Assembly: GCF_024362485.1 (NCBI RefSeq)
Contig: NZ_CP101456.1
Location: 3,906,001 to 3,970,000 of the forward strand
Direction of reading: 5' to 3'
DNA from: Natronobeatus ordinarius
GTDB taxonomy: Archaea; Halobacteriota; Halobacteria; Halobacteriales; Natrialbaceae
Length of the DNA stretch: 64,000 nt
Below are positions 1-64,000 of the stretch, piece after piece. The translations under genes and the position numbers were made by a program. The number at the start of each line of letters is the position of its first letter. Positions within the stretch are counted from its first letter, which is position 1. The notes under the pieces are model-generated. The model ran no database searches. It saw only the letters and a program-made list of their open reading frames with translations, and was not told where the DNA came from.

Positions 1-544
1 CGACCGCACTGCCGCCGCTCGAGCCGCCGGCCGTGTGCTCGGGGTCGTGGGGGTTCCTGATCGGCCCGAACGTGCTGTACCCCGAGGTGGTTATCGCCAT
101 GTCGTCCATGTTCGTCTTGCCGACGACGTCCGCACCGGCGGCGAGCAGGCGCGTGACGACCGTCGCGTCGACGGTCGGGACGTAGCCCTCGACGACCTGC
201 GAGCCACAGGTCATCTCCACGCCGGCGACGCAGACGTTGTCCTTCACCGCGACCTCCCAGCCCTCGAGGTCGCCGTCCCCGTCGTCGTCACCCGCGACGC
301 GACACTTCGTCACCCACGCGTTGTGGGGATCCTCGTCGTCCCGTGGCCGTCGCCCCCCGGTTCGTTCGCGGGGCTCGCGACCCCCGAGCCTGGGCTCGAG
401 GTCGTACGAACGGACCGTCTCGTAGGCCTCGACGCGTTCGCGGGCCAGCTCGCTGAAGACAGCAGCCTCCTCGTCGGTGAGCTCGAGGTACAGCGAGTCG
501 GCCAGTGCTCGCAGATCGTCCGCCGTCGGCGGTCGAATCGGCAT
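1..544 (-). CDS. Amidase (amidase-signature family), N-terminal part, cut by window edge
   Basis: This minus-strand frame opens at an ATG at 544 and is still open at the window edge, so about 181 N-terminal residues are visible. It carries the amidase-signature core: a VAVKDNV segment with the catalytic lysine near residue 101, a GKTNMDDMA segment near 142-150, and GGSSGGSA near 173-180, which holds the cis-serine of the Ser-cisSer-Lys triad. The nucleophilic serine lies beyond the edge. The family hydrolyses C-N amide bonds. GatA of the glutamyl-tRNA amidotransferase is a relative, but no gatB or gatC is visible, and the first 75 residues are variable, so a free-standing amidase is as likely. 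The substrate cannot be told from this part. Confidence 0.88.
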   Translation of the reverse strand, partial: MPIRPPTADDLRALADSLYLELTDEEAAVFSELARERVEAYETVRSYDLEPRLGGREPRERTGGRRPRDDEDPHNAWVTKCRVAGDDDGDGDLEGWEVAVKDNVCVAGVEMTCGSQVVEGYVPTVDATVVTRLLAAGADVVGKTNMDDMAITTSGYSTFGPIRNPHDPEHTAGGSSGGSAV

Positions 545-796
545 ACTCGATAGTCGTGACGGCGGTTGAAACGACTGTTTCCGGCCGAACCTGACCGTCA
601 CGACCGCGTACACGTTGGCGTCGGCCGACGGCGAAGTACGGCCGGCGCACGCAAGCGCGGTGGCTACCGGGAGACCGTCCGTACGAGGCGATGTCCCGAT
701 CCCGGCTTCGTCTCCCGATTGACGCCTCCACAGCAGCGCTCGAGGCTTCGTCAGCGACGGACAGCGTACCGAACCCGGGCGGGCCAGCACTATCCC

Positions 797-1879
797 ATGC
801 AAACCAGCATCGAAGTAGAGTACTGGGTCGTCGACGAGGCAGGGAGGCTCACCGAACCGGGGGCGCTCCTCGACGTCTCCGAGCACGTCGAACCGGAGTT
901 CGTCGACCCGCTACTCGAGTTGAAGACACCGCCCTGCGAGACGATCGAGGAACTCGGTCGAACGTTCGTCGGCGAACTCGCCGACGTGCTGGCTGTGGCC
1001 GAGCGATCCGGGAAGGGGCTCGTTCCGTTCGGCACGCCGATCAACGGCGGCTCGATCGACCAGCACGCCGGGAAACGAAGCGACATTCAAGAGCGCGTCC
1101 TCGGGGAGAACTTCGGCTACGCCAAGTACTGCGCCGGCACGCACGTCCACGTCGAGAAACGAAACGTGGTCGATCAGCTGAACACGCTCATCGCACTCGA
1201 CCCGGCGCTGGCGTGCTGTAACTCCTCGCCGTACTTCCAGGGACAGCCGATCGCCAGCAGCGCCCGGTCGTACATCTACCGGCGGAAGTGCTACGAGCAC
1301 TTCCCCAAACACGGCCAGCTCTGGGAGTACGCCGAGAACGTCGGCCAGTGGCGTCGCCGCCTCGAGCGCCGCTTCGAGGAGTTCAAAGCGGCGGCGGTGG
1401 CCGAGGGGATCGACCCCGAAGTCGTCGAGGAAGAGTTCACCCCCGACGACGTCGTCTGGACGCCGATCAGGCTCCGCCAGGAGTTCCCGACCGTCGAGTG
1501 GCGCTCGCCCGACGCCACCCTCCCGAGCGAGATCCTCCGGCTCGTCGACGACCTCGGAACCGTGATGGAGACGCTCCACCACACCAACGTGGACGTCGGC
1601 GGCGAGCGGGGATCGGTGACCGAGGACGGAATCACCCTCCCCGAGTTCGACGTCGTCTGCGACCTGGCCGAAGAGGCGATGGTCGACGGGCTCACCTCAC
1701 AGAACGTGCGGGACTACCTCGATCGAATGGGCTTTTCGGTGGCCGACTACGACCCGATCTCGGCGCGAATCGGCGGCCGCGAGCGCGTCGGGCCGGCCGA
1801 CGCCTGCGAACTGCGCCGGGAGTACGCAGACCACCTCGTCCGGGACGTCGACTCCCTGCTCCGGACGGTAGAAGCGTAA
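797..1879 (+). CDS. gshA: Glutamate-cysteine ligase, haloarchaeal GCS2-like type
   Basis: A 360-residue cytoplasmic enzyme starting MQTSIEVEYWVVDEAG. The IEVEYW start, the CAGTHVHVEKRNV block with paired histidines, and the downstream SPYFQG and RLRQEFPTVEWRSPDA segments match the carboxylate-amine ligase (GCS2-like) fold used by haloarchaeal GshA. The family joins glutamate to cysteine with ATP to give gamma-glutamylcysteine, the main low-molecular-weight thiol of haloarchaea. The frame is open upstream to 566, but the ATG at 797 is the start that gives the conserved N-terminus. The gene stands alone, convergent with a lipoprotein gene. The role is assigned by family resemblance only. Confidence 0.85.
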   Translation: MQTSIEVEYWVVDEAGRLTEPGALLDVSEHVEPEFVDPLLELKTPPCETIEELGRTFVGELADVLAVAERSGKGLVPFGTPINGGSIDQHAGKRSDIQERVLGENFGYAKYCAGTHVHVEKRNVVDQLNTLIALDPALACCNSSPYFQGQPIASSARSYIYRRKCYEHFPKHGQLWEYAENVGQWRRRLERRFEEFKAAAVAEGIDPEVVEEEFTPDDVVWTPIRLRQEFPTVEWRSPDATLPSEILRLVDDLGTVMETLHHTNVDVGGERGSVTEDGITLPEFDVVCDLAEEAMVDGLTSQNVRDYLDRMGFSVADYDPISARIGGRERVGPADACELRREYADHLVRDVDSLLRTVEA

Positions 1880-1880
1880 C

Positions 1881-1902
1881 GCTCGGAACCGTGGGGCCGA
1901 GC
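1881..1902. terminator. Stem-loop between convergent genes
   Basis: GCTCGG at 1881-1886 pairs perfectly with CCGAGC at 1897-1902 across a 10-nt loop. It sits between the stop of the glutamate-cysteine ligase gene and the stop of the convergent lipoprotein gene. No T-run follows on either strand, so termination is an inference from position. Confidence 0.3.
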
Positions 1903-1909
1903 GGTCGAA

Positions 1910-2116
1910 TCAGGCGGTCTCGGCGTCGACGGCGTCACGCTGGACGCTCAGTACCTCCTCGTCGTCTACGTCCTGTCCGTTCCCCGTCTCCTCTTCGGCT
2001 GGAAGGTCCTCGTCTTCCTCTCCTGGACCGCCACAGCCCGCGACGAGCGCGGTCGCCGCGACCGCTCCCGTCAGTTTCACGACTCTCCGCCGGGTGTGTG
2101 CATCGGACCCCGTCAT
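1910..2116 (-). CDS. Small predicted Tat-exported lipoprotein
   Basis: A 68-residue product starting MTGSDAHTRRRVVKLTGA. It has a twin-arginine segment (RRRVVKL), a short hydrophobic stretch and a lipobox ending LVAGC near residues 29-33, followed by a very acidic tail (EEDEDLPAEEE). That layout is typical of haloarchaeal lipoproteins exported by the Tat route and anchored to the membrane through the lipobox cysteine. A longer frame opens at 2206, but the internal start places the signal peptide at the N-terminus. The mature part is only about 35 residues and resembles no family I know; the function is unknown. Confidence 0.6.
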   Translation of the reverse strand: MTGSDAHTRRRVVKLTGAVAATALVAGCGGPGEEDEDLPAEEETGNGQDVDDEEVLSVQRDAVDAETA

Positions 2117-2202
2117 CGGTAACGGCTCCACGCTCGACGTGCTTAGCGCAATGGCAGGCAATCGCGTGTTCGACGGAGAACGCGCCGACCGGCAACCGGT
2201 GC

Positions 2203-2988
2203 TCACAGCACCCCGGTTATGAACGCCAGCCCCATGCCGATCAGGACCACCGCCGTGATCGTCGGCAGGTACGGCGTGTACCGCTCGACGGTTTCGCGGT
2301 GGCGCTCGTAGCCCGCGATCAACAGCAGCGTCGGTGCGAGGATCGCGACGATCACCGCCACCGAGTACAGCAGCATCAACTCGAGGCAGTAGGCCGTCCC
2401 GACGCAGATCGCCAGGATCTGGATCGGCTCCTCGTGGGCGAACCCCAGTAGCAGGGCGGTCGTCCCGAGCGCGAAGAGGCCACGTTCGGCGTGTGCTTCC
2501 TCGAGATGTCGGTGACCGCCGCCGGGGAGGGCAGCGCGGACTCGAGCGAGGAGCCCTCGGCCGGAGCCATCCGTGTGAGCCGCGTGTTCGTGGCCGTGGT
2601 GGTGGTCGTCGCCGTGGTGATGGTGGTCGTGCCCGTCGCCGTGGTGATGGTGGTCGTGCTCGTCGTCTGCATCACCCTCGTGGAGGTGCCCGTGGCCACC
2701 GTTTCGGTACTCGTGGATGCCGAGGGCGATCAACAGGGTGCCAGCGACGTATCTGAGCCACGGCCCCTCCGCGAACGCGGCGAAACGGCTGAACCAGAAG
2801 TACGCGAGGACGAGGGCGACGCTGCTGACCAGGTGGCCGATCCCGAGGATCAGCGCCGCGAGGGTGCCGTAGAACCACCGCCGCGACCGATTGAGCGCGT
2901 AGGTCGCCGCGATCGGCCAGCCGTGGTCCGGCAGGACGCCGTGGACGAACCCGATCACGACGACGCCGGCGACGAGCCCCAGTTCCAT
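2203..2988 (-). CDS. NicO/RcnA-type nickel-cobalt exporter family membrane protein
   Basis: A 261-residue polytopic membrane protein. The first membrane segment carries FVHGVLPDHGWP, like the H-x(4)-DH motif of NiCoT/NicO transporters, and a later segment carries LLLGFAHEEPIQIL, another histidine-bearing membrane motif of the family. A cytosolic or external loop at residues 99-138 is extremely rich in histidine and aspartate, as in RcnA metal exporters, and probably binds divalent metal. A TATA-like GTTTACGG at 3011-3018 lies about 27 nt before the ATG, suggesting a leaderless transcript. Export of nickel, cobalt or a similar metal is the likely role; direction and ion are inferred. Confidence 0.78.
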   Translation of the reverse strand: MELGLVAGVVVIGFVHGVLPDHGWPIAATYALNRSRRWFYGTLAALILGIGHLVSSVALVLAYFWFSRFAAFAEGPWLRYVAGTLLIALGIHEYRNGGHGHLHEGDADDEHDHHHHGDGHDHHHHGDDHHHGHEHAAHTDGSGRGLLARVRAALPGGGHRHLEEAHAERGLFALGTTALLLGFAHEEPIQILAICVGTAYCLELMLLYSVAVIVAILAPTLLLIAGYERHRETVERYTPYLPTITAVVLIGMGLAFITGVL

Positions 2989-3123
2989 GTCCGGACGTGC
3001 TGGTCGCCGACGTTTACGGCTTGTTATGATCGAACTCGAGTCGACGTAATACGGCTAGGAAAACTTGACAACTGGCCCGATGAGTCTAGTAGCACTCGCC
3101 GAGGCCGCCGACTCGAGCGTGGT

Positions 3124-3702
3124 TCAGTTCCCCTCGTCGTACTCGTACTCTTCTTCGGGGTCTTCGACGCCCTCGGTTCGCGACCCGACCCACGCGCCGA
3201 GGGCGAGCCCGTAGACGAGGTGCGCGGCGTGAAACAGCGCGAGCTCGTCCGGATCGAGCCGCACGTCGAGCAACTCCTGCAGCATAATCTGGGAGCCAAA
3301 GGCTGACAGTCCCATGCCGTACACCGATCCCCAGACGAGCCCCCGCTGTTCAGGTTCGATGGCTCGTTCGGCGTCCAGCAGGGCGAACAGGCCGCCGAAG
3401 ACCGCACCCGCGCTCGTTCCGTAGAGCAGGTGCAAACCGAGTCCAGCGAACGGGTGGTCCTCCGGATCACCGCCGGTGACGTACCGCGCCCAGAAGTTCG
3501 CCGACGGCGGCAGCGACCGCATGATTGGCAGCCGAAACGCCGTCATGATGAGCGTCGCAATGAACCCTGCCTGGAGCCCCCGGGCGCTCGCGTACGCGAT
3601 GTGAGCGAGTCGCGATCGCTCCTGTGTCCTCGCCGCTGGTTCCGGTGACGCTGGCTCCGCTCCCTCGAGGTCGATCACGCGCTGCCTGAGTCGGCCGAGC
3701 AT
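3124..3702 (-). CDS. Conserved haloarchaeal membrane protein (DUF6789-like)
   Basis: A 192-residue protein with a soluble N-terminal segment of about 40 residues, then about four hydrophobic segments (GLQAGFIATLIMTAFRLP, LGLHLLYGTSAGAVFGGLFA, GLVWGSVYGMGLSAFGS, LFHAAHLVYGLALGAWVG) and an acidic C-terminus. The membrane region, with HLLYGTSAGA and HLVYGLALG, looks like DUF6789-type proteins found beside oxidative or stress genes, but no biochemical role is established. The ATG at 3702 follows a TATA-like TTACTTAA (minus strand) at 3729-3736, about 30 nt upstream, and a block of tandem repeats lies just beyond that promoter. Confidence 0.6.
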   Translation of the reverse strand: MLGRLRQRVIDLEGAEPASPEPAARTQERSRLAHIAYASARGLQAGFIATLIMTAFRLPIMRSLPPSANFWARYVTGGDPEDHPFAGLGLHLLYGTSAGAVFGGLFALLDAERAIEPEQRGLVWGSVYGMGLSAFGSQIMLQELLDVRLDPDELALFHAAHLVYGLALGAWVGSRTEGVEDPEEEYEYDEGN

Positions 3703-3728
3703 AGTTTCGATACACGACGGACGCGGGG

Positions 3729-3736
3729 TTAAGTAA
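3729..3736 (-). promoter_or_regulatory. TATA-like box for the 3124-3702 gene
   Basis: TTACTTAA on the minus strand, about 30 nt before the ATG at 3702, fits a leaderless haloarchaeal promoter. The four 24-bp repeats begin only 6 bp upstream of it. Confidence 0.45.
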
Positions 3737-3741
3737 TAGGC

Positions 3742-3837
3742 CGTAACTGTCAGCGTCGGACGGTGCGTAACTGTCAGCGTCGGTCGGTGCGTAACTGTCA
3801 GCGTCGGTCGGTGCGTAACTGTCAGCGTCGGTCGGTG
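3742..3837. repeat. Four tandem copies of a 24-bp unit
   Basis: Units occupy 3742-3765, 3766-3789, 3790-3813 and 3814-3837. Each begins CGTAACTGTCAGCGTCGG and ends CGGTG; copies 2-4 are identical and copy 1 differs at one base. There are no spacers, so this is not a CRISPR array. It lies directly upstream of the promoter of the 3124-3702 gene and downstream of the stop of the 3874-4215 gene. It may be a chance slippage product or an array of regulator-binding sites. Confidence 0.9.
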
Positions 3838-3873
3838 AGAACGGCCGTGCTCGAGTGAGGCAGGCGACGATCC

Positions 3874-4215
3874 TCAGGCCCGGTTGGGGCCACCGGCGCT
3901 CTGGACGCGCCAGCTTCCCTGGATGCCACAGGCCTCACGGACGTCGTACTCGAACTCGGTTCCGTCGTCGATTCGTGATCCACCCTCGACACGTTCGACC
4001 CGCAGCGGGACGTCCAGCGTACTCCCACAGCAGCCGACGCCGACGAACTCCTCCCAGACGTCACCCTCACGGGCCCGGTCTCGAGTCTTGCGAAGGTACG
4101 CCTGGAACGAGGGTTTCTCGACCTGGAACCGGCCCCAGTTCGAGAGATCCTCCGGGTAGGAGACCACGACGCACGTCGCCGGACCGCCGGTCGACCGCTC
4201 CGATGTGGATGCCAT
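3874..4215 (-). CDS. Conserved haloarchaeal hypothetical protein, cysteine-containing
   Basis: A 113-residue acidic soluble protein starting MASTSERSTGGPATCVVVSYPEDLSNWGRF. It contains CVVVSYPED near residue 15, a VGVGCCGSTLDVPLRV segment with adjacent cysteines near the middle, and a C-terminal VREACGIQGSW. Codon bias, acidity and the clean start support a real gene. I do not recognise a characterised family. The CC pair and the other cysteines could bind metal or be redox active, but nothing in the neighbourhood indicates a role. Confidence 0.65.
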   Translation of the reverse strand: MASTSERSTGGPATCVVVSYPEDLSNWGRFQVEKPSFQAYLRKTRDRAREGDVWEEFVGVGCCGSTLDVPLRVERVEGGSRIDDGTEFEYDVREACGIQGSWRVQSAGGPNRA

Positions 4216-4329
4216 AACCAGTGTAGGGCCTCGAGCGACAAAGGGGGTTCGCCGCGCCAGATTTCAATCGCCAGCCGACCGTCAGGAATTGAGAAGGCTT
4301 ACTTTCGTCGACTCCCACTGCTCGGACAT

Positions 4330-5208
4330 ATGGGGTATTTCGACGTACCGGAGATCGACTACACCCGGTACAGTAACCGCCAGCTTGCGGCGGTTCCGCT
4401 CGCGGTCCTCGCCGTCGCGCTCGCGATCCTGGGCGTCTGGTTCGTGGCGTACGGAACGCCAGTAAACGCCGGGATGGACTTCGCCGGTGGCACCGAGATA
4501 GTCGTCGAGACGTCGACCGACCGAGAGGAGATTCCAGCGGCGTTCGAGGAAGAACCCTCGAGCATCCAGAGCGTGCAGGTAGAAGACGACCAGTACATCG
4601 TTCAGTTCACCTCGACGGACCAGGAGTGGCTGAGCGAACAGGCCGAGGCGAACCTCGAGCCGGCCGGTGACGCCGACGTCATCCAGCAGGTCTCCTCGAC
4701 GTCGGCGAGTTTCGGCGCCCAGGCACAGCAGACGGCGCTGCTCGGGGTTTCAGTCGCGTTCGTCGGCATGAGCGTCATCGCGTTCTTGCTCTTTCGGACG
4801 TTCGTCCCGTCGATCGCGATCGTCGCCTCGGCGTTCTCGGACATCATGATCCCGCTGGCGTTCATGAACCTCGCCGGCATCGAGCTCACGCTCGGGACGG
4901 TCGCCGCGCTGTTGTTGCTCATCGGGTACTCCGTCGACTCGGACATCCTGCTCAACAACCACATTCTCAGACAGAGCGGCGGCTTCTACGAGAGTACATA
5001 TCGGGCGATGCGCACCGGCGTCACGATGACGGTGACGTCGATGGTCGCCATGCTCGTGATGGCCATCTCCGCCTACGCCTTCGGTATCGAACTGCTGACG
5101 GCGATCGGACTCATCCTCTTCGTGGGGCTCGCCGCTGATCTAATGAACACGTACATGTTGAACCTCAGCCTGCTTCGATGGTACAAGTTCGAGGGGGTGA
5201 AACGATGA
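4330..5208 (+). CDS. secF: Protein-export membrane protein SecF
   Basis: A 292-residue membrane protein. It has an N-terminal membrane segment (near residues 17-38), an extracytoplasmic domain containing GMDFAGGTEI near residues 47-56, then five more membrane segments including SIAIVASAFSDIMIPLAFMN and GTVAALLLLIGYSVDSDILL. These are signatures of the RND-related SecD/SecF family, which uses the ion gradient to help protein export through SecYE. The stop overlaps the secD start in an ATGA, so the two are translationally coupled, in the archaeal order secF-secD. The length is normal. Confidence 0.95.
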   Translation: MGYFDVPEIDYTRYSNRQLAAVPLAVLAVALAILGVWFVAYGTPVNAGMDFAGGTEIVVETSTDREEIPAAFEEEPSSIQSVQVEDDQYIVQFTSTDQEWLSEQAEANLEPAGDADVIQQVSSTSASFGAQAQQTALLGVSVAFVGMSVIAFLLFRTFVPSIAIVASAFSDIMIPLAFMNLAGIELTLGTVAALLLLIGYSVDSDILLNNHILRQSGGFYESTYRAMRTGVTMTVTSMVAMLVMAISAYAFGIELLTAIGLILFVGLAADLMNTYMLNLSLLRWYKFEGVKR

Positions 5209-6836
5209 GCGAGCGCGGCTTCGTCAGGACTTACTGGCGAATCATCCTGCTCGTGCTCTTCGTCGCCGCCGCCGTCTTCGCGTTGTTCGTTCCGGGCGGG
5301 ATCATGGCCGACGACAGCCTGGCCGGAGGGAACGAGACGATCGACGACGGCGATCCGACCAACCTCCAGTACGGCCTCGGGCTCGACGGCGGGACGCGAA
5401 TCAGTGCCCCCGTCGTCGGCATGACGGCCGAAAACATCGACGCGGGTGCCGTCAACGAGGATGAGGGGACGATCGACACCGATCGTCTCAGAGCGATCGA
5501 AACGACGCTCCTCGAGGAACTCGAGCTCTCCGGGGCCGACGCCCGCGTCGACTATCACGAGGGCGACCAGGCGGTTCACGCCGAAGTGTTCTCGAGCGAG
5601 GTCGATCGAAGCGAGTTCGCGGCCGCACTCCAGGAAGCCGGCGTCGAGGTCGAGGCAGACGACATCCGTGACGGCGTCACCGACCAGACCCGCGAGGAGA
5701 TCGTCCGGACCATCGAGACGCGGATCAACGAGGCCGGACTCGCGGGCGGCCAGGCGACTCAGCAGGCGATGCTCGGGGACGACTACTACATCGTCGTCGA
5801 AGCACCCGACATGACGCCGAGCGAGCTCCGCGAACTGCTCAGCCACCGCGGCGCCGTCGAAGTCGTCGCCCACTATCCAGAGAACGGCGAACAGGTCAAC
5901 GAGACGGTGCTCGAGCAGGGCGACTTCCAGAACATCGATCCGGCCACCTTCGACAGCGAGCGCGGTCACCACGTCCCGGTGTCCATCACGTCGGAGGCGG
6001 CACCGGGGTTCCAGGAGGCGATGAACGAGATGGGATTCACCACCGAGGGTGTCGGAAACTGTGACGTTACCGATCAGGTGACCGGTGAGATCGACTTCGA
6101 CAGGGATCCGCCGAACTACTGTATGGTCACGGTTGTCGACGGCGAACCCGTCGACGCCCACAGCGTGGCCCCGAGCCTCGCCGAGAACCTCCGAAGCGGC
6201 CAGTGGGCAGACAGCCCGACGTTCATCATGGGTGCTCAGAGCCAGCAGGAGGCCCAGTCGCTGTCGGTGAACCTGCGCGCCGGTGCGCTCCCCGCAGAAC
6301 TCGACTTCGACCGGGACGACACGTTCATGGTCTCGCCGGCGCTCGCCGACCAGTTCAAGACCTACTCGCTGTTCATCGGGCTCCTCTCGGTGCTCAGCGT
6401 CAGCGGGATGGTCTACCTGCGCTACTCCGACGTGCGCGTCGCCGCGCCGATGATCGTCACGGCCCTCGCGGAGGTCGTCATCCTGCTCGGCTTCGCCGCC
6501 CTGATCCGGATGCCACTGGACCTCTCACACATCGCTGGCTTCATCGCCGTCATCGGAACGGGGGTGGACGACCTCATCATCATCGCCGACGAGGTGATGT
6601 CGGAGGGAGACGTCAGCCAGCAACGCGTCTTCGACTCGCGGTTCCGGAAGGCGTTCTGGGTCATCGGCGCCGCCGCCGCGACGACGATCGTCGCCCTCTC
6701 GCCACTGGCGGTGCTCAGCCTCGGTGACCTCCGCGGCTTCGCCATCATCACCATCCTCGGCGTGCTCGTCGGCGTGCTCGTCACCCGACCCGCCTACGGT
6801 GACATCCTGCGGTACCTGCTGACCGACGACAAGTAA
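5205..6836 (+). CDS. secD: Protein-export membrane protein SecD
   Basis: A 543-residue membrane protein starting MSERGFVRTYWRIILLV, the start that overlaps the secF stop by 4 bp. It has one N-terminal membrane segment, LQYGLGLDGGTRI near residues 56-68 (the conserved D-GG of SecD), a large extracytoplasmic region of about 300 residues, and a C-terminal membrane domain with LADQFKTYSLFIGLLSVLSV and GTGVDDLIIIADEV. It forms the SecDF export-assisting complex with the preceding product. A strong stem-loop and T-run follow the stop codon. Confidence 0.95.
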   Translation: MSERGFVRTYWRIILLVLFVAAAVFALFVPGGIMADDSLAGGNETIDDGDPTNLQYGLGLDGGTRISAPVVGMTAENIDAGAVNEDEGTIDTDRLRAIETTLLEELELSGADARVDYHEGDQAVHAEVFSSEVDRSEFAAALQEAGVEVEADDIRDGVTDQTREEIVRTIETRINEAGLAGGQATQQAMLGDDYYIVVEAPDMTPSELRELLSHRGAVEVVAHYPENGEQVNETVLEQGDFQNIDPATFDSERGHHVPVSITSEAAPGFQEAMNEMGFTTEGVGNCDVTDQVTGEIDFDRDPPNYCMVTVVDGEPVDAHSVAPSLAENLRSGQWADSPTFIMGAQSQQEAQSLSVNLRAGALPAELDFDRDDTFMVSPALADQFKTYSLFIGLLSVLSVSGMVYLRYSDVRVAAPMIVTALAEVVILLGFAALIRMPLDLSHIAGFIAVIGTGVDDLIIIADEVMSEGDVSQQRVFDSRFRKAFWVIGAAAATTIVALSPLAVLSLGDLRGFAIITILGVLVGVLVTRPAYGDILRYLLTDDK

Positions 6837-6842
6837 TCGAAG

Positions 6843-6870
6843 GCGGTGCTCGTCCACCGCTCCCCGTTTT
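6843..6870 (+). terminator. Likely terminator of secF-secD
   Basis: GCGGTG (6843-6848) pairs with CACCGC (6855-6860) across a 6-nt loop, followed by a short C-run and TTTT at 6867-6870. It lies 6 nt after the secD stop and just before the convergent stop of the RNase HII gene. Confidence 0.5.
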
Positions 6871-6875
6871 CCCGC

Positions 6876-7535
6876 TCAGAACTGATCCAGTCCTGTCTGG
6901 CTCGCCGCCGCCAGCACGTCCGCACACGTCGACCACGACTCCCGGGCGAACGGTGGCAGGGAGCCGTGTTCGTCGACGTACTCCTCGAGGAACCCTCGCG
7001 TTCGTGGATCGCTCGGATAGCCGCTGCCCACCTCGCCATAGTCGGCGGCGAGCGCGGCGACGTGGGCGTCGCGCTCGACCTTCGCGACGATGCTCGCCGC
7101 GCCGACGATCGGCGACTCGTCGTCGGCGCCGTGGCGGGCCTCGAGTGCGACCGCCGTCTCGCAGGCGTCGGCGACCCGCCTGGCAAACCGTCCGGCGTCG
7201 GTGTCACAGGCGTCACAGAGTCCCTCGATTGCGGATCCGATCCCGGCGTCGCCGATCGCGTCGTCGATCGCCGCGGCGTGGGCCTCCACCGCGAGCGTGT
7301 TCATGTCGGTCGCCGGGTCGTCGATGACGTCGACGGGGATCTCGGCGACGCCGACCCGGATACGGTCGTCCCCGCGTAACGTCGCGGCGAGCGCCTCCCG
7401 TCGCGCCGGCGCCAGTCGCTTTGAGTCGGCGATCCCGTCGGGCAGGTGCCCTCGCTCCTCGACGCAGACCGCCGCCGCGAACATCGAGCCGAACACGGGC
7501 CCCTTGCCGGCCTCGTCGACGCCGAACCTGACCAT
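6876..7535 (-). CDS. rnhB: Ribonuclease HII
   Basis: A 219-residue cytoplasmic enzyme that nicks RNA in RNA-DNA hybrids, for example at misincorporated ribonucleotides. The ATG at 7535 gives MVRFGVDEAGKGPVFGSM, with the DEAGKGP motif of type II RNase H that holds the first two metal-binding acids. VDVIDDPATDMNTLAVEAHA and EARHGADDESPIVGAASIVAKVERD follow; the last is the family's ASIxAKxxRD block. A frame open to 7562 adds nine residues not typical of the family. The length is normal for archaea. Confidence 0.95.
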   Translation of the reverse strand: MVRFGVDEAGKGPVFGSMFAAAVCVEERGHLPDGIADSKRLAPARREALAATLRGDDRIRVGVAEIPVDVIDDPATDMNTLAVEAHAAAIDDAIGDAGIGSAIEGLCDACDTDAGRFARRVADACETAVALEARHGADDESPIVGAASIVAKVERDAHVAALAADYGEVGSGYPSDPRTRGFLEEYVDEHGSLPPFARESWSTCADVLAAASQTGLDQF

Positions 7536-7875
7536 GCACTCGAGTGGTCCGGCCGGGAGCAAAATCCTTGCTCTCCGCGGCCACCGCAGTCATCGCGACC
7601 CGTCCGCGCTCGACTCGAGCGACGCTCACGCCGACCCTCACGGCGGAAGCAACACGTTCGGGCTCGGAGCTGAGTCTTCGATACCGGTACTACTGGCCGG
7701 CGTTTCGGACGCAGGGAAAATGAGCGGCCAGCTGGCTCTCACCGCTCTCGTCGGCCGGTTCCGGGCGACTGCGCTCGCACCCCGACCGGAATATTACCTC
7801 AAAACATCATAGACCTGGATTAGAATTCCCAGTAGGAATATTACTTAGGCAGGGCGGCGCCTCGGTCGAAACGAC
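7536..7875. other. Non-coding stretch between rnhB and the ABC importer
   Basis: About 340 bp separate two diverging genes. The rnhB-proximal part is G+C-rich and shows no convincing reading frame. The last 90 bp are AT-richer and hold two copies of GGAATATTAC, at 7788-7797 and 7835-7844, which probably belong to the control region of the ABC importer operon. Confidence 0.5.
7825..7844 (+). promoter_or_regulatory. Inverted repeat / putative operator upstream of SsuABC-like operon
   Basis: ATTCC at 7825-7829 and GGAAT at 7835-7839 form an inverted repeat with a 5-bp spacer, 36 bp before the ATG at 7876. The right arm is part of a GGAATATTAC that recurs at 7788-7797. The position overlaps where a TATA box for the importer would lie, so a bound repressor could block transcription. 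Function is inferred. Confidence 0.35.
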
Positions 7876-8847
7876 ATGAACCGACGCACGTTCCTCGGGG
7901 CGGCCGGCACGACGATCACAGCGCCGTTCGTCGCCGGCTGCACCGGATCGGCGACGCGGACGATCACGCTCGACTGGGCCTACTACAACCCCGTGAGCCT
8001 CGTGATACGCGAGCACGGCTGGCTCGAGGAGGCGTTCGAAGCCGACGACGTCGAGGTCGAGTGGCTGTTGAGCCTCGGGAGCAACGAGGCGAACGAGTAC
8101 TCCCAGAGCGGGGAGGCCGAGTTCGCCTCGACGGCCGGCATCGCGGCCCTGATGGCCCGGTCGAACGGTGTCCCCATCCGGACGCCCTACATCTATTCGA
8201 AGCCCGAGTGGACCGCCCTCGTCGCGAAGAGCGACACCGGGATCGAGTCGGTCGCCGACCTCGGGGGGACGTCGGTCGCCGCGACGCGCGGAACCGACCC
8301 GTACTTCTTCCTGCTGCAGGCGCTCGAGGAAGCCGGGTTGAGCGAGGACGACGCCGAGGTCGTCCACCTCCAGCATCCGGAGGGGCAGTCCGCGCTCGTT
8401 CAGGGTGACGTCGACGCGTGGGCCGGCCTCGACCCCCACATGGCGGAACTCGAGCTCGAACACGACGTCGACCTGTTCTTCCGTCGCCCCGGCTTCAACA
8501 CGTATGGCTTCCTCAACGTGCTCGAGGGGTTCCTCGAAGACCACCCCGAGGACGTCGAGCGGGTGCTCGAGACGTACGAGCGCGGGCGGACGTGGGCCAT
8601 CGACAACCCCGAAGCGACCGCCGGCATCCTCGCCGCCGAGTCGGAGCTGTCCGGACCGGTCGCCGAACGCGTCTTCGTCGACCGAACCGACCTCTCGAAT
8701 CCGGTCCCGGGTGAAGAACACCGCAACCTGCTCACGGACCTCGCGCCGATCCTCCAGCGCGAGGGGATGGTCGACGAGGCGGTCGACCTCGAAACGAGCA
8801 TCGACGAACTGATCGACGCCGAGACGGCACAGCCGGTGATCGAGTGA
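7876..8847 (+). CDS. ABC importer substrate-binding lipoprotein (SsuA/ThiY/NMT1-like)
   Basis: A 323-residue exported binding protein. The N-terminus MNRRTFLGAAGTT carries a twin-arginine signal and a lipobox ending FVAGC near residue 22. The mature protein has features of the SsuA/TauA/NMT1 fold: WAYYNPVSLVIREHGW near the start, a SLGSNEANEYSQSGE segment, and a VADLGGTSVAATRG loop. It would capture a small anion such as a sulfonate, or a pyrimidine precursor, outside the cell. The stop overlaps the permease start by 4 bp. The substrate cannot be decided from the sequence. Confidence 0.85.
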   Translation: MNRRTFLGAAGTTITAPFVAGCTGSATRTITLDWAYYNPVSLVIREHGWLEEAFEADDVEVEWLLSLGSNEANEYSQSGEAEFASTAGIAALMARSNGVPIRTPYIYSKPEWTALVAKSDTGIESVADLGGTSVAATRGTDPYFFLLQALEEAGLSEDDAEVVHLQHPEGQSALVQGDVDAWAGLDPHMAELELEHDVDLFFRRPGFNTYGFLNVLEGFLEDHPEDVERVLETYERGRTWAIDNPEATAGILAAESELSGPVAERVFVDRTDLSNPVPGEEHRNLLTDLAPILQREGMVDEAVDLETSIDELIDAETAQPVIE

Positions 8848-9650
8848 TGGCGACGGTCGACGAACCGAATCGACGGTGGCTCGACGGCGAATCGCTGCCG
8901 TCGATCGACCGATTCCGGTGGCTCCTCGGGCTGGTCGTGCCGGCGATCCTCGTCGTCGTCTGGCACGTCCTCGTTACCGTGGGGGTCTTCGCCCCACACC
9001 AGCTCCCCGAACCGCTCGCGGTCGCCGGCACACTATATGGGATGGCGGCCAGCGGCGAGCTCTGGGGCCACGTGTCCATCACCGTCAGGCGGGTGGCCCT
9101 CGGCGTCCTCCTCGGCGTGATCGTGGGGATCGTCTTCGGCACGGCGACGGGACTGTTCGGGCTGGTCAGTGACCTGTTCGACCCGCTGCTCCAGAGCATG
9201 AAGAACATCCCCTCGCTCGCGTGGGTGCCCCTCTTCTTGCTCTGGTTCGGCATCGGCGAGGGCTCGAAGGTCGCACTCATCGCCCTCGGCGCGTTCTTCC
9301 CGGTCTACCTCAGCCTCTCGACCGGCATCCGCGACGTCGACGACGAGCTGCTCGAGGTCGTCGAGGTCTACGACGTCGGCCGACTCGAGGCGCTCCGGCG
9401 GGTCGTGTTTCCGGCCGCCCTCCCGAGCCTGCTGGTCGGGATCCGCGGGGGCGTCGGCCTCGCGTGGATGTTCGTCGTGGCGGCCGAACTCATCGCGGCG
9501 AGCCAGGGGATCGGATTTTTGCTGAGCGACGGGCGCGTCCTCTCTCGCCCCGACATCATCATCGGCTCGATCCTCCTGTTCGCCTTCTTGGGCAACCTCT
9601 CTGACCTCGGCGTGAAGGCGATCCAGCGACGCGTCGTCTACTGGCGGTGA
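8844..9650 (+). CDS. ABC importer permease (SsuC-like)
   Basis: A 268-residue integral membrane subunit with about six membrane segments and the EAA-loop typical of the BPD_transp_1 family, here EVVEVYDVGRLEALRRVVFPAALP. The STGIRDVDDELLEV stretch just before it is also typical of SsuC/TauC permeases. Its start overlaps the stop of the binding-protein gene and only 3 nt separate it from the ATPase gene, so the three are one operon. Confidence 0.9.
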   Translation: MMATVDEPNRRWLDGESLPSIDRFRWLLGLVVPAILVVVWHVLVTVGVFAPHQLPEPLAVAGTLYGMAASGELWGHVSITVRRVALGVLLGVIVGIVFGTATGLFGLVSDLFDPLLQSMKNIPSLAWVPLFLLWFGIGEGSKVALIALGAFFPVYLSLSTGIRDVDDELLEVVEVYDVGRLEALRRVVFPAALPSLLVGIRGGVGLAWMFVVAAELIAASQGIGFLLSDGRVLSRPDIIIGSILLFAFLGNLSDLGVKAIQRRVVYWR

Positions 9651-9653
9651 CCC

Positions 9654-10367
9654 ATGCTCGAAACTCGAAATCTGACCAAACGCTACGACGAGACGGTCGC
9701 GCTGACCGACGTCGACTTCGCGGCCACGCCCGGCGAGTTCGTCGCCGTCGTCGGCCCGTCGGGCTGTGGGAAGAGCACCTTGTTGCGGGTGCTCGCGGGC
9801 CTCGAGCCAGACTTCGACGGAACGGTGACCGTCGACGAGCGGGCGGTCGGAAACGGCGGCAGCGACGACGTCGGCGTCGTCTTCCAGAACCCGCGGCTGC
9901 TCCCGTGGGCGTCCGTCCGCGAGAACGTTCGCCTCGCCTCTGAGGGGAGCCCGCCCGACGAGCGCATCGACGCCCTCCTCGAGCGCGTCGGCCTCGCGGG
10001 CTTCGAAACCGCGCTTCCCGGCGAGCTCTCCGGCGGGATGGCCCAGCGGGTTGCACTTGCCCGGGGGCTGGCCTACGAGCCCGCGGTACTCTTGCTGGAC
10101 GAGCCGTTCAGCGCGCTGGACGCGCTGACGAAGGTCGAACAGCAAGAATTCGTCCTCGAGATCTGGCGGGACGTCGAGGCGACGATCGTCCTCGTCACCC
10201 ACGATATCGAGGAAGCGGCGTTTCTCGCCGATCGCGTCGTCGCCCTCGGCGGCCAGCCCGGCACGGTCGTCGACGAGATCGACGTCGACGTCGACCGACC
10301 GCGCGAACGAACCGACGAGCGGCTGCTCGGCGTCCGCGACCGGATCACCGCTGCGCTCGGGCGCTGA
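9654..10367 (+). CDS. ABC importer ATP-binding protein (SsuB-like)
   Basis: A 237-residue cytoplasmic ATPase. It has Walker A GPSGCGKST near residues 34-42, a Q-loop VVFQNPRLLPW, the signature LSGGMAQRVALARGLA, Walker B VLLLDEPFSALDAL and the switch histidine in LVTHDIEEA. The LLPW following the Q-loop is typical of the nitrate/sulfonate/taurine subfamily. It energises the importer encoded by the two preceding genes. Its stop lies next to the stop of the convergent Pus10 gene. Confidence 0.92.
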   Translation: MLETRNLTKRYDETVALTDVDFAATPGEFVAVVGPSGCGKSTLLRVLAGLEPDFDGTVTVDERAVGNGGSDDVGVVFQNPRLLPWASVRENVRLASEGSPPDERIDALLERVGLAGFETALPGELSGGMAQRVALARGLAYEPAVLLLDEPFSALDALTKVEQQEFVLEIWRDVEATIVLVTHDIEEAAFLADRVVALGGQPGTVVDEIDVDVDRPRERTDERLLGVRDRITAALGR

Positions 10368-10368
10368 G

Positions 10369-11703
10369 CTACCTGAAATATGCCTCGCGTTCGAACGGCT
10401 CGGCCTCGCCCTCGACGCCGGTCACGTCGAGCGCCGTCACCTCGGCGCCCGTCTCGAGCAGCCCGGCGAGGCTCGGCTCCGTCCGACCGTCGTCGCCACT
10501 TACCAGCTCCTTGATGTAGAGGCCGCCCTCGCCGTGGACGCGGACCTCCGCACGGGTGGGCTCGAGCAGTTCCCCCCCGATTCCGTACACCGTGCGCTCG
10601 CGAGTGAGGTTCGCTCGACGGTGGTCGACGCGCTGGGGTGTGTACTGTTCGACGGTCGTCCCGTCGAGGGCCTCGAGGGCCGCCGCGAACGTCGCCTCGT
10701 CGACCGGCTCGGCGAATTCGACGTCCGCGCGGTAGTGCTTGCTCGCGTCGTGTTCTTTGACGCGTTCGACCATCTCGTAGGTCGCCAGCCGGAGCCCCTC
10801 GACTTCGACCGCGCCGTCGGCGGCTGCGTTGATCTGCTCTTCGAGCGCCTCGACGTCGGGGCTGCGCTCTCGCGGCTGTTTCACCTCGAGGACGAACGGC
10901 CTGCCCTCCCCGAGCATGCGGGCGTCGACGTCCTCGCGGCCGGCACCGTGGAATTTCCCTTCGCGGCCGTCCATCGCCTCGACGACGTGCGGTCTGACGG
11001 TTTGCTCGACGCTCGTCTCGTACATGTACCCCGTCCCGTCGCAGTATGTACAGGGTTCTTCGCCCCCGTCGCCGAGCTGGACGCCACTACCGCCACACTC
11101 GCGGCAGGGCCACTCGGTCTGGGGGACGTCGCGCTCGAGCTTGCGGTAGCGGCCGTAGACGAACGCCGGGTTGACCTGAACGTCGACCGCGTGGCTCGTC
11201 ACGGTGACCTCCTCGAGTGCCTCGAGGGGGTCGAACGCCTCGAGGTCGATGATCACGAGGACGTCCGGTCGCTCGAACTCCACGTCGGCACCCGTTTTCG
11301 CGCCGACGCGTCGGCCGACCTCGCGGTTGACCTCGCGCTTGAGCGATTCGCCGACGTCGGGGTCGAGCCCCGCGTCCTCGCGCAGCAGGCGCTCGTTCTC
11401 CTCACACAGCGGCGGCACCCGCGAGCCGAGCTGGTAGGTCTCGAAGTCGATTCCATCGAGTTCGGCGACGACGACGTCGGCCAGCGCGTCGAACGTCCCG
11501 CAGTAGCCCTCACAGACCCAGCAGTCGGCTTCCGCGACCGATTCGAACGGCTCGTCGTCCTCGAGGGCGAGAGCCGTCCGGAGTGCTCGTCCCCGTTCGG
11601 CGTTCGTCAGCCCGAAACTCCGGTCCGCGAAGGGGCGACCGAGACACGAGTCACAAACTGGCCCCGTTTCCAGGAGTGCGCGGACGTCCTCCGTGAGCGT
11701 CAT
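10369..11703 (-). CDS. pus10: tRNA pseudouridine synthase Pus10
   Basis: A 444-residue enzyme that makes pseudouridine at tRNA positions 54 and 55 in archaea. The N-terminal half has cysteine pairs of an accessory zinc-binding THUMP region (CDSC at 17-20, CWVC at 61-64, CREC at 200-203, CTYC at 218-221). The catalytic half contains HGAGREDVDARMLGEGRPF at about 252-270, the segment that holds the catalytic aspartate, followed by EVKQPRER and ERTVYGIGG. Its length and cysteine pattern match archaeal Pus10. It is transcribed away from an IS-like hairpin in its upstream gap. Confidence 0.95.
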   Translation of the reverse strand: MTLTEDVRALLETGPVCDSCLGRPFADRSFGLTNAERGRALRTALALEDDEPFESVAEADCWVCEGYCGTFDALADVVVAELDGIDFETYQLGSRVPPLCEENERLLREDAGLDPDVGESLKREVNREVGRRVGAKTGADVEFERPDVLVIIDLEAFDPLEALEEVTVTSHAVDVQVNPAFVYGRYRKLERDVPQTEWPCRECGGSGVQLGDGGEEPCTYCDGTGYMYETSVEQTVRPHVVEAMDGREGKFHGAGREDVDARMLGEGRPFVLEVKQPRERSPDVEALEEQINAAADGAVEVEGLRLATYEMVERVKEHDASKHYRADVEFAEPVDEATFAAALEALDGTTVEQYTPQRVDHRRANLTRERTVYGIGGELLEPTRAEVRVHGEGGLYIKELVSGDDGRTEPSLAGLLETGAEVTALDVTGVEGEAEPFEREAYFR

Positions 11704-11815
11704 GTCCCGTGAGTCGGCGCGCCGGGGGTAACACCCTTTCCCTTCGCGGTGAGCGTCGCTTTTCGCTGCCGGAACTCACGGTCAGTCCACGACACGTGGG
11801 TCCCGTCGTCATCAA

Positions 11816-11835
11816 CCCACGACTGAAGTCGTGGG
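11816..11835. repeat. Perfect palindromic hairpin of the type found at IS200/IS605 ends
   Basis: CCCACGACT at 11816-11824 and AGTCGTGGG at 11827-11835 are exact inverted repeats two bases apart. This CCCACGACTGAAGTCGTGGG hairpin is a familiar end structure of haloarchaeal IS200/IS605-family (TnpB) elements. No transposase or tnpB frame adjoins it in the 238-bp gap between Pus10 and the LLM oxidoreductase gene, so it would be a solitary relic end. Confidence 0.5.
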
Positions 11836-11941
11836 CTTCTGCCTCGATTGTCTGTGAGGGCCGATATGTTTGGTGTTATACTCAGCCTGGACCGCACTCG
11901 CCCGCGTACTCATCAGTAACTCGTTTCAACGAGTACTCTGT

Positions 11942-12937
11942 TCAATGGCCACTGTAGACGCGATCCAGCGCCTCGCCCGCCCGCACCACGGCGTCCTCTA
12001 AGTCCGGCCCGAGGGGCGATCCGACGACGATTCCGTCGACGTGCTCGGAGATTGCGGCGAATCGCTCGGCGACCTCGTCGGTGGTTCCGGCGACGCAGAA
12101 GGCGTCGATCATCTCGGGGGTGACGTGACCGAACGCCTCGCCAAGCTCGCCGCGCTCTAAGGCCTCGCTCACCGCGCTCGCGGCCTCGCGGTCGATACCG
12201 TGACGCTCGAGGACCGGCTCGGCTGCACCGCCAGCGATGAACGCCACCGGCGGGCGAGCGGCCTCCCGGGCCTCGTCGGCGTCGGCCGCGACGCTCACAC
12301 TGGCAAAGGCGAGTGCCTCGAACTCGCCGTACTCGTCGGGCCGTTCCGCGAGGCCGATTTCCACCTGTTCAGCGGCCCACTCGAGGTCCGCCGGATGCGC
12401 AGCGTTGATCAGTGCCCCGTCGGCGTGTTTCGCGCTCATCCGGATCATGTGCGGGCCCTGGGCGCCGACGTAGACCGGAATCTCGCGGGGCTCGAGGTTG
12501 AGCGAGGCGTCTCGAGCGATGAACGTCCCCTCGTGGGTGACCGTCTCGCCCGCCCAGAGTTTTCGCGCGACGTCGAAACTCTCGAGGACGCGCCGGAGGG
12601 GCCGGTCGTGCTCGATCCCGAGGTTCGCGAGCGTCGAGCGGTCGCCGGGACCGATTCCGAACAGTCCCCGACCGCCGCTCACCTCGTCGATCGTCGCCGC
12701 GCGGCCGGCGAGGCTGACGGGGTGGGAGTCGTAGGGGTTGACGACGCCCGGCCCCAGCCGGAGTTCGTCGGTGGCGTCGGCCATCCGCGAGAGCGCGACG
12801 AACGGATCGCGGTTGAAGTAGTGGCTACTCGAGAACGCGGCGTCGAACCCCTCGGTCTCCGCGAGCGCGGCCAGGTCGGCGATTCGCTCGAGTGAGTGTT
12901 CGGGCGTGAGTTCGATCGCCCGCGTGATCCCCGTCAT
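11942..12937 (-). CDS. LLM-class F420-dependent oxidoreductase (Mer-like)
   Basis: A 331-residue cytoplasmic TIM-barrel enzyme starting MTGITRAIELTPEHSLERIA. The barrel pattern is clear: FDAAFSSSHYFNRDPFVALSRMA, LRLGPGVVNPYDSHPVSLA, GRGLFGIGPGDRSTLANLG and the NLEPREIPVYVGAQGPHMI region match the luciferase-like/methylene-tetrahydromethanopterin reductase family that binds coenzyme F420. The start overlaps the cofE stop in an ATGA, so it is translationally coupled to F420 synthesis. A frame open to 12952 would intrude further into cofE. Haloarchaea lack methanogenesis, so the substrate is probably another C1 carrier or redox partner. Confidence 0.85.
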   Translation of the reverse strand: MTGITRAIELTPEHSLERIADLAALAETEGFDAAFSSSHYFNRDPFVALSRMADATDELRLGPGVVNPYDSHPVSLAGRAATIDEVSGGRGLFGIGPGDRSTLANLGIEHDRPLRRVLESFDVARKLWAGETVTHEGTFIARDASLNLEPREIPVYVGAQGPHMIRMSAKHADGALINAAHPADLEWAAEQVEIGLAERPDEYGEFEALAFASVSVAADADEAREAARPPVAFIAGGAAEPVLERHGIDREAASAVSEALERGELGEAFGHVTPEMIDAFCVAGTTDEVAERFAAISEHVDGIVVGSPLGPDLEDAVVRAGEALDRVYSGH

Positions 12938-13692
12938 GGCTCGTAGCTCCACCCTCGCAGGGCCTGGCGAACGAAGTCGGTCTCGACCTCGCGGAACAGC
13001 TCGTTGCTCCCCTCGAGATCGCCGAACTCCCAGCCGCGAACGACGACCGCGGGCGTCCCGTCGGCCCCCTCGCCGGTGACGAGGTTCGCGGCCGCGGCGA
13101 GTTCGTCGACGATCGACTGGACCGTCACGCCGAGTTCCCGGCCGTCGCGGTCGCGCTCGCCGCGCCAGTCGCGACTCGCGGGCATTCCCGCCCAGCCGAG
13201 CGCGACGCCGCGCTGGCCGTGACGGAACGGCCGACCACAGGTGTCGGTGACGATCACGGGCACGTCGGTGGGCAGGCCTGCGCGGATGCGTTCGGCACTC
13301 GCCGTCGGGTTCTTCGGGAGCAACAGGAGGTCGTGATCCGGCACGTTCGAGCGATCGATTCCCGCGTTGACGGAGACGTGCCCGAACCGACTCTCGGTGA
13401 GCAAGAACGGCGCTTCCATCAACACCTCGGTACTCTCCTCGAGCACGGCCTGGGCGAACCGGGGGTCTTTCTCCTCACCCGTCAGCTCCTCGAGACGGCC
13501 GGCGATCTCCCGGGCTCGCGGGCTCGCGGGGAAGTCCGCGAGGTCGGCCGCTCGCCCCTCGGCTTTCGAGACGACCGTGCTCGCGATCGTCAGGACGTCG
13601 CCGGACTCGAGGTCGAACCGCTCGGCGACGAGGCCCGCGAGGTCGTCGCCGGGACGGATCTCCGGTACGTCCGCCACTGCGTGGAGTTCCAT
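12934..13692 (-). CDS. cofE: Coenzyme F420:L-glutamate ligase
   Basis: A 252-residue enzyme that adds gamma-linked glutamates to F420-0 using GTP. Family blocks are visible: PEIRPGDDLAGLV at the start, DVLTIASTVVSKAEGR, VSVNAGIDRSNVP, LLLPKNPTASA, VIVTDTCGRPFRHGQRGVALGWAG and a C-terminal ELAAAANLVTGEG. A minus-strand TTTTTAG at 13714-13720 lies about 25 nt before the ATG, as for a leaderless transcript. The F420-using oxidoreductase gene follows with a 4-bp overlap. Confidence 0.94.
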   Translation of the reverse strand: MELHAVADVPEIRPGDDLAGLVAERFDLESGDVLTIASTVVSKAEGRAADLADFPASPRAREIAGRLEELTGEEKDPRFAQAVLEESTEVLMEAPFLLTESRFGHVSVNAGIDRSNVPDHDLLLLPKNPTASAERIRAGLPTDVPVIVTDTCGRPFRHGQRGVALGWAGMPASRDWRGERDRDGRELGVTVQSIVDELAAAANLVTGEGADGTPAVVVRGWEFGDLEGSNELFREVETDFVRQALRGWSYEP

Positions 13693-13830
13693 ACCGGGTG
13701 GTCGAGAAGCGAGCTAAAAAGGCCACCGTCACCGGAGACGAACGCCGCTACGAACGTGATGGTACAGAAAGGATAGGGTCCTGATAACGGTTTCAAACCG
13801 ACCTCTTATCCGATCGAGGAGCGTAGTATA

Positions 13831-14697
13831 CTAGATAGCCAACTCTTTCGGTCGTTCGTTCGTCCACCAGCGAATAAGATACACGACAGAAGAGATCCAG
13901 AACGCAGCGAAGAAGACGTACGTTGCATCTCCGGCCGGATTGATCGAGTCGGTGGCCGTCCTCGAGAGCACGTATCCAGCAACGGCAACGACGGTCGGAG
14001 CGCCGATGTACGCGACGATCGGTGGCTGCCACGTCGCGTCCGCTGGGCGGGTGCGCTCGCCGTGGAGATACATCGCAACGACTGCCAACGGAGTTACCAC
14101 CAGGGTCAGGCCAATCACGCCGAACACCGTTCCGATGAACGCGACCCCCGCTCGCGGGCCGAAGAAGGCAGTCCCGATAGTGAGGGGTGTGACTACAACG
14201 TACCCACTGATCGGGAGCAGCCAGCCGCCGGGAAGCGAAACGCGGGAAGCGAATCGATCGACGACTGCGGGCGCTAGCGGATAGCGCCACGCGGTTCCGA
14301 ACGTCGCTTTCCCCATCGCGATGCATCCGACGACGAACGTCCACAACGGCACGAGCATCCACAGAAACAGCAGCGCAGAGATCACACTAACGGTGACAGT
14401 GGTGACTGGGGGAGAAAGGACGACAACGCCGGTAACCCCCTGACCCGTCAGCTCGGCGTAGGTGAACAGCGAACCGAACGTGACCACGGTCACCGCCAGC
14501 ACGGTGAGGTGCCAATCGAGCGCGTTGCGGGCGTTTCGTCTGGTGAACTCGTTGGTCGAGAGGAGATACACCAGTCCGGCACCGATGGCACCGGTCGGAA
14601 TCGCAACGAGGTGGACGAAGATACCACCGATCGATCGCTCCTCGAGGAGCGTCGGCCCCTCGGTCGTCGACGAACCGTGGGTGTGTTTGGGAGACAT
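13831..14697 (-). CDS. DUF4870-family membrane protein, long form
   Basis: A 288-residue membrane protein with about eight hydrophobic segments. Its first half, starting TLLEERSIGGIFVHLVAIPTG and including NEFTRRNARNALDWHLTVL, is a DUF4870/TIC20-like region and closely resembles the 147-residue product of the next gene upstream. The second half adds about four membrane segments. It starts 7 nt after that upstream gene, so they are co-transcribed. No biochemical function is established. Confidence 0.7.
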   Translation of the reverse strand: MSPKHTHGSSTTEGPTLLEERSIGGIFVHLVAIPTGAIGAGLVYLLSTNEFTRRNARNALDWHLTVLAVTVVTFGSLFTYAELTGQGVTGVVVLSPPVTTVTVSVISALLFLWMLVPLWTFVVGCIAMGKATFGTAWRYPLAPAVVDRFASRVSLPGGWLLPISGYVVVTPLTIGTAFFGPRAGVAFIGTVFGVIGLTLVVTPLAVVAMYLHGERTRPADATWQPPIVAYIGAPTVVAVAGYVLSRTATDSINPAGDATYVFFAAFWISSVVYLIRWWTNERPKELAI

Positions 14698-14704
14698 GGT
14701 TGCT

Positions 14705-15148
14705 CTACCGGTATCGCTCGACGACCTCGATCGAGCCGGGATACGCCCAGATCGATCCGAAGATCGCCTTCACCGTCGCGACGATAGTGTACACGAACGT
14801 GAGCAGTATGGCGACCATCAGAACGATCAGGAGAAGGATACCAACGATCGCGAACACCGTATCGAGCGGTGCTGGAAGCAGGGAGACCTCGGTTGGCTCT
14901 CCTCCCACGGTGATCTCGTCGGCACCGAGGAAGAACGTCACGAAGGTGACAATCCAGAGCGCGAAGACGGTGACATGCCAGTTGATGACGTGACGGGCGT
15001 TCGTCCGCGTGAACTCGTGGTCCGAAACGACGTAGACGACGATCGGTCCGAGAAATCCGGTAACCAGTCCGAGCAGGTGGACGAGGATGCCACCGATAGA
15101 GCGTTCGTCGAGCAGTTCGGGTCCGGCTGAAGTGGGTGTGGCTGTCAT
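14705..15148 (-). CDS. DUF4870-family membrane protein, short form
   Basis: A 147-residue protein with about three membrane segments. ELLDERSIGGILVHLLGL and HEFTRTNARHVINWHVTVFAL parallel the longer paralogue encoded just downstream, so this pair probably arose by tandem duplication. The NARxxxxWH motif is the DUF4870 hallmark. It follows the membrane winged-helix gene by 45 nt in the same direction, suggesting one operon whose products act together at the membrane. Function unknown. Confidence 0.72.
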   Translation of the reverse strand: MTATPTSAGPELLDERSIGGILVHLLGLVTGFLGPIVVYVVSDHEFTRTNARHVINWHVTVFALWIVTFVTFFLGADEITVGGEPTEVSLLPAPLDTVFAIVGILLLIVLMVAILLTFVYTIVATVKAIFGSIWAYPGSIEVVERYR

Positions 15149-15193
15149 GGATATGCGGTAGTACGTGTGGGCACAGGGTGTGTTGTCACTCGG

Positions 15194-15784
15194 TTACGTC
15201 GAGGGAAGGAGGTTCAACGGGCCGTATCTGTCGCGAACCCATCGGGCTGTCCGTTCTGCAACGAGCAACGCCAGACTCACGAACAGGAGATCAAACGCGG
15301 TGTCCCAGAGAACGATATCGCTCTGGGTTCCGCTGGCGTCGGCACCGACGATCGTGAGCACGCCACCGAGTGCGAACAGTACCAGGCTCAACTGGAAGCC
15401 AGCGAGCACGAGGGTGCGGATCCCAGCCGTGTCCGAGAGCGTGAGGAATCCGCGGGTGGAGAGCCGATCCAGCGGGGTGGCTGCGTTCAGCGCACGTTTA
15501 CCCTCGGGTGAGAGCGGCCATTTCGACTCCGGGTGGTTGATGTAGTACAGCGTGATCGAGTCGGGATACGTTTCGGTCGCGACGACGTCGATCTCCTGGA
15601 GTTCACGCAGCCGATTGCGGACGGTTGCCCTGCTGACGTCGGGCTTGATCCGCGCGTGCAGTTGGCGGATCGAAAAGAACGGACGGTCGGACTCGAGCAT
15701 CGTCTCGACGACGTGCTCCTGTGTGAGCGTGTTATCGAGGTTCCGATCGATTCGTTCGTCGATCCAGGGCGGAATCACGGACAC
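15194..15784 (-). CDS. Winged-helix regulator with C-terminal membrane anchor
   Basis: A 196-residue protein in my chosen frame, starting at a GTG (VSVIPPWIDERID). An AT-rich TTTTAATC (minus strand) at about 15811-15818 is 27-31 nt upstream, as expected for a leaderless start there; the frame is open further to 15856 but that extension is basic and not haloarchaeal in style. The N-terminal half has a winged-helix pattern (FFSIRQLHARIKPDVSRATVRNRLRELQ). The C-terminal half has two hydrophobic helices (LVLAGFQLSLVLFALGGVLTIV and AFDLLFVSLALLVA). It leads an apparent operon with two DUF4870 genes and may control them. Confidence 0.65.
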   Translation of the reverse strand: MSVIPPWIDERIDRNLDNTLTQEHVVETMLESDRPFFSIRQLHARIKPDVSRATVRNRLRELQEIDVVATETYPDSITLYYINHPESKWPLSPEGKRALNAATPLDRLSTRGFLTLSDTAGIRTLVLAGFQLSLVLFALGGVLTIVGADASGTQSDIVLWDTAFDLLFVSLALLVAERTARWVRDRYGPLNLLPST

Positions 15785-16222
15785 GGTATCACCACATCGT
15801 TGACGGGAGTGATTAAAACAGGGCAGCGATTTCGAGCGCACGAACCATGGTTTCACGGCCTCGAAACGGGTGCTCCTCCATTTTCACGAGCTGAGAATCC
15901 GTGGTAGAAGGCCATGAAACTCACGATTTCTGGAAAATGAAGCTCCGGATCGGTGTTCACCACCGCCGGTCAGTTCGAGCTGGCGAAACGGTAGTGGTGT
16001 CAGTGAACACGATCCATGAGCGCAGTTCAAGCTCGATCCCGGTGGCCAAACGCCGAGGCGATCTCCCCCCACCCTGACTCGACCATCGCAACGTTCCTCA
16101 CGACGGCGAACGCGGCGGTCGTCAGGTCGCCACCGCCACTGCTGAGCGGTTGAGCGAAGACGTGCGAAGAATTTGCCAGCAAGGTCGAAAGCGATTCCCC
16201 TCGAGCCCGCCTCCGGACGCGT
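15785..16222. other. Non-coding stretch with a long inverted repeat
   Basis: This 438-bp gap lies between divergently transcribed genes. I see no convincing gene; minus-strand frames that cover it run into the Nudix gene and lack haloarchaeal composition. GTGTTCACCACC at 15953-15964 is an inverted partner of GGTG (15996-15999) plus GTGAACAC (16003-16010), giving a 12-bp stem with a 3-nt bulge and a loop of about 31 nt. It may be an IS relic or a transcribed structure. Confidence 0.4.
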
Positions 16223-17509
16223 ATGACCGGAACCGACGAGTACGAGACGAGCCACGTCGTCACGGCGTTCCTCCGGAGCCGTGGCGAGGTGTTACTGTGC
16301 AGGCGAAGCGACGACGTCGGCACGTATCAGGGTGCCTGGGGCGCCGTTTCGGGCTTCGCCGAGGGCGACCCCGACGCCCAGGTCCGGGCCGAAATCGCCG
16401 AGGAGACGGGACTCGAGGAGGCGGTCTCGCTGGTCCGCTCCGCCCACCCGATCCGGTTCGAAGACCCCGACCTCGGCCGCGAGTGGGTCGTCCACCCGTA
16501 CCTCTTCGACTGTGAGCGCCGCGACGTCGAACTGAGCGCGGAACACGACGACGCCGAGTGGATCGCGCCGACGGCGATCCTCACCGGCGACCGCGAGACG
16601 GTACCGAAGCTGTGGGAGGCCTACGAGCGCGTCGCCCCCACCGTCCGCTCGATCGCCGCCGACGACGAGCACGGCGCGGCTGCCCTCTCGATTCGCGCAC
16701 TCGAGGTCCTGCGCGACCGGGCGGGACTGCTCGTCCACGAGCGCGAGGTCGATGGTACAGATCCCGCCGAGGAGTGGGACGAACTCACGGCGCTCGCCCG
16801 GCGGCTGCTCGAGGCCCGGCCCGCGATGGCCGTCCTCAGAAACCGGGTGAACCGGGCGATGGCGAGTACAGAGGTGCGAAACGCGACTGCGGTGCTCGAG
16901 TCGACGATCGCGGGAATCGACCGCGCCCTCGAGGCCGATGAACGCGCGGCGGCGAACGCGAGCGAGTACGTCGAGGGCGCGGTGCTGACGCTCTCGCGGT
17001 CGGGAACGGTGCTCGAGGCGCTCCGGGCTGGCGACCCCTCGCGCGTGTTCGTCGCCGAGTCGCGGCCGCGGTGTGAGGGCGTCGACGTCGCCGAGGCGCT
17101 GTCGACGGCGGTGCCGGTGACGCTGCACACCGACGCGGCGGCGGCGCACGTCCTCTCGCGGGAGCGGGTCGACTGCGTGCTCGTCGGGGCCGACACCGTC
17201 CTGCCCGACGGTCGCGTCGTGAACAAGACCGGGACGCGAGCGCTGGCGATCGCCGCCGCCCGAGAGGGCGTGCCGGTGTACGCCGTGGCCGCCACGGACA
17301 AGACCTCGACGCGCGAGTCGATCAACCTCGAGTCCGGTTCGAGAAACGCCGTCTACGAGGGCGACGCGACACTCGACGTGCTAAACCCGACGTTCGACGT
17401 GACCCCTGCCGACTGCCTGACGGGAATCGTCACCGAACGCGGGACGCGCTCGAGTGTGGAACTCGAGGGGGTGGCCGCGGAGTTGCGGGGACTCGAGGGG
17501 TGGGGCTGA
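16223..17509 (+). CDS. Nudix hydrolase fused to an eIF2B/ribose-bisphosphate-isomerase-like domain
   Basis: A 428-residue two-domain protein. Residues 1-140 form a Nudix fold with GFAEGDPDAQVRAEIAEETG at 44-63; the arginine expected before the catalytic E is alanine (A56) but E57 and E60-E61 are kept. Residues of about 190-428 match the eIF2B-alpha/R15P-isomerase/MtnA superfamily: VLTLSRSGTVLEAL, VFVAESRPRCEG, VLVGADTVLPDGRVVNKTGT and VYAVAATDK. The catalytic cysteine of R15P isomerases (THC-N-S) is replaced by T-L-S-R-S near 256-260, so isomerase activity is doubtful. The fusion probably senses or cleans up a nucleotide or sugar phosphate. Confidence 0.82.
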   Translation: MTGTDEYETSHVVTAFLRSRGEVLLCRRSDDVGTYQGAWGAVSGFAEGDPDAQVRAEIAEETGLEEAVSLVRSAHPIRFEDPDLGREWVVHPYLFDCERRDVELSAEHDDAEWIAPTAILTGDRETVPKLWEAYERVAPTVRSIAADDEHGAAALSIRALEVLRDRAGLLVHEREVDGTDPAEEWDELTALARRLLEARPAMAVLRNRVNRAMASTEVRNATAVLESTIAGIDRALEADERAAANASEYVEGAVLTLSRSGTVLEALRAGDPSRVFVAESRPRCEGVDVAEALSTAVPVTLHTDAAAAHVLSRERVDCVLVGADTVLPDGRVVNKTGTRALAIAAAREGVPVYAVAATDKTSTRESINLESGSRNAVYEGDATLDVLNPTFDVTPADCLTGIVTERGTRSSVELEGVAAELRGLEGWG

Positions 17510-17680
17510 ATCGACGGCGGTGGAACTGAAGCGACAGACGGAAAGGCCCACCGGCCCTAAATCGCGTGGGGCGGCCATGACGAAAAGTTACCCCCACCGA
17601 GCCCCGTGTGACGACGCTTTTCACCCGAGCCGCCCACCTTCGTGCGAAGATTGAATCTCCCCTCGTTCGTACCGGTCGGT

Positions 17681-18616
17681 ATGTCACCTACACTCGAGCT
17701 GTCGCGACTGGGTGTCCACGAATCGGTCGAACCGGTGTTTCCGCCGGAGCGACTCGTGACAGAGCTGTCCGACCTGCCGTTCGACGTGCGCGTGATCGAC
17801 GACGAGCGGATCGGCGACTGCGACGCCGTCGTCACCCTCGCACACCGCGAGGCCTTTTGTGACCTCGAGTGGGTCCACTCGATCCAGGCGGGCGTCGACC
17901 GGTTTCCGGAAGAGACGTTCGCCGAGCGGGGCGTCGTCCTCACGAACAGCACGGGGATCCACGACCGGACGGTCGGCGAGACCGTCGCGGGCTACCTGCT
18001 CGCGTTCTCCCGGCGACTGCACCGCTACGTCGAGAACCAGGCCGACCGGACCTGGGAACGCCCCGCGTGGGACGAGGCGTTCACCCTGCCTGGAAGCACG
18101 GCCTGCGTCGTCGGCACCGGGACGCTCGGGAGCGGCGTCGCCGAGGTCGTCGGCTCGCTCGGCGTTCGAACCGTCGGCGTTCGGCGCTCGGCGGAACCCG
18201 TCCCCGGCTTCGACGAGGTGTACGCCGTCGAGGACCTCCACGAGGCGATCGCCGACGCCGACTTCGTCGTGATCACGGTACCGCTGACCGACGAGACCCG
18301 CGGCCTGTTCGGTCCCGAGGAGTTCGCCGCGATGCGCGACGACGCCTACGTCGTGAACGTCGCTCGAGGCCCCGTCGTCGACGAGGGGGCGCTGATCGAC
18401 GCCCTCGAGCGGGACGCTCTCGCCGGGGCCGCTCTCGACGTCTTCGAGACCGAACCGCTCCCCGAGTCGTCGCCGCTGTGGGGGATGGAGGAGGTGATCG
18501 TCACCCCCCACTGTGCGGCCTACACCCGCGACTACTTCCGCGACGTCGGCGGGATCGTCCGCGAGAACGTCGAGCGACTCGGGTCCGGGACGGCGCTGTA
18601 CAACCGCGTCGTCTGA
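17681..18616 (+). CDS. D-2-hydroxyacid dehydrogenase
   Basis: A 311-residue NAD(P)-dependent enzyme interconverting 2-oxoacids and D-2-hydroxyacids. It has a Rossmann motif GTGTLGSGVAEVVGSLG near 142-158, then FVVITVPLTDETRGLF, VVNVARGPVVDEGALIDAL with the substrate-binding arginine, a FETEPLPESSPLW segment with the catalytic glutamate, and VTPHCAAYT with the catalytic histidine. The ATG at 17681 gives the usual short N-terminus; an ATG at 17642 would add 13 residues. The exact 2-oxoacid is not predictable. Confidence 0.88.
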   Translation: MSPTLELSRLGVHESVEPVFPPERLVTELSDLPFDVRVIDDERIGDCDAVVTLAHREAFCDLEWVHSIQAGVDRFPEETFAERGVVLTNSTGIHDRTVGETVAGYLLAFSRRLHRYVENQADRTWERPAWDEAFTLPGSTACVVGTGTLGSGVAEVVGSLGVRTVGVRRSAEPVPGFDEVYAVEDLHEAIADADFVVITVPLTDETRGLFGPEEFAAMRDDAYVVNVARGPVVDEGALIDALERDALAGAALDVFETEPLPESSPLWGMEEVIVTPHCAAYTRDYFRDVGGIVRENVERLGSGTALYNRVV

Positions 18617-18676
18617 CGTTCCCGTCGCTGCCGATTGCGACGTTGCTCTCGGTTACGAGTTGTTCGCGACAGCAAC

Positions 18677-18812
18677 GTGGGCTCGGGCGGATTTGAACCA
18701 CGGTCGGACGTGCTCGCTTCGCTGCGCGCGACCTCCCTGATTCGAATCCCGCAGTGCCGTCCGCACGGCTCACTGTCGTTCGCCGGCGGGCGGGCGTGAC
18801 GGGATTCGAACC
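18677..18812. repeat. Cluster of tRNA T-arm-like fragments
   Basis: Three T-arm-like motifs lie in about 135 bp: CGGATTTGAACC at 18688-18699, ATTCGAATCC in the opposite orientation at 18740-18749, and GGGATTCGAACC at 18801-18812. The first is preceded by TGGG plus a variable hexamer, as at the 3' end of a tRNA read in reverse, and is followed by GACGTGCTCGCTTCGCTGCG. The layout resembles the segment at 23929-24008. No complete cloverleaf can be drawn. It may be a remnant of integrase-mediated insertion. Confidence 0.5.
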
Positions 18813-18848
18813 GCTGACCGTTATGTGGCTGCGTCGGTAACGCCACCC

Positions 18849-20456
18849 ATGGAGTTCGAAGGCGAGTTTCCCAAGACGCTGCCCGCGCTGTTCTCGAAGG
18901 CGTTCGCCCGTCGACCGGAGCGAACCGCGGTGCTCACCGACGACGGCTCGCTCACCTACGGCGAGCTCGACCGCCGGTCGACCGCGCTCGCGAACGCCCT
19001 CGTCGATCTCGGCGTCGAACCCGAGGATCGGGTCGCGACGCTGCTGTCGAACCGGCTCGAGGGGCCGATCGTCGATCTCGCCATCTTCAAAGCCGGGGCG
19101 ACCCGGCTGCCGATCAACCCGACGCTGTCGACGGACGAACTCGCGTACCTGCTGGCGGATTCCGGCGCGACGACGATCGTCTGTGACGCCGACCGGACGG
19201 GCGACGTCGACGGGCTCCCGTCGGACGGCTCGCTCACGACCCGGATCGCCGTCGCCCGTTCGCTCGGAGCCAACGACGCGGCCGGATCGACGTCGCCCGA
19301 CGGGTGGCACGCGCTCGAGGCACTCGAGGACGCGGGCGACGCCGAGTCCGCACCCGACGTCGCCGTGCGCCCGGAGTCGATCGCCGGCCACTTCTACACC
19401 GGCGGGACGACCGGGAAGCCGAAGGGAGTGCTGTACAGCCACGCCTGCCTGACCGTCAACTTCTACGCCCACCTGATGGAGCTCGGCTTCTCGGACGCCG
19501 ACACGGGGCTCGTCTCGACGCCGCTGTCACACTCCGGCGGGACGTTCCTGCTGTCGGGGCTGCTCGCCGGCGGCACGGTCGTCGTCCAGGACGGGTTCGA
19601 CGTCGACCGGGCCGTCGCGGCCGTCGACGCACACGACGTGAGCTGGACGTTCCTCGTGCCGACGATGCTGTACCGGCTGCTCGACGCCGGCGTCGAGCCA
19701 GCCGACGTCCCCGCCCTCGAGCGGGTGATCTACGGCGCGGCCCCGATCCAGACCGACCGGCTCGAGGAGGCGATCGACCGGTTCGGACCCGTGTTCGTCC
19801 AGTTCTACGGCCAGACGGAGGTGCCGAACCTGATCACGACGCTCGACCGACGCGACCACGAACTGGCGCTCGAGACCGGCGACGAGGAGCTGCTTCGCTC
19901 GGCGGGGCGACCGTGTCTGCTCACCGACGTCCGCATCGTCGACCTCGAGACCGGCGAGCCGGTGTCGACGGGCGAGCGCGGCGAAGTGACCGTCCGCTCG
20001 CCGTACGCCTTCGAGTCGTACCACGAGCGCCCGGAGGCGACCGAAACGACCCTGCGCGACGGCTGGGTCTGGACCGGCGACGTGGGGCGCGTGGACGAGG
20101 ACGGCTACCTCTACTTGCTCGACCGGAGCAGCGACGTCGTCGTCACCGGCGGGCTGAACGTCTACACCCGCGAGGTCGAAGAGGTGCTCGGCAACCACCC
20201 CGCCGTGGCAGAGGTGGCCGTCATCGGCGTCCCTCACGAGGAGTGGGGCGAGGCCGTCCACGCGGTCGTGGTGGTCGACGAGGGAGCCGACGTCGACGCG
20301 GCAGCACTTCGCGAGTACGCCGGCGAGCGGCTCGCAGGCTACAAGAAACCGAAGGCCGTCGAGTTCGTCGACGCGCTCCCCGAGACGCCGCTCGGCAAGC
20401 CCGACAAGGACACACTGCGCGACCGCCACTGGGACGACGACCGGCGGATCGGCTGA
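18849..20456 (+). CDS. AMP-forming acyl-CoA synthetase family protein
   Basis: A 535-residue adenylate-forming enzyme starting MEFEGEFPKTLPALFSKAF. It has the P-loop FYTGGTTGKPKGVLYS near residues 186-201, the YGQTEVPN adenine-binding motif, a WVWTGDVGRVDEDGYLYLLDR hinge block and a C-terminal LPETPLGKPDKDTLR with the catalytic lysine. The family activates a carboxylic acid to acyl-AMP and then acyl-CoA. The substrate may be a fatty or aromatic acid. It overlaps no neighbour; an EamA exporter gene converges on it 3 nt after the stop. Confidence 0.85.
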   Translation: MEFEGEFPKTLPALFSKAFARRPERTAVLTDDGSLTYGELDRRSTALANALVDLGVEPEDRVATLLSNRLEGPIVDLAIFKAGATRLPINPTLSTDELAYLLADSGATTIVCDADRTGDVDGLPSDGSLTTRIAVARSLGANDAAGSTSPDGWHALEALEDAGDAESAPDVAVRPESIAGHFYTGGTTGKPKGVLYSHACLTVNFYAHLMELGFSDADTGLVSTPLSHSGGTFLLSGLLAGGTVVVQDGFDVDRAVAAVDAHDVSWTFLVPTMLYRLLDAGVEPADVPALERVIYGAAPIQTDRLEEAIDRFGPVFVQFYGQTEVPNLITTLDRRDHELALETGDEELLRSAGRPCLLTDVRIVDLETGEPVSTGERGEVTVRSPYAFESYHERPEATETTLRDGWVWTGDVGRVDEDGYLYLLDRSSDVVVTGGLNVYTREVEEVLGNHPAVAEVAVIGVPHEEWGEAVHAVVVVDEGADVDAAALREYAGERLAGYKKPKAVEFVDALPETPLGKPDKDTLRDRHWDDDRRIG

Positions 20457-20459
20457 TCG

Positions 20460-21377
20460 CTACCCGGACAGGGAGACGAACGTCGCACCCACGACGATCA
20501 CGAGCGCCGATGCACCCACCCGCCACGTGACGTGCTCGAGGCGTCGCGGGAGCAAGAGCAGGGAGAGGACGACCACGAGCAGCGGCGTGAGCTGCAACAG
20601 CGGCATGACGAGGACGACGGGGGCGACCTCGAGCGCCGCGAAATAGGCGAGGAAGGCAATCGTCGTCGAGACGCCGGCTCCGACGTACCACGCGGTCGAC
20701 GCGCGCCGGAGCGGAATCCGGCGGAGCGAGCCCGTCCACGCGAGGTAGCCGACGAACCCGATCGTCGCCACGCCCGCCATGACGACGATGCCGGGGAGGA
20801 TCGCCGTCCCTTCGACCAGCCCGATCGAAACGAAGATCGGTTCGATACCGATACAGATGGCCGCGCCCAGCGGGAGCAAGAGCGTCGTCCCCGTCTCCCG
20901 GATCGACTGCTCCGCTCGCGACGAAGCGGCCGTCTCCCAGGAGACGACCGCGAGCCCGCCGACGATTAACACGATGCCCAGAAAGTGAATCACCGTCAGC
21001 CGCTCGCCGAGAAAGAGCACGGCGAATATCGTCGCGAAGAGGACGTTCGAGGCGATCACGGGCGAGGTGAGACTCGCCCCAATCTCCTCGATGCTCTTGA
21101 ACATGAGGAGACGGGCGACGAACATCCCCGCGATGCCGGCCGCGGCGAACGCAGCGAACGACGTCGGCGTGAACAGGGCCGTGTACGGCGGCTCGTACAG
21201 CACCAGCACGGGCGGCGCGACCAGCACCACGTTACACCCCAGGACGACGAGCACCGCATCGCTCACCTCACCGTCGACCGTTCCTAACCGAATGCAGAGA
21301 AACTGGCCGGCGAAGCCGACGGCTCCGACGATCGCAAAGAGTACGCCGAGCGTCCAGTCCGATACCTCGAGCGGCAC
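20460..21377 (-). CDS. EamA/DMT-family exporter
   Basis: A 305-residue membrane protein with about ten hydrophobic segments in two similar halves, as in the drug/metabolite transporter superfamily. The first half begins LGVLFAIVGAVGFAGQFLCIRLG and ends with FLGERLTVIHFLGIVLIVGGLAVV; the second half ends with LEHVTWRVGASALVIVVGATFV. These proteins export small metabolites. The substrate is unknown; the convergent acyl-CoA synthetase gene gives no clear clue. Confidence 0.85.
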   Translation of the reverse strand: MPLEVSDWTLGVLFAIVGAVGFAGQFLCIRLGTVDGEVSDAVLVVLGCNVVLVAPPVLVLYEPPYTALFTPTSFAAFAAAGIAGMFVARLLMFKSIEEIGASLTSPVIASNVLFATIFAVLFLGERLTVIHFLGIVLIVGGLAVVSWETAASSRAEQSIRETGTTLLLPLGAAICIGIEPIFVSIGLVEGTAILPGIVVMAGVATIGFVGYLAWTGSLRRIPLRRASTAWYVGAGVSTTIAFLAYFAALEVAPVVLVMPLLQLTPLLVVVLSLLLLPRRLEHVTWRVGASALVIVVGATFVSLSG

Positions 21378-21518
21378 GCCAACGACTTTCGTCCCTGGAT
21401 GGATAACCGCTCTGGAATCCTCACCGCGGCATCGATACTGACTGCTGGACGAGCGTTTCGGCCCAGCTGCGACCGATCCGGCAGCCGTGCCGGTCGCTCG
21501 GCACAGCAGCTCGATGCC

Positions 21519-21812
21519 CTACCGTTCTGGAACGCCGTAATCGACGTGAACGTGTGGCGTACTCGGCGATTCCGGCGCGGGGACGCCGTTCCAGTCGACG
21601 AGGTGCACGTTGGCCATCCGACCGGAGAACCGAAAGCGCTGGACGCCGGTCTCGATCGCTCCTTCCGCCGCTCGATCCGAGACGACGACCGCTTCCTCGA
21701 GCGGGTCGGCGTCGACCATCTCGATCGCACCGTCGACGCTGATCTCGTAGTTCGAAGGAACGCCGCGTCCGATAATCGTGACCCGATTGGGGAGTCCTGC
21801 TTCAGGTGGCAT
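21519..21812 (-). CDS. Conserved haloarchaeal hypothetical protein
   Basis: A 97-residue acidic protein starting MPPEAGLPNRVTIIGRGVPSNYEISVDG. It is predicted to be a soluble beta-rich protein with FRFSGRMANVHLVDWNG in the middle. A minus-strand TTTATAG at 21836-21842 is 27 nt before the ATG, a strong leaderless promoter, which supports a real gene. I do not recognise a characterised family; its short length and lack of a signal suggest a small cytoplasmic protein. Confidence 0.6.
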   Translation of the reverse strand: MPPEAGLPNRVTIIGRGVPSNYEISVDGAIEMVDADPLEEAVVVSDRAAEGAIETGVQRFRFSGRMANVHLVDWNGVPAPESPSTPHVHVDYGVPER

Positions 21813-22648
21813 ACCTCGAAGAGTCGAGTACGGGGCTATAAACTTTCCTGTCGAGAAATCGGTAGGTGCACGAGACAGTGCGCCACGAGCGAATTCACCT
21901 GTTCACGCTATTTAGGGACTCTGGTCCGGTCAGAGGTGGCATCTACGAATTGCTTGGTTATCCGCTCGTTCAATTACTTCAAAGCTGATACCTCTGGCGT
22001 GTTCCGGGACGCTCTCGAGACCTCATCGACGTTCAACCGGTGTCAAAAACGGTTGTGGTCGTCCGGAGTGAGTACGAATTGAGTCCTGGGAGAAGACCGC
22101 TGGTTCAGTTTGACCTCCTCCACGCCCTGAGGACGTGGAATCCGCCCATCGGAGTTCCGCCGAGCGTGGCGTTCGAGGTTCCAACCCGCACTCGAGGGGA
22201 ACCGGCGACACACCGGGGGAACTCTCGTTTCCTCCCTGTATAGGGCTGTGGCCCGGTCAAACAGGCCCCATCGGAACCCGTGTCATCGCCGTGCGAACCA
22301 CCGCTAATTCGCCGCCCCTTGTGGTTCGGGGCCGGCATCTCACTGATTCCGTAGCACTCCGTACTACACGGGACCACAGAAAAACGGTTGCGGTGGGAAA
22401 TCCGACAGCCGCTGCCCGTGGTTGGTGGCCGCTGTGTCCGCTCAACCCCCGCCTGTTCGCTCCTCGGTTCCGACAGGGTGTCGGAATGCCCGTCCCCCAC
22501 GGGAAGGCGGGGGTATGCGCTCGCATCTCTATCACCACCGTACGGATCTCCTGCATCCAGTAAGAGATACCAAGCCTCGCTGTTGCCGCTGTTTGAATAT
22601 TTGAATAGAGCCAAATTATTTGAGCCAGCCGGTGTAAGTGCCAGTACG
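21813..22648. other. Non-coding accessory stretch containing an IS-like relic
   Basis: No haloarchaeal-style gene is visible in about 835 bp. The reading frames that cross it have no homology I recognise. The left 290 bp are AT-richer than the surroundings; the rest holds the IS-like relic at 22103-22520. Confidence 0.5.
22103..22520. mobile_element. Probable IS200/IS605-like relic, no transposase left
   Basis: The left end contains CAGTTTGACCTCCTCCACG and a hairpin TCCACG/CGTGGA (22119-22124 with 22134-22139). It resembles the TTGACCTCCTCC-plus-hairpin end seen at haloarchaeal IS200/IS605 (TnpB) elements. About 370 bp further on, CCCCC (22494-22498) and GGGGG (22509-22513) form a second hairpin. 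The interior encodes neither TnpA nor TnpB, so this would be a short non-autonomous or decayed copy. Exact ends are not determined. Confidence 0.4.
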
Positions 22649-23188
22649 ATGGTTGACTCGACCCAGAGATCGTGGACGGAGAGCATGAGCGGGCGTGAGC
22701 GCGTTCGACACGTTGTAGAGTTGCTGGACGAGCCAACGCCAATACAGGAGATCGCGGACCGCGCAGCCGTTTCGCGCGCAACGGCAGCCGACGAACTCCA
22801 GCGGTTGGAGAGCGACGACTGGGTCACCGAAACGACCATTGATGGCACGAAGGCATATGATCTGAATCCTGTCCGGATGCTCTTTGACGAAGTAACGGAC
22901 TTGATCGAGGAGCACTCGCGCGACGAGTTAGAGAGCCAGCTCACGGAGCTGAAAGCGGAGCAAGAGGAGCTCGCGGCGGAGTACAACGTTGGATCGCTCA
23001 CGGAGTTCCGAGAGCAACTCGCTACGGATGAGTTGTCGGCTGAAGAGCTCAGAGAGCGCCGCAACGTGATCGCTACATGGGAAGCGATCAACACGGAACT
23101 CGGGCTCGTAAAGCACGCGCTCCAGCTGTACGGGGACGTTGTCGAACTCACCTCGTCCCGAACTGACTCGCGTTCGACGTTCGCCTGA
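22649..23188 (+). CDS. DUF7342-type winged-helix protein, putative antitoxin or regulator
   Basis: A 179-residue acidic protein starting MVDSTQRSWTESMSGRERVR. Residues of about 20-80 form a winged-helix DNA-binding pattern (LDEPTPIQEIADRAAVSRATAADELQRLESDDWV). The rest is helical with a glutamate-rich coiled-coil region, matching the DUF7342 family of haloarchaea. Its stop overlaps the start of the next gene by one base (TGATG), so the two are coupled. Base composition is AT-richer than neighbours. The pairing suggests an antitoxin-like autoregulator, but no toxin has been shown for this family to my knowledge. Confidence 0.75.
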   Translation: MVDSTQRSWTESMSGRERVRHVVELLDEPTPIQEIADRAAVSRATAADELQRLESDDWVTETTIDGTKAYDLNPVRMLFDEVTDLIEEHSRDELESQLTELKAEQEELAAEYNVGSLTEFREQLATDELSAEELRERRNVIATWEAINTELGLVKHALQLYGDVVELTSSRTDSRSTFA

Positions 23189-23694
23189 TGGTTGTATTTC
23201 TCGCTAATCGGGCGAACCTGCAGAGCAAACGGCTCCACGACCGTATCCAGCAACGGCTCAGCGCCGACTGTGACAACGTGCGACAACGGCGTGCTGAACC
23301 GCGCGAAGCTGGCTCGTACCGTGTCGTTGGTGACGTGAATCCGCGTCAGTTCCTAAGTGATGACGCATATCCAGTAACGGCTGCTCGCGTCGAGATCGGA
23401 TTCCAACTACGAACGAGCGATCCGTATGAGTACTATTGGATCAACTGGATCGAGCCGGATCGAAGCCTGCTCGTCGGCTGGCATCAAGACGACACTCATC
23501 ACGACCTCGGTCCGGTACACCTGCAAGTGAACGACGGCTCAACGGTCGTCGCTCACGAACAAGCGCAATTCATCGACACGCATCCGCTTGACGTTGTCGA
23601 GCAGCGGATCAAATCGCTTCAGGATGCGATCCTCGCTGTCAACTGGGAGGGGGGACCCATCGGGTTCGATACCTCTTCGTCTCTCTTCGAGTAA
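23188..23694 (+). CDS. TumE/DUF6516-like small protein, putative toxin partner
   Basis: A 168-residue protein. The centre YPVTAARVEIGFQLRTSDPYEYYWINWIEPDRS, followed by GWHQDDTHHDLGPVHLQVNDG and FIDTHPLDVVEQRI, resembles haloarchaeal TumE/DUF6516-like proteins that occur next to winged-helix partners in toxin-antitoxin pairs. It overlaps the upstream DUF7342 gene by one base. The composition is AT-rich for this chromosome. The toxin role is inferred from gene pairing and resemblance, and the N-terminal 50 residues are unlike the family I recall. Confidence 0.6.
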   Translation: MVVFLANRANLQSKRLHDRIQQRLSADCDNVRQRRAEPREAGSYRVVGDVNPRQFLSDDAYPVTAARVEIGFQLRTSDPYEYYWINWIEPDRSLLVGWHQDDTHHDLGPVHLQVNDGSTVVAHEQAQFIDTHPLDVVEQRIKSLQDAILAVNWEGGPIGFDTSSSLFE

Positions 23695-23718
23695 TGTCCA
23701 AGATGCGTTTTGATTTAG

Positions 23719-23883
23719 GAAAGACGATCTCCGACCACCCCAAATTTCATCAACCATACAACCGTTTGGGCTAATTGGAATCCCAAGACGGAGGCGACCC
23801 GCGTTCAGGAAGTGAATCAACTAAACGGCGAAATTGAGGGGGCACCGATTTCCCCAAACGCCGTGAACGGAGCTGTTGAGCGC
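23719..23883 (+). pseudogene. Decayed reading frame next to the tRNA-Ile att-like repeat
   Basis: Between a TAG at 23716 and a TAA at 23884 there is an open frame without a start, encoding a stretch such as TTVWANWNPKTEATRVQEVN and then APISPNAVNGAVER. Beyond the TAA the same frame goes on (RRYRASKKRSEAEW) into the tRNA-like repeat at 23929. This looks like the C-terminal end of a gene broken by stops. I do not recognise the family. An alternative 26-codon ORF at 23694-23774 in another frame seems too short to be meaningful. Confidence 0.3.
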
Positions 23884-23928
23884 TAAAACCGGCGTTACCG
23901 GGCGTCTAAGAAGCGTTCAGAAGCTGAG

Positions 23929-24075
23929 TGGGCCAACTCGGATTTGAACCACCTCGAGACGTTCCGGGTCGCTTCCCGGGCTGCGACTCGCGTAATTCAA
24001 ATCCGAGTTCGATCCGATACTGGTGGCTCGCGATCTTGCTCGCCACCAGAATATGGGCCAACTCGGATTTGAACC
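23929..24075. repeat. att-like direct repeat of the tRNA-Ile 3' end, with inverted T-arm copy
   Basis: A 22-bp sequence beginning TGGGCCAACTCGGATTTG occurs at 23929-23950 and again at 24054-24075; the second copy is the 3' end and T-arm of tRNA-Ile. The ACTCGGATTTGAA inside the first copy (23936-23948) is repeated as an exact inverted copy at 23996-24008. A further hairpin CTGGTGGC/GCCACCAG lies at 24020-24027 and 24042-24049. Duplicated tRNA 3' ends are classic attachment sites of archaeal integrative elements, and here only 125 bp separate them. Confidence 0.6.
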
Positions 24076-24127
24076 GAGAGCCTCCACCTTATCAGAGTGG
24101 CGCTCAACCTGATTGAGCTATTGGCCC
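24054..24127 (-). tRNA. tRNA-Ile (anticodon GAU)
   Basis: Read on the minus strand, the 74-nt sequence folds fully: a 7-bp acceptor GGGCCAA/TTGGCCC, a D arm GCTC...GAGC, an anticodon stem CCACT/GGTGG with loop CTGATAA (anticodon GAT), a T arm CTCGG-TTCAAAT-CCGAG and a discriminator A. No intron is present and CCA is not encoded. It reads isoleucine AUC and AUU codons. Its 3' end is duplicated at 23929-23950. Confidence 0.96.
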
Positions 24128-24194
24128 GCTTCGCATCTTCCAGTTGCCGGCTGGATGGTTTAAGCGTTTCTTTCTCGCAGGGCTGTGAGAAGCG

Positions 24195-24794
24195 CTAGCG
24201 GACGCTGCCGTCGTCCCACTCGTCCTCGTCGCGGTCGTCGTCGCCGAACTCGATCGTGTACGGCTCGTCATCGCGATCGGCATCGACCGTGTAGGCGTCC
24301 TCGGAGAGGTCGTAGGTGTCGGCACCGCTCGAGGCGCCACCCTGGCCGCCAGCACCGGGTGCACCCTGGTCGGGGAAGCCGTAGGTCCAGACGGTGCCCG
24401 AGACGAGGCCGTCGGTCTTTCTGTCCGCGTAGGGGACGATGACGAACCGCTTGAGCGCCATCCGGATCGGAATCCGCGTCGGCGGGATGACGAGCAGGAC
24501 GCCGAGGGCGTCGGTGACGAGCCCGGGCGTGAGCAAGAACGCCCCGGCGGCAATCAGGAGCCCGGCGTCGAGCAGCTGGTTCGTCGGCGGCTCTCCCTCG
24601 AGCATCGAGCGGTGCATCTTCCGGAGCGTTCGCCGCCCTTCCGCGCGGACGAGTAACATCCCGATCAGCCCCGTCAGTACGACGAGCAGGACCATCGCGA
24701 CCCAGCCGAACCACGGCGTCTGGCTCACGACGAGCGCGAGGACCACCGCGTCCAGGAAGGGGATGAGCAACAGCACCAGGATCCACCGGAGCAT
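24195..24794 (-). CDS. FxsA family membrane protein
   Basis: A 199-residue protein. The N-terminal half has about three membrane segments (LRWILVLLLIPFLDAVVLALVV, WFGWVAMVLLVVLTGLIGMLLV, LLIAAGAFLLTPGLVTDALGVLLVIP) with the GLLIAAGAFLLTPGLVTD block of the FxsA family. The C-terminal 80 residues are soluble and extremely acidic. In bacteria FxsA relieves phage exclusion, but its normal role is not established. The gene follows tRNA-Ile with no sign of co-transcription. Confidence 0.88.
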   Translation of the reverse strand: MLRWILVLLLIPFLDAVVLALVVSQTPWFGWVAMVLLVVLTGLIGMLLVRAEGRRTLRKMHRSMLEGEPPTNQLLDAGLLIAAGAFLLTPGLVTDALGVLLVIPPTRIPIRMALKRFVIVPYADRKTDGLVSGTVWTYGFPDQGAPGAGGQGGASSGADTYDLSEDAYTVDADRDDEPYTIEFGDDDRDEDEWDDGSVR

Positions 24795-24938
24795 ACCTCG
24801 AGTACCAACCGAGGGGTGAAAACGCTTTACGCTCGTCTCGACGATCGATTCGGCCGCATCGACCTCGAGTCGGGCTCGAGATCACCGCGGCGATCGGTGA
24901 ACGAAGGCCTTACACGATTCACGACCCTCGAATCGGAC

Positions 24939-26576
24939 ATGAACGACGGCACGCGGGTCGAGTGGCGGGCGTGGGGACGGGAGGCGTTCGCGGAGGCGGG
25001 CGAGCGGGACGTCCCACTCTTGCTCTCGCTGACCGCGACGTGGTGTGACAGCTGTCACGAGATGGACGCGGAGACGTACGCCGTCCCGACGGTCGCGGCG
25101 AACGTCAACGACGACTTCGTCCCCGTGCGGATCGACGTGGATCGCCACCCGCGCGTTCGCGACCGGTACAACATGGGTGGGTTCCCCTCGACGGTGTTTC
25201 TCGCCCCCGACGGCGCGGTGCTGACCGGCGCAGGCTACCTGGGCCAGGACGGGATGCGCCAGGTGCTCGAGCGCGTCCGAGCCCTGTGGGAGACGAAGGG
25301 GGCCGAGGCCGGACGGGTCCCGCGCCCGCTGCAGGACGAGACGCCGCCGGCTGGCGAGCTCACCGAGGACGTCGAAGCGGGGATGCTGGGCCAGCTCACC
25401 GCGGCCTACGACGAGGTCGCCGGCGGCTGGGGCGACGGCCCGAAGTTCCCGCTCCCCGAGGCGCTCGAGTTCGCGCTCAAGCGCGACCGGGAGATGGCCC
25501 GGCGCTCGCTCGACGCGGTGAGCGCGAACCTGCTCGACGAGTACGAGGGCGGCTTCTACCGCTACGCGCTCGAGCGCGACTGGTCGAGGATCCAGCACGA
25601 GAAGCTGCTCGACGAGAACGCCGCGCTCGTGCGAACGTTCGCTCACGCCTACTGCTACACCGGGCGCGAAGTGTACCGGGAGCCGGCCGACCGGACGATC
25701 GACTACCTGACGACAACGCTGTGGAACGCCGACACCGGCGCGTTCGCGGGCAGCCAGGCGCCGGCTCCGGCTGCGTCGTACACCCTCGAGCCGAGCGACC
25801 GGGAGCGCGAGGATCCGCCGGTCGACGACACCGTCTACGCAGGTGCGAACGCGCTGGCGGTCGACGCCCTGCTCGCCTACTACGGCTACACCGACGACGA
25901 GCGCGCCCGTCGGTACGCCGAGCGCGCGCTCGAGTACCTCCGGACGGAGCTGCTCGAGGACGGGGTCGTCGTCCACTACCGGGCGGCCGACGAGACCGGT
26001 GAACCGTGCCTGCTCGCGAACCAGGCTCGCGTCCTCGAGGCGCTGACGAGCGCCCGGAGCGTCCTCGGGGCTGACGTCCTCGACGAGGCCGAGGCGGTGG
26101 CCGAGACGACCCTCGAGCGACTCCGCGATGGCGATTCGTTCCTCGACGGGCCGGCGACGGGGTGCGGGCTGTGTTCCCATCCCCTCCGTCCCCTCGGAGC
26201 GAACGTCGAGCTCGCCGACGCGCTGGTCGACCTCGCCGTCCTCACTGACGATGATCGGTACCGCGAGCTCGCCAGCGAGGCGCTCGCGGACTTCGCGGGC
26301 GCGAGCGACCGGTTCGGCCCGAGTGCCGCCCGGTACGCGTCGGTCACGGCGCGACTGCTCGAGGACCCCCTCGTCGTGCGGGTCGCCGACGAGGCTGGCT
26401 CAGACCTCCACCGCGCCGCGTTGCGCGTCGCCGACCACGAGAAGGTCGTCGTCCCCGACGCGACGGTCGACGGCCTCGAGCCGGGAACGGCACGGGTCGA
26501 ACGCGGCGAGCGCGCCTCCGACGTCGCTGAAACTCCGGCCGAGTTGGGTGAGCGGCTCCGGTCGGTCCTCGAGTGA
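24939..26576 (+). CDS. Thioredoxin-like DUF255 protein (YyaL/SSP411-like)
   Basis: A 545-residue protein. Residues 1-130 hold the DUF255 thioredoxin-like domain, with TATWCDSCHEMDAETY near 29-44 giving the CxxC pair, and GGFPSTVFLAPDG carrying the cis-proline loop. The remaining 400 residues are an alpha/alpha barrel of the six-hairpin glycosidase type typical of these proteins (GGFYRYALERDW, ENAALVRTFAHAYCYTG). The family role is not firmly known; a redox or sugar-related function has been suggested. The ATG at 24939 removes a non-conserved 41-residue extension. Confidence 0.85.
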   Translation: MNDGTRVEWRAWGREAFAEAGERDVPLLLSLTATWCDSCHEMDAETYAVPTVAANVNDDFVPVRIDVDRHPRVRDRYNMGGFPSTVFLAPDGAVLTGAGYLGQDGMRQVLERVRALWETKGAEAGRVPRPLQDETPPAGELTEDVEAGMLGQLTAAYDEVAGGWGDGPKFPLPEALEFALKRDREMARRSLDAVSANLLDEYEGGFYRYALERDWSRIQHEKLLDENAALVRTFAHAYCYTGREVYREPADRTIDYLTTTLWNADTGAFAGSQAPAPAASYTLEPSDREREDPPVDDTVYAGANALAVDALLAYYGYTDDERARRYAERALEYLRTELLEDGVVVHYRAADETGEPCLLANQARVLEALTSARSVLGADVLDEAEAVAETTLERLRDGDSFLDGPATGCGLCSHPLRPLGANVELADALVDLAVLTDDDRYRELASEALADFAGASDRFGPSAARYASVTARLLEDPLVVRVADEAGSDLHRAALRVADHEKVVVPDATVDGLEPGTARVERGERASDVAETPAELGERLRSVLE

Positions 26577-26659
26577 GCAATCGCCCGCCTTCGCGCCGTT
26601 GTAACTCCATTGTCAAAACTATCGCAGTGTTTATGGTCGTGGCGTCGGATGCTCACGAC

Positions 26660-27463
26660 ATGGCCAGTCTCCGGGACCTCGGACTCTCTGAATACGAGGC
26701 ACGGGCGTACCGCGCATTGTTGAATACGGGACCCACAACCGCCAAGGAGTTGTCGCGAGCGAGTGACGTCCCGATGGGGCGGATCTACGACGTGCTCAAC
26801 AGCATCGAGCAGTACAATCTCGTCCGGAGCCAGACGGCGAGCCGACCGAAGAAGTACGTCGCCGTCGAACCCGCCACGGCGCTCGATCGGCTGCTCGAGG
26901 ACAAAAAGCGCGAACTCGAGGAGAAGGCCGACCAGTACGAGGAGATCGTCGACGACCTCTCGGAGGAGCTCGACGCGGCCGAGCCAGTCGAAGAGCAGTT
27001 CTGGACGGCTGCCGTCGGCCCCGAGGAGACGATCGACCTCCTGCTCGAGCGACTCACCGCTGCCGACCGGGACATCGTGATGGTCGCGGCCGATCCCTCT
27101 CCCCAGATGGACATCCGCACGGTCGGCGACGAGGTGCTGGCACACCTCGAGGACGCCCTCGACCGGGGCGTGAGCGTAGACATCCTGATGAGCCGGGAGC
27201 TCGTCGACGCGCTCTCGCCAGAGGTCGGCCAGCGGTACCAGGAGGCGTTGCAGGCTCGTGATGACTTCGCCGTGCGAACGAGCGAGGACGTGACGGGGAC
27301 GTTCAACATTATCGACGGCGTCGAGGTCTGTATCCAGGTTCCGAACCCCCTCTCGTCGAACGAGGTGTTCGGTATGATCGACCTCAAAGACCCCGAGTTC
27401 GCCGCCGACGTCCACGAGGAGTTCCTCCCCAACTGGAATCAGGCGACGCCGCTTACGTTCTGA
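26660..27463 (+). CDS. TrmB-family transcriptional regulator
   Basis: A 267-residue protein starting MASLRDLGLSEYEARAYRAL. Residues 1-70 form the TrmB winged helix (TTAKELSRASDVPMGRIYDVLNSIEQYNLV). A coiled-coil follows (LLEDKKRELEEKADQYEEIVDDLSEEL), then a C-terminal sensor domain (about residues 110-267) of the TrmB/phospholipase-D-like type. Only one cysteine (EVCIQV) is evident, so a redox-switch role is not clear. An in-frame ATG at 26633 is an alternative start. The target genes are not obvious. Confidence 0.82.
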   Translation: MASLRDLGLSEYEARAYRALLNTGPTTAKELSRASDVPMGRIYDVLNSIEQYNLVRSQTASRPKKYVAVEPATALDRLLEDKKRELEEKADQYEEIVDDLSEELDAAEPVEEQFWTAAVGPEETIDLLLERLTAADRDIVMVAADPSPQMDIRTVGDEVLAHLEDALDRGVSVDILMSRELVDALSPEVGQRYQEALQARDDFAVRTSEDVTGTFNIIDGVEVCIQVPNPLSSNEVFGMIDLKDPEFAADVHEEFLPNWNQATPLTF

Positions 27464-27485
27464 CGATCGCGAACGGCCCTCGCAG

Positions 27486-27504
27486 AGAGGCGCAACCTCT
27501 TTTT
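27486..27504 (+). terminator. Stem-loop plus T-run after the TrmB gene
   Basis: AGAGG (27486-27490) pairs with CCTCT (27496-27500) around CGCAA, and the second arm runs into TTTT. It lies 22 nt after the TrmB-type gene stop and 24 nt before the methionine aminopeptidase start. The same T-rich tract could also serve as the promoter box of the downstream gene. Confidence 0.5.
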
Positions 27505-27527
27505 GTCGACCGATACAACCCGGTTGC

Positions 27528-28424
27528 ATGGCTGAATCCGAGGTCGACCTCGAGGCAGAACAGTACGAGAAACACCGCGAAGCGGGGCGAATCCTCTCGC
27601 AGGTCCGCGAGGAAACCGCCGATCGCGTCGACGTCGGTGTGAGCCACCTCGAGATCGCCGAGTTCGCCGAAGAGCGCATCCGCGAGCTCGGCGGCGAGCC
27701 GGCGTTCCCGGTCAACATCTCGATCGACGAGGAGGCCGCTCACGCGACCCCCGCCATCGACGACGAGTCGACGTTCGGCGAGGAGATGATCAACTTAGAT
27801 ATCGGCGTCCACGTCGACGGCTGGCTCGCCGACACGGCGATCACGGTCGACCTCTCGGGCAACCCGGAACTCGCTGAGGCCTCCGAGCAGGCGCTCGAGG
27901 CCGCCATCGACGTAATCGAACCCGGCGTCGACACGGGCGACATCGGCGCCGAAATCGAGGACGTCATCGACGGCTACGGCTTCAACCCTGTCGTCAATCT
28001 CACCGGGCACGGACTCGGCCACTGGGAACAACACACCAGCCCGAACATCCCGAATCGGGCCGTCTCACAGGGCGTCACGCTCGAGGTCGGCGACGTCGTT
28101 GCCATCGAGCCGTTCGCGACCGACGGCGGCGGCAAGGTCACCGAGGGGTCGAAAGAGGAGATCTTCTCGCTGCAGAACGAACGATCGGTCCGGAACCGCC
28201 AGGCCCGGGAGGCGCTCGCCCAGATCACCGAGGAGTTCCGGACGCTGCCCTTTGCGACGCGCTGGCTCGAGACGGACCGACCGGAGCTCGCCCTTCGCCG
28301 GCTGAAAGCCAGCGGCGTCGTCCACGGCTACCCGGTCCTCAAAGAAGACGACGGTTGCCTCGTCAGCCAGAAAGAACACACGATCATCGTCACGCACGGC
28401 GGCTGTGAAGTCACGACGGAGTGA
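27528..28424 (+). CDS. map: Methionine aminopeptidase, type II
   Basis: A 298-residue cytoplasmic metalloenzyme that removes the initiator methionine. It has the pita-bread fold with metal ligands visible as LDIGVHVDGWLADTAITVD (two aspartates), NLTGHGLGHWEQH (histidine), VVAIEPFATDG (glutamate) and KEHTIIVTHGGCEV (glutamate nearby). The insertion of about 60 residues before the last ligand places it in type II, the usual archaeal form. A TATA or T-rich tract precedes the gene. Length is typical. Confidence 0.95.
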   Translation: MAESEVDLEAEQYEKHREAGRILSQVREETADRVDVGVSHLEIAEFAEERIRELGGEPAFPVNISIDEEAAHATPAIDDESTFGEEMINLDIGVHVDGWLADTAITVDLSGNPELAEASEQALEAAIDVIEPGVDTGDIGAEIEDVIDGYGFNPVVNLTGHGLGHWEQHTSPNIPNRAVSQGVTLEVGDVVAIEPFATDGGGKVTEGSKEEIFSLQNERSVRNRQAREALAQITEEFRTLPFATRWLETDRPELALRRLKASGVVHGYPVLKEDDGCLVSQKEHTIIVTHGGCEVTTE

Positions 28425-28478
28425 GCCAGTCGAATAGACACACGCTCGAGGCTCGTCGAGTCGACGCCGAGAATTCGT

Positions 28479-28679
28479 TCAGGCGTTGTTCATTCGCTGG
28501 CTCTTGCGGAGCCCACACCGCTGACACTCGGTGACGCGGTAGGGCTCCCGGGAGAACTGTGCGTTCTCCTCTTTCAGGCTCTCCGTGCGAATCTGGACGG
28601 AGACTTCGTGCAAGGTGTCGAACCCGCACTCCTCACAGTATTCGGTCATCCCGTTTATTGAGTTGTCAGTCGTTGCCAT
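28479..28679 (-). CDS. Small zinc beta-ribbon protein
   Basis: A 66-residue protein starting MATTDNSINGMTEYCEECG. It has two CxxC knuckles, CEEC near residues 15-18 and CQRC near 53-56, spaced as in a zinc ribbon, matching the haloarchaeal DUF7835-type family. The minus-strand TTTATATT at 28704-28711 lies 28 nt before the ATG, a good leaderless promoter. Such small ribbons often bind nucleic acid or partner proteins; the precise role is unknown. Confidence 0.75.
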   Translation of the reverse strand: MATTDNSINGMTEYCEECGFDTLHEVSVQIRTESLKEENAQFSREPYRVTECQRCGLRKSQRMNNA

Positions 28680-28703
28680 TGGCTGAGTACTCAGCACAGG
28701 TGG

Positions 28704-28711
28704 AATATAAA
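28704..28711 (-). promoter_or_regulatory. TATA box for the zinc-ribbon gene
   Basis: TTTATATT on the minus strand, about 28 nt before the ATG at 28679, fits a leaderless haloarchaeal promoter. Confidence 0.55.
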
Positions 28712-28925
28712 TCCCTACTTCATTTCGTGTGGCGACGAAAACTAGATTGCCGGTGCAGCCGAGTCGGATATAGCCAAGAGAGGGTTCGAGACCGTTTATC
28801 GAGAGCTAAGAAGTCATTAAAATATATATTTTTTCAAGAGGTTAGTGGAATAAATTGGCAATTACCGAAGCCGCGCAGCCCTCCTTCAAGGGAAGGTGAT
28901 CACGGTCGAGCCAGGTATTCGAACA

Positions 28926-28931
28926 CTTTAG
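28926..28931 (+). promoter_or_regulatory. TATA-like box for the HIT gene
   Basis: CTTTAG on the plus strand about 27 nt before the ATG at 28956. The AT-rich ATATATATTTTTTC tract further upstream (about 28821-28836) could be an alternative promoter or a terminator remnant. Confidence 0.35.
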
Positions 28932-28955
28932 GCTCCGCTTGACGAACGAACCGGT

Positions 28956-29495
28956 ATGGAGCAGGTGTTCGCACCGTGGCGGATCGAGTGGATCAGACGC
29001 GAGGAGAAAAACCCGGACGTCGACGGCTGCGTCTTCTGTGCGTTCGCAGAACGGGCGGCTGACCGTGAGAACCTCGTCGTCGCCAGAAGCGAGCACTCGT
29101 TCGTCCTGCTGAACAACTACCCCTACAACCCCGGTCACGCCATGGTCATCCCCCACGCACACACCGGCGACTACGGGGAGCTGACCGACGAGCAACTGCT
29201 CGACCACGCCCGCCTGAAAGCCCGCACGTTCGATGCCCTCGAGTCGGCACTGGCTCCGGACGGCTTCAACGCCGGCTTGAACCTCGGCGAGGGCGCCGGC
29301 GGCTCCATCAAGGAGCACTTGCACACCCACGTCGTCCCCCGCTGGCAGGGCGACACCAACTTCATGCCCGTCCTCAGCGACACGACGGTCATCGTCGAGG
29401 CGCTCGAGGACACCTACGACCTCGTCCACGACGCCTTCGCCGCACAGGACGGGGCGAGCGTACCGGACGAGAGATGCGCCGTCGTCTTCGACTGA
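28956..29495 (+). CDS. HIT-family nucleotide hydrolase
   Basis: A 179-residue protein. It starts with FAPWRIEWIRREEK and has CVFCAFAE, a zinc-knuckle-like pair seen in Ap4A-hydrolase-type HIT proteins. NYPYNPGHAMVIPHAH and the histidine triad KEHLHTHVVPRW (HxHxH) near residues 124-135 give the catalytic histidine. The family cleaves dinucleoside polyphosphates or nucleoside phosphoramidates. It is monocistronic with its own promoter, and length is normal. Confidence 0.93.
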   Translation: MEQVFAPWRIEWIRREEKNPDVDGCVFCAFAERAADRENLVVARSEHSFVLLNNYPYNPGHAMVIPHAHTGDYGELTDEQLLDHARLKARTFDALESALAPDGFNAGLNLGEGAGGSIKEHLHTHVVPRWQGDTNFMPVLSDTTVIVEALEDTYDLVHDAFAAQDGASVPDERCAVVFD

Positions 29496-29902
29496 CCGAC
29501 GGCGTACGCGAGCACGCGCGCCGGCTCCCAACCCAACCACGCACGTCGGCTCCCGACCCAACCACGCGCGTCGGCTCCCGACCCAACCACGCGCGCCGAC
29601 CGTCGGGCCTGCCACCAGGATGCGGCGGCGCACCCGCGAGACGCGCCGACGATCACGGCGGCGCGTCGAGCATCCCCGCGCCGCCGGGGAGGCGTGGCGG
29701 TCTCATCCCCGAGTGCGTGGCCGAGCGAGCGCGAGGCCCGCACGAGGATGGGCGGCCCCATTCGTGTTTCGTGTGAGTTCGGTCGTCCCAGTCACCCCTC
29801 GCTCCGCTCGAGGGCCGGGTCGCTCGAGCGTCGACACTGGACGGGTGCAAAACGCCGACCTCGAATCCGCCGCTCTCGTCTCCGGTCGGAGTCGTCGAAC
29901 GC
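29496..29902. other. Non-coding stretch with tandem repeats
   Basis: About 400 bp between a HIT gene and the convergent VOC gene. The left part holds 25-bp tandem repeats; the rest is G+C-rich with short palindromes such as GCGCCGCCGGGGAGGCG. Arginine-rich frames fill it in both directions, which is typical of non-coding haloarchaeal DNA, so no gene is called. Confidence 0.5.
29513..29600. repeat. Three and a half tandem copies of a 25-bp unit
   Basis: Units lie at 29513-29537, 29538-29562 and 29563-29587, with a 13-bp partial copy to 29600. Each begins CACGCRCGYCGGCTCCC and ends ACCCAAC. They differ from one another at two or three bases. There are no spacers. They follow directly after the HIT gene. 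Confidence 0.85.
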
Positions 29903-30628
29903 TTACCGCGTCAGGAACGTCAGGTGGTGGCCGTCCGGATCGCGGACCACGACCTGCTCGTCCCCGTCGGCTCCGCCCTCAACGTCGACTCCACCCCCGC
30001 CGCCCACCGACTCGAGCAAGCACGCCCGATCCGCGACCGCCTCGGCCGCGCCAGCCGGATCGTCCGTCTCGAACCCGAGGTCGACGTGGACGCCGCCGCG
30101 GGCGTCGGCCAGCCCAAGCTGGGGCTCCCAGAGCTCGAGCGCCATCGGGCCGTTCATTCGCACGCGAGTCCGTTCCTCGCCGCGATCGACCGTCTCGAAC
30201 CCTAACTCGGCGTAAAACGCCTCCGCGCGCTCGAGGTCCTCGACCTCGAGGACGACCTCGAAGATCCCGTCGATGCCCGGCCCCTCGACGTCGGTCTGGC
30301 CGAGTTCGACGCAGTTGCCGTCGGGATCGTAGCAGTACAGCGACCGCGAGGAGCCGAAGCGAAACTCCTCGAGGTCGTACGTCCTGGAGAGGCGATCCCA
30401 CCAGTCGTCGTACTCCGCGTGCGGAATCGAGAACGCGAAGTGAGTGTGCAGCCCCCCGCGCGGGATTCCATCGGGTCGCCGGCAGACGATCGTCGTCTCG
30501 CCCGCCTCGTACCGAAGCTCGCGCTCGGTCTCCCCGCGACACGACAGCTCGAGCGTCTCCCCGTAGAACTCGCGAGCCGGCTCGAGGTACTTGACCTCGA
30601 GGGCGAGCCAGGCCAGACCAGTCAGCAT
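29903..30628 (-). CDS. VOC-family (glyoxalase/dioxygenase fold) protein
   Basis: A 241-residue protein starting MLTGLAWLALEVKYLEPAREFY. It contains two paired VOC modules, LALEVKYLEPAREFYGETLEL and EVVLEVEDLERAEAFYAELGFE, and module ends SLYCYDPDGNCVEL and VVVRDPDGHHLTFLT. Such proteins bind a metal through H/E residues and act as glyoxalases, dioxygenases or resistance proteins. A longer frame to 30787 is basic and not conserved; a minus-strand CTATATC at 30649-30655 is about 24 nt before this ATG. The substrate is unknown. Confidence 0.82.
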   Translation of the reverse strand: MLTGLAWLALEVKYLEPAREFYGETLELSCRGETERELRYEAGETTIVCRRPDGIPRGGLHTHFAFSIPHAEYDDWWDRLSRTYDLEEFRFGSSRSLYCYDPDGNCVELGQTDVEGPGIDGIFEVVLEVEDLERAEAFYAELGFETVDRGEERTRVRMNGPMALELWEPQLGLADARGGVHVDLGFETDDPAGAAEAVADRACLLESVGGGGGVDVEGGADGDEQVVVRDPDGHHLTFLTR

Positions 30629-31378
30629 ACGTGGGGGTACTCGAGGGAGTGATATAGAGGCGTCGGCGGTCGGAAAAACCGATCGTCGATGCGACCGGGA
30701 CGGGTTCGAGCGGTGGTGTGTCGGTGGTTGGTGGCTGGCCGTCTCGACGATCGGCTCGAGTTCATACTGCCGGACAAAACGGTTCACACATCGATCGCAC
30801 GCGACCGGCCGTCAGCGATTCCGACGGCCGGTCACAGCGCGATCGAGTGGTTGCTGACTGTTGTCCAGTAGTATCAGCAGTCGGGCGACGGAACCCGACA
30901 GCCACAGGGTGAGACGACGTGTTCTGTCGGCCCACGTGAGGTCACCGCCGTTACAGGCGAGCCACACCGCGGACACGACGGGAGCGACGACGCCTCGCGG
31001 TCGTGAGCCGTTCCTGGCTGCTCGCTCACGGCTCCCCCGAACGCTGGATTCCGACGCGAACCGCTAATCGTGTGCGATACGTCTGTCGTGCGAGACGTTT
31101 ATGTCTCGGCGGGATGAACGCGAACATGGCTTTTGAAGCCTCGCGGCTTGGAAGCCACGTCTCGGGTGATCCTGCACCCGGGGCATTTCGGCGCATGCCC
31201 CCGCGACTGTTAGAGCGCGGCTTCAGTCACCACAGACGAATTATAGTTACTTATACCTATTGGAGCAGACACTATGGGCGTCGACCGGTTCGGCGTCGAC
31301 GCTTCCGAGTGGTCGACGCCGCTCGAGCACGTTCACCGCCTGACGCGCGTTTATGGACCTCGAGTCCCTAGCCTGCCC
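30629..31378. other. Long non-coding stretch between divergent genes
   Basis: About 750 bp. The first 450 bp show nothing I recognise. The part from 31092 to 31220 is packed with hairpins (see the ncRNA entry). Further right are an AT-rich ATTATAGTTACTTATACC near 31240-31257 and, at 31350-31355, the TATA-like TTTATG that fits the next gene. Confidence 0.5.
31092..31220. ncRNA. Candidate structured RNA: six consecutive hairpins
   Basis: In 130 nt six stems follow one another: GAGAC/GTCTC (31092-31107), GGCTT/AAGCC (31128-31140), GGCTT/AAGCC (31145-31156), CGGGTG/CACCCG (31163-31180), GGGCAT/ATGCCC (31181-31200) and CCGCG/CGCGG (31201-31220). None is explained by a gene. It could be a non-coding RNA, an upstream leader, or the end of an IS200/IS605-type element. 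The strand is unclear because simple stems are symmetric. Confidence 0.4.
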
Positions 31379-32059
31379 ATGGCATTCCGCGTCGACGAGC
31401 GTGCGGCGGAATTTCGCGAGATCGACCGCTTCGAGGATGGCGTCGGCTGGCTCGCCCACCCCGACGAGACGATGCAGCGAGCGAGCCACGCCCTGGCGTT
31501 CGACGACGACGTCTGGGTGTTCGACCCCGTCGACGCCGAGGGGCTCGACGAGTTGCTCACCGAGTTCGGCGCGGTAGCGGGCGTCGTCGTCACCTTCGAC
31601 CGGCACAAACGCGACGCGGCGACCGTCGCGAACCGCCACGACGTCCCCGTCTACCTGCCGGACTTCTTCGAGGGCGTCGCCGAGGAGCTCGACGCGCCGA
31701 TCGTCCGCTTCGGAGCGACACTCGCCGACACCGGCCTCGAGACGATCGTCTTACACACCAGCCGCCTCTGGCAGGAGGTCGCCCTCTACGACCCCGAACG
31801 CGGAACGCTCCTCGTCCCCGAGTCCGTCGGCACGGCCGAGTACTTCTGCACCCGCGAAGAACGCCTCGGCGTCCACCCGATGCTCCGGGCGGTGCCGCCG
31901 CGCGCACTCGAGCGAGTCGCCCCCGAGCGCATCCTCGTCGGTCACGGCGAAGGGATCCAGACGGCGGCAGAGAGTGCGCTCCGGGACGCACTGGGTGGCT
32001 CGCGCAGACGGCTGCCCCGGCTGTACGCGGAAAACGTGCGACTGCTGTTGCCCGTGTGA
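31379..32059 (+). CDS. Metallo-beta-lactamase-fold-like protein, haloarchaeal type
   Basis: A 226-residue protein starting MAFRVDERAAEFREIDRFEDG. A TATA-like TTTATG at 31350-31355 sits 27 nt upstream, which favours this ATG over the one at 31274. The pattern SHALAFDDDVWVFDPVDAEGLDELL and then VVTFDRHKRDAATVANRHDVPVYLP follows the beta-lactamase fold, with D-R-H-K-R-D replacing the usual HxHxDH. LLVPESVGTAEYF and ERILVGHGEGI follow as later fold elements. Metal-binding capacity is uncertain; the function is unknown. Confidence 0.65.
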   Translation: MAFRVDERAAEFREIDRFEDGVGWLAHPDETMQRASHALAFDDDVWVFDPVDAEGLDELLTEFGAVAGVVVTFDRHKRDAATVANRHDVPVYLPDFFEGVAEELDAPIVRFGATLADTGLETIVLHTSRLWQEVALYDPERGTLLVPESVGTAEYFCTREERLGVHPMLRAVPPRALERVAPERILVGHGEGIQTAAESALRDALGGSRRRLPRLYAENVRLLLPV

Positions 32060-32080
32060 GACGGGCGCCATAGAACCGTT

Positions 32081-32233
32081 CTCGCCTCCCTCTACGACTA
32101 CCCGACGAACAGTCAGTCCAGATAATCCAGGTACGGTGAACTGGATTTCCATCTCACCGGTGTTCGAGTCCGCATTCGCCTGAACGAGCGCGTCCAGCGC
32201 GTCCGGATCGATGGCGGTGAACAAGGGTGGAGA
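32081..32233 (-). pseudogene. HalOD1-type domain fragment
   Basis: The minus-strand frame reads PPLFTAIDPDALDALVQANA and continues EIQFTVPGLSGLTVRRVVVE, which matches the C-terminal half of the haloarchaeal HalOD1 output domain (PPL-IDPDAL core followed by beta strands). A TAA at 32234-32236 interrupts the frame directly upstream, and no N-terminal half is visible. The downstream end runs on without a stop into antisense sequence. I read it as a broken remnant. Confidence 0.5.
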
Positions 32234-32363
32234 TTATTCCCCACCGGGACGAACTCCCAGTGGGCTGGCCATAGATCGAAGTGATGTTTCGGTGTGGGTT
32301 CCAGTTTCGGAATGCTTGCCTTCGGAACACACTTTTACAGATAATTTGAACGATACGTCACGG

Positions 32364-33194
32364 ATGGAGACTCCATCGAGTAGCGGGTCAGAACCGATCA
32401 GCGTCCATGTCTTTCATACCGGGTCGGTGTACATCGACCGTTCGCTCGCGTTCCGAGAGCAATCCTGGCACCCGATACCCTACACCGGGTGGCTTCGGCC
32501 AACGTCGAAGAAGCGCTGGGTTCCGGTGTCGGCATATCTTATCGACCATCCAGATGGTCTCGTTCTCGTCGATACAGGCTGGCATACGGATATGCGGACG
32601 AATCAACGGAGTCACCTTGGATTCCTTCCCGCAACGATGCTCACGGGACGGTTACCAGCAGGTGAGGCAATACACGAACAACTGGCCGCGATGAACATCG
32701 AAGCCAGTGACCTAACCTACGTTATTCTCACTCACCTCGATTCGGACCACGTGAGCGGTGTCGGGCATGTCGAGAAGGCATCGAACATCATCGTTAGCAA
32801 GCCCGAGTGGGACGCGAGAGGGCAGTTTCGATACATCCCGTCGATGTGGGATGGAGTGGATATCGACCCCTTCAGCCTCGAGGACATCCCGTTCGGTCCG
32901 GACAACGAGGGGCTCGACCTTTTCGGTGACGGACGCGTCTACCTCGTATCCACGCCAGGACACAGTGCTGGTCAACTGTCCGTCCTCGTTCACACCGGAG
33001 CCGGCTGGATCCTCCTCGCAAGCGATGTTGGCTACGCCACAAGCGCCTGGACCGAAGACGTTCTGCCAGGGGTTACTGACGACGACGACGAGGCCCGGGC
33101 AGCCCTCCGGTGGGTGGCTGCGTTCTCCCAGCGTGACGACTGTCTCGCCGTCCTTGCCAACCACGATCCTGACGTCGTACCTGGAGAGCTCTGA
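32364..33194 (+). CDS. Metallo-beta-lactamase-fold lactonase-like hydrolase (AHL-lactonase family type)
   Basis: A 276-residue protein starting METPSSSGSEPISVHVFHTG. It has AYLIDHPDGLVLVDTGWH, the metal motif LTHLDSDHVSG near residues 118-128 (HxDxDH, with aspartate at the second position of the usual HxHxDH), LVSTPGHSAGQLSVLV with a second-shell histidine and LLASDVGYATSAW with the bridging aspartate. This order fits N-acyl-homoserine-lactone lactonase-like hydrolases. The base composition is less G+C-rich than its neighbours. An upstream frame to 32211 is not conserved-looking. Confidence 0.75.
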   Translation: METPSSSGSEPISVHVFHTGSVYIDRSLAFREQSWHPIPYTGWLRPTSKKRWVPVSAYLIDHPDGLVLVDTGWHTDMRTNQRSHLGFLPATMLTGRLPAGEAIHEQLAAMNIEASDLTYVILTHLDSDHVSGVGHVEKASNIIVSKPEWDARGQFRYIPSMWDGVDIDPFSLEDIPFGPDNEGLDLFGDGRVYLVSTPGHSAGQLSVLVHTGAGWILLASDVGYATSAWTEDVLPGVTDDDDEARAALRWVAAFSQRDDCLAVLANHDPDVVPGEL

Positions 33195-33217
33195 GATAGC
33201 TCACTTTCCGAGGGTGA

Positions 33218-33254
33218 GCGAAGCTTCGCGATGTTCGCGAAACCGAAGGTTTCG
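33218..33254. other. Two adjacent hairpins after the lactonase-like gene
   Basis: GCGAAGCTTCGC at 33218-33229 is a perfect 12-bp palindrome; CGAAACC (33238-33244) pairs with GGTTTCG (33248-33254). They lie 24 nt after the stop of the lactonase-like gene. No T-run follows, so termination is only suggested. Confidence 0.35.
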
Positions 33255-33449
33255 CTCGATGATGAGTTCCGGAGCGTCTCGAACCACTTACCCCCGAGGT
33301 ACTTCACCGAACACACTACCCATCGACTCCTCAGTCGAAATCACCCGTTTGAGAACCCTTCTGTGACACCCTGTGTGAGTGCAGAATCCAGGAGACGACG
33401 CCACCCGATCCGGGACAACACTATACCTCTCCAGGCGGTATAGCTCACC

Positions 33450-33881
33450 GTGGTATACGTTACGCGCGGGCTCGTCGACGTCCTGCTCGATCTGGCGAGC
33501 GACGCCGATCCCGAGCCGGTGACGACCGGCCTCTCGGTCACTCCTGCCGGCGACCTCCGGGGAGCCGGGGGGATTCCACCGGAGACGCCGGTCTTTACGG
33601 ACTTCTTTCTCCCCGACGTGGGGAAGTCGGTGACCGCCGTCTTCGGCGTCGACCTCTCGACGCCCAACCGCCAGACGCAGGGTCGGTTCGTCTCCCACCC
33701 CGTCGGCGAACTCGAGGTGACCCAGCGCGACGATCTCGCCCAGATCGTCTTCGTCGCCGTCCCCCCGTGGAGCACGGACGGGGATGCGTTCGCCGCGTTC
33801 GACCGACTCGGCGAGCGCCAGCCACTCGAGATCATCGACGCCGAACCGCCGACAGAGTCTCTCTCGGAGGACGGCTTCTAG
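33450..33881 (+). CDS. Conserved haloarchaeal protein, function unknown
   Basis: A 143-residue acidic protein with a GTG start (MVYVTRGLVDVLLDLASDADPE). The start of helix GLVDVLLDLASDADPEPVTTGLSVTPAGDL is faintly like a JAB/MPN-type fold, and VFTDFFLPDVGKSVTAVFGVDLSTPN follows, but the metal-binding histidines of an active JAMM protease are not seen. It converges with the ABC-2 permease gene, with a 4-bp overlap of the stop codons. I cannot assign a function. Confidence 0.65.
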   Translation: MVYVTRGLVDVLLDLASDADPEPVTTGLSVTPAGDLRGAGGIPPETPVFTDFFLPDVGKSVTAVFGVDLSTPNRQTQGRFVSHPVGELEVTQRDDLAQIVFVAVPPWSTDGDAFAAFDRLGERQPLEIIDAEPPTESLSEDGF

Positions 33882-34750
33882 AGGTCGAGTCGCTCGAACC
33901 GCAGGGAGCCGAGGGCGATCGGCACGACGATCCAGGCGAGCAAAATCGCGAGCGTGAGCCAGCGGGAGAAGTAAAACGCCTCGGTTCCTTCCGGGTAGAG
34001 GGCGCCGGCGGGGATCTCCCCGCTGGGGAGAAAGCCGACGAGTGCGGCCTCGTACGCCCCGCTTGGGCTGAGACGGGGGTAAAAGAGGTACCAGTGTGGA
34101 GCGTCCTCGAAGGGGAACACCTCACCCGTAAGCAGGTAGTAGGCGACCGTCCGGATCGAGTCGAAGACGAAGAAGAAAAAGAAGAAAACGAAAACGACGG
34201 CCGCGGCGGCTTTGGTCGTGGAGGTCGTCGCCGCCGAAATCGCGACCCCGAGGGAAACGAAGATGGTGCCAAACAGCAGCGAGAAGACGGTGAAGACGAC
34301 GAGCTGACCCAGGTGGAACTCGTCGTACATCGCGACGATGACGACCAGCGCGACGAGGAGACCGACGAAAAACGACGTCCACAGGACGAGCGTCCGACCG
34401 ACGAGCTTGCCGAGGACAGCGTCGAGCCTCGAGTGAGGCAACGAGAGCAGGATCTTCGCGCTCCCGGTCGAGACCTCGCCGGCGAGCGCCTTGTAGCCGA
34501 CAAGCAGGCCGATCAACGGGATGACGATCGCGACGGGGCTCTGCAGGAAGAAGATCAGGCTGATCGCGGTGATCTCTTCGCCCTGCTGGGCGAGGACGTC
34601 GTCGAGCCAGGCGAACAGAAACGCCATCCCGCCGAGGAAGGCGACGAAGACGGTCGTCACGAGCCACAGCACCTTCGATCGGGCGGCGTCCTGGAAGTCC
34701 TTCTTGGCGATCGCAACGACGCTACCGAGATCGAGGTCCGCTGCACTCAT
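33878..34750 (-). CDS. ABC-2 type transporter permease
   Basis: A 290-residue protein with six membrane segments: an N-terminal soluble stretch (AIAKKDFQDAARSKVLWLVT), a first helix, a soluble loop, then helices including VAIVIPLIGLLVGYKALAGE, TLVLWTSFFVGLLVALVVIVAM and VVFTVFSLLFGTIFVSLGVAIS. The layout fits ABC-2 permeases such as NosY-like proteins. Its start overlaps the stop of the ATPase gene (ATGA), so the two form an exporter. The substrate is unknown. Confidence 0.88.
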   Translation of the reverse strand: MSAADLDLGSVVAIAKKDFQDAARSKVLWLVTTVFVAFLGGMAFLFAWLDDVLAQQGEEITAISLIFFLQSPVAIVIPLIGLLVGYKALAGEVSTGSAKILLSLPHSRLDAVLGKLVGRTLVLWTSFFVGLLVALVVIVAMYDEFHLGQLVVFTVFSLLFGTIFVSLGVAISAATTSTTKAAAAVVFVFFFFFFVFDSIRTVAYYLLTGEVFPFEDAPHWYLFYPRLSPSGAYEAALVGFLPSGEIPAGALYPEGTEAFYFSRWLTLAILLAWIVVPIALGSLRFERLDL

Positions 34751-35664
34751 GCGCTGACCTCCGCCGTGTAGGCGTGGAACACCTCGTCGAGCGACGCCTC
34801 CTCGGTGGCGAAGTCCCGGACCTCGAGGCCGTACGCTTCGAGTTCGTGGATGACGTCGGTCTTCGAGCCGTCGCCGGTGACGGCGATCGTGGGTTCGGCG
34901 CCGTCCTCGACCGTCACGGCGCCGACGTCGGGGAGCGCCTCGACGGCGGCGACGGCGTCCTCCTCGAGCCGGTCGACGGTCACGCGGAGGGTGGTGCCAC
35001 CGCCGACGGAGTCGCGCAGTCCGGAGACGGTGTCGACGGCGACCATCTGCCCTTCCCGGAGGATGCCGACCCGGTCGCAGACGGCTTCGACCTGGCCGAG
35101 GACGTGACTCGAGAAGAAGACCGTCGCGCCGCGGGCGTTCTCCTCGCGGACGATCTCGCGCATCTCGCGGGCGCCGTTGGGGTCGAGCCCCGTCGAGGGC
35201 TCGTCGAGGATCAGCAGGTCGGGCTCGCCGACGAGCGCCATCGCGAGCAGGAGCCGCTGGGCCATCCCCTTCGAGTAGCCGCCGGTCTTGCGGTCGGCGG
35301 CCTCGGCGAGGTCGACCCGCTCGAGCAGCGCCTGGGGGTCGTCGTCGGCGCCTTTCGATGCGATGGCGAACTCGAGGTGCTGGCGACCGGTCAGGCGGCC
35401 GTAGGTCTCGTAGCCCTCGGGGAGGACCCCGGTTCGCTGGCGGATCTCGCGACTCGCGGCCTGAGCGTCGAGACCGAGGACCCGCGCCTCGCCCGCCGTC
35501 GGCCGGACGAAGTCGAGCAGGACGTTGATCGTCGTCGACTTCCCCGCGCCGTTCGGGCCCAGGAATCCGAACACTTCCCCCTCCTGAACCGTAAAGGAGA
35601 GCTCCTCGAGCGCGAGCGTCGAGCCGTACCGCTTGGTCAGCCCGTCGACCGCTATCGCTACCAT
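34747..35664 (-). CDS. ABC-2 type transporter ATP-binding protein
   Basis: A 305-residue ATPase with Walker A GPNGAGKSTTINVLL near 35-49, a Q-loop GVLPEGYETYGRLTG, the signature YSKGMAQRLLLAMALVGEP, Walker B LLILDEPSTGLDPNG and the switch histidine in VFFSSHVLGQVEAV. A C-terminal extension of about 80 residues follows, as in exporter-type ATPases of the CcmA/NosF/DrrA group. It pairs with the overlapping downstream permease gene. Confidence 0.92.
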   Translation of the reverse strand: MVAIAVDGLTKRYGSTLALEELSFTVQEGEVFGFLGPNGAGKSTTINVLLDFVRPTAGEARVLGLDAQAASREIRQRTGVLPEGYETYGRLTGRQHLEFAIASKGADDDPQALLERVDLAEAADRKTGGYSKGMAQRLLLAMALVGEPDLLILDEPSTGLDPNGAREMREIVREENARGATVFFSSHVLGQVEAVCDRVGILREGQMVAVDTVSGLRDSVGGGTTLRVTVDRLEEDAVAAVEALPDVGAVTVEDGAEPTIAVTGDGSKTDVIHELEAYGLEVRDFATEEASLDEVFHAYTAEVSA

Positions 35665-35738
35665 GGATGTGTGCTCACGACGCCCTCCAATAAGTGTTCA
35701 TCACTTTCCCACCCTCGTGACTGAGTCTCACACCACGT

Positions 35739-36008
35739 TCAGATCGGTCCGTCGGGCGCGTACCGCTCGGCGGTCCGGGCGGCTTCCGCAGCGTACCGCT
35801 CGCGGGTCTCCTCGTCGGTGACGGACTCGAGAGCGTCCGCCTCGATCTCGACCGCGGCGGTCACCGGCGGCCCGTTTCGCAGCGCCGCCGCGGATCGCTC
35901 GCGTCGCTGAAAACGGCACCCATCGGGAGTCGCGTAAACCAGCGTCAGCAGGTTGCGGTCGTCGAAGGAGCGTTCGACGAGCCAGCATCGGACGGTCGAC
36001 TCGCTCAT
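35739..36008 (-). CDS. Small conserved haloarchaeal protein
   Basis: An 89-residue protein starting [34 protein letters not shown]. It looks like a small alpha/beta cytoplasmic protein with a helical acidic C-terminus ([20 protein letters not shown]). It stands divergent to uvrC, 89 bp away. Short, acidic and well-biased, it is probably real, but I do not recognise a characterised family. Confidence 0.65.
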
Positions 36009-36097
36009 ACTCGCGGTTGTGCCTCCAGACCGGTGAGTCTACCGCCAGCCGTCGCCCGACGTCAGGCTCAAAGCCGTCGACTCACTACGGGGGCACG

Positions 36098-37840
36098 ATG
36101 AACGCCGACGCGGTCCGCGAACGCGCGAGCGAGCTGCCGCGCGAGCCGGGCGTCTACCAGTTCCAGGCCGAGGGGACGACGCTCTACGTCGGTAAGGCGG
36201 TCGACCTCCGGAGCCGGGTGCGGTCGTACGCCGACCCACGGGGCGCGCGCATCCGTCGGATGGTCGAGCGCGCCGACGGCCTCGAGATCGCCGTCACCGA
36301 CACTGAGACGCAGGCGCTGTTGCTCGAGGCGAACCTGATCAAGCGCCATCAGCCCCGCTACAACGTCCGGCTGAAAGACGACAAATCGTACCCGATGGTC
36401 CAGCTCACCGACCACGAGGCGCCGCGGATCGAGGTCACCCGCGATCCGAACGAGGCGGCGACCGTCTACGGCCCGTTCACGAACAAGGGGCGGGTCCAGA
36501 CGGTCGTGAAGGCCCTCCGGGAAACGTACGGCGTCCGAGGCTGCTCGGATCACAAGTACGCCGGGCGCGACCGGCCGTGTCTGGACTACGAGATGGGGCT
36601 CTGTACCGCCCCCTGCACCCGGGAGATCGACCTCGAGTCCTACCGCGAGGACGCCGAGAGCGTGAAGCGGTTCTTCGAGGGCGAAACCGGGATCCTCGCC
36701 GATCCGCTGCGGCGGCGGATGGAGGCGGCCGCTCAGGAGCAGAACTTCGAACGCGCGGCGAACCTCCGGGATCGACTCGAGGCCGTCGAGGCGTTCCACG
36801 GCGAGGGAGGCGAGGCGGTCCAGTCGGTCGGCGACGAACGGACGGTCGACGTCCTCGGCGTCGCACTCGAGGGCGAGGACGCGACGGTCGCCCGCCTGCG
36901 CGCGGAGGGTGGCAAGCTGGTCGAGCGGGATCGACACACGCTCGAGGCGCCGCGGACGGGCGAGCGAGGGGACGAGATCCCCGCCGTCCTCGCGGCGTTC
37001 GTCGTCCAGTACTACGCCGAGCGCGACCTGCCGGACGCCCTCCTCCTGCCCGAACGCCACGGCGACGCCGAAGTCGGCGCCTGGCTCGAGGCCGAGGGCG
37101 TCGCCGTCCGCGTCCCCGGCGCGGGCCGGGAGGCCAAACTCGTCGACCTCGCGCTCAAAAACGCCCGGCGGAACGTCGGCCGCCGCGACGAGTGCGGGAT
37201 GCTCGCCGACGCGCTCGGCCTCGACTCGGCCCGGCGGATCGAGGGCTTCGACGTGAGCCACGCCCAGGGGAAGGCGGCGGTGGGAAGCGACGTGACGTTC
37301 GTCGACGGCGCCGCCGAGACGGCCCACTACCGCCGGAAGAAACTCGAGGACCGAAACGACGACTACGCCAACATGCGGGCGCTGCTCGAGTGGCGCGCTC
37401 GCCGGGCGGTCGAGGGCCGGGACGACCGTCCCGACCCCGACCTGCTCCTGATCGACGGCGGGAGCGGCCAGCTCGAGGCGGCGCTCTGCGCGCTCGAAGA
37501 AGTCGGCTGGGACGTCCCCGCCGTCGCGCTCGCGAAGGCCGAAGAGCGGGTGATCACGCCCGACCGGGAGTTCGCGTGGCCGCGGGACGCGCCACACTTA
37601 CACCTCCTCCAGCGGGTGCGCGACGAGGCCCACCGTTTCGCCGTGCAGTACCACCAGACGGTTCGCGACGAGGTGTCGACGGTGCTCGACGACGTTCCCG
37701 GAATCGGCCCCGAGACGCGAAAGCGACTGCTCGGGCGCTTTGGCAGCGTCGAAAACGTCCGGCAGGCGAGCCTCGAGGACCTGACGAGCGTCTCGGGCGT
37801 GGGGCCGAAAACGGCCGAGACGATCAAGTCCCGGCTGTGA
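36098..37840 (+). CDS. uvrC: Excinuclease ABC subunit C
   Basis: A 580-residue enzyme of nucleotide-excision repair that makes both incisions beside UvrB. The GIY-YIG nuclease is at the N-terminus ([10 protein letters not shown]...LYVGKA, residues 14-34). A UVR domain follows ([20 protein letters not shown]), then the RNase-H-like nuclease with [13 protein letters not shown] and [15 protein letters not shown], and two helix-hairpin-helix motifs ([20 protein letters not shown] and [15 protein letters not shown]). Start chosen at 36098 as the ATG directly before the GIY-YIG domain. Length is usual. Confidence 0.96.
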
Positions 37841-37897
37841 TCGCGGCTCCGCGCCGAAGCGACACGTCGACCTCGAACCACGGCTCGTCCGGGACGC

Positions 37898-38683
37898 CTA
37901 CGCCTCTCCCGGAGCGGCGTCCTCCGTGAGAATAACGTCGAGGGGCTCGTCGGCCGGGGCCTCCTCCGGCGTGAGGTAGCCGACGGCGAACGCCGAGTAG
38001 ACGGTCCCGGCGGCGGGCGAGACGTCCACCTCGAAGACTGCCTCGGTTCGGTCGCCGGCCGGGTAAATGAGGAGCGTGTACTCACCCTCGGGTACGTCTA
38101 CGTATCCGAATTCGCCGAACGCGACGTCCTCGAACAGGGCGTCTCCGGTCTCCTCGACGACGACGTCCACCGCCGGCGCGTCGGGTGACGCGTGCACGGC
38201 CCGCACTCGAGCCGCCCCCGGCTCGGTGGGGCTGTTGTCGTCCTCGAGCACCAGCGCCTGGAGGGGCTGGTTCTCGGCTGCGACCTCCCCGATCGCCGCG
38301 ACGGTGTAGTCACCGTCGGGATACTCCTCGTCGGTGACGTCGATGGTCTCCTCGACCACTGCCTGGTCTACGTCCTGTCCCGCGGGAACGATCGAGACGG
38401 TGGGCGTCCCCGGCTCGAGGTCGACGTAATCGCTGACCGACGGGTACGTGGCGTCCTCGAGGACGAGGTCGCCGTCGACGTAGACGTCGACGTCCGGCGC
38501 GTCGGGCGAGAGGTGTGCAGCACGCGCCCGAGACTCCGTCGGGTAGTCGTCGTCGGCTCCCTCGTCCGTCTCTTCCTCGTCGTGTTCTGACGCCGTTCCG
38601 GTGCCGCCGAGACCGCCGAGTAGTACGAGACCGCCGCCGATTGCCACGACTCGTCGTCGAGTGATGCCGTCTTTTCCAGTCAT
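37898..38683 (-). CDS. Exported DUF4397 protein
   Basis: A 261-residue protein with a Tat-type signal (MTGKDGITRRRVVAIGGGLV...), then two DUF4397 modules. Each starts ARAAHLSPDAPDVDVYVDG or VRAVHASPDAPAVDVVVE and ends with strands like YTVAAIGEV or YSAFAVGYL. The linker after the signal is acidic. DUF4397 domains occur in secreted and surface proteins of archaea and bacteria; the ligand is unknown. It converges with uvrC and is not part of an operon. Confidence 0.82.
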   Translation of the reverse strand: MTGKDGITRRRVVAIGGGLVLLGGLGGTGTASEHDEEETDEGADDDYPTESRARAAHLSPDAPDVDVYVDGDLVLEDATYPSVSDYVDLEPGTPTVSIVPAGQDVDQAVVEETIDVTDEEYPDGDYTVAAIGEVAAENQPLQALVLEDDNSPTEPGAARVRAVHASPDAPAVDVVVEETGDALFEDVAFGEFGYVDVPEGEYTLLIYPAGDRTEAVFEVDVSPAAGTVYSAFAVGYLTPEEAPADEPLDVILTEDAAPGEA

Positions 38684-39092
38684 TGCGTTGTCACGAACGA
38701 CGATCGAACGGATAGTGGTACCACTTGCATCGGCAAGCGTCGGCCCGACCTGACCGACTGGCTACCGATCCAGAACCCATCGAGATAGCCTCTACCGCGA
38801 CACAGCTGGCAGATCGCGATCTTCGCCACTCGGTTCCCCAGAGAGTGTCCCGCTGTGCCATATGTTCCACGGCGAATAGCTCACCGGTGATGGCTCACTG
38901 GTGACGTCTCCCACGAGCAGCGTCCTCCCGATCCCGTCGCCGGTACACTGGACCGACGACGTCGGGGAGAATCGACGAACCGGCGATCGCCCCGCTCGAG
39001 GAGGCAGGTCGCCTGCGTCGCGTACTCGGTCGGCCCGTCGCGCCGCGCCGGCAGTTATCGTCGGTCTCGGCCCGTCACGCCGCGACAGGCAG
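38684..39092. other. Non-coding stretch upstream of the DUF4397 gene
   Basis: A 409-bp gap with no convincing gene. TAGCTCACCGGTGATGGCTC and a CTCACCGGTGA palindrome (CACCGGTG at 38881-38888) lie in the middle. The right end holds a 37-bp tandem duplication that reaches into the end of the next gene. Confidence 0.5.
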
Positions 39093-39103
39093 TTATCGTC
39101 GGC
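39030..39103. repeat. Two imperfect tandem copies of a 37-bp unit
   Basis: Copies at 39030-39066 and 39067-39103 both begin TCGGCCCGTC and contain GGCAGTTATCGTCGG. The second copy spans the stop codon and last codons of the UPF0146 gene, so the duplication includes the gene's 3' end. The copies differ at a few bases. Confidence 0.8.
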
Positions 39104-39497
39104 TGGCTCGAGCGACGTACAGCGTGTCTCCGGGGATCGTCACCCGTTTCACCGGGACGGCGGGCTGGTCGCCACCGAGGGTGGTAAAACAGCAGTCGGC
39201 GTCGACCTGCCGGGCGACGTCACGGACGGGACGATGGAGTTCGGGCGGCAGGTTGCGCGCGAAGAGAACGTCCGCATCCTCGTAGACGGCGAGGTCGGGG
39301 TCGACCACGTCGTCCTCGACGAATCGGACGCCCGCTGGGACGTCGCGCGGATACACGTCGGTCGCCGTAACGGTACCCCCTCGTTCGACGAGTCCGCTCG
39401 CCACACCCGTCCGACGGCCGATGCCGACTTCGAGGACGTGGTCGTAGCCCAAGAGGTACTCGATCGTCGCCTCGAGCGATCGACGAAAGCGCGTCAC
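39093..39497 (-). CDS. UPF0146 family protein
   Basis: A 134-residue protein with a GTG start (VTRFRRSLEATIEYLLGYDHVLEVGIG). The VLEVGIGRRTGVA and VTATDVYPRDVP segments follow the nucleotide-binding half of a Rossmann methyltransferase, and VRFVEDDVVDPDLAVYEDADVLFARNLPPEL completes the UPF0146 pattern. Short members of this archaeal family are like a degenerate methyltransferase; activity is unproven. It is divergent from amzA with a 39-bp gap that must hold both promoters. Confidence 0.8.
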   Translation of the reverse strand: MTRFRRSLEATIEYLLGYDHVLEVGIGRRTGVASGLVERGGTVTATDVYPRDVPAGVRFVEDDVVDPDLAVYEDADVLFARNLPPELHRPVRDVARQVDADCCFTTLGGDQPAVPVKRVTIPGDTLYVARASRR

Positions 39498-39504
39498 TGC
39501 GGGA

Positions 39505-39512
39505 CGTTTATG
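39505..39512 (+). promoter_or_regulatory. TATA-like box of the archaemetzincin gene
   Basis: CGTTTATG on the plus strand is centred about 28 nt before the ATG at 39537, as for a leaderless transcript. It lies within 15 bp of the divergent UPF0146 GTG start, so the two promoters overlap. Confidence 0.5.
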
Positions 39513-39536
39513 CTCTCGGCTCTCATAGACGTTGTC

Positions 39537-40058
39537 ATGCTCGTCGACATCGTGCCGGTCGGCACCGTCCCCGCGGAAGTCAAGCGCGAGGCCTCCTCGG
39601 CGTTGCGATCGGTCTACGACTGCGAGGTCACGATCAACGACACTCAGTCGATCCCCAGCGGTGCCTACGACGCCGGTCGAAACCAGTACTGCGCCGAGAA
39701 CTTCATCCAGCTGGCCGAACGCGTCGGCCGCGGCGACAAGAACATCGCGATCACCCCCAACGACCTCTTCTACCGCCGCCGAAACTACGTCTTCGGACTC
39801 GCCTACCTCGACGGCAGCGGCAGCGTCGTCTCGACGTACCGGCTCCAGACCTCTTCTGACGGCGGCTTCTCGAACAAAAGTGCAAGCGAGATCTTCCAGG
39901 ACCGCGTTCGAAAAGAGATCGTCCACGAGATCGGCCACACCTACGGCCTCGAGCACTGTGACAACCAGCGCTGTGTAATGAACTTCTCGCCGACCGTCCG
40001 CGAAGTCGACATCAAAGAAGAGAACCTCTGTGGAAGCTGCCAGCGACTGCTCGACTGA
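39537..40058 (+). CDS. amzA: Archaemetzincin, zinc metalloprotease
   Basis: A 173-residue protease starting MLVDIVPVGTVPAEVKREA. The active site is HEIGHTYGLEHC at 130-141, giving zinc ligands H130, H134 and H140 and the general base E131. A second zinc site is formed by C141, C146, C165 and C168 (CX4CX18CX2C), and the Met-turn is CVMNFS. This is exactly the archaemetzincin arrangement. The physiological substrate is unknown. An in-frame ATG at 39510 would add nine residues but overlaps the promoter. Confidence 0.95.
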   Translation: MLVDIVPVGTVPAEVKREASSALRSVYDCEVTINDTQSIPSGAYDAGRNQYCAENFIQLAERVGRGDKNIAITPNDLFYRRRNYVFGLAYLDGSGSVVSTYRLQTSSDGGFSNKSASEIFQDRVRKEIVHEIGHTYGLEHCDNQRCVMNFSPTVREVDIKEENLCGSCQRLLD

Positions 40059-40096
40059 CGGCGACCGCCCTGTCCTCCACCCCCGGTGTCTCACGC

Positions 40097-40774
40097 ATGC
40101 CCACCACCTCCCCGTTCGAAACCCGCACCGACGAGTACGACGCCTGGTACGACGACCACGCCGGCGCCTACCGCGCCGAACGCACCGCACTCGAGCGTGC
40201 GCTCCCAGCGCGCGAGTCTATCGATCCGAGCCGCGCCGTCGAACTCGGCGTCGGGACCGGCCGCTTCGCCGCTCCGCTCGGGATACCCGTCGGAATCGAT
40301 CCCGCGCGCAACCCGCTCGAGTACGCCCGCGAGCGCGGCGTCGCACCCGTCCGTGGCGTTGCCGAGTTCCTCCCGATCGCCGACGACGTCCTCGACCTCG
40401 TCCTCCTCGCGACCACGCTGTGTTTCGTCGACGACCTCGAGGCGACGCTCGAGGAGTGCCGTCGCGTCCTCCGCCCCGACGGGACGCTCGTGGTCGGGGC
40501 GCTCGATCGCGAGAGTCCGCTGGGCCGAGTCTACCAGGCGCACAAGGCGGAGAGCCCGTTTTACGCGGACGCCACGTTCCACTCCGTCACGGAGGTCGTC
40601 GACGCGCTCGAGACGGCCGGCTTCACGGTGGACGGGCGCTGGCAAACGGTGTTCGACGACCCGGCCGAACTCGAGGTCGGCGAACCAGCCGCGGCGGCCA
40701 ACGCGCTCGAGGACGACGTCCGCGACGGCCACGGCGACGGCCTGTTCGCCGTCCTCCGTGCTCGCACAGACTGA
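40097..40774 (+). CDS. Class I SAM-dependent methyltransferase
   Basis: A 225-residue enzyme. It starts FETRTDEYDAWYDDHAGAY and has the SAM-binding VELGVGTGRFAAPLG near 49-63, GIDPARNPLEYARERG, and FLPIADDVLDLVLLATTLCFVDD, with a post-motif LRPDGTLVVGALDRESP. The order fits the UbiE/Methyltransf_11 group. The target of methylation is not known. The gene is 38 nt downstream of amzA in the same direction and may be co-transcribed. Confidence 0.85.
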   Translation: MPTTSPFETRTDEYDAWYDDHAGAYRAERTALERALPARESIDPSRAVELGVGTGRFAAPLGIPVGIDPARNPLEYARERGVAPVRGVAEFLPIADDVLDLVLLATTLCFVDDLEATLEECRRVLRPDGTLVVGALDRESPLGRVYQAHKAESPFYADATFHSVTEVVDALETAGFTVDGRWQTVFDDPAELEVGEPAAAANALEDDVRDGHGDGLFAVLRARTD

Positions 40775-40928
40775 CGCCGTGGACCACCACCATCGGTGTC
40801 GAACCAGCCCCGCCATCCTCGAAGGACTGGTCTGCCCCAACTCGAGTCAGGTCGATCCCCGGCGAGCGGCTTAACACCGTTCGTGCACAACACCGACACG
40901 ACGTGTTGATCCGCCACGGAGGTGTGAC

Positions 40929-41681
40929 GTGACTGACCCAGGGACCGACGCCGAACGGGAGATCGAGATCGAAGTCGAGCCGGGCGACGAACGTGCCAGT
41001 GACGACGACACGCCGACTGACCGTTCGGCTGACGGACGCGCCGGTTCGTCCGACCGCAGCCTCGGCGACGAACTCGGCCGTATCGACCTCCTGACCACGC
41101 CCGAGGGCTACGTCGAGGGCCGGGTCACCGACCTGACGTCGCTCGACGCGACGACCGTCCGACTCGAGGTGACCCTCCCGCACGAGGAGACGGTCTCGTT
41201 CACACTCGAGAAGCCGATCCCGTGGTCCCGGGAGTTCCTCTTGGCGCGGATCGTCGAGGACGTCGGCTACGACGCGGCCTCGATCGACCACCTGCTCGGC
41301 GAGTCCATCTACCTCGTGCGGACCGACGCCGGTCCGACGGCCGACGAGGAGCCAGCCGACTGGTGGACGACCCTCGTCCGCGCCACGGGCGAGGTGGCCC
41401 TCGCCACACTCAGCGATCGGTTCCGCCTCGAGGACCGACACGGCCCCGAGTGGCGGCTGGTCGACCCGCTCGAGCGACCGGATCGGACCGACGACGACGA
41501 GGGCTCGCTCGAGACGGCCGCCATCGGGCTGGTCCTCCTCGGCGTCCTCGTGGCCGTCGCCGGAGCGATCGTGGGCGCGACGGGCGGGCTCGTACTCTCA
41601 CCCGCTGCCGTCGGCTACGCGCTGCCGGGGTTCTTGCTCGCGTTGCTCGGTCTGTACGCGCTCGCCGCCGAGGGACGATGA
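40929..41681 (+). CDS. Membrane protein with acidic cytoplasmic domain, function unknown
   Basis: A 250-residue protein from a GTG start (MTDPGTDAEREIEIEVEPGDE). About 180 residues are soluble and acidic, containing GYVEGRVTDLTSLDATTVRLEVTLPHEETVSF and IVEDVGYDAASIDHLLGESIYL. Two C-terminal membrane helices follow (AAIGLVLLGVLVAVAGAIVGAT and PAAVGYALPGFLLALLGLYAL). Its stop overlaps the start of the PIN fragment (ATGA). I do not recognise a characterised family. Confidence 0.65.
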   Translation: MTDPGTDAEREIEIEVEPGDERASDDDTPTDRSADGRAGSSDRSLGDELGRIDLLTTPEGYVEGRVTDLTSLDATTVRLEVTLPHEETVSFTLEKPIPWSREFLLARIVEDVGYDAASIDHLLGESIYLVRTDAGPTADEEPADWWTTLVRATGEVALATLSDRFRLEDRHGPEWRLVDPLERPDRTDDDEGSLETAAIGLVLLGVLVAVAGAIVGATGGLVLSPAAVGYALPGFLLALLGLYALAAEGR

Positions 41682-42007
41682 CGGCGAATCGAGAGCCATC
41701 TGGCGTCCTCGCGTACGACCACCTTCCGTTCACCGATTCGGAACGAACCGCGTTCTACCATCTCGTGTTCGATTCATCGACGCTCGTCACCCCTGACCGT
41801 ACCGTCGACGTCGCTGACGATCCCGACGACGACACCTTCCTCGAAGCTGCCGTCGCCGGAGCCGCCGACGTCATCGTGAGCGGCGACGATCACCTCCTCC
41901 GTCTCGAGCAGTACGAGGGTATCGACATCGTCGATCCGAACACCGTCCTCGAGAAGTGGGCACCGCGCGAAAACACAGCCGATGGCGAAGCCAATCAGGG
42001 CGCGTAG
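41678..42007 (+). pseudogene. PIN-domain (VapC-like) protein lacking its N-terminal catalytic part
   Basis: A 109-residue product. EPSGVLAYDHLPFTDSERTA and then VADDPDDDTFLEAAVAGAADVIVSGDDHLL match the middle and C-terminal part of PIN-family toxins, with the DDD and D acidic motifs. The first catalytic motif (DTNVL) and about 50 residues are missing, and a cleanly coupled ATG precedes the remnant. A full active site cannot form, so I call it a truncated gene. It overlaps the 3' end of the ABCE1 gene by 13 bp. No antitoxin gene is adjacent. Confidence 0.6.
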
Positions 42008-43809
42008 TAGTACTCGCCCTGCCGGCGCTGCTCGCGGTCGAGCTGGGAGTCGGGTTTGTTGATCCGCGGCCGGGAGGTCCGCTCGTCCCGGCGGAAGGTG
42101 ACCTCGAGGTTCGCCAAGAAATCGTTCATGCCCTCGCGCATAGACTGGGGTGTGCCGGCACGACCGTGGACGGCGGGCTCGCCGTCAAAGACCATCAGCC
42201 GATCCGCGAGCAGGTCCATCATGTAGATGTCGTGGTCGATCACGAGCACCGTCGCCCCCTGCTGTTCGGCGTAGCGGCGGATGGCGCTCGTCGCCTGCAC
42301 GCGCTGTTCGACGTCGAGGTGGGCCGAGGGCTCGTCGAGCAAGTAGAGGTCCGCGGAGTCAGAAAGACAGGCCGCGATGGCCACCCGCTGGCGCTCACCG
42401 CCGGAGAGGTCGGCGAGGTTCTGCTCCATGATCCGCTCGAGCTGGAGCGGTTTGGCGATCTCGGTGTTCCAGTAGGAGGAGCCGAACTGGTCGGTGATCG
42501 ACGCCAGAAAGGCGTCGACGCGCATGTGCTGGTCGATAGTGACGTACTGGGGTTTATACGAGATCCGGAGGTCGAGGTCGGCGTCGCCCTCGTCGGGTTC
42601 GAGTGCGCCAGTCAACAGCTTCGCGAACGTCGACTTCCCGATCCCGTTCGGGCCGACGATCCCCAGCACCTCGTTCCGGCGGATCTCCCCGCCGTCGACC
42701 TCGAGAGAGAACTCGCCCTCGCCGTAACTCTTCGTGAGATCGGGGTACTCGACGAGCGTGTCGGCGGCCCCCACCGACCGCGGCGCGTGTTCTTCGAACT
42801 CGATCGGGTTCGGCCGGATCCGCATGTTCTCGTTCTCGAGGTAGCCCGCAAGGTACTCGTTGATCCCGTTGCGCACCGATTTGGGCGTCGTGACGACACC
42901 GTAGGCGCCGGGCTCACCGTAGGCGACGTGGAGCGTGTCGGCGAGCAAGTCGAGGATCGCCAGGTCGTGTTCGACCACGAGCATCGACTTGCCCGCTTCC
43001 TCGGCGAGTTCGCGGATGAGCCGCGCCGCCGTCACTCGCTGGCCGATGTCGAGGTAGGGCGTGATCTCGTCTAAGAAGTAAAAGTCCGTCTCGCGGGCGA
43101 GCGTCGCCGCGAGCGCCACCCGCTGGAGTTCGCCGCCGGAGAGGTCATCGATCGACTGCTCCATCACGGGGCCGAGCGAGAGCCGCTCGACCAACGACTC
43201 TAAGGCGCCGCGTTCGTCCGTCTGCTCGAGCAGTTCACGGGTATTGCCGTCGAACTGGTTCGGAATCTGATCGACGTACTGGGGCTTGCGCGCGACCGTC
43301 ACGTCGCCGTCGCGGACGGCGACCAGGTAGTCCTGCAACTCGGTGCCACGATAGGCCTCGAGCACCTCGTCCCACTCCGGCGGGTCGCCGTAGCGCCCGA
43401 GGTTGGGCTCGAGTTCGCCCGCGAGGATCCGGACGGCCGTCGTCTTCCCGATGCCGTTCGGTCCCAGAATACCCGTCACCTGGCCGTCCTGGGGGGCGGG
43501 CAGGCCGTACAGCGAGAAGGCGTTCTCGCCGTAGCGGTGGGCGGGTTCCTCGGTGAGTTCCTGCGGGAGGTTGATGATCTCGATGGCGTCGAAGGGGCAC
43601 TTCTCGACGCAAATGCCACACTTCTCGCCCAGACAGATCTCCTCGGAGATGCGCACCTGGTCGGGTTGGCCCTCTTCGGTCTCCTCGCCACGCAGGGTGA
43701 TGCACTCTTTGCCCGTCCGATTCGGCGGGCAGTAGTTCTTGCACTCGTAGCTGCATCGATCCGGCTGACAGCGATCCAGATCGACGACGGCGATGCTGTC
43801 TTCGGCCAT
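41995..43809 (-). CDS. Ribosome-recycling ATPase ABCE1
   Basis: A 604-residue protein that splits ribosomes after termination. Two [4Fe-4S] clusters are given by C14, C19, C23 and C27 and by C59, C64, C67 and C71. NBD1 has Walker A GPNGIGKTT (116-124), LSGGELQR (223-230) and VVEHDLAILD. NBD2 has a second GPNGIGKST, LSGGERQRVAIAACL and a second VIDHDIYM. The archaeal hinge regions match. The acidic C-terminal tail ends EYYYAP. Length and motifs are complete. Confidence 0.97.
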   Translation of the reverse strand: MAEDSIAVVDLDRCQPDRCSYECKNYCPPNRTGKECITLRGEETEEGQPDQVRISEEICLGEKCGICVEKCPFDAIEIINLPQELTEEPAHRYGENAFSLYGLPAPQDGQVTGILGPNGIGKTTAVRILAGELEPNLGRYGDPPEWDEVLEAYRGTELQDYLVAVRDGDVTVARKPQYVDQIPNQFDGNTRELLEQTDERGALESLVERLSLGPVMEQSIDDLSGGELQRVALAATLARETDFYFLDEITPYLDIGQRVTAARLIRELAEEAGKSMLVVEHDLAILDLLADTLHVAYGEPGAYGVVTTPKSVRNGINEYLAGYLENENMRIRPNPIEFEEHAPRSVGAADTLVEYPDLTKSYGEGEFSLEVDGGEIRRNEVLGIVGPNGIGKSTFAKLLTGALEPDEGDADLDLRISYKPQYVTIDQHMRVDAFLASITDQFGSSYWNTEIAKPLQLERIMEQNLADLSGGERQRVAIAACLSDSADLYLLDEPSAHLDVEQRVQATSAIRRYAEQQGATVLVIDHDIYMMDLLADRLMVFDGEPAVHGRAGTPQSMREGMNDFLANLEVTFRRDERTSRPRINKPDSQLDREQRRQGEYYYAP

Positions 43810-43812
43810 GGG

Positions 43813-44148
43813 TTACGCTGTCGCCTGCGTCGTGAGCAGGATCCCCCACACCACGAACCAGATCGAGAACGTCATGAACGTGATGAAGAGGTAGTGTTTG
43901 AACCCGAACTCGTCTTCCTCGTAGATTCCCGCGAGGTTGATCAGCGGGAACTGGACGACGATCGCCCCGAGCACGATGAGGTACGCCCGCTGGTCGGTCG
44001 CGGCTGCGGACGCCTCCTCGAGCGTGGCCGGCTCGCCCGTGACGATCAGGGAGAGAAACGCCGCCGCGACACCCAGCAGGGCGGCGAAGGCCGTCACGCC
44101 GATCGAGCGGACGTGTTCGCCCCGGTCGCTGATCGATTCCGTCGACAT
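43813..44148 (-). CDS. EMC6-like small membrane protein
   Basis: A 111-residue protein starting MSTESISDRGEHVRSIGVTAFAAL. Three hydrophobic segments are visible: GVTAFAALLGVAAAFLSLIVTG, RAYLIVLGAIVVQFPLINLAGI and HYLFITFMTFSIWFVVWGILL, with an intervening YEEDEFGFK. Size and layout fit archaeal EMC6-like proteins, thought to take part in membrane-protein insertion or folding. It lies 3 nt upstream of ABCE1 in the same direction. A longer frame to 44346 is basic and unlikely. Confidence 0.65.
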   Translation of the reverse strand: MSTESISDRGEHVRSIGVTAFAALLGVAAAFLSLIVTGEPATLEEASAAATDQRAYLIVLGAIVVQFPLINLAGIYEEDEFGFKHYLFITFMTFSIWFVVWGILLTTQATA

Positions 44149-44401
44149 AGCTCGAACTCTGTCGTCGGGGGTGAAAAGGGGTTCGGGTTCGGGTGGGGGC
44201 TCGAGGAGTCGTGAGACGTGACTCCTGCCCACGTTGCCCGTGACGATAGTAACAACTGAAACGGGGTACACACTGCTCGCAGTGGAGCGGCCAGTACCGG
44301 CGGAATCTCGCCAGCACTGGCCGCTGAATCGCGAGCAGGTGTGCACTGACGTTCAGTGGCTACTATACCTACACCTCGCTGAAAAGACTCGGCGTCGTGG
44401 A

Positions 44402-47400
44402 CTACCCGATCACGACGTGATCGGCATCGACATCGACACCGATGTCGTCGAGATCCACGCCCGAATCGCCGGAGCCACTGTCCGGGTCACCGGGTCCGAC
44501 GGGCGGGCCATCCCCTGCGTCCGCGCTTCCGTCGAGGTCGACGGCACCGCCGCCGTCGCCAGGATCGGCACCCTCTCCGGCACCGACGGAGGGGCTCTCG
44601 CCTGGGTCCGCGCTCCCGTCGAATCCGGGGTCGACCGCACCGATCCCCCCGACGTCGTCGCCCTCACCTGGGTCGACCTGCGTCTCGTTTCCAACGCCGG
44701 GCGTGATGGTAATACTCGGAGTGTTCGGCGTCACGCCCGCCCGTTCGACCTCGACGTAGACAATCAGGTCGTTGAAGTTCGGGTCGTACGTTTCCCCGGG
44801 ATTGCCCTCGTAGGCATCGATCGCGTCGTTCCAGAGCGCGTCGATATCGTCCTCGTCACAGCCGACATCGCTACAGTCGATCGTGTTCTCGATGAGGAAC
44901 ACGAACTCGCCCGGGCCGAGGTCGAGTTCGTCCTCTCCTTCTTCGATCAGTCCGTGGTTTGCGAGTACTTCCGTTGCGCTCAACTGGTGATCCGTTCCCG
45001 CGGGGAGTGCCGGGATCGTGTTGTTCTCGGCGCTGCGAACCCGGACGTTCTGTAGATTCTGGTCCTGTGAGGCGTCGATCGGTCCAAACACCGGAGTACC
45101 GGGCACGTTATCACACCAGCTGAACCAGATCGACTCACCCGTGTAATGTGGTAACTCACTGCTGTGCGTATACTGACTGTCACAGATCCAATATCTCGAA
45201 TTTCGCAAGGTGAGCTCGGTTTCTTCGTCGACGGTGAACTCGTAGGTGTAACTATCGTCGCTCTTGTCCTGCCAGGTCGGCCCGATGTTGATGTTGTTGC
45301 CGCCGTTTGGGTTCTGGAACGAGTGTTCCGTTTCGTCGTTCGTCACGACGTCTAACGTCATCGGCGCAACGTGTCCCTGAGTGCTGGAAACCTGCGATCC
45401 GAGCACGTCGACGGTCACGTTCGCGTCCTCGATCTCACCCAGCCCAACTCGGCCTGGATCGACACCAGCCGTAACGTCGAACGTCGTCGAGACGCTCTCG
45501 AGTTGAGTCTCACCCTCGTGTTCGTTCTCCGTGTAGATCGTCGTCTCGTAGGGGCCGTCGAGGAGTGCACTACCGTTCAGCTCGAACTCGACGGGCGCCT
45601 CAGTCCCGTAGGACCGGTTCACGACCTTCGAGCCGAGCTCGCCGTAGATGTCCTCGTCTACCTCCTCTGGCATCTCCTCGAGGTACTCGAGTGCGAGGAA
45701 CACCTCCTGGTCTCCGGTTTCGACGCCGACGTTCTGCAGGTCGGCGGCGATCGTGACGTTTCCGTCGACCGTCGCGTTCGGGTTCGAGAGGTCGAAGTAG
45801 GTGCCTGGCTTGCCGGCGTAGAACGAGCCGGTCACCGCGTGATCGTCGGTCGAGAGCTCGTACTCGTACACCGACCCGGCCTCGAAGTCGTCGGGCGCTA
45901 AGTCGAACGTCACCGCCGTCCGCTCGCCGCTCTCGAGCGTCGTTTCGCGATCGCTCTCGATTCCGGCGTCTGGAATCGCCAGGCTGACGTCCTGACTCTC
46001 TTCGGTGAGGTACGCGTTCATCACCTCGGCTTCGAGTTCAAACGATCCGTCGTCGAGCGTCACGAGCTGGTCGGTTCCGGTGCCCCGGTCCTCGGTGACG
46101 AAAAAGCCCTCCTGGTCTCCAGTTGCCAGCCCCTCGACCGAACCGCTCACGGCATCGTTCTCGGTCGAGATCGTGAACTCGTTCTCCCCGAGCGGCAGGG
46201 CGCTCTGGTTCATCGTCCACGCAACCGTCCCGTCGGCACCCCGGTCGAGAGTGAGCCACTCGGTCGTTTCGGCGTCGAACTCGTCGAACGAGAGCGTCAC
46301 GTTCTGACTCCCCTCCTCGACGCCGACGTTTCGCACGGCCGCGCTGATCGACACGTCGTCATCATCGGCCGACGGCTCGACGTCGACGCCGTCGGCGAAC
46401 TCGAACGTCGAGCCTGAGCTGCCGACGTAGAACGAACCACTCACGCCGTGTTCGGCCGTCGTCACGTTGTACTCGTACACCGACCCGACCTCGAAGTCCT
46501 CGGGCTCTAAGTCGAACGCGACCGACTCGCTCTCGTTGAATCCGAGCGTCACTGTCTGGTCCGTCTCGATCCCCGCCTCCGAAATCGCCAGCTCGACGTC
46601 CTGGCTCTCCGAATCGGGGTACGTGCTCAGGACGTCGACCTCGAGCGTGAACGGCCCGTCCTCGGCGGTGACGAGCTGTTCGCCGCCGACGCCACGGTCC
46701 TCGACGATCAGGAAGCCGTGCCAGCCACCGGTTCCCGTCCCCTCGACGGTTCCGCTCGCGACGGCATCCCCTGTGTCGACCGTGAAGCTGTGGTCGCCCT
46801 CCGGCAACGCACTCGCGTTCACCGTCCACTCGACCGTTCCCTCCGCACCGTAGTCGAGCGTCAGGTACTGAGTCGCACTGATGCCCTCGAGCGGCGGATC
46901 GTCGAACTCGAGGGTGACGTTCCGGTCACCGTCCTCGATCCCGAGGTTCGTGACCGTCGCGGTGATCGTCACGTCGTCGCCATCCACCGACGTCTCGACG
47001 TCGTCGTCCGACAGCTCGAAGTGTGAGTCTGCTTTCCCGTAGTAGAACGAGCCCGGACCAGACTGGTGATCTTCCGTCTCGATGGTGTACTCGTAGACGT
47101 TGCCGACCTGGAGTGTGTCCTTGTACTGACCGTAAGTAAATCGCAACTCGGGGTGACCGATTGATTTCGGTTCACCGGGTTGAACAGTAATCTCGTACGG
47201 CTCTGGAAGCTCCAGAATCGGTCCACTCTCGTCGGAGATCGTTACCGTGACGTCCTGCGTCGCTGGCCCATCACCAGTGTTGTTTATCACTGCATTGATG
47301 TTAAACCCGTCCCGTGGGCTATCGTCGAGGCGGTGAGGGTGGTCCAGTCCTGACGGGGTCGAGATCCCGTTGTCTGCTTCGACGATGAGCGTCGCCGTCT

Positions 47401-48151
47401 CGAACGGGTCTTTAACGCCCATGAGCCTCACTTCCACGAACTCGTCGTACGCGTCGACGTTGTCGTCACCGAACTCAGATCGCAGGTAACGTTCCCAGCC
47501 TTCGTGATAGGAGCTCTCGATCCTGAACGCGACGTCGGTCGCGTTCCCACAATCGGTGTCGGTAGCGGCGGCGTAGATCTCGTCGGTCAGCGCCGTCGCC
47601 CTGCTGTGGTTGGCTTTCGCGATTCGATCGCCAGCAGCCGACGGCTCCTCTTCGAGCGCCATGACGTGGAGCTGGAGCGTCTCGTTCTCGTAGCCGATGT
47701 TCGGCTCAGAGTACACCGTCGTCGTGTCGTCGGTCCGCTCCCAGATGCCGCCGCCCTGGTGGGCGATCGTTCGATCCTCGAGCTCGTACTCGATTGCCCC
47801 CAGAGTGCCGTGCACGTGACACGACCCGCTGTAATCGGGATCCCCGTCGGTGGCGTTGAACCAGACGATCTCGATCGTCCCGTCGTCCGTGACCGAGGCG
47901 TCGTCGTCCGGGAGCGCGTAGCCGTCGCTCGAGGCCGCCGCCGTCCAGATCACGTGGTCGGTCTGCCCCATGTAGTTGTGTGCCTGCTCTCTGTCGATGT
48001 TCGAACCGAGCGCATCGAGGATCGCTGCTCCGGTAACCAGAAGCAAGATCGCTCCCAGGATCGCTAGCCCGGTGAGCAAGACGAACCCGACCTGTGGGGT
48101 GAGCCCACGATCGCTAGTCGAATTGCGGTTAGAGTTCCATTCGGCGCTCAT
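44402..48151 (-). CDS. Large surface protein with pilin-like N-terminus and CARDB-like repeats (DUF7289-like)
   Basis: A 1249-residue secreted or surface-anchored protein. The N-terminus SDRGLTPQVGFVLLTGLAIL is a class III (pilin-like) signal and membrane helix. The first 400 residues match the haloarchaeal DUF7289-type region. Residues of about 400-900 carry repeated beta modules, each with TVTNLGIEDG or RNVGVEEGSQNV, EWLTLDRGADGTV and VEDRGVGGEQLV patterns, as in CARDB/COG1470-type repeats. The last 170 residues are acidic and Gly/Pro/Asp-rich, ending DIGVDVDADHVVIG. It may be a stalk or fibre-associated protein. A TATA-like box lies 32 nt upstream. Confidence 0.75.
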   Translation of the reverse strand: MSAEWNSNRNSTSDRGLTPQVGFVLLTGLAILGAILLLVTGAAILDALGSNIDREQAHNYMGQTDHVIWTAAASSDGYALPDDDASVTDDGTIEIVWFNATDGDPDYSGSCHVHGTLGAIEYELEDRTIAHQGGGIWERTDDTTTVYSEPNIGYENETLQLHVMALEEEPSAAGDRIAKANHSRATALTDEIYAAATDTDCGNATDVAFRIESSYHEGWERYLRSEFGDDNVDAYDEFVEVRLMGVKDPFETATLIVEADNGISTPSGLDHPHRLDDSPRDGFNINAVINNTGDGPATQDVTVTISDESGPILELPEPYEITVQPGEPKSIGHPELRFTYGQYKDTLQVGNVYEYTIETEDHQSGPGSFYYGKADSHFELSDDDVETSVDGDDVTITATVTNLGIEDGDRNVTLEFDDPPLEGISATQYLTLDYGAEGTVEWTVNASALPEGDHSFTVDTGDAVASGTVEGTGTGGWHGFLIVEDRGVGGEQLVTAEDGPFTLEVDVLSTYPDSESQDVELAISEAGIETDQTVTLGFNESESVAFDLEPEDFEVGSVYEYNVTTAEHGVSGSFYVGSSGSTFEFADGVDVEPSADDDDVSISAAVRNVGVEEGSQNVTLSFDEFDAETTEWLTLDRGADGTVAWTMNQSALPLGENEFTISTENDAVSGSVEGLATGDQEGFFVTEDRGTGTDQLVTLDDGSFELEAEVMNAYLTEESQDVSLAIPDAGIESDRETTLESGERTAVTFDLAPDDFEAGSVYEYELSTDDHAVTGSFYAGKPGTYFDLSNPNATVDGNVTIAADLQNVGVETGDQEVFLALEYLEEMPEEVDEDIYGELGSKVVNRSYGTEAPVEFELNGSALLDGPYETTIYTENEHEGETQLESVSTTFDVTAGVDPGRVGLGEIEDANVTVDVLGSQVSSTQGHVAPMTLDVVTNDETEHSFQNPNGGNNINIGPTWQDKSDDSYTYEFTVDEETELTLRNSRYWICDSQYTHSSELPHYTGESIWFSWCDNVPGTPVFGPIDASQDQNLQNVRVRSAENNTIPALPAGTDHQLSATEVLANHGLIEEGEDELDLGPGEFVFLIENTIDCSDVGCDEDDIDALWNDAIDAYEGNPGETYDPNFNDLIVYVEVERAGVTPNTPSITITPGVGNETQVDPGEGDDVGGIGAVDPGFDGSADPGESPSVGAGEGADPGDGGGAVDLDGSADAGDGPPVGPGDPDSGSGDSGVDLDDIGVDVDADHVVIG

Positions 48152-48532
48152 CTATCAGTGCTCAAGTCAAACGCACCCTATATATAACCAATAGATACCG
48201 ACCATGGCCAAGGAGAGCTTGAATCAGATACTACGGTCCATTGATCAAACGTCTCAGTTCTCTATGACGCTGGAATCGGGAGAATCGACGACGACGTGAG
48301 AGGGTGGTTCCCGCACTAACCGTGATCGCACAGCAGAGACTGAGCGAGGGCGATCTCGAGTGAAACACGGCGGTTGTCGGTTTCGCGGACACGCGACGAT
48401 CGCCGTGTCGGGACGCTCTCCAGCGAACCCGTGGTCACCGACAGTGACGAGTTCTCGAGCGTCGACAGAGTGTAAATGGTCAGAGTGAGGTAACGTGCGT
48501 ACAACTGACCAACTTGAGTCAGAACGCTGGCC
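48152..48532. other. Non-coding stretch between two surface-protein genes
   Basis: A 381-bp gap with AT-rich ends and no gene visible. The promoter of the 44402-48151 gene is at its left end, and the stop of the 48533-49321 gene borders its right end. Confidence 0.5.
48179..48187 (-). promoter_or_regulatory. TATA box of the 1249-residue surface protein gene
   Basis: TTATATATA on the minus strand, centred 32 nt before the ATG at 48151. Confidence 0.55.
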
Positions 48533-49321
48533 TCAGTCGAAAGTTGCTTGGATGCCTAAATCAACATTATCACGCTCGGCTAATTCAAGGGTAACGACGA
48601 TATCCGCGTCAGTCACTGGGACAAAATCTTGATTTTCGATGATGATATTAGATGGACGGCTACCGCCACCACCTGGGCCTCTGAATCGAGAAATGGTCAC
48701 CTCGATTTGAGAACTAAATGTGACGGGTAAATCACCGCCGTCAAATTCGACCTCACGTTCATCAAACGATACATCTTCGACATTTGTTTGGACGGCATAG
48801 CCATCTATAGTTGCTTCGTTACCCCCAGTCGTATCAATGTCGAATGTGATTGAATTATCGCCCCGGTTTCCTACGGGCCGGATATTACCATCAATTCCAA
48901 ATACAATGTTATCGCTAAAATCGCGCACCAGCGTTATTTCGCCTTTCGGCGTTCCGTCCTCAAATAGCTGGTCGCTGGTCCCACCGTCAAACAGCGTGGC
49001 CGTGATGACAACGTCCGAAACGCCCCCATCAGACTCGATGGTGACGGTTCGTTCCTCGCCAGGTGAGAGTGCAAACTCCGAGGGAGTGAAAGAATCGGCA
49101 TTCAGACCTACTTTCATATTCAAAGGGGTGTTGTTCTCGAACACCGGATCGTTGGCTTCATCATCGGCGTTCTGGATCCCAAGCAGCGCACCGTTTGCAT
49201 CTTCAGTTGCGTTGACGGCGATCCCACGCCCGGCACTGAGCGAATCAAACGCACCGGTACTGTGTAGTGCACCGGCAGCGATTGATGCAGCCCCCAGACC
49301 GATGAATGCCCGACGCTTCAT
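48533..49321 (-). CDS. Secreted DUF1102/TasA-like subunit protein (262 aa)
   Basis: A 262-residue protein with an N-terminal RR-containing export signal (MKRRAFIGLGAASIAAGALH) ending STGAFDSLSAGRGIAVN, the pattern also seen in the two short secreted proteins at 50.7 and 51.2 kb. The mature part is a beta-rich acidic domain (FENNTPLNMKVGLN, FALSPGEERTVTIES, GYAVQTNVEDVSF). The family is DUF1102-like; TasA and archaeal bundling-pilus subunits share this type. The gene is AT-richer than its neighbours. The fibre role is inferred. Confidence 0.6.
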   Translation of the reverse strand: MKRRAFIGLGAASIAAGALHSTGAFDSLSAGRGIAVNATEDANGALLGIQNADDEANDPVFENNTPLNMKVGLNADSFTPSEFALSPGEERTVTIESDGGVSDVVITATLFDGGTSDQLFEDGTPKGEITLVRDFSDNIVFGIDGNIRPVGNRGDNSITFDIDTTGGNEATIDGYAVQTNVEDVSFDEREVEFDGGDLPVTFSSQIEVTISRFRGPGGGGSRPSNIIIENQDFVPVTDADIVVTLELAERDNVDLGIQATFD

Positions 49322-49414
49322 GGTTTATTGAAAGTTCTTTAATAGCATAAGTTCACCGACACTCTTGACACCACGTTGCACATTGGATTTGAATATCATA
49401 CAATTTGACATGAG

Positions 49415-49951
49415 TTACGGTGGTTTCTCCATCTTCCCGAGGCGCATCCGCCGACTCTGCAGCACGTGGACGACCGCCGAGCCCGCGAACAGCGCGAACA
49501 GGAGCGTCGCCCAGCCGAGTTCGGGGACCGTCTCAGTCGGAATCCACTCGAGCCAGAGCCCACCCAACACGATCCCCGCGAACGCCGACAGGCCCAGATA
49601 GTACAGCCCCCAGGGGATCGAGTCCGCGGGGACGACGTCGAGGTAGATGTCGAGTTCGGCTGCCTCGTCGGTGAGCTCGACGGTCCGGTTGTCGAACTCG
49701 ATCACGTTCGCGCGCTCGAGCGTGGGCAGGTGTTGCTGTTGTAACGCGGTGTAGACGCGTTTGCGTTCGGCGGAGGTCAGCTCCTCGACCTCCTTGTCGA
49801 GTTCCCAGGCGGCGACGTGCTCGGCGAGGTCGCCGAGGCTGACGGGCTCGTCCTCGCGCTTGCAGTAGTGGATCGCGTACCGGCGGCGGTGATTGCTCAG
49901 CAGGTCGAAAATTTCTCCGCGACCCGGCCGGCTGTCTGCCTGTGTCGCCAT
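49415..49951 (-). CDS. DUF7344 winged-helix protein with membrane anchor
   Basis: A 178-residue protein starting MATQADSRPGRGEIFDLLSN. Residues of about 10-95 are the winged helix DUF7344: EIFDLLSNHRRRYAIHYCKRE, VSLGDLAEHVAAWELDKE and KRVYTALQQQHLPTLERANV. Two hydrophobic segments follow (WGLYYLGLSAFAGIVLGGLWLEW and WATLLFALFAGSAVVHVL). Such proteins regulate transcription in response to a membrane cue. It lies between the surface-subunit genes and may control them. A longer frame to 50017 is not haloarchaeal in style. Confidence 0.78.
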   Translation of the reverse strand: MATQADSRPGRGEIFDLLSNHRRRYAIHYCKREDEPVSLGDLAEHVAAWELDKEVEELTSAERKRVYTALQQQHLPTLERANVIEFDNRTVELTDEAAELDIYLDVVPADSIPWGLYYLGLSAFAGIVLGGLWLEWIPTETVPELGWATLLFALFAGSAVVHVLQSRRMRLGKMEKPP

Positions 49952-50717
49952 GGAACCCCTGTCGTAAACTGACGAGCGCTCGATGGATAAGCGTTCTGTA
50001 CTGTCATAAGTTCTCATATGTCTTTCAAGATTGGCCTGCGTCGTGACTCAGCATCCAGAGCGCGACCAAGCGGCGCTTGAAATCGGGTGTCGCGTATGGA
50101 TTTCCGGACTCGAGATCCAACGCCACCTCGCGTGTCGACGAGTCCGGCCACAACGCCTTAGTACGCGAACGGGCCGGCCAGAATTTTTACTATCGATCAG
50201 GGTGTATCGAGGTCCGGGGTCAGCGGGAACCGGGATTCGCGCACCGTGGGGATGGGTGGCGACCTGGTCACACCACCGTTCGGCAGCGGGCGACACATCG
50301 TCTTTCCTTTCGACGCAGGGGTAGACTCGAAGAGCGTAGCGCCGAGCTCGAGTTCGAGATCGTGAGCTCCTGCCGTGGAACCGACGCCGTGCTCGAGCGA
50401 GCGGTTCGTGGGAAGAGTGCTCGAGCAGACGTGCCGTCGCTGTCACCGGTGATAGCGGCAGAAAGTCACTATCAACCACGTGAAGACTTCCCGTGTGAGT
50501 CGGTGTCGTCACCCAATCCAAAACGCCCGAGAACGCCGTTTTCGGCACCTCAGGCCGTCCTTGAAGCCGGTGTCGGTGTGGCTGACTCGAGTATTGGCAA
50601 CCCTGTAGCAAGTCTCGATACTCAATACAAAGTGGGTAGGGTGTCTCTTCTGGAGTAAGGGCCAACCGGTATCCGGCGGCTAACGGGTCCGGCACAGGCC
50701 GTACGGAGACCATACCC
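49952..50717. other. Long gap upstream of the paired surface-subunit genes
   Basis: A 766-bp stretch. A 193-codon frame on the plus strand (50077-50658) and a minus-strand frame both have basic, arginine-rich products unlike real haloarchaeal proteins, so I do not call a gene. The part near 50180-50210 (GGCCAGAATTTTTACTATCG) is AT-rich. The promoter of the 50718 gene should lie near the right end but no clear TATA box is visible. Confidence 0.4.
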
Positions 50718-51224
50718 ATGAAAATGAACAGACGGAATGTGTTAGTCGGAATCGGCGCGATCGTCGCGGGTGGCGGAGCCGCGCTCGGGACGGGTGCGTT
50801 CAGTCAAGTTGAGGCGACGCGGACAGTGAGTGTCGAGACGGCAGGAGACGCGGATGCCTTCCTCGCGCTCACTGCCGTGGATGGAGCCGAGGACTACGTC
50901 AACGAGCCGGAAGATGGTCAGATCGAGATAGACATCGGTGGCGGAGAAGACGGCGTCAACCAGAACGCCGTGACAACGTTCAACGAGTTAGTCGAGATCA
51001 CAAATAACGGGACGAACCAGGTTACCAGCATCGACCTTGAGCTCGAGGGCGACGGTGCCGAGGTCTTGACCGTGGTCGGAGACGAAGGCTTTGACACTCT
51101 CACCATGGGAGCAGGTGACTCGGTCACGTTTGGCCTCGAGATCGACCTTGTGGAACAGGGGAACGACGGGGACCTTCCTGACCCGTTCGATCCGACAATT
51201 ACGATCACGGCCAACACTGAGTAA
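50718..51224 (+). CDS. Secreted DUF1102/TasA-like subunit protein A (168 aa)
   Basis: A 168-residue protein. The N-terminus MKMNRRNVLVGIGAIVAGGG is a RR-containing export signal, then GTGAFSQVEATRTVSVETAG. The mature domain is beta-rich and acidic, with DAFLALTAVDGAEDYVNEPE, VEITNNGTNQVTSIDLELEG and TMGAGDSVTFGLEIDL. It is a paralogue of the next gene (24-bp gap). The DUF1102-like pattern and a SipW-like peptidase downstream suggest an extracellular fibre subunit. The cleavage site is not certain, and the fibre function is inferred. Confidence 0.68.
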   Translation: MKMNRRNVLVGIGAIVAGGGAALGTGAFSQVEATRTVSVETAGDADAFLALTAVDGAEDYVNEPEDGQIEIDIGGGEDGVNQNAVTTFNELVEITNNGTNQVTSIDLELEGDGAEVLTVVGDEGFDTLTMGAGDSVTFGLEIDLVEQGNDGDLPDPFDPTITITANTE

Positions 51225-51248
51225 ACGTACAACAGTGAATTATTAACC

Positions 51249-51785
51249 ATGAAAATGAACAGAAGGAATGTGTTAATCGGTGTCGGAGCCATCGTCGGCG
51301 GTGGCGGTGCCGCGCTCGGAACGGGCGCGTTGGACCAGACGAGTGCAGACCGCGGACTCGAGGTCGAGGTCATCGTTGATGACGACATTGCTGTAGAGCT
51401 CGTTGACGTCCAGATCGACACCAGCCCCGATACGGTCGAGATTGGGGACGAGGAATCTGGAGACCTAAATGCCGACAGTCTCTTCCCCGGTCAGAGTTCC
51501 GACGTCAGCCTCATCCAGAACGACGTGACGGTCTTCTTCGGCCCATTCCTTGGTGGTGCCGATACGACGTACAATGCGTTCTTCAGTCTGATTAACGACG
51601 AGAACGAAGCGGAATCAGATGGAGACTTCGAAGTTTCATTTGACTTTGAACCCGATAGCGTCTTTAGTGTTTCTGACAACAACGTCGTCGTTACCGAAAC
51701 CAGCACGGAGACGGTTGATCTCACCATCACTGCCGACGACGATACTACGGGAACGCTCACGATCGAACTCACGCGGCAGAACTGA
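51249..51785 (+). CDS. Secreted DUF1102/TasA-like subunit protein B (178 aa)
   Basis: A 178-residue paralogue of the preceding product: MKMNRRNVLIGVGAIVGGGG and GTGALDQTSADRGLEVEVIV. The DNA of the first 15 codons is nearly identical between the two genes, while the mature parts are quite different. The mature domain has PGQSSDVSLIQNDVTVFFG and VTETSTETVDLTITADDDT strands. It lies 24 nt after the upstream stop, so the two are one operon. The function is inferred as for protein A. Confidence 0.68.
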   Translation: MKMNRRNVLIGVGAIVGGGGAALGTGALDQTSADRGLEVEVIVDDDIAVELVDVQIDTSPDTVEIGDEESGDLNADSLFPGQSSDVSLIQNDVTVFFGPFLGGADTTYNAFFSLINDENEAESDGDFEVSFDFEPDSVFSVSDNNVVVTETSTETVDLTITADDDTTGTLTIELTRQN

Positions 51786-51929
51786 CGTCAGTTCCAACCA
51801 CCTGAAACACTCCGTTCCAATCCCGTCCTCGAGAGAGTGATCGTCACGTTCGACTCAGGCACCACGACGAATTGAGTAGCCGAAGATCAGCCGATTGATC
51901 CCGATCGAACCACGTCGAGGAAACCCCAA

Positions 51930-53153
51930 ATGCCATCCACCAAAGTCCTACTCACCGCGGCCGCGCTCTGTTTTCTCGTGGCACTCGCAGTGCCGACGGC
52001 GGCGATCACGGTGGGTGAGGATCCGGCGACGGACGACGTCGTCCTCGAGCCGGTCGACACGCGCCACGCTTACATCGAAAACGGCCAGCTCGAGCTCTCG
52101 GTGAACGCCTACGGCGACAACGCGCGGACGATCGTCGACGTGTTCACCATCTCGGTCGGCGAGGACGCCGACGACCTCGAGCAGGTGTGGATCGAGCACG
52201 ACGTCGACGGGGTGCAGTTTTACGCGGACGGGAATCCGGGCGCCCAGATCACGACCGAGTCGAGACTCGAGCCCGCGCCTGGTGACGTCGTCCGCGTCGG
52301 CGTCACGGTCGACTCTCGCCTCGCGCAGGCGGGCACGGAAACGTTTACGATTCACGTCCTGTACGAGGACGACGTCGAGGACGGGCCCGCCGAGACGCCC
52401 GACGGCGAGGACGGGCCCGACGAGGTGGATCCGGCCGCCATCGAACTGATCGACCTCGAGGTCACGCCGGCCGAACCTCGCGCGGGGGACACCCTCGAGG
52501 TGACCGCAACGTACGAGAACACGGGTGGGATGACCGGCGAGACGGTGGCCGAGCTGGTCGTCGGTGGAACCGTCGTCGACGCGGGGACGGTGACGGTGCC
52601 GGCGGGCGAGCGCGAGTCGATCACGTTCGAGTGGACGCTCGCGGCGGCCGGCACGTACACCCTCGAGGTGAGTGGCGAGACGGCGACGGTGACGGTTGCC
52701 GAGCCCGACGAACCGCTGCCGGCGATCGAGGTGATCGACGTCGACCTCGAGGCCGAGGAACTCGAGTTGGGCGAGGCCGTCGTCGTGACCGCGACCCTCG
52801 AGAACCGGGGCAACGCGACGGGTGAGACGACGGCCGAACTCGAGGTCGGCGGTGGCGTCGTCGACGCCGAGACGGTCGCCCTCGAGCCCGACGAGGCGGT
52901 GACGGTGACCCTCGAGTGGGTGCCCGGTCAGCCGGGGAGCTACGAGGTCGCGGTCAACGGCGTCGACGCGGGAACGGTGACGGTGAGCGACGACGGCACG
53001 CCCGTGACGACGGTCACCGAACGCGTGCTCATGAGCCCGACGACGGCCGTCGTCGCGCCGCCGCTGGCAGCCGGGTTGCTGTTGCTGATCCCGGTCGTGC
53101 GGCGACACCGGGACGTCTGGGACCCCCGGTGGACCGACGAGCGCCGCGACTGA
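51930..53153 (+). CDS. CARDB-domain exported membrane-anchored protein
   Basis: A 407-residue protein with a Sec-type signal peptide (MPSTKVLLTAAALCFLVALAVP, cleavage near AAIT), an N-terminal beta domain of about 130 residues, and two CARDB-type modules: IELIDLEVTPAEPRAGDTLEVTATYENTGG and IEVIDVDLEAEELELGEAVVVTATLENRGN. A C-terminal membrane helix (SPTTAVVAPPLAAGLLLLIPVV) anchors it with a short basic tail. CARDB modules are used for adhesion or as spacers. It sits 144 nt after the paired subunit genes. Confidence 0.8.
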   Translation: MPSTKVLLTAAALCFLVALAVPTAAITVGEDPATDDVVLEPVDTRHAYIENGQLELSVNAYGDNARTIVDVFTISVGEDADDLEQVWIEHDVDGVQFYADGNPGAQITTESRLEPAPGDVVRVGVTVDSRLAQAGTETFTIHVLYEDDVEDGPAETPDGEDGPDEVDPAAIELIDLEVTPAEPRAGDTLEVTATYENTGGMTGETVAELVVGGTVVDAGTVTVPAGERESITFEWTLAAAGTYTLEVSGETATVTVAEPDEPLPAIEVIDVDLEAEELELGEAVVVTATLENRGNATGETTAELEVGGGVVDAETVALEPDEAVTVTLEWVPGQPGSYEVAVNGVDAGTVTVSDDGTPVTTVTERVLMSPTTAVVAPPLAAGLLLLIPVVRRHRDVWDPRWTDERRD

Positions 53154-53358
53154 CGGCTCGACTGCCGTCGGCTCCCGCGATTCAAAGCGCGACCCACTCG
53201 ATGGCCCCTCACACTGGGCCGCAAGCCTTAGGGCGTTTCCAGACCGTACTAAAGACTTGAAAGTGAATTGTGTCGAGATGTAGTACCTCGTGGGCAGCAG
53301 TGATCAGCGGAAGAGGGTCGGGAGCCGTCGGTGCATTCCGCCGTTGGGGTGAGTCGCC

Positions 53359-54528
53359 GTGAGCGGGCGAACGATCCTCGGTCGGCTCCTCACGATCGTC
53401 GTCGTGCTCGTGCTCGTCTCGCTGCTGCTCGGACAGCTCCTCGGCCAGCCCATCCTGCTCGGATACGTCGCGACAGGCAGTATGGAGCCGACGATGAACG
53501 CCGGCGACGGCTTCGTCGCGGTTCCGAGCGCGCTCACGGGATCACCGGCTCCGGGTGACGTCGTCGTCTTCGAGGCGCGAGAGCTCCACGACGGTGGGCT
53601 GACGACTCACCGCGTCGTCGACGAGACCGACGACGGCTACATCACGCGAGGGGACGCGAATCCGTTCACCGACCAGGACGCGGCCGAGCCGCCGGTGACC
53701 GACGGCCAGATCGTCGCCCACGCGCTGCAGGTCAACGGCGAGGTCGTGACGATTCCCCTCCTCGGAACGATCGTGATGGCCGTCCACGGCGTCCTCGAGT
53801 CGATCTACGGGGCGGTTGCGTCGGCGGCCGGACTGACGACGTCGGTCGACGGAGAAGGGATGGGTGCGTGGCTGGTCGGGATCGGAGTGGCGTTGCTGGG
53901 GCTGGGCTTCCTGCTCGAGCTCCTCGGCACGCCGGCACGCGAAACCGCCCGGCGGACGTCCCGGGAGAACGTCCTCGCGATTCGTGTCGTGCTCGCAGTC
54001 GTCCTGATTACCCTCGTCACGCTGGCGACCGCCGCGATGGTGCTGCCGTCGGGGGTAACGGAGTACGGCGTCGTGAGCACGACCGACCCGACGGACAATC
54101 CGCAAGTGCTCGCCCCGGGCGAATCCGGAACGCTGACGCGAACCGTAGAGAACAGCGGATTGCTCCCCGCCGTGGTCGCCTTCGAACCGGGCGACGGCGT
54201 CACGGCCGATCCGGAGCGAGTGACGGTGAGCGGACGCGACGAACTCGAGGCGACGGTCGAGTTGACCGCGCCCGAGGACGAAGGGGAGTACGTCAGGCAC
54301 CTCGAGGAGCACCGGTACCTCGTGGTGCTCCCGCCGACGGTGCTCGTGTGGCTCCACGACGTTCACCCGCTCGTCGCGATCACGGCGGTCAACGGCGTCG
54401 TCGTCGCCGGAGCCGTCGCCGCCGTCCTCGCGCTGTTCGGTGCAGGCGACCTCCGGATCCGTCGGGCGGGCGACCACGTGCCGGTGTCGGTCCGAACGGC
54501 GCGAAAACTCAGACGGTTCCGACGATGA
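53359..54528 (+). CDS. SipW-like archaeal signal peptidase I with extra C-terminal domain
   Basis: A 389-residue protein from a GTG start. The peptidase part has a membrane helix, YVATGSMEPTM with catalytic S41, LTTHRVVDET with H84 and ITRGDANPFTD with D99, the Ser-His-Asp pattern of archaeal and SipW-type enzymes. Membrane helices are around 150-190. A beta-rich domain of about 100 residues (ESGTLTRTVENSGLLPAVVAF, TVELTAPEDEGEYVRHL) follows, then a further membrane segment. The position among TasA-like subunits suggests a dedicated processing enzyme. Length is twice the usual. Confidence 0.85.
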   Translation: MSGRTILGRLLTIVVVLVLVSLLLGQLLGQPILLGYVATGSMEPTMNAGDGFVAVPSALTGSPAPGDVVVFEARELHDGGLTTHRVVDETDDGYITRGDANPFTDQDAAEPPVTDGQIVAHALQVNGEVVTIPLLGTIVMAVHGVLESIYGAVASAAGLTTSVDGEGMGAWLVGIGVALLGLGFLLELLGTPARETARRTSRENVLAIRVVLAVVLITLVTLATAAMVLPSGVTEYGVVSTTDPTDNPQVLAPGESGTLTRTVENSGLLPAVVAFEPGDGVTADPERVTVSGRDELEATVELTAPEDEGEYVRHLEEHRYLVVLPPTVLVWLHDVHPLVAITAVNGVVVAGAVAAVLALFGAGDLRIRRAGDHVPVSVRTARKLRRFRR

Positions 54529-54718
54529 GCAGCCGTTCAATTCATCACACAGAGATTGCTGATCGCCCGTCCGGGCCACTACAATTATACGCTTCGAGAC
54601 GCTCATTCAAATCGAGAGTGTCGGTCAATCGGACCGGTTGGATGGCCCGAAGTTGGGGGGTCGGGTCTCGAACCGGGCAGCGAATCCAGGGCCGACAGGG
54701 GGACGGAGACGAGCTACG

Positions 54719-55888
54719 ATGATCGATAACCCGCGACTAGACCTGTTGATCGCCAAACACGGCCGCTGGCTGCTGATCGTGCTGATCGGCGTCGGCGTGC
54801 TCTCGTTCGCCGCAGCCGGGTGGGCAGTCGCATCGCCGCCACCGACGACGACCGAGACCGAGCAAGTGGGTGAGGAACGCGTCGCCACCGAGCTCCACGC
54901 GAGCGCGACCGTCGTCGACGGCGCCGACCTCTGGGAGGCAGGCGAGGTACTCGAGGACCAGCCCGTCTACCTCACCAACGCCACGCCGACGATAACGCTT
55001 CACACGACGACCGCGGTTCCGGCCGAGGATGCGACCGTCGTCCACGAGGTGTCGGTCGAACTCGCGGCCGACCGCGGCGGAGACGTGTTCTACGAAGAGA
55101 CAGTGTTTCAGGATCGACAGGACGTGTCGATCGAAGATGGCGTGGCGACGTCGGACGTAGACGTGGACGTGACCGACATCGCCGACCGGCGCGACGAACT
55201 CCAGAGCCAGCTCGCCGGCGTGGGGTCGGTGACGGCGACCGTCAACGTCTACGTGACGATCGAGAGTCGAGACGGAGGCTGGTACGAGGTGGAGGCGGGC
55301 GACGAGCCGACGCTGTCGACGGACCTCGAGCTAACCACCGACGCCTACTGGCTCGAAGCGGTGGAGCCGGTCGAACGGAAAGAGCCCGTGACGGTCACGC
55401 GGGAGGTCGAAGAACCGCGGAATACGTCGATGATCGGTGGACTCGCGGCGCTCGGCGTCGGGTCGTTCGGTGCGGCCGCGTTCGTCTTCGGTCGACGAGA
55501 GATCGACGTCGAGGTGGCCCGACAGCGGGTCCAGGAGCGGCGATACGCCGACTGGATCTCGCGAGGGTCGATGCCGATGTGGATCGGCGACCACCAGATC
55601 GAACTCGACTCACTCGAGGACGTCGTCGACGTCGCGATCGACACGGGTGAACGCGTCGTCCACGATCGTAACCGTGACCTGTTCGCCGTCGTCAGCGACA
55701 ACGTCGTCTACTACTACGGCGCCAGGGGAACCTGGAGCGAGACGGCGTGGCCATCGATCGATCTCGACAGCGGTTCGACCGGGCCGAGCAGCGAGATCCC
55801 CCCCGAGGCCGACGGCGAGCCCTCGATGCACGTCGACGAGGGGGAGCTGCCGGATCCGGACGACGAGGACGCCTGGCACAAGCTGTGA
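54719..55888 (+). CDS. DUF5305 membrane protein
   Basis: A 389-residue protein starting MIDNPRLDLLIAKHGRWLLIVL. One N-terminal membrane helix (ILLIGVGVLSFAAAGWAV) is followed by a large extracellular beta domain (to about residue 235) of the DUF5305 type, a second helix (SMIGGLAALGVGSFGAAAFVFG) and an acidic cytoplasmic domain (RRYADWISRGSMPMW, VVDVAIDTGERVVHDRNRDLFAVVSDN). DUF5305 genes often stand beside SipW-like signal peptidase genes in archaea. It starts 190 nt after the peptidase gene. Confidence 0.82.
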   Translation: MIDNPRLDLLIAKHGRWLLIVLIGVGVLSFAAAGWAVASPPPTTTETEQVGEERVATELHASATVVDGADLWEAGEVLEDQPVYLTNATPTITLHTTTAVPAEDATVVHEVSVELAADRGGDVFYEETVFQDRQDVSIEDGVATSDVDVDVTDIADRRDELQSQLAGVGSVTATVNVYVTIESRDGGWYEVEAGDEPTLSTDLELTTDAYWLEAVEPVERKEPVTVTREVEEPRNTSMIGGLAALGVGSFGAAAFVFGRREIDVEVARQRVQERRYADWISRGSMPMWIGDHQIELDSLEDVVDVAIDTGERVVHDRNRDLFAVVSDNVVYYYGARGTWSETAWPSIDLDSGSTGPSSEIPPEADGEPSMHVDEGELPDPDDEDAWHKL

Positions 55889-55984
55889 CTGTCGAGTTTT
55901 CCCAGGGGAGAGCCCCACACAACTCGTGGCCATATTCGATCGTTTCGCAAGGAGTATCACGAACGATCATCGATAGTATACCGT

Positions 55985-57598
55985 ATGGAAGTTCCACTCT
56001 TGGTCACCGACTTCCTGGATCGGGCACGGAAGTACTACGGTGACGAGGAAGCAATCGTGGCGACGACTGGCGAGCGGTTCACGTACGAGGAGTTCGGCGA
56101 TCGCGCCGACCGACTGTCGGCGGCACTGCAGGAACGAGGCATCGAGAAAGGCGACCGCATCGCCGTCCTCGACCCGAACACCCATTATCACCTCGAGGCG
56201 GCCTACGGGATCATGCAACTCGGCGCGATCCACGCGCCACTGAACTACCGGCTGACGCCCGACGACTACGAGTACATGCTCACCGACGCGGGCGTGAAAG
56301 CGATCTACGCCGACTACGAGTACGCCGAGAAGATCGAGGCGATCCGCGAGGAGGTGCCCACGGAGACGTTCATCACGAACGATGCCGACGCCGTGGAGGG
56401 CGACTGGGAAGAGTTCGACGAGCTCCTCGAGGGGGTCGAGCCCGAGTACGAACGTCCCGAAATGAGCGAGGACGAGATCATTACGATCAACTACACCTCG
56501 GGCACCACGGGCGATCCGAAGGGCGTCTGTCGGACCCACCGGACCGAGGCGCTACACGCTCAGCTCGTGACGATCCACCACGAGATCACCGACGACGACG
56601 TCTACCTCTGGACCCTGCCGATGTTCCACGTCAACGGCTGGGGCCACATCTACGCCATCACGGGGATGGGCGCGAAACACGTCTGCACCCGCGGCGTCGA
56701 CCCCGAGGGAATCTTTACGAACATCGCCGAGGAGGACGTCTCGTTCCTCTGCTGTGCGCCCACGGTGCTCAGTATGCTCGGCGAGTACTACGAGGACCAC
56801 GACATCGCCACCGAAGGCGACAACCCGATGCGGGTCACCGCCGCTGGCGCGGCCTCGCCGGAGGCCGTCATCGAGATGGTCGAAGAGGAGTTCGGCTGGC
56901 ACTTCCGCCACCTCTACGGCGCGACCGAGACCGGCCCACTCATCAGCACCTCTTCTACCCGACGACTCATCGACGAGGACAGCGACGAGCGGTTCTCGCT
57001 CAAGAAGCGCCAGGGCATCGCCCCGCTCGGTACCGTCGTCGACGTCGTCGACGAGGACGGCGAGGTCGTGCCGTGGGACGACGAAACCATCGGCGAGGTC
57101 GTCGTCAAGGGCAACCAGGTCATGGAGGGCTACTGGGAGAAACCCGAGGAGACCGAGGAGGCGTTCAGCGGTCGCCGCGACGGCTGGTTCCACACCGGCG
57201 ACCTCGCCGTCGTCAACGCCGAGGGCATGCTCTCCATCCAGGACCGCGACAAGGACATCATCATTTCGGGTGGGGAGAACATCTCGAGCATCGAACTCGA
57301 GGACACACTGTTCGACCACGACGCCGTCGGAGACGTCGCCGTCATCCCCTCGCCCAGCGAGAAGTGGGGCGAGACGCCGAAGGCGTTCGTCGTGCCCGCA
57401 AACGGCGACCCCGAGAACCCACCCGTCTCCGCGGAGGAACTCACGAAATTCACGCGCGAGCGCCTGGCCGGCTACAAGGTCGTCCGCCGCGTCGAGTTCG
57501 TCGACGAACTCCCGAAGACCGCCACCGGAAAGATCCAGAAGTTCGAACTCCGCGAGGAGGAGTGGGAGGACGAGGATCGCCTGGTCGGCGAAGGATAA
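55985..57598 (+). CDS. AMP-forming acyl-CoA synthetase (long/medium-chain type)
   Basis: A 537-residue enzyme starting MEVPLLVTDFLDRARKYYGD. It contains INYTSGTTGDPKGVCRTH near residues 164-181, LPMFHVNGWG, HLYGATETGPL, WFHTGDLAVVNAEGMLSIQDRDKDII and ELPKTATGKIQKFELR with the catalytic lysine. The order and FHVNGWG block match medium/long-chain fatty acyl-CoA synthetases (AlkK-like). The product feeds beta-oxidation or lipid use. It is a different subtype from the enzyme at 18.8-20.5 kb. Confidence 0.9.
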   Translation: MEVPLLVTDFLDRARKYYGDEEAIVATTGERFTYEEFGDRADRLSAALQERGIEKGDRIAVLDPNTHYHLEAAYGIMQLGAIHAPLNYRLTPDDYEYMLTDAGVKAIYADYEYAEKIEAIREEVPTETFITNDADAVEGDWEEFDELLEGVEPEYERPEMSEDEIITINYTSGTTGDPKGVCRTHRTEALHAQLVTIHHEITDDDVYLWTLPMFHVNGWGHIYAITGMGAKHVCTRGVDPEGIFTNIAEEDVSFLCCAPTVLSMLGEYYEDHDIATEGDNPMRVTAAGAASPEAVIEMVEEEFGWHFRHLYGATETGPLISTSSTRRLIDEDSDERFSLKKRQGIAPLGTVVDVVDEDGEVVPWDDETIGEVVVKGNQVMEGYWEKPEETEEAFSGRRDGWFHTGDLAVVNAEGMLSIQDRDKDIIISGGENISSIELEDTLFDHDAVGDVAVIPSPSEKWGETPKAFVVPANGDPENPPVSAEELTKFTRERLAGYKVVRRVEFVDELPKTATGKIQKFELREEEWEDEDRLVGEG

Positions 57599-57687
57599 CC
57601 GCGACCGCTCGTCACCACCAGACTGAACGCACTCCAGCCCGGTTCGCTTCGAGCGCGCAAGCGCAGCATTTCGTGATCGTCACTGAC

Positions 57688-58329
57688 TCATTGACCCGAC
57701 ACGCGCCGCGAGCGGTCACGCTCGAGGTCCTCCAGGTACCGTTCGGGCACGTACGGGCGCACGGCAGCGGGCAGGAAGCCGACGACGACGGTCGCGAGGT
57801 CCGCGAGCACCCGGCGGAGCGCGGCGTAGACGACCCCGACGGCGACGGCCGCGAGGACGAGCCACTGGAGCGCGCCCTCGAGTGCGTAAAACAGCGGGAT
57901 CGAAAGCGTCACCGACGCCAGGAGGTCGCCCGGCGAGCCGTCGTACCGGACCAGCCGCCGGGGTGCGATCCACGTTCCACGGTAGTGGTCGTACACCGCC
58001 CGCTGTGAGGTCCCTTCCCACGGCCGAAGCTCGAGGCCGCTGCCGAAGACGTCGGTGACGCAGTGGAGGGCGGCCCCGAGCAGGAAGAACGCTGCGGCGA
58101 CGGTCGCCGTCGTCGGGGTCAGGATCGCTGCGAGCGTCACCACGACGGCGGCGAGGCTGTAGTACACCGGGAAATGGAGGGTCTTGCGGTGTCCGGCGTA
58201 CATGTCCAGGTCGGGGAAGATCCCCCCGAGCAGCCCGGCCACGAGCGCGACGGGAGCGAACTCCGGCGCCACGGCTACGAGCGGCAGCGCGAGGGCCATC
58301 CCGGCGAGGGCGTGGGTCGGGAGCATCAT
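57688..58329 (-). CDS. YdjM/DUF457-type membrane-bound metal-dependent hydrolase
   Basis: A 213-residue membrane protein starting MMLPTHALAGMALALPLV. PTHALAG, FPDLDMYAGHRKTLHF and AALHCVTDVFGSGLEL are the family's histidine/aspartate motifs near the membrane, with about four to five helices. The minus-strand TTAATAG at 58355-58361 is about 29 nt before the ATG, a leaderless promoter. Members resemble the YfhO/LexA-regulated inner-membrane hydrolases. The substrate is unknown. Confidence 0.8.
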   Translation of the reverse strand: MMLPTHALAGMALALPLVAVAPEFAPVALVAGLLGGIFPDLDMYAGHRKTLHFPVYYSLAAVVVTLAAILTPTTATVAAAFFLLGAALHCVTDVFGSGLELRPWEGTSQRAVYDHYRGTWIAPRRLVRYDGSPGDLLASVTLSIPLFYALEGALQWLVLAAVAVGVVYAALRRVLADLATVVVGFLPAAVRPYVPERYLEDLERDRSRRVSGQ

Positions 58330-58530
58330 ACTGTCGTATATTAGGCGACACGAAGCTATTAAGGTGTCGTCAGATGTGGCTGACGGTTTCACCCAACACA
58401 GCATCAGACTCCGTCTGAGATATACTTCTGCTGTGGTCGGGTGTGAAACACACGCTCACAACACGTGCATACTGACCGGTGGGATCTGTCCCCGGCACTA
58501 TCCAGAACCAAATTCGTTGAGAGAACATCA

Positions 58531-58543
58531 TAGTATATATACA
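58531..58543 (+). promoter_or_regulatory. TATA box of the 58565 gene
   Basis: TAGTATATATACA on the plus strand, centred 28 nt before the GTG at 58565; it supports that non-ATG start as leaderless. Confidence 0.6.
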
Positions 58544-58564
58544 ATTTCGTACTCATAGACAAGT

Positions 58565-59038
58565 GTGAAAGTTCCTGCCCTCAAATCCGGTATTAGCCGA
58601 GTCACTGCAGCAAAGACGTGGAATCGGCCGTGGCTGTATTATATTGGGGGGCTGTTCGCGCTATTCAATGCGTACTTCCACGCCGGAATTCTCGGCGACG
58701 CTATCTTCGGAGGTGTTTCCGTTCATGGCGTACCTCATTGGATCGACGTAGCGAGCGGGGGCGCGTTCGTGCTACTCGTCGGTGTCCTGTTCACGGCGGT
58801 CATCCTCGTTGATTGCCGCTGGAGCAACCGGTTTCCAGCCATCGATTTGCGTGGCGCGTTTGGTTCGATAGCACTCATCACGTTCCTACTGGCTGTTCTC
58901 GGGTGGTTCGTAACTGTTCTTTTGGTAGAGGCAACGGTCGGGTTTCCTCAGGATGGAATCGTAGGTGTGTTAGCCGGCAGTGTTTCGTTTAATCTATTTC
59001 TCCTCGGTGCGAGCAAGTTCCTTTTGCAGCATCTCTGA
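58565..59038 (+). CDS. Small membrane protein, function unknown
   Basis: A 157-residue protein from a GTG start (MKVPALKSGISRVTAAKTWNRPWLYYIGG). Four membrane helices can be seen: YYIGGLFALFNAYFHAGILG, GGAFVLLVGVLFTAVILVDC, IALITFLLAVLGWFVTVLLV and GVLAGSVSFNLFLLGASKFL. The gene has a strong TATA box and is AT-richer than the surroundings, hinting at recent acquisition. I do not recognise its family. Confidence 0.65.
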   Translation: MKVPALKSGISRVTAAKTWNRPWLYYIGGLFALFNAYFHAGILGDAIFGGVSVHGVPHWIDVASGGAFVLLVGVLFTAVILVDCRWSNRFPAIDLRGAFGSIALITFLLAVLGWFVTVLLVEATVGFPQDGIVGVLAGSVSFNLFLLGASKFLLQHL

Positions 59039-59118
59039 CTTGGAAAATCCATCCAGGCACACCAAATGTGCACACAACAACAGAACAGTTAGATGAATAG
59101 CCTCCCTCAAACCAGTAC

Positions 59119-60420
59119 ATGCCAGCCGACGACAAGCTGGGTGGCGTCTTGCTCGAGAGCCGGCAGAACGCGATCCTGTTCTGGGCCCTCGTCGGCGTCC
59201 TTGCCGTCCTCGCCGTCGAACGGCTCGTCGGCGCCGGCGACGTGCGAACGGCCGCACTCGCTATCTCACTCCTCGTGATCGCCGTCGTGCCGCCGGCCGC
59301 GTTCCGCGATCCGACAGTGACGCTCCCGTGGGAGCTGCTCGTGGTTGCCTGTCTGCCGATCCTGTGGGAGATCTTCGTCGGCGTTCCCTTCACGACCGAC
59401 GTCGTCCCCTACGTCGCCGTCGCCGTCGTCGCGCTGTTGATCGCCGTCGAACTCCACGCGTTCACGCCGGTGCGGATGAACCACACCTTCGCCATCGTCC
59501 TCGTAACGCTGACGACGATGGCCGCCGCCGCGGTCTACAACGTCGCCCAGTGGCTCTCCGACGTCGTTCTCGGAACCACATTCCTCCTCGACGGTCGCCA
59601 CCCCGACGTCCTGAACGCCGTCGTGATGATCGAGTTCGCCTACGCGACCGGCGCGGGGCTGCTCGCTGGCGTCGCGTTCGCCTTCTTCTTCGAGCGGCGG
59701 GTGCCGCCCGCGAGCGAGCGGACGTACGTGCCGCCGCGACCGCTCCCCGAGGAACAGGCGGAGAGCCGGGAACCCGGGGGGAAGCCGCTCGACGAACGGC
59801 TCCGCCTCTCGAGGCGCACCCAGCGGCGGCTCACTCGCGGAATGCAGGTCGTCCTCGTCGGCGTCCTGTTCTACGGCCTCTTCAGCCTCCACCTCCCGAC
59901 GATCGCCAACGCCGCCGTCGCGCTCGTGATCACGTTCGTCCCCGCGATCTTAGAACGCGACCTCGAGTTGTCGATGGACTCCGGGCTCGTGCTCTGGATC
60001 ACGACGGCGGTGTTCCTCCACGCGCTCGGCTCGGCGTGGCTGTACGACGCGATCGCCCCCTGGGACCACGTCACCCACGCCCTCTCGGCGTCGGTCGTCG
60101 CCGCCGCCGGCTACGCCTTCTTCCGCGCGGTCCACCTCCACACCGACCACGTCTACATTCCGCCGACGTTCATGGTGGTCCTCATCCTGGTCTTCGTCCT
60201 CGCGGCGGGCGTCGTCTGGGAGCTGCTCGAGTTCGCCATCGACCAGCTCGCCATCTACGCCGGGATTCCCGCCGTCCTCGCCCAGCACGGCATCCACGAC
60301 ACGATCGTCGACCTCCTCTTCAACGTCGTCGGCGCGGTCGTCACGGCGATCTGGGGCACCGTCTACCTCACCGACGTCTCCGAGTCGATCTCCGAGCGAC
60401 TCGAGGAGTGGACCGCCTGA
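59119..60420 (+). CDS. Large polytopic membrane protein with YjdF/DUF2238-like C-terminus
   Basis: A 433-residue protein with about ten helices. After a short cytoplasmic N-terminus come helices from ILFWALVGVLAVLAVERL onward, then a soluble loop (about residues 195-240, basic and acidic) and a second half. That half contains APWDHVTHALSASVVAAAGYAFFRA, FVLAAGVVWELLEFAIDQLA and HDTIVDLLFNVVGAVVTAIWG, which match the H-E-D motifs of the YjdF/DUF2238 family. It is not in an operon. No function is established. Confidence 0.7.
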   Translation: MPADDKLGGVLLESRQNAILFWALVGVLAVLAVERLVGAGDVRTAALAISLLVIAVVPPAAFRDPTVTLPWELLVVACLPILWEIFVGVPFTTDVVPYVAVAVVALLIAVELHAFTPVRMNHTFAIVLVTLTTMAAAAVYNVAQWLSDVVLGTTFLLDGRHPDVLNAVVMIEFAYATGAGLLAGVAFAFFFERRVPPASERTYVPPRPLPEEQAESREPGGKPLDERLRLSRRTQRRLTRGMQVVLVGVLFYGLFSLHLPTIANAAVALVITFVPAILERDLELSMDSGLVLWITTAVFLHALGSAWLYDAIAPWDHVTHALSASVVAAAGYAFFRAVHLHTDHVYIPPTFMVVLILVFVLAAGVVWELLEFAIDQLAIYAGIPAVLAQHGIHDTIVDLLFNVVGAVVTAIWGTVYLTDVSESISERLEEWTA

Positions 60421-60544
60421 GACGGACTGTCGTGAGTCGTTACCGATGCAACCGGCTGCGATCGTGCTGGTAACTCGGTGCAACGAGCCGCGACGCCACG
60501 CCCGGCCCGCTACCACTTAGGTGTCGCCGAGGCGAACCGTCCGC

Positions 60545-61249
60545 ATGGACCTCCGCGAGCTGACCCGGCCTGACGCGAGTGCGCGGGAACGATACGACCT
60601 GCTCGCCCCCTACTACGACCGCTACGTTCAATGGTTCGAACGCGACCACGTCGAACGGCTACTCGAGGACCTCGCCCTCGAGCCGGGCGAGACGGTCCTC
60701 GACGTCGGCTGCGGGCCGGGGACGGCGCTCGTGAGTCTCGGCGAACGGGTCGGCCCCGAGGGAACCGTCGTCGGCCTCGACGTCTCCGGCGAGATGATCG
60801 AACGTGCCCGCGAGCGCCTCGAGCGACGAGGCTTCGGCGACCGGGCGATCCTGGTCCACGGCGACGCCCGCAACATGCGCCGGATCGCCGACGCGTCGGT
60901 CGACGCGATCGTGATGACGTTCACGTTCGAACTGCTCTCGAGGGCGGATCAGGAACGCGTCCTCGAGGAGTGTCGCCGGGTGCTCGCTCCCGGGGGTCGC
61001 CTGGGCGTCTGCTCGCTCGCTCGCGAGGACCATCTCACGGTGACGATCTACGAGGCACTCCACCGTCGGCTTCCTGGGGTGTTCGACTGCCGACCGATCG
61101 ACCTCGAGCGCCGTCTCGAGGCCAGCGACTTCTCGATCCGGTCGACCTGGACCGACGAGCTGTACGGACTCCCAGTGACGGGTGTCGTGGTGGTCGATTC
61201 CGACTCGAGCGATTCGTTCGGATGGCCGCTCGGCTGTGATCGGGTGTAA
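60545..61249 (+). CDS. Class I SAM-dependent methyltransferase (UbiE-like)
   Basis: A 234-residue enzyme starting MDLRELTRPDASARERYDLLAPYYDRYVQW. The SAM motif VLDVGCGPGTALVSLGE lies near 56-72, then VVGLDVSGEMIERARERL, AILVHGDARNM and VDAIVMTFTFELL. LAPGGRLGVCSLAR completes the fold. Its shape is typical of UbiE/COQ5-type methyltransferases. The substrate may be a quinone precursor or another small molecule. The ATG at 60545 removes an eight-residue extension that is open to 60521. Confidence 0.85.
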   Translation: MDLRELTRPDASARERYDLLAPYYDRYVQWFERDHVERLLEDLALEPGETVLDVGCGPGTALVSLGERVGPEGTVVGLDVSGEMIERARERLERRGFGDRAILVHGDARNMRRIADASVDAIVMTFTFELLSRADQERVLEECRRVLAPGGRLGVCSLAREDHLTVTIYEALHRRLPGVFDCRPIDLERRLEASDFSIRSTWTDELYGLPVTGVVVVDSDSSDSFGWPLGCDRV

Positions 61250-61701
61250 ACCGTTTCAACGACCACCATAGTGCCAGCCGCTCGAGGACGATCGGTGGGT
61301 GAACTGATTCGTCCGGGAGGGGAGCCGCGGAACGCCGGTGCAGATCGAGTCGCGAGACTGCCCGTGGTTACTCAGAAACGTACGAGACGCGGGAACTGAG
61401 ATCAGCCACCTACGACGGCAGTCGTGAGGTCTCAGCAGCTCTGTTGCCACCGCCGCAGTGAGTTTCACAGCGGTGGCCTCAGCGTCCGCCCAGGCAGTTG
61501 AGACGCGAGTTCCAGCAGTTATCGACTGTTCTCGCCCGCCCCAATCAAACCAACATATAGGGTGTTACGAATAAATTTATCGAGACAATATATAGTCACG
61601 AATTCAAGAAATTATATATATCCTTACTTTCCACTTTTCCAAGTGGAGCGTTGACTCCACTGACTACTAGAAGCGAGATACACAAGGTTTAAAATTAATA
61701 T
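61250..61701. other. Non-coding control region upstream of the secreted protease
   Basis: The left 300 bp are G+C-rich and show no convincing gene. From about 61555 the sequence is AT-rich (CGAATAAATTTATCG, AATATATAG, TTATATATAT). TTATATATAT at 61612-61621 is the best promoter candidate, with transcription expected near 61640-61650. Two overlapping hairpins lie at 61631-61660, and a second AT-rich box (TTTAAAATTAATATATG) directly precedes the ATG. Confidence 0.55.
61631..61660 (+). promoter_or_regulatory. Two mutually exclusive hairpins
   Basis: CCACTT (61631-61636) pairs with AAGTGG (61641-61646). GTGGAG (61643-61648) pairs with CTCCAC (61655-61660). Both stems need GTGG at 61643-61646, so only one can form. 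They lie 40-70 nt before the protease start, near the expected transcription start, and could be an operator (inverted repeats in DNA) or an RNA switch. Confidence 0.4.
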
Positions 61702-64000
61702 ATGAGACGAGAACAATCGCTTGCGGTCTTCCTCTCTGCACTGATCATGCTTTCGATGATCGGTATGGGGGTAGTCGGGGCTGCAGGCAACTCGACGGCA
61801 AGTTTGGATAGTAGTAGTGTACTCGAGGACGGCGAGACGGACCTGCTCGAGCGCACCACAGCTGAGGTACTGACTGAGGAAGAGGCGAAGAAAATGGCCG
61901 AGATAGATCGCGAGCTCGAGGAGAAAGAGGGTCCGACGGACATCCTCATTCTTCTCGAAGAAGAGCTCGAAGTCGTTTCGGCCCACGACCGTGAGGCGAC
62001 GGTGGCAAGCCTCCAGAGTCAGGCTGCTGAGTCTCAAGAACCCGTCGTTACCGAACTCGAGACGCTCGATGGCGTGACGGTAGACCGCCAGTTCTGGATC
62101 GGTAACATCGTGAGCGTGACGGTCGATCTCGACGACCAGGAGCTCGAGCGCCTCGCCGAGATCGACGGCGTCGAGCAAGTGGTGAAAAACTACGAGATCG
62201 AGCCACCAGCGCCGGTCCCAACCGACGGGGAGGCTCCCGATGAGTACGAGGACGTCACGTACGGCCTCGATCAGATCAATGCACCAGACGTCTGGGAGGC
62301 CTACGGCACCCAGGGTGACGGTGCGGTCATCGCCATCCAGGACAACGGATTCGACGTCGATCACCCCGACCTCGACTTCGAAGAGGCGGTGAGACTCGAC
62401 GGTGACGGAAACGTCGTCGGACCGGCTGAGGTCGACGACGTCCAGGCACACGGCACTCACGTGGCCAGCACGGCTGCGGGTGGCAACGCTTCCGGAACCT
62501 GGATCGGCGTCGCACCCGAAGCCGAACTCCACGGACACGACATCTTCTCCGAGGGAGGTGTCGTCGGTGCGTCCATCGGTTCCATGCAGCTAGCCGTCGA
62601 GAACGACGCCGACGTCGTCAGTGGAAGCTGGGGCTCCGGCTGCAACGTGAACTTCCCACCACCGGTGTACAACGACGTGATGGTCGAGCCGATCGAAAAC
62701 ACCTACGAGTCCGGTGTGAGCGTCGTCAGCTCCAGCGGCAACGCCGGCGAGAGCTGTGTCGGTGGCTTCGCCAGCGACTTCAACTCGTTCTCGATCGGGA
62801 ACTCCATGGCAGATCTGGGTATCAACCCCAGCTCGAGTGGCTCGCTGATCGACAAGTACCACGGACAGCCCGACTGGCCCGAAGAGTCGTACGAAGGGAT
62901 GCCCGAAGAAGACGAAGATTCCAGCTACGTGAGCTTCGACGACCCGCCGGCCGACTGGCCACAGCAGTGGATCGATCCGGACGTCTCCGCACCGGGAACG
63001 GCCGTCTACGGCGCACTCCCGGGTGGTGGATACGGCGAACTGACCGGGACGAGTATGTCCTCGCCGCACGTCGCGGGGGCAATCGCGCTGGTCCAGTCTG
63101 CGACTGACGAACACCACGAGCCGAAAGAGATCGAAGCGGCGCTGCTGGAAACGGCCCACAAACCAGCCGAGTGGGACGAGTCCGAGGCGCGCTGGGAAAT
63201 CGCGAACAAAGACAGCCGGTACGGCGTCGGTATCATCGACGTCAAAGCGGCCATCGACCAGCTCGAGGAGACCGGCGTCGAAACGGTCACTGGTACCGTC
63301 ACCGACGAAGACGGCAACCCGGTCGCCGGTGCACAGGTCACGACCGAAGACGGTCAGGTCACCGGCACCGACGAAGACGGCAGCTACGAGCTCACGCTGG
63401 CCACCGACGAAGCGACGCTCACCGCCGGCGGCGTCGGCTACACGCCCGACACAAAGACGGTGACCGTCGAAGATGGTGCAACAGCTGACTTCACCGTCGG
63501 CGTCACGCTCGAGCCACTCGAGGACTTCTTCGACGACCAGCCGGTGTACGCCGAGATCGGTAGCGAGTTCGAGTTCGGTGGTGAAGTGGTCAATCTCGAA
63601 TCGTACACGCCCGAACTGTCCGACGAGAGTACGGTCGAAGCGAGTGACGTGTCCCTCGAAGTGAACGGTGAGGAAGCCACACTCGGTGAGACCATCGATC
63701 TCAACGAGTCGACGATCGAGATCGTCGTCGAGACGGCCGATGAGCTCTCCGAAGGCGACCTCGTCGGATTCGAACACACGTTCGGCGGACACGGTGCAAC
63801 GGAAACGCTCGTCACCGGTCCGACCGAGATAACCGAAGAGCTCGAACCGGCGTTCTTCGAGCTCTCGGACCTCGAGGCACCGGAGACGATGCCGCTCGAG
63901 AACATCCCGGCCGAGGTTACGGTGACGAACACCGGGCAGGAAACCGACACCGTCGAGCTCGATTACTTCATCGACGAGGCCGGGATCGCGGCACTCGACA
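61702..64000 (+). CDS. Secreted subtilisin-like (S8) serine protease, C-terminus beyond window
   Basis: At least 766 residues, open at the window edge. MRREQSLAVFLSALIMLSMI begins a Sec-type signal peptide; an inhibitor-like propeptide follows to about 200. The S8 domain has AIQDNGFDVDHPDL with D214, HGTHVASTAAGG with H250, the oxyanion asparagine in SSSGNAG and GTSMSSPHVAG with S451. Residues of about 530-590 (VTGTVTDEDGNPVAGAQVTT) form a carboxypeptidase-regulatory-like module, and CARDB-like modules follow (VTVTNTGQETDTVELDYF). It acts outside the cell. The canonical D-T-G is D-N-G, but the catalytic acid is kept. Confidence 0.9.
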   Translation, partial: MRREQSLAVFLSALIMLSMIGMGVVGAAGNSTASLDSSSVLEDGETDLLERTTAEVLTEEEAKKMAEIDRELEEKEGPTDILILLEEELEVVSAHDREATVASLQSQAAESQEPVVTELETLDGVTVDRQFWIGNIVSVTVDLDDQELERLAEIDGVEQVVKNYEIEPPAPVPTDGEAPDEYEDVTYGLDQINAPDVWEAYGTQGDGAVIAIQDNGFDVDHPDLDFEEAVRLDGDGNVVGPAEVDDVQAHGTHVASTAAGGNASGTWIGVAPEAELHGHDIFSEGGVVGASIGSMQLAVENDADVVSGSWGSGCNVNFPPPVYNDVMVEPIENTYESGVSVVSSSGNAGESCVGGFASDFNSFSIGNSMADLGINPSSSGSLIDKYHGQPDWPEESYEGMPEEDEDSSYVSFDDPPADWPQQWIDPDVSAPGTAVYGALPGGGYGELTGTSMSSPHVAGAIALVQSATDEHHEPKEIEAALLETAHKPAEWDESEARWEIANKDSRYGVGIIDVKAAIDQLEETGVETVTGTVTDEDGNPVAGAQVTTEDGQVTGTDEDGSYELTLATDEATLTAGGVGYTPDTKTVTVEDGATADFTVGVTLEPLEDFFDDQPVYAEIGSEFEFGGEVVNLESYTPELSDESTVEASDVSLEVNGEEATLGETIDLNESTIEIVVETADELSEGDLVGFEHTFGGHGATETLVTGPTEITEELEPAFFELSDLEAPETMPLENIPAEVTVTNTGQETDTVELDYFIDEAGIAALD

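Follow-up and report, generated by a model that had tools for sequence, protein, structure and literature searches.

Short hairpin units carrying a copy of the tRNA 3′ end downstream of haloarchaeal tRNA genes

The unit behind tRNA-Ile(GAT)

In Natronobeatus ordinarius, a 125-bp unit is placed between the 3′ end of the tRNA-Ile(GAT) gene and its flank. The window, which is the whole stretch of DNA analysed here, spans 64,000 nucleotides (positions 3,906,001 to 3,970,000 of contig NZ_CP101456.1). The gene, the unit and its parts are located in it as follows.

24054..24127, minus strand: host gene tRNA-Ile(GAT) (ARAGORN; Rfam RF00005, 69.6 bits)
23929..24053, minus strand: the whole unit of 125 bp, made up of 103 bp of hairpins and a 22-bp tRNA 3′-end copy (G021, L089, has a precise empty site where G000, L108, has the unit)
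24020..24049, minus strand: hairpin B, a variable 8-bp stem closed over GA-R-C-loop-G-Y-GA with tandem GA/GA (compensatory stem changes in 23 units)
23996..24009, minus strand: inverted T-arm copy, the 5′ arm of hairpin A (14 bp, 100% complementary to tRNA-Ile nt ~54-67)
23951..23995, minus strand: palindrome inside hairpin A, of the type GCGAGTCGCAGCCCGG..CCCGGAACGTCTCG (a subtype that tRNA-Ile has in other genera too)
23929..23950, minus strand: direct copy of tRNA-Ile nt 52-73, making the hairpin A 3′ arm and the acceptor 3′ strand (22/22 identity)

The 22-bp sequence TGGGCCAACTCGGATTTGAACC is found twice, at 23929-23950 and 24054-24075, with 125 bp from start to start. The original prediction, drawn from the letters alone, had noted this duplicate of the tRNA-Ile 3′ end 125 bp away, and the copy at 23929-23950 is indeed exact (22/22). 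The 8-bp hairpin that it saw at 24020-24049 is confirmed as well, with the stem CTGGTGGC...GCCACCAG. Its inverted T-arm copy is present and exact (AACTCGGATTTGAA/TTCAAATCCGAGTT), only that the length is 14 bp at 23996-24009 and not 13 bp at 23996-24008.

The T-arm pattern is matched 3 times in the 64-kb window against 0.01 expected. As had been proposed, the segment was folded, and tRNA-Ile and unit together as RNA reach z = -8.0. In the MFE fold, the 5′ acceptor strand of the tRNA pairs with the downstream copy.

Two protein genes adjoin the unit, one for a helix-turn-helix protein (DUF7342) and one for a 168-aa protein that fits no known family; they are flank genes and not unit parts. Both lie in a segment of lower GC content (55-60%, window 21700-24100) that has the appearance of a foreign remnant. 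The 62-aa ORF at 23928-24116 is a spurious one.

Occurrence and anatomy of the units

We located all 46 tRNA genes of the N. ordinarius genome (G000) and compared their flanks, scoring an own-end copy at 19/22 or higher identity to the last 22 nt within 600 bp downstream. The original prediction had called for a search beside other tRNA genes and in related genomes, and the structure turned up in both. A copy of the own 3′ end (19-22/22) follows 31 of the 46 genes in 44 units, often in tandem, while 15 genes have no adjacent unit. None of 1800 mismatched tRNA/flank pairs reaches 19/22, and permuted pairing gives a mean of 1.3. Upstream of the tRNA genes, the sole match is a neighbouring tRNA-Asp array. 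In a haloarchaeon of another family (G397), the own-end copy is found at 15/42 tRNA genes versus 0/1494 mismatched pairs.

A chance repeat is ruled out both by the count in the window (3 versus 0.01 expected) and by the genome-wide one (31/46 versus 0/1800).

The units are single or in tandem arrays with hairpin A at each unit end. Their interior is mostly 80-180 bp long, and no recombinase or ORF was found in it among the N. ordinarius units. The tRNA-Ser(GGA) unit has the same layout as the tRNA-Ile unit, and tRNA-Val(TAC) is followed by two identical units in tandem. In a small haloarchaeal genome (G182), five tandem units of three alternating subtypes stand behind tRNA-Ser(TGA) (L299, G182:C1:704900-706500).

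Read in the tRNA sense, nt 73 of the tRNA is followed by a short T-rich stretch, hairpin B, ~10-20 nt, the inverted T-arm segment, the variable inner palindrome and the tRNA-end copy, after which the next unit often begins. The outer stem of hairpin A has the tRNA-end copy as one strand and, as its second strand, an inverted segment that matches ~10-12 nt of this tRNA. The border of the copy is sharp at nt 53: over the 44 units, identity is 91-100% at nt 53-73, 68% at nt 52 and 39% at nt 51.

The inverted arm, found in 40 of the 44 units, agrees with its own tRNA better than with permuted ones at nt 57 (97.5% versus 61%), nt 59 (100% versus 86%) and nt 62 (80% versus 56%), each with 0/2000 permutations. 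It has also extra own-tRNA matches over nt 63-69 (0/5000 permutations). The unit arms are tRNA-specific at both sides.

Hairpin B varies in sequence and keeps its pairing. Its stem pairs 2-6 show compensatory changes, and 0-1 of 2000 permutations reach the observed count (23 units). The loop GA-R-C ... G-Y-GA is conserved with the R-Y pair being A-T in 12 and G-C in 9, and its tandem GA/GA is on the tRNA-sense strand.

The palindrome pattern occurs in 120 of 125 genomes of the same family and in 29/29 genera, with no control matches. In a scan of the phylum, most of the families f1-f9, all within the order Halobacteriales, show it, as do ~2 of 310 other genomes. A unit-specific pattern run over 85,000 species is chiefly haloarchaeal among the matches listed (Natrinema, Natrialba, Haloarcula, Halorubrum, Halorhabdus, Haladaptatus and others), and the scattered single bacterial matches, at least a dozen or so, look like chance.

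A search of 2.9 million viral contigs speaks against carriage by viruses, as none of its 55 matches is a haloarchaeal unit and several are phage tRNA or unrelated palindromes. A palindrome that is almost perfect, CATGGATTTGAACC..GGTTCAAATCCATG, recurs in some high-GC viral contigs from genome records (L135, L141, L147, L149 and L165) and has no relation to the units.

Gain, loss, folding and exchange

The original prediction suggested a comparison with relatives lacking the upstream duplicate, and precise empty sites were obtained in two of them. In G021 (L089), tRNA-Ile is directly joined to the flank that in N. ordinarius (L108) comes after the unit. Within one genus, a unit is present in G111 and G112 and absent from G114 as a precise indel (loci L109 versus L104/L099). 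These empty sites may be either ancestral or deletions.

Of 30 orthologous tRNA-Ile loci, a unit is present at 13, the copy has decayed at 4, and the other 13 have none, 8 of which keep a B-like remnant. The unit number differs also within one genus. The units come and go as whole units and decay in place.

The units fold stably with a mean z of -5.4 over 66 distinct ones, 65 of them being below -2. With RNA parameters the fold of the tRNA-sense strand is more stable than that of the antisense by 3.9 kcal/mol, while the shuffles differ by 0.3 the opposite way (p = 6e-9), and with DNA parameters the sense-strand advantage is 1.2 kcal/mol (p = 3e-4); both p-values are optimistic as the units of one genome are mutually related. 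Since the sense strand folds better than the antisense, selection seems to act on one strand of the unit, be it as RNA or as single-stranded DNA.

The units might be structured RNA trailers of tRNA transcripts with a host function. The tRNA-sense RNA would fold into hairpins B and A, and its repeated 3′ end would vie with that of the tRNA itself, either for RNase Z or for pairing with the 5′ acceptor strand, tuning termination or 3′ processing. This main rival agrees with the better fold of the tRNA-sense strand, the tandem GA/GA of hairpin B on that strand, the MFE pairing between the tRNA-Ile 5′ acceptor strand and the copy downstream of it, and the presence of the family across Halobacteriales. 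However, a trailer of such use is hard to reconcile with 15/46 tRNA genes having no adjacent unit, with tRNA-Ile orthologs that are without it or lost it, with the varied unit number within a genus, and with the common B-hairpin remnants and decayed copies. We regard the trailer as possible but on the unlikely side. The strand asymmetry itself is compatible with RNA and DNA roles alike.

The inner hairpin comes in recurring subtypes, and one of them, GACCGAGGTTCTGCG..CGCAGGTTCTCGG, is found behind several different tRNA genes of N. ordinarius. The flanks of the inner hairpin are the T-loop sequence GTTCRAATC that is universal among tRNAs. Between G397 and N. ordinarius, inner hairpins at the same tRNA are somewhat more similar than the others (0.289 versus 0.194; 5/5000 permutations), and at least 20 of the 24 best cross-genome partners belong to a different tRNA. 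The same subtypes occur at different tRNAs with tRNA-specific arms, so the cores appear to move between or exchange among tRNA loci. The same-tRNA similarity across families implies that the units are also inherited over long times.

The window has an orphan hybrid with no tRNA gene, composed of the following parts.

18678..18812, minus strand: orphan hybrid unit, joined at the T-loop border
18791-18812: copy of the tRNA-Arg(CCT) 3′ end (21/21)
18739-18752: Arg-type inverted arm
18678-18699: 3′-end copy like that of tRNA-Val(TAC) (20/21)

A second orphan in the genome has a T-arm palindrome and a B-like hairpin with no tRNA gene (L292:1250-1400; G000:C1:2048.6-2048.8 kb), and its end matches none of the tRNAs of N. 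ordinarius.

Such hybrids could arise in an old and static pattern that was seeded once and in which gene conversion and homologous recombination across the T-loop GTTCRAATC did all the later spreading and homogenising. The T-loop sequence flanking the inner hairpin is common to all tRNAs, the same-tRNA signal persists between families, and in the window orphan the T-loop border is where the Arg(CCT) end and the Arg-type arm meet an end of Val type, all as this account would have it. It explains the precise empty sites only if all of them are deletions, though, and gives no account of the initial seeding at most tRNA genes, so we consider it improbable.

Proviruses, a mobile cassette and known systems

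The unit array of tRNA-Arg(TCT) is separated from its tRNA by ~20 kb, and that of tRNA-Arg(CCG) by ~19 kb, both being downstream. The intervals, L304 (G000:C1:297900-316900) at tRNA-Arg(TCT) and L305 (G000:C1:1437600-1455700) at tRNA-Arg(CCG), both encode tyrosine integrases along with members of the families phrog_2231 and phrog_1979, and appear to be pleolipovirus-like proviruses of ~19-20 kb. The far-end repeat of the tRNA-Arg(CCG) provirus is 13 bp long, and a published haloarchaeal provirus at a tRNA gene has also an att core of 13 bp (PMC7911831). From the 13-bp core and the displaced arrays, it follows that genuine proviruses insert at the tRNA end and displace the array, leaving a footprint unlike the units.

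At the right end of the tRNA-Arg(TCT) interval (L304:18300-18400), the tRNA-end copy is preceded by a hairpin of A type, CTGAGGT..ACCTCAG, and this hairpin resembles one subtype of the units. It may have remained from a unit or belong to the end of the provirus itself. For the 330-aa integrase near this provirus end, no relative was found in the viral contigs.

The original prediction had offered a nearly complete excision scar of a normal integrated element. This does not hold, as the conserved hairpins recur at dozens of tRNA genes with their border at nt 53 against a 13-bp att core. No kb-sized element with an integrase lies between the unit repeats, whose interior is mostly 80-180 bp without a recombinase.

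The duplication of nt 53-73 in 44 units likewise departs from the integrase core of about 13-14 bp here, 13 bp in the local provirus.

In a broader form, the units would be footprints or decoys of site-specific integration, that is, attachment sites left by, or diverting, the integrases that use tRNA 3′ ends. Two ~19-20 kb proviruses with tyrosine integrases do sit between tRNA-Arg(TCT) or tRNA-Arg(CCG) and the displaced arrays, and one of them has at its right end the hairpin like a unit subtype. Yet the att core at tRNA-Arg(CCG) is 13 bp, as in PMC7911831, and not nt 53-73, and a conserved hairpin B, its compensatory changes and a tRNA-matched inverted arm are unexpected of scars. We thus take this to be improbable.

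We prefer, at a probability of about one half, that the units are haloarchaeal non-coding cassettes that grow in tandem, copy the host tRNA end, and act via a single-strand fold with an enzyme supplied in trans. A non-autonomous unit would enter immediately 3′ of a tRNA gene and duplicate nt 53-73, so that the tRNA stays intact. Units would then multiply in tandem and be lost through recombination between the repeated ends. The mobilising enzyme would recognise the fold of the tRNA-sense strand in a single-stranded DNA or RNA intermediate, in which the inverted arm may serve as a guide pairing with the tRNA end. In favour of the cassette are the own-end copies at 31/46 and 15/42 tRNA genes with none among the mismatched pairs, the sharp border at nt 53, the inverted arm that covaries with its tRNA, the compensatory changes of hairpin B, the precise empty sites and decayed loci at tRNA-Ile orthologs, the tandem arrays, the inner hairpins common to different tRNA genes, and the stable fold with its preference for the sense strand.

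This cassette reading develops the other idea of the original prediction, a tiny mobile unit copying T-arms. The same structure does stand behind most tRNA genes here and in relatives, with precise empty sites, and mobility itself we infer. Neither a mobilising enzyme nor a circular intermediate nor a fresh insertion was observed, which counts against the mobile cassette. The viral contigs, having no unit among their matches, also weigh against it, as do the inner-hairpin similarity that partly follows the tRNA across families and a strand asymmetry that suits RNA equally.

The match between arm and tRNA is accounted for by none of the readings; selection on the stem after arrival would be the simplest, if unproven, answer. 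More specifically, a guide segment in the folded strand could pair with the target T-arm and direct insertion with the nt 53-73 duplication, the arms being renewed at each tRNA so that one core colonises nearly every tRNA gene. We put this forward as an unlikely though conceivable version.

These units make a clade-wide element behind most tRNA genes that is apparently undescribed, and raise the question of how a small DNA or RNA unit follows the sequence of whichever tRNA gene precedes it. If mobile, they would constitute an insertion system of ~100 bp guided by base pairing, and might serve as a model of how tRNA ends give rise to repeat arrays. If host RNA, they would be a tRNA-maturation or termination device new to archaea. 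They also affect annotation through spurious ORFs and the calling of provirus ends in haloarchaea.

Pleolipovirus proviruses and SNJ2-type integrases insert at the tRNA 3′ end, leaving an intact tRNA and a partial copy (PMC8371274, PMC7911831). Unlike the units, these proviruses are 10-20 kb and gene-bearing with an att core of ~13 bp, and no paired hairpins or inverted T-arm are described for them. The small mobile repeats (SMR), PATEs and MITEs of Haloquadratum measure 80-520 bp, encode no transposase and have inverted ends or palindromes, and their mobilisation is in trans or not established; SMR-A elements are reported to target IS605-type elements, and PATEs to make no target duplication (PMC3119063). 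Unlike the units, they have been described neither downstream of tRNA genes nor as carrying a copy of a tRNA end.

The units do share with IS200/IS605-type elements or PATEs the subterminal hairpins at both ends (hairpins B and A). However, a fixed short target without duplication is replaced by a 21-bp own-tRNA copy with a 3′-terminal sequence that varies from tRNA to tRNA, and no Y1 TnpA transposase is found in the unit. A MITE has the terminal inverted repeats of a known transposon, whereas the inverted arm of the unit is internal, follows the tRNA and has no fixed terminus. A known RNA family is ruled out, since the Rfam 15 covariance models give no convincing match other than tRNA in the unit arrays.

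Att scars, IS200/IS605 elements or PATEs, MITEs and Rfam families each differ from the units in at least one defining feature, and no description of the units was found in the openly licensed literature.

Integron cassette arrays are tandem small cassettes with attC, an imperfect palindrome, as the recombination site and its border in a conserved GTT. The units form tandem arrays with the palindromic hairpin A at each end, a putative counterpart of such a site, but have no ORF, use the tRNA T-loop as the fixed site, and carry a palindrome arm that follows the neighbouring tRNA. For PF00589, 11 matches are listed in the N. ordinarius genome.

The closest idea is E. coli tyrT/rtT, where tandem repeats of ~178 bp downstream of a tRNA gene each end in a ~19 bp copy of the tRNA 3′ end. 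The units likewise carry one tRNA 3′-end copy per repeat, downstream and in the same orientation. To our knowledge, rtT has no tRNA-matched inverted arm, and homology of the units to it is not indicated by Rfam, with no match other than tRNA in seven arrays. Moreover, the E. coli rtT is one locus in one species, whereas the units are clade-wide over most tRNA genes.
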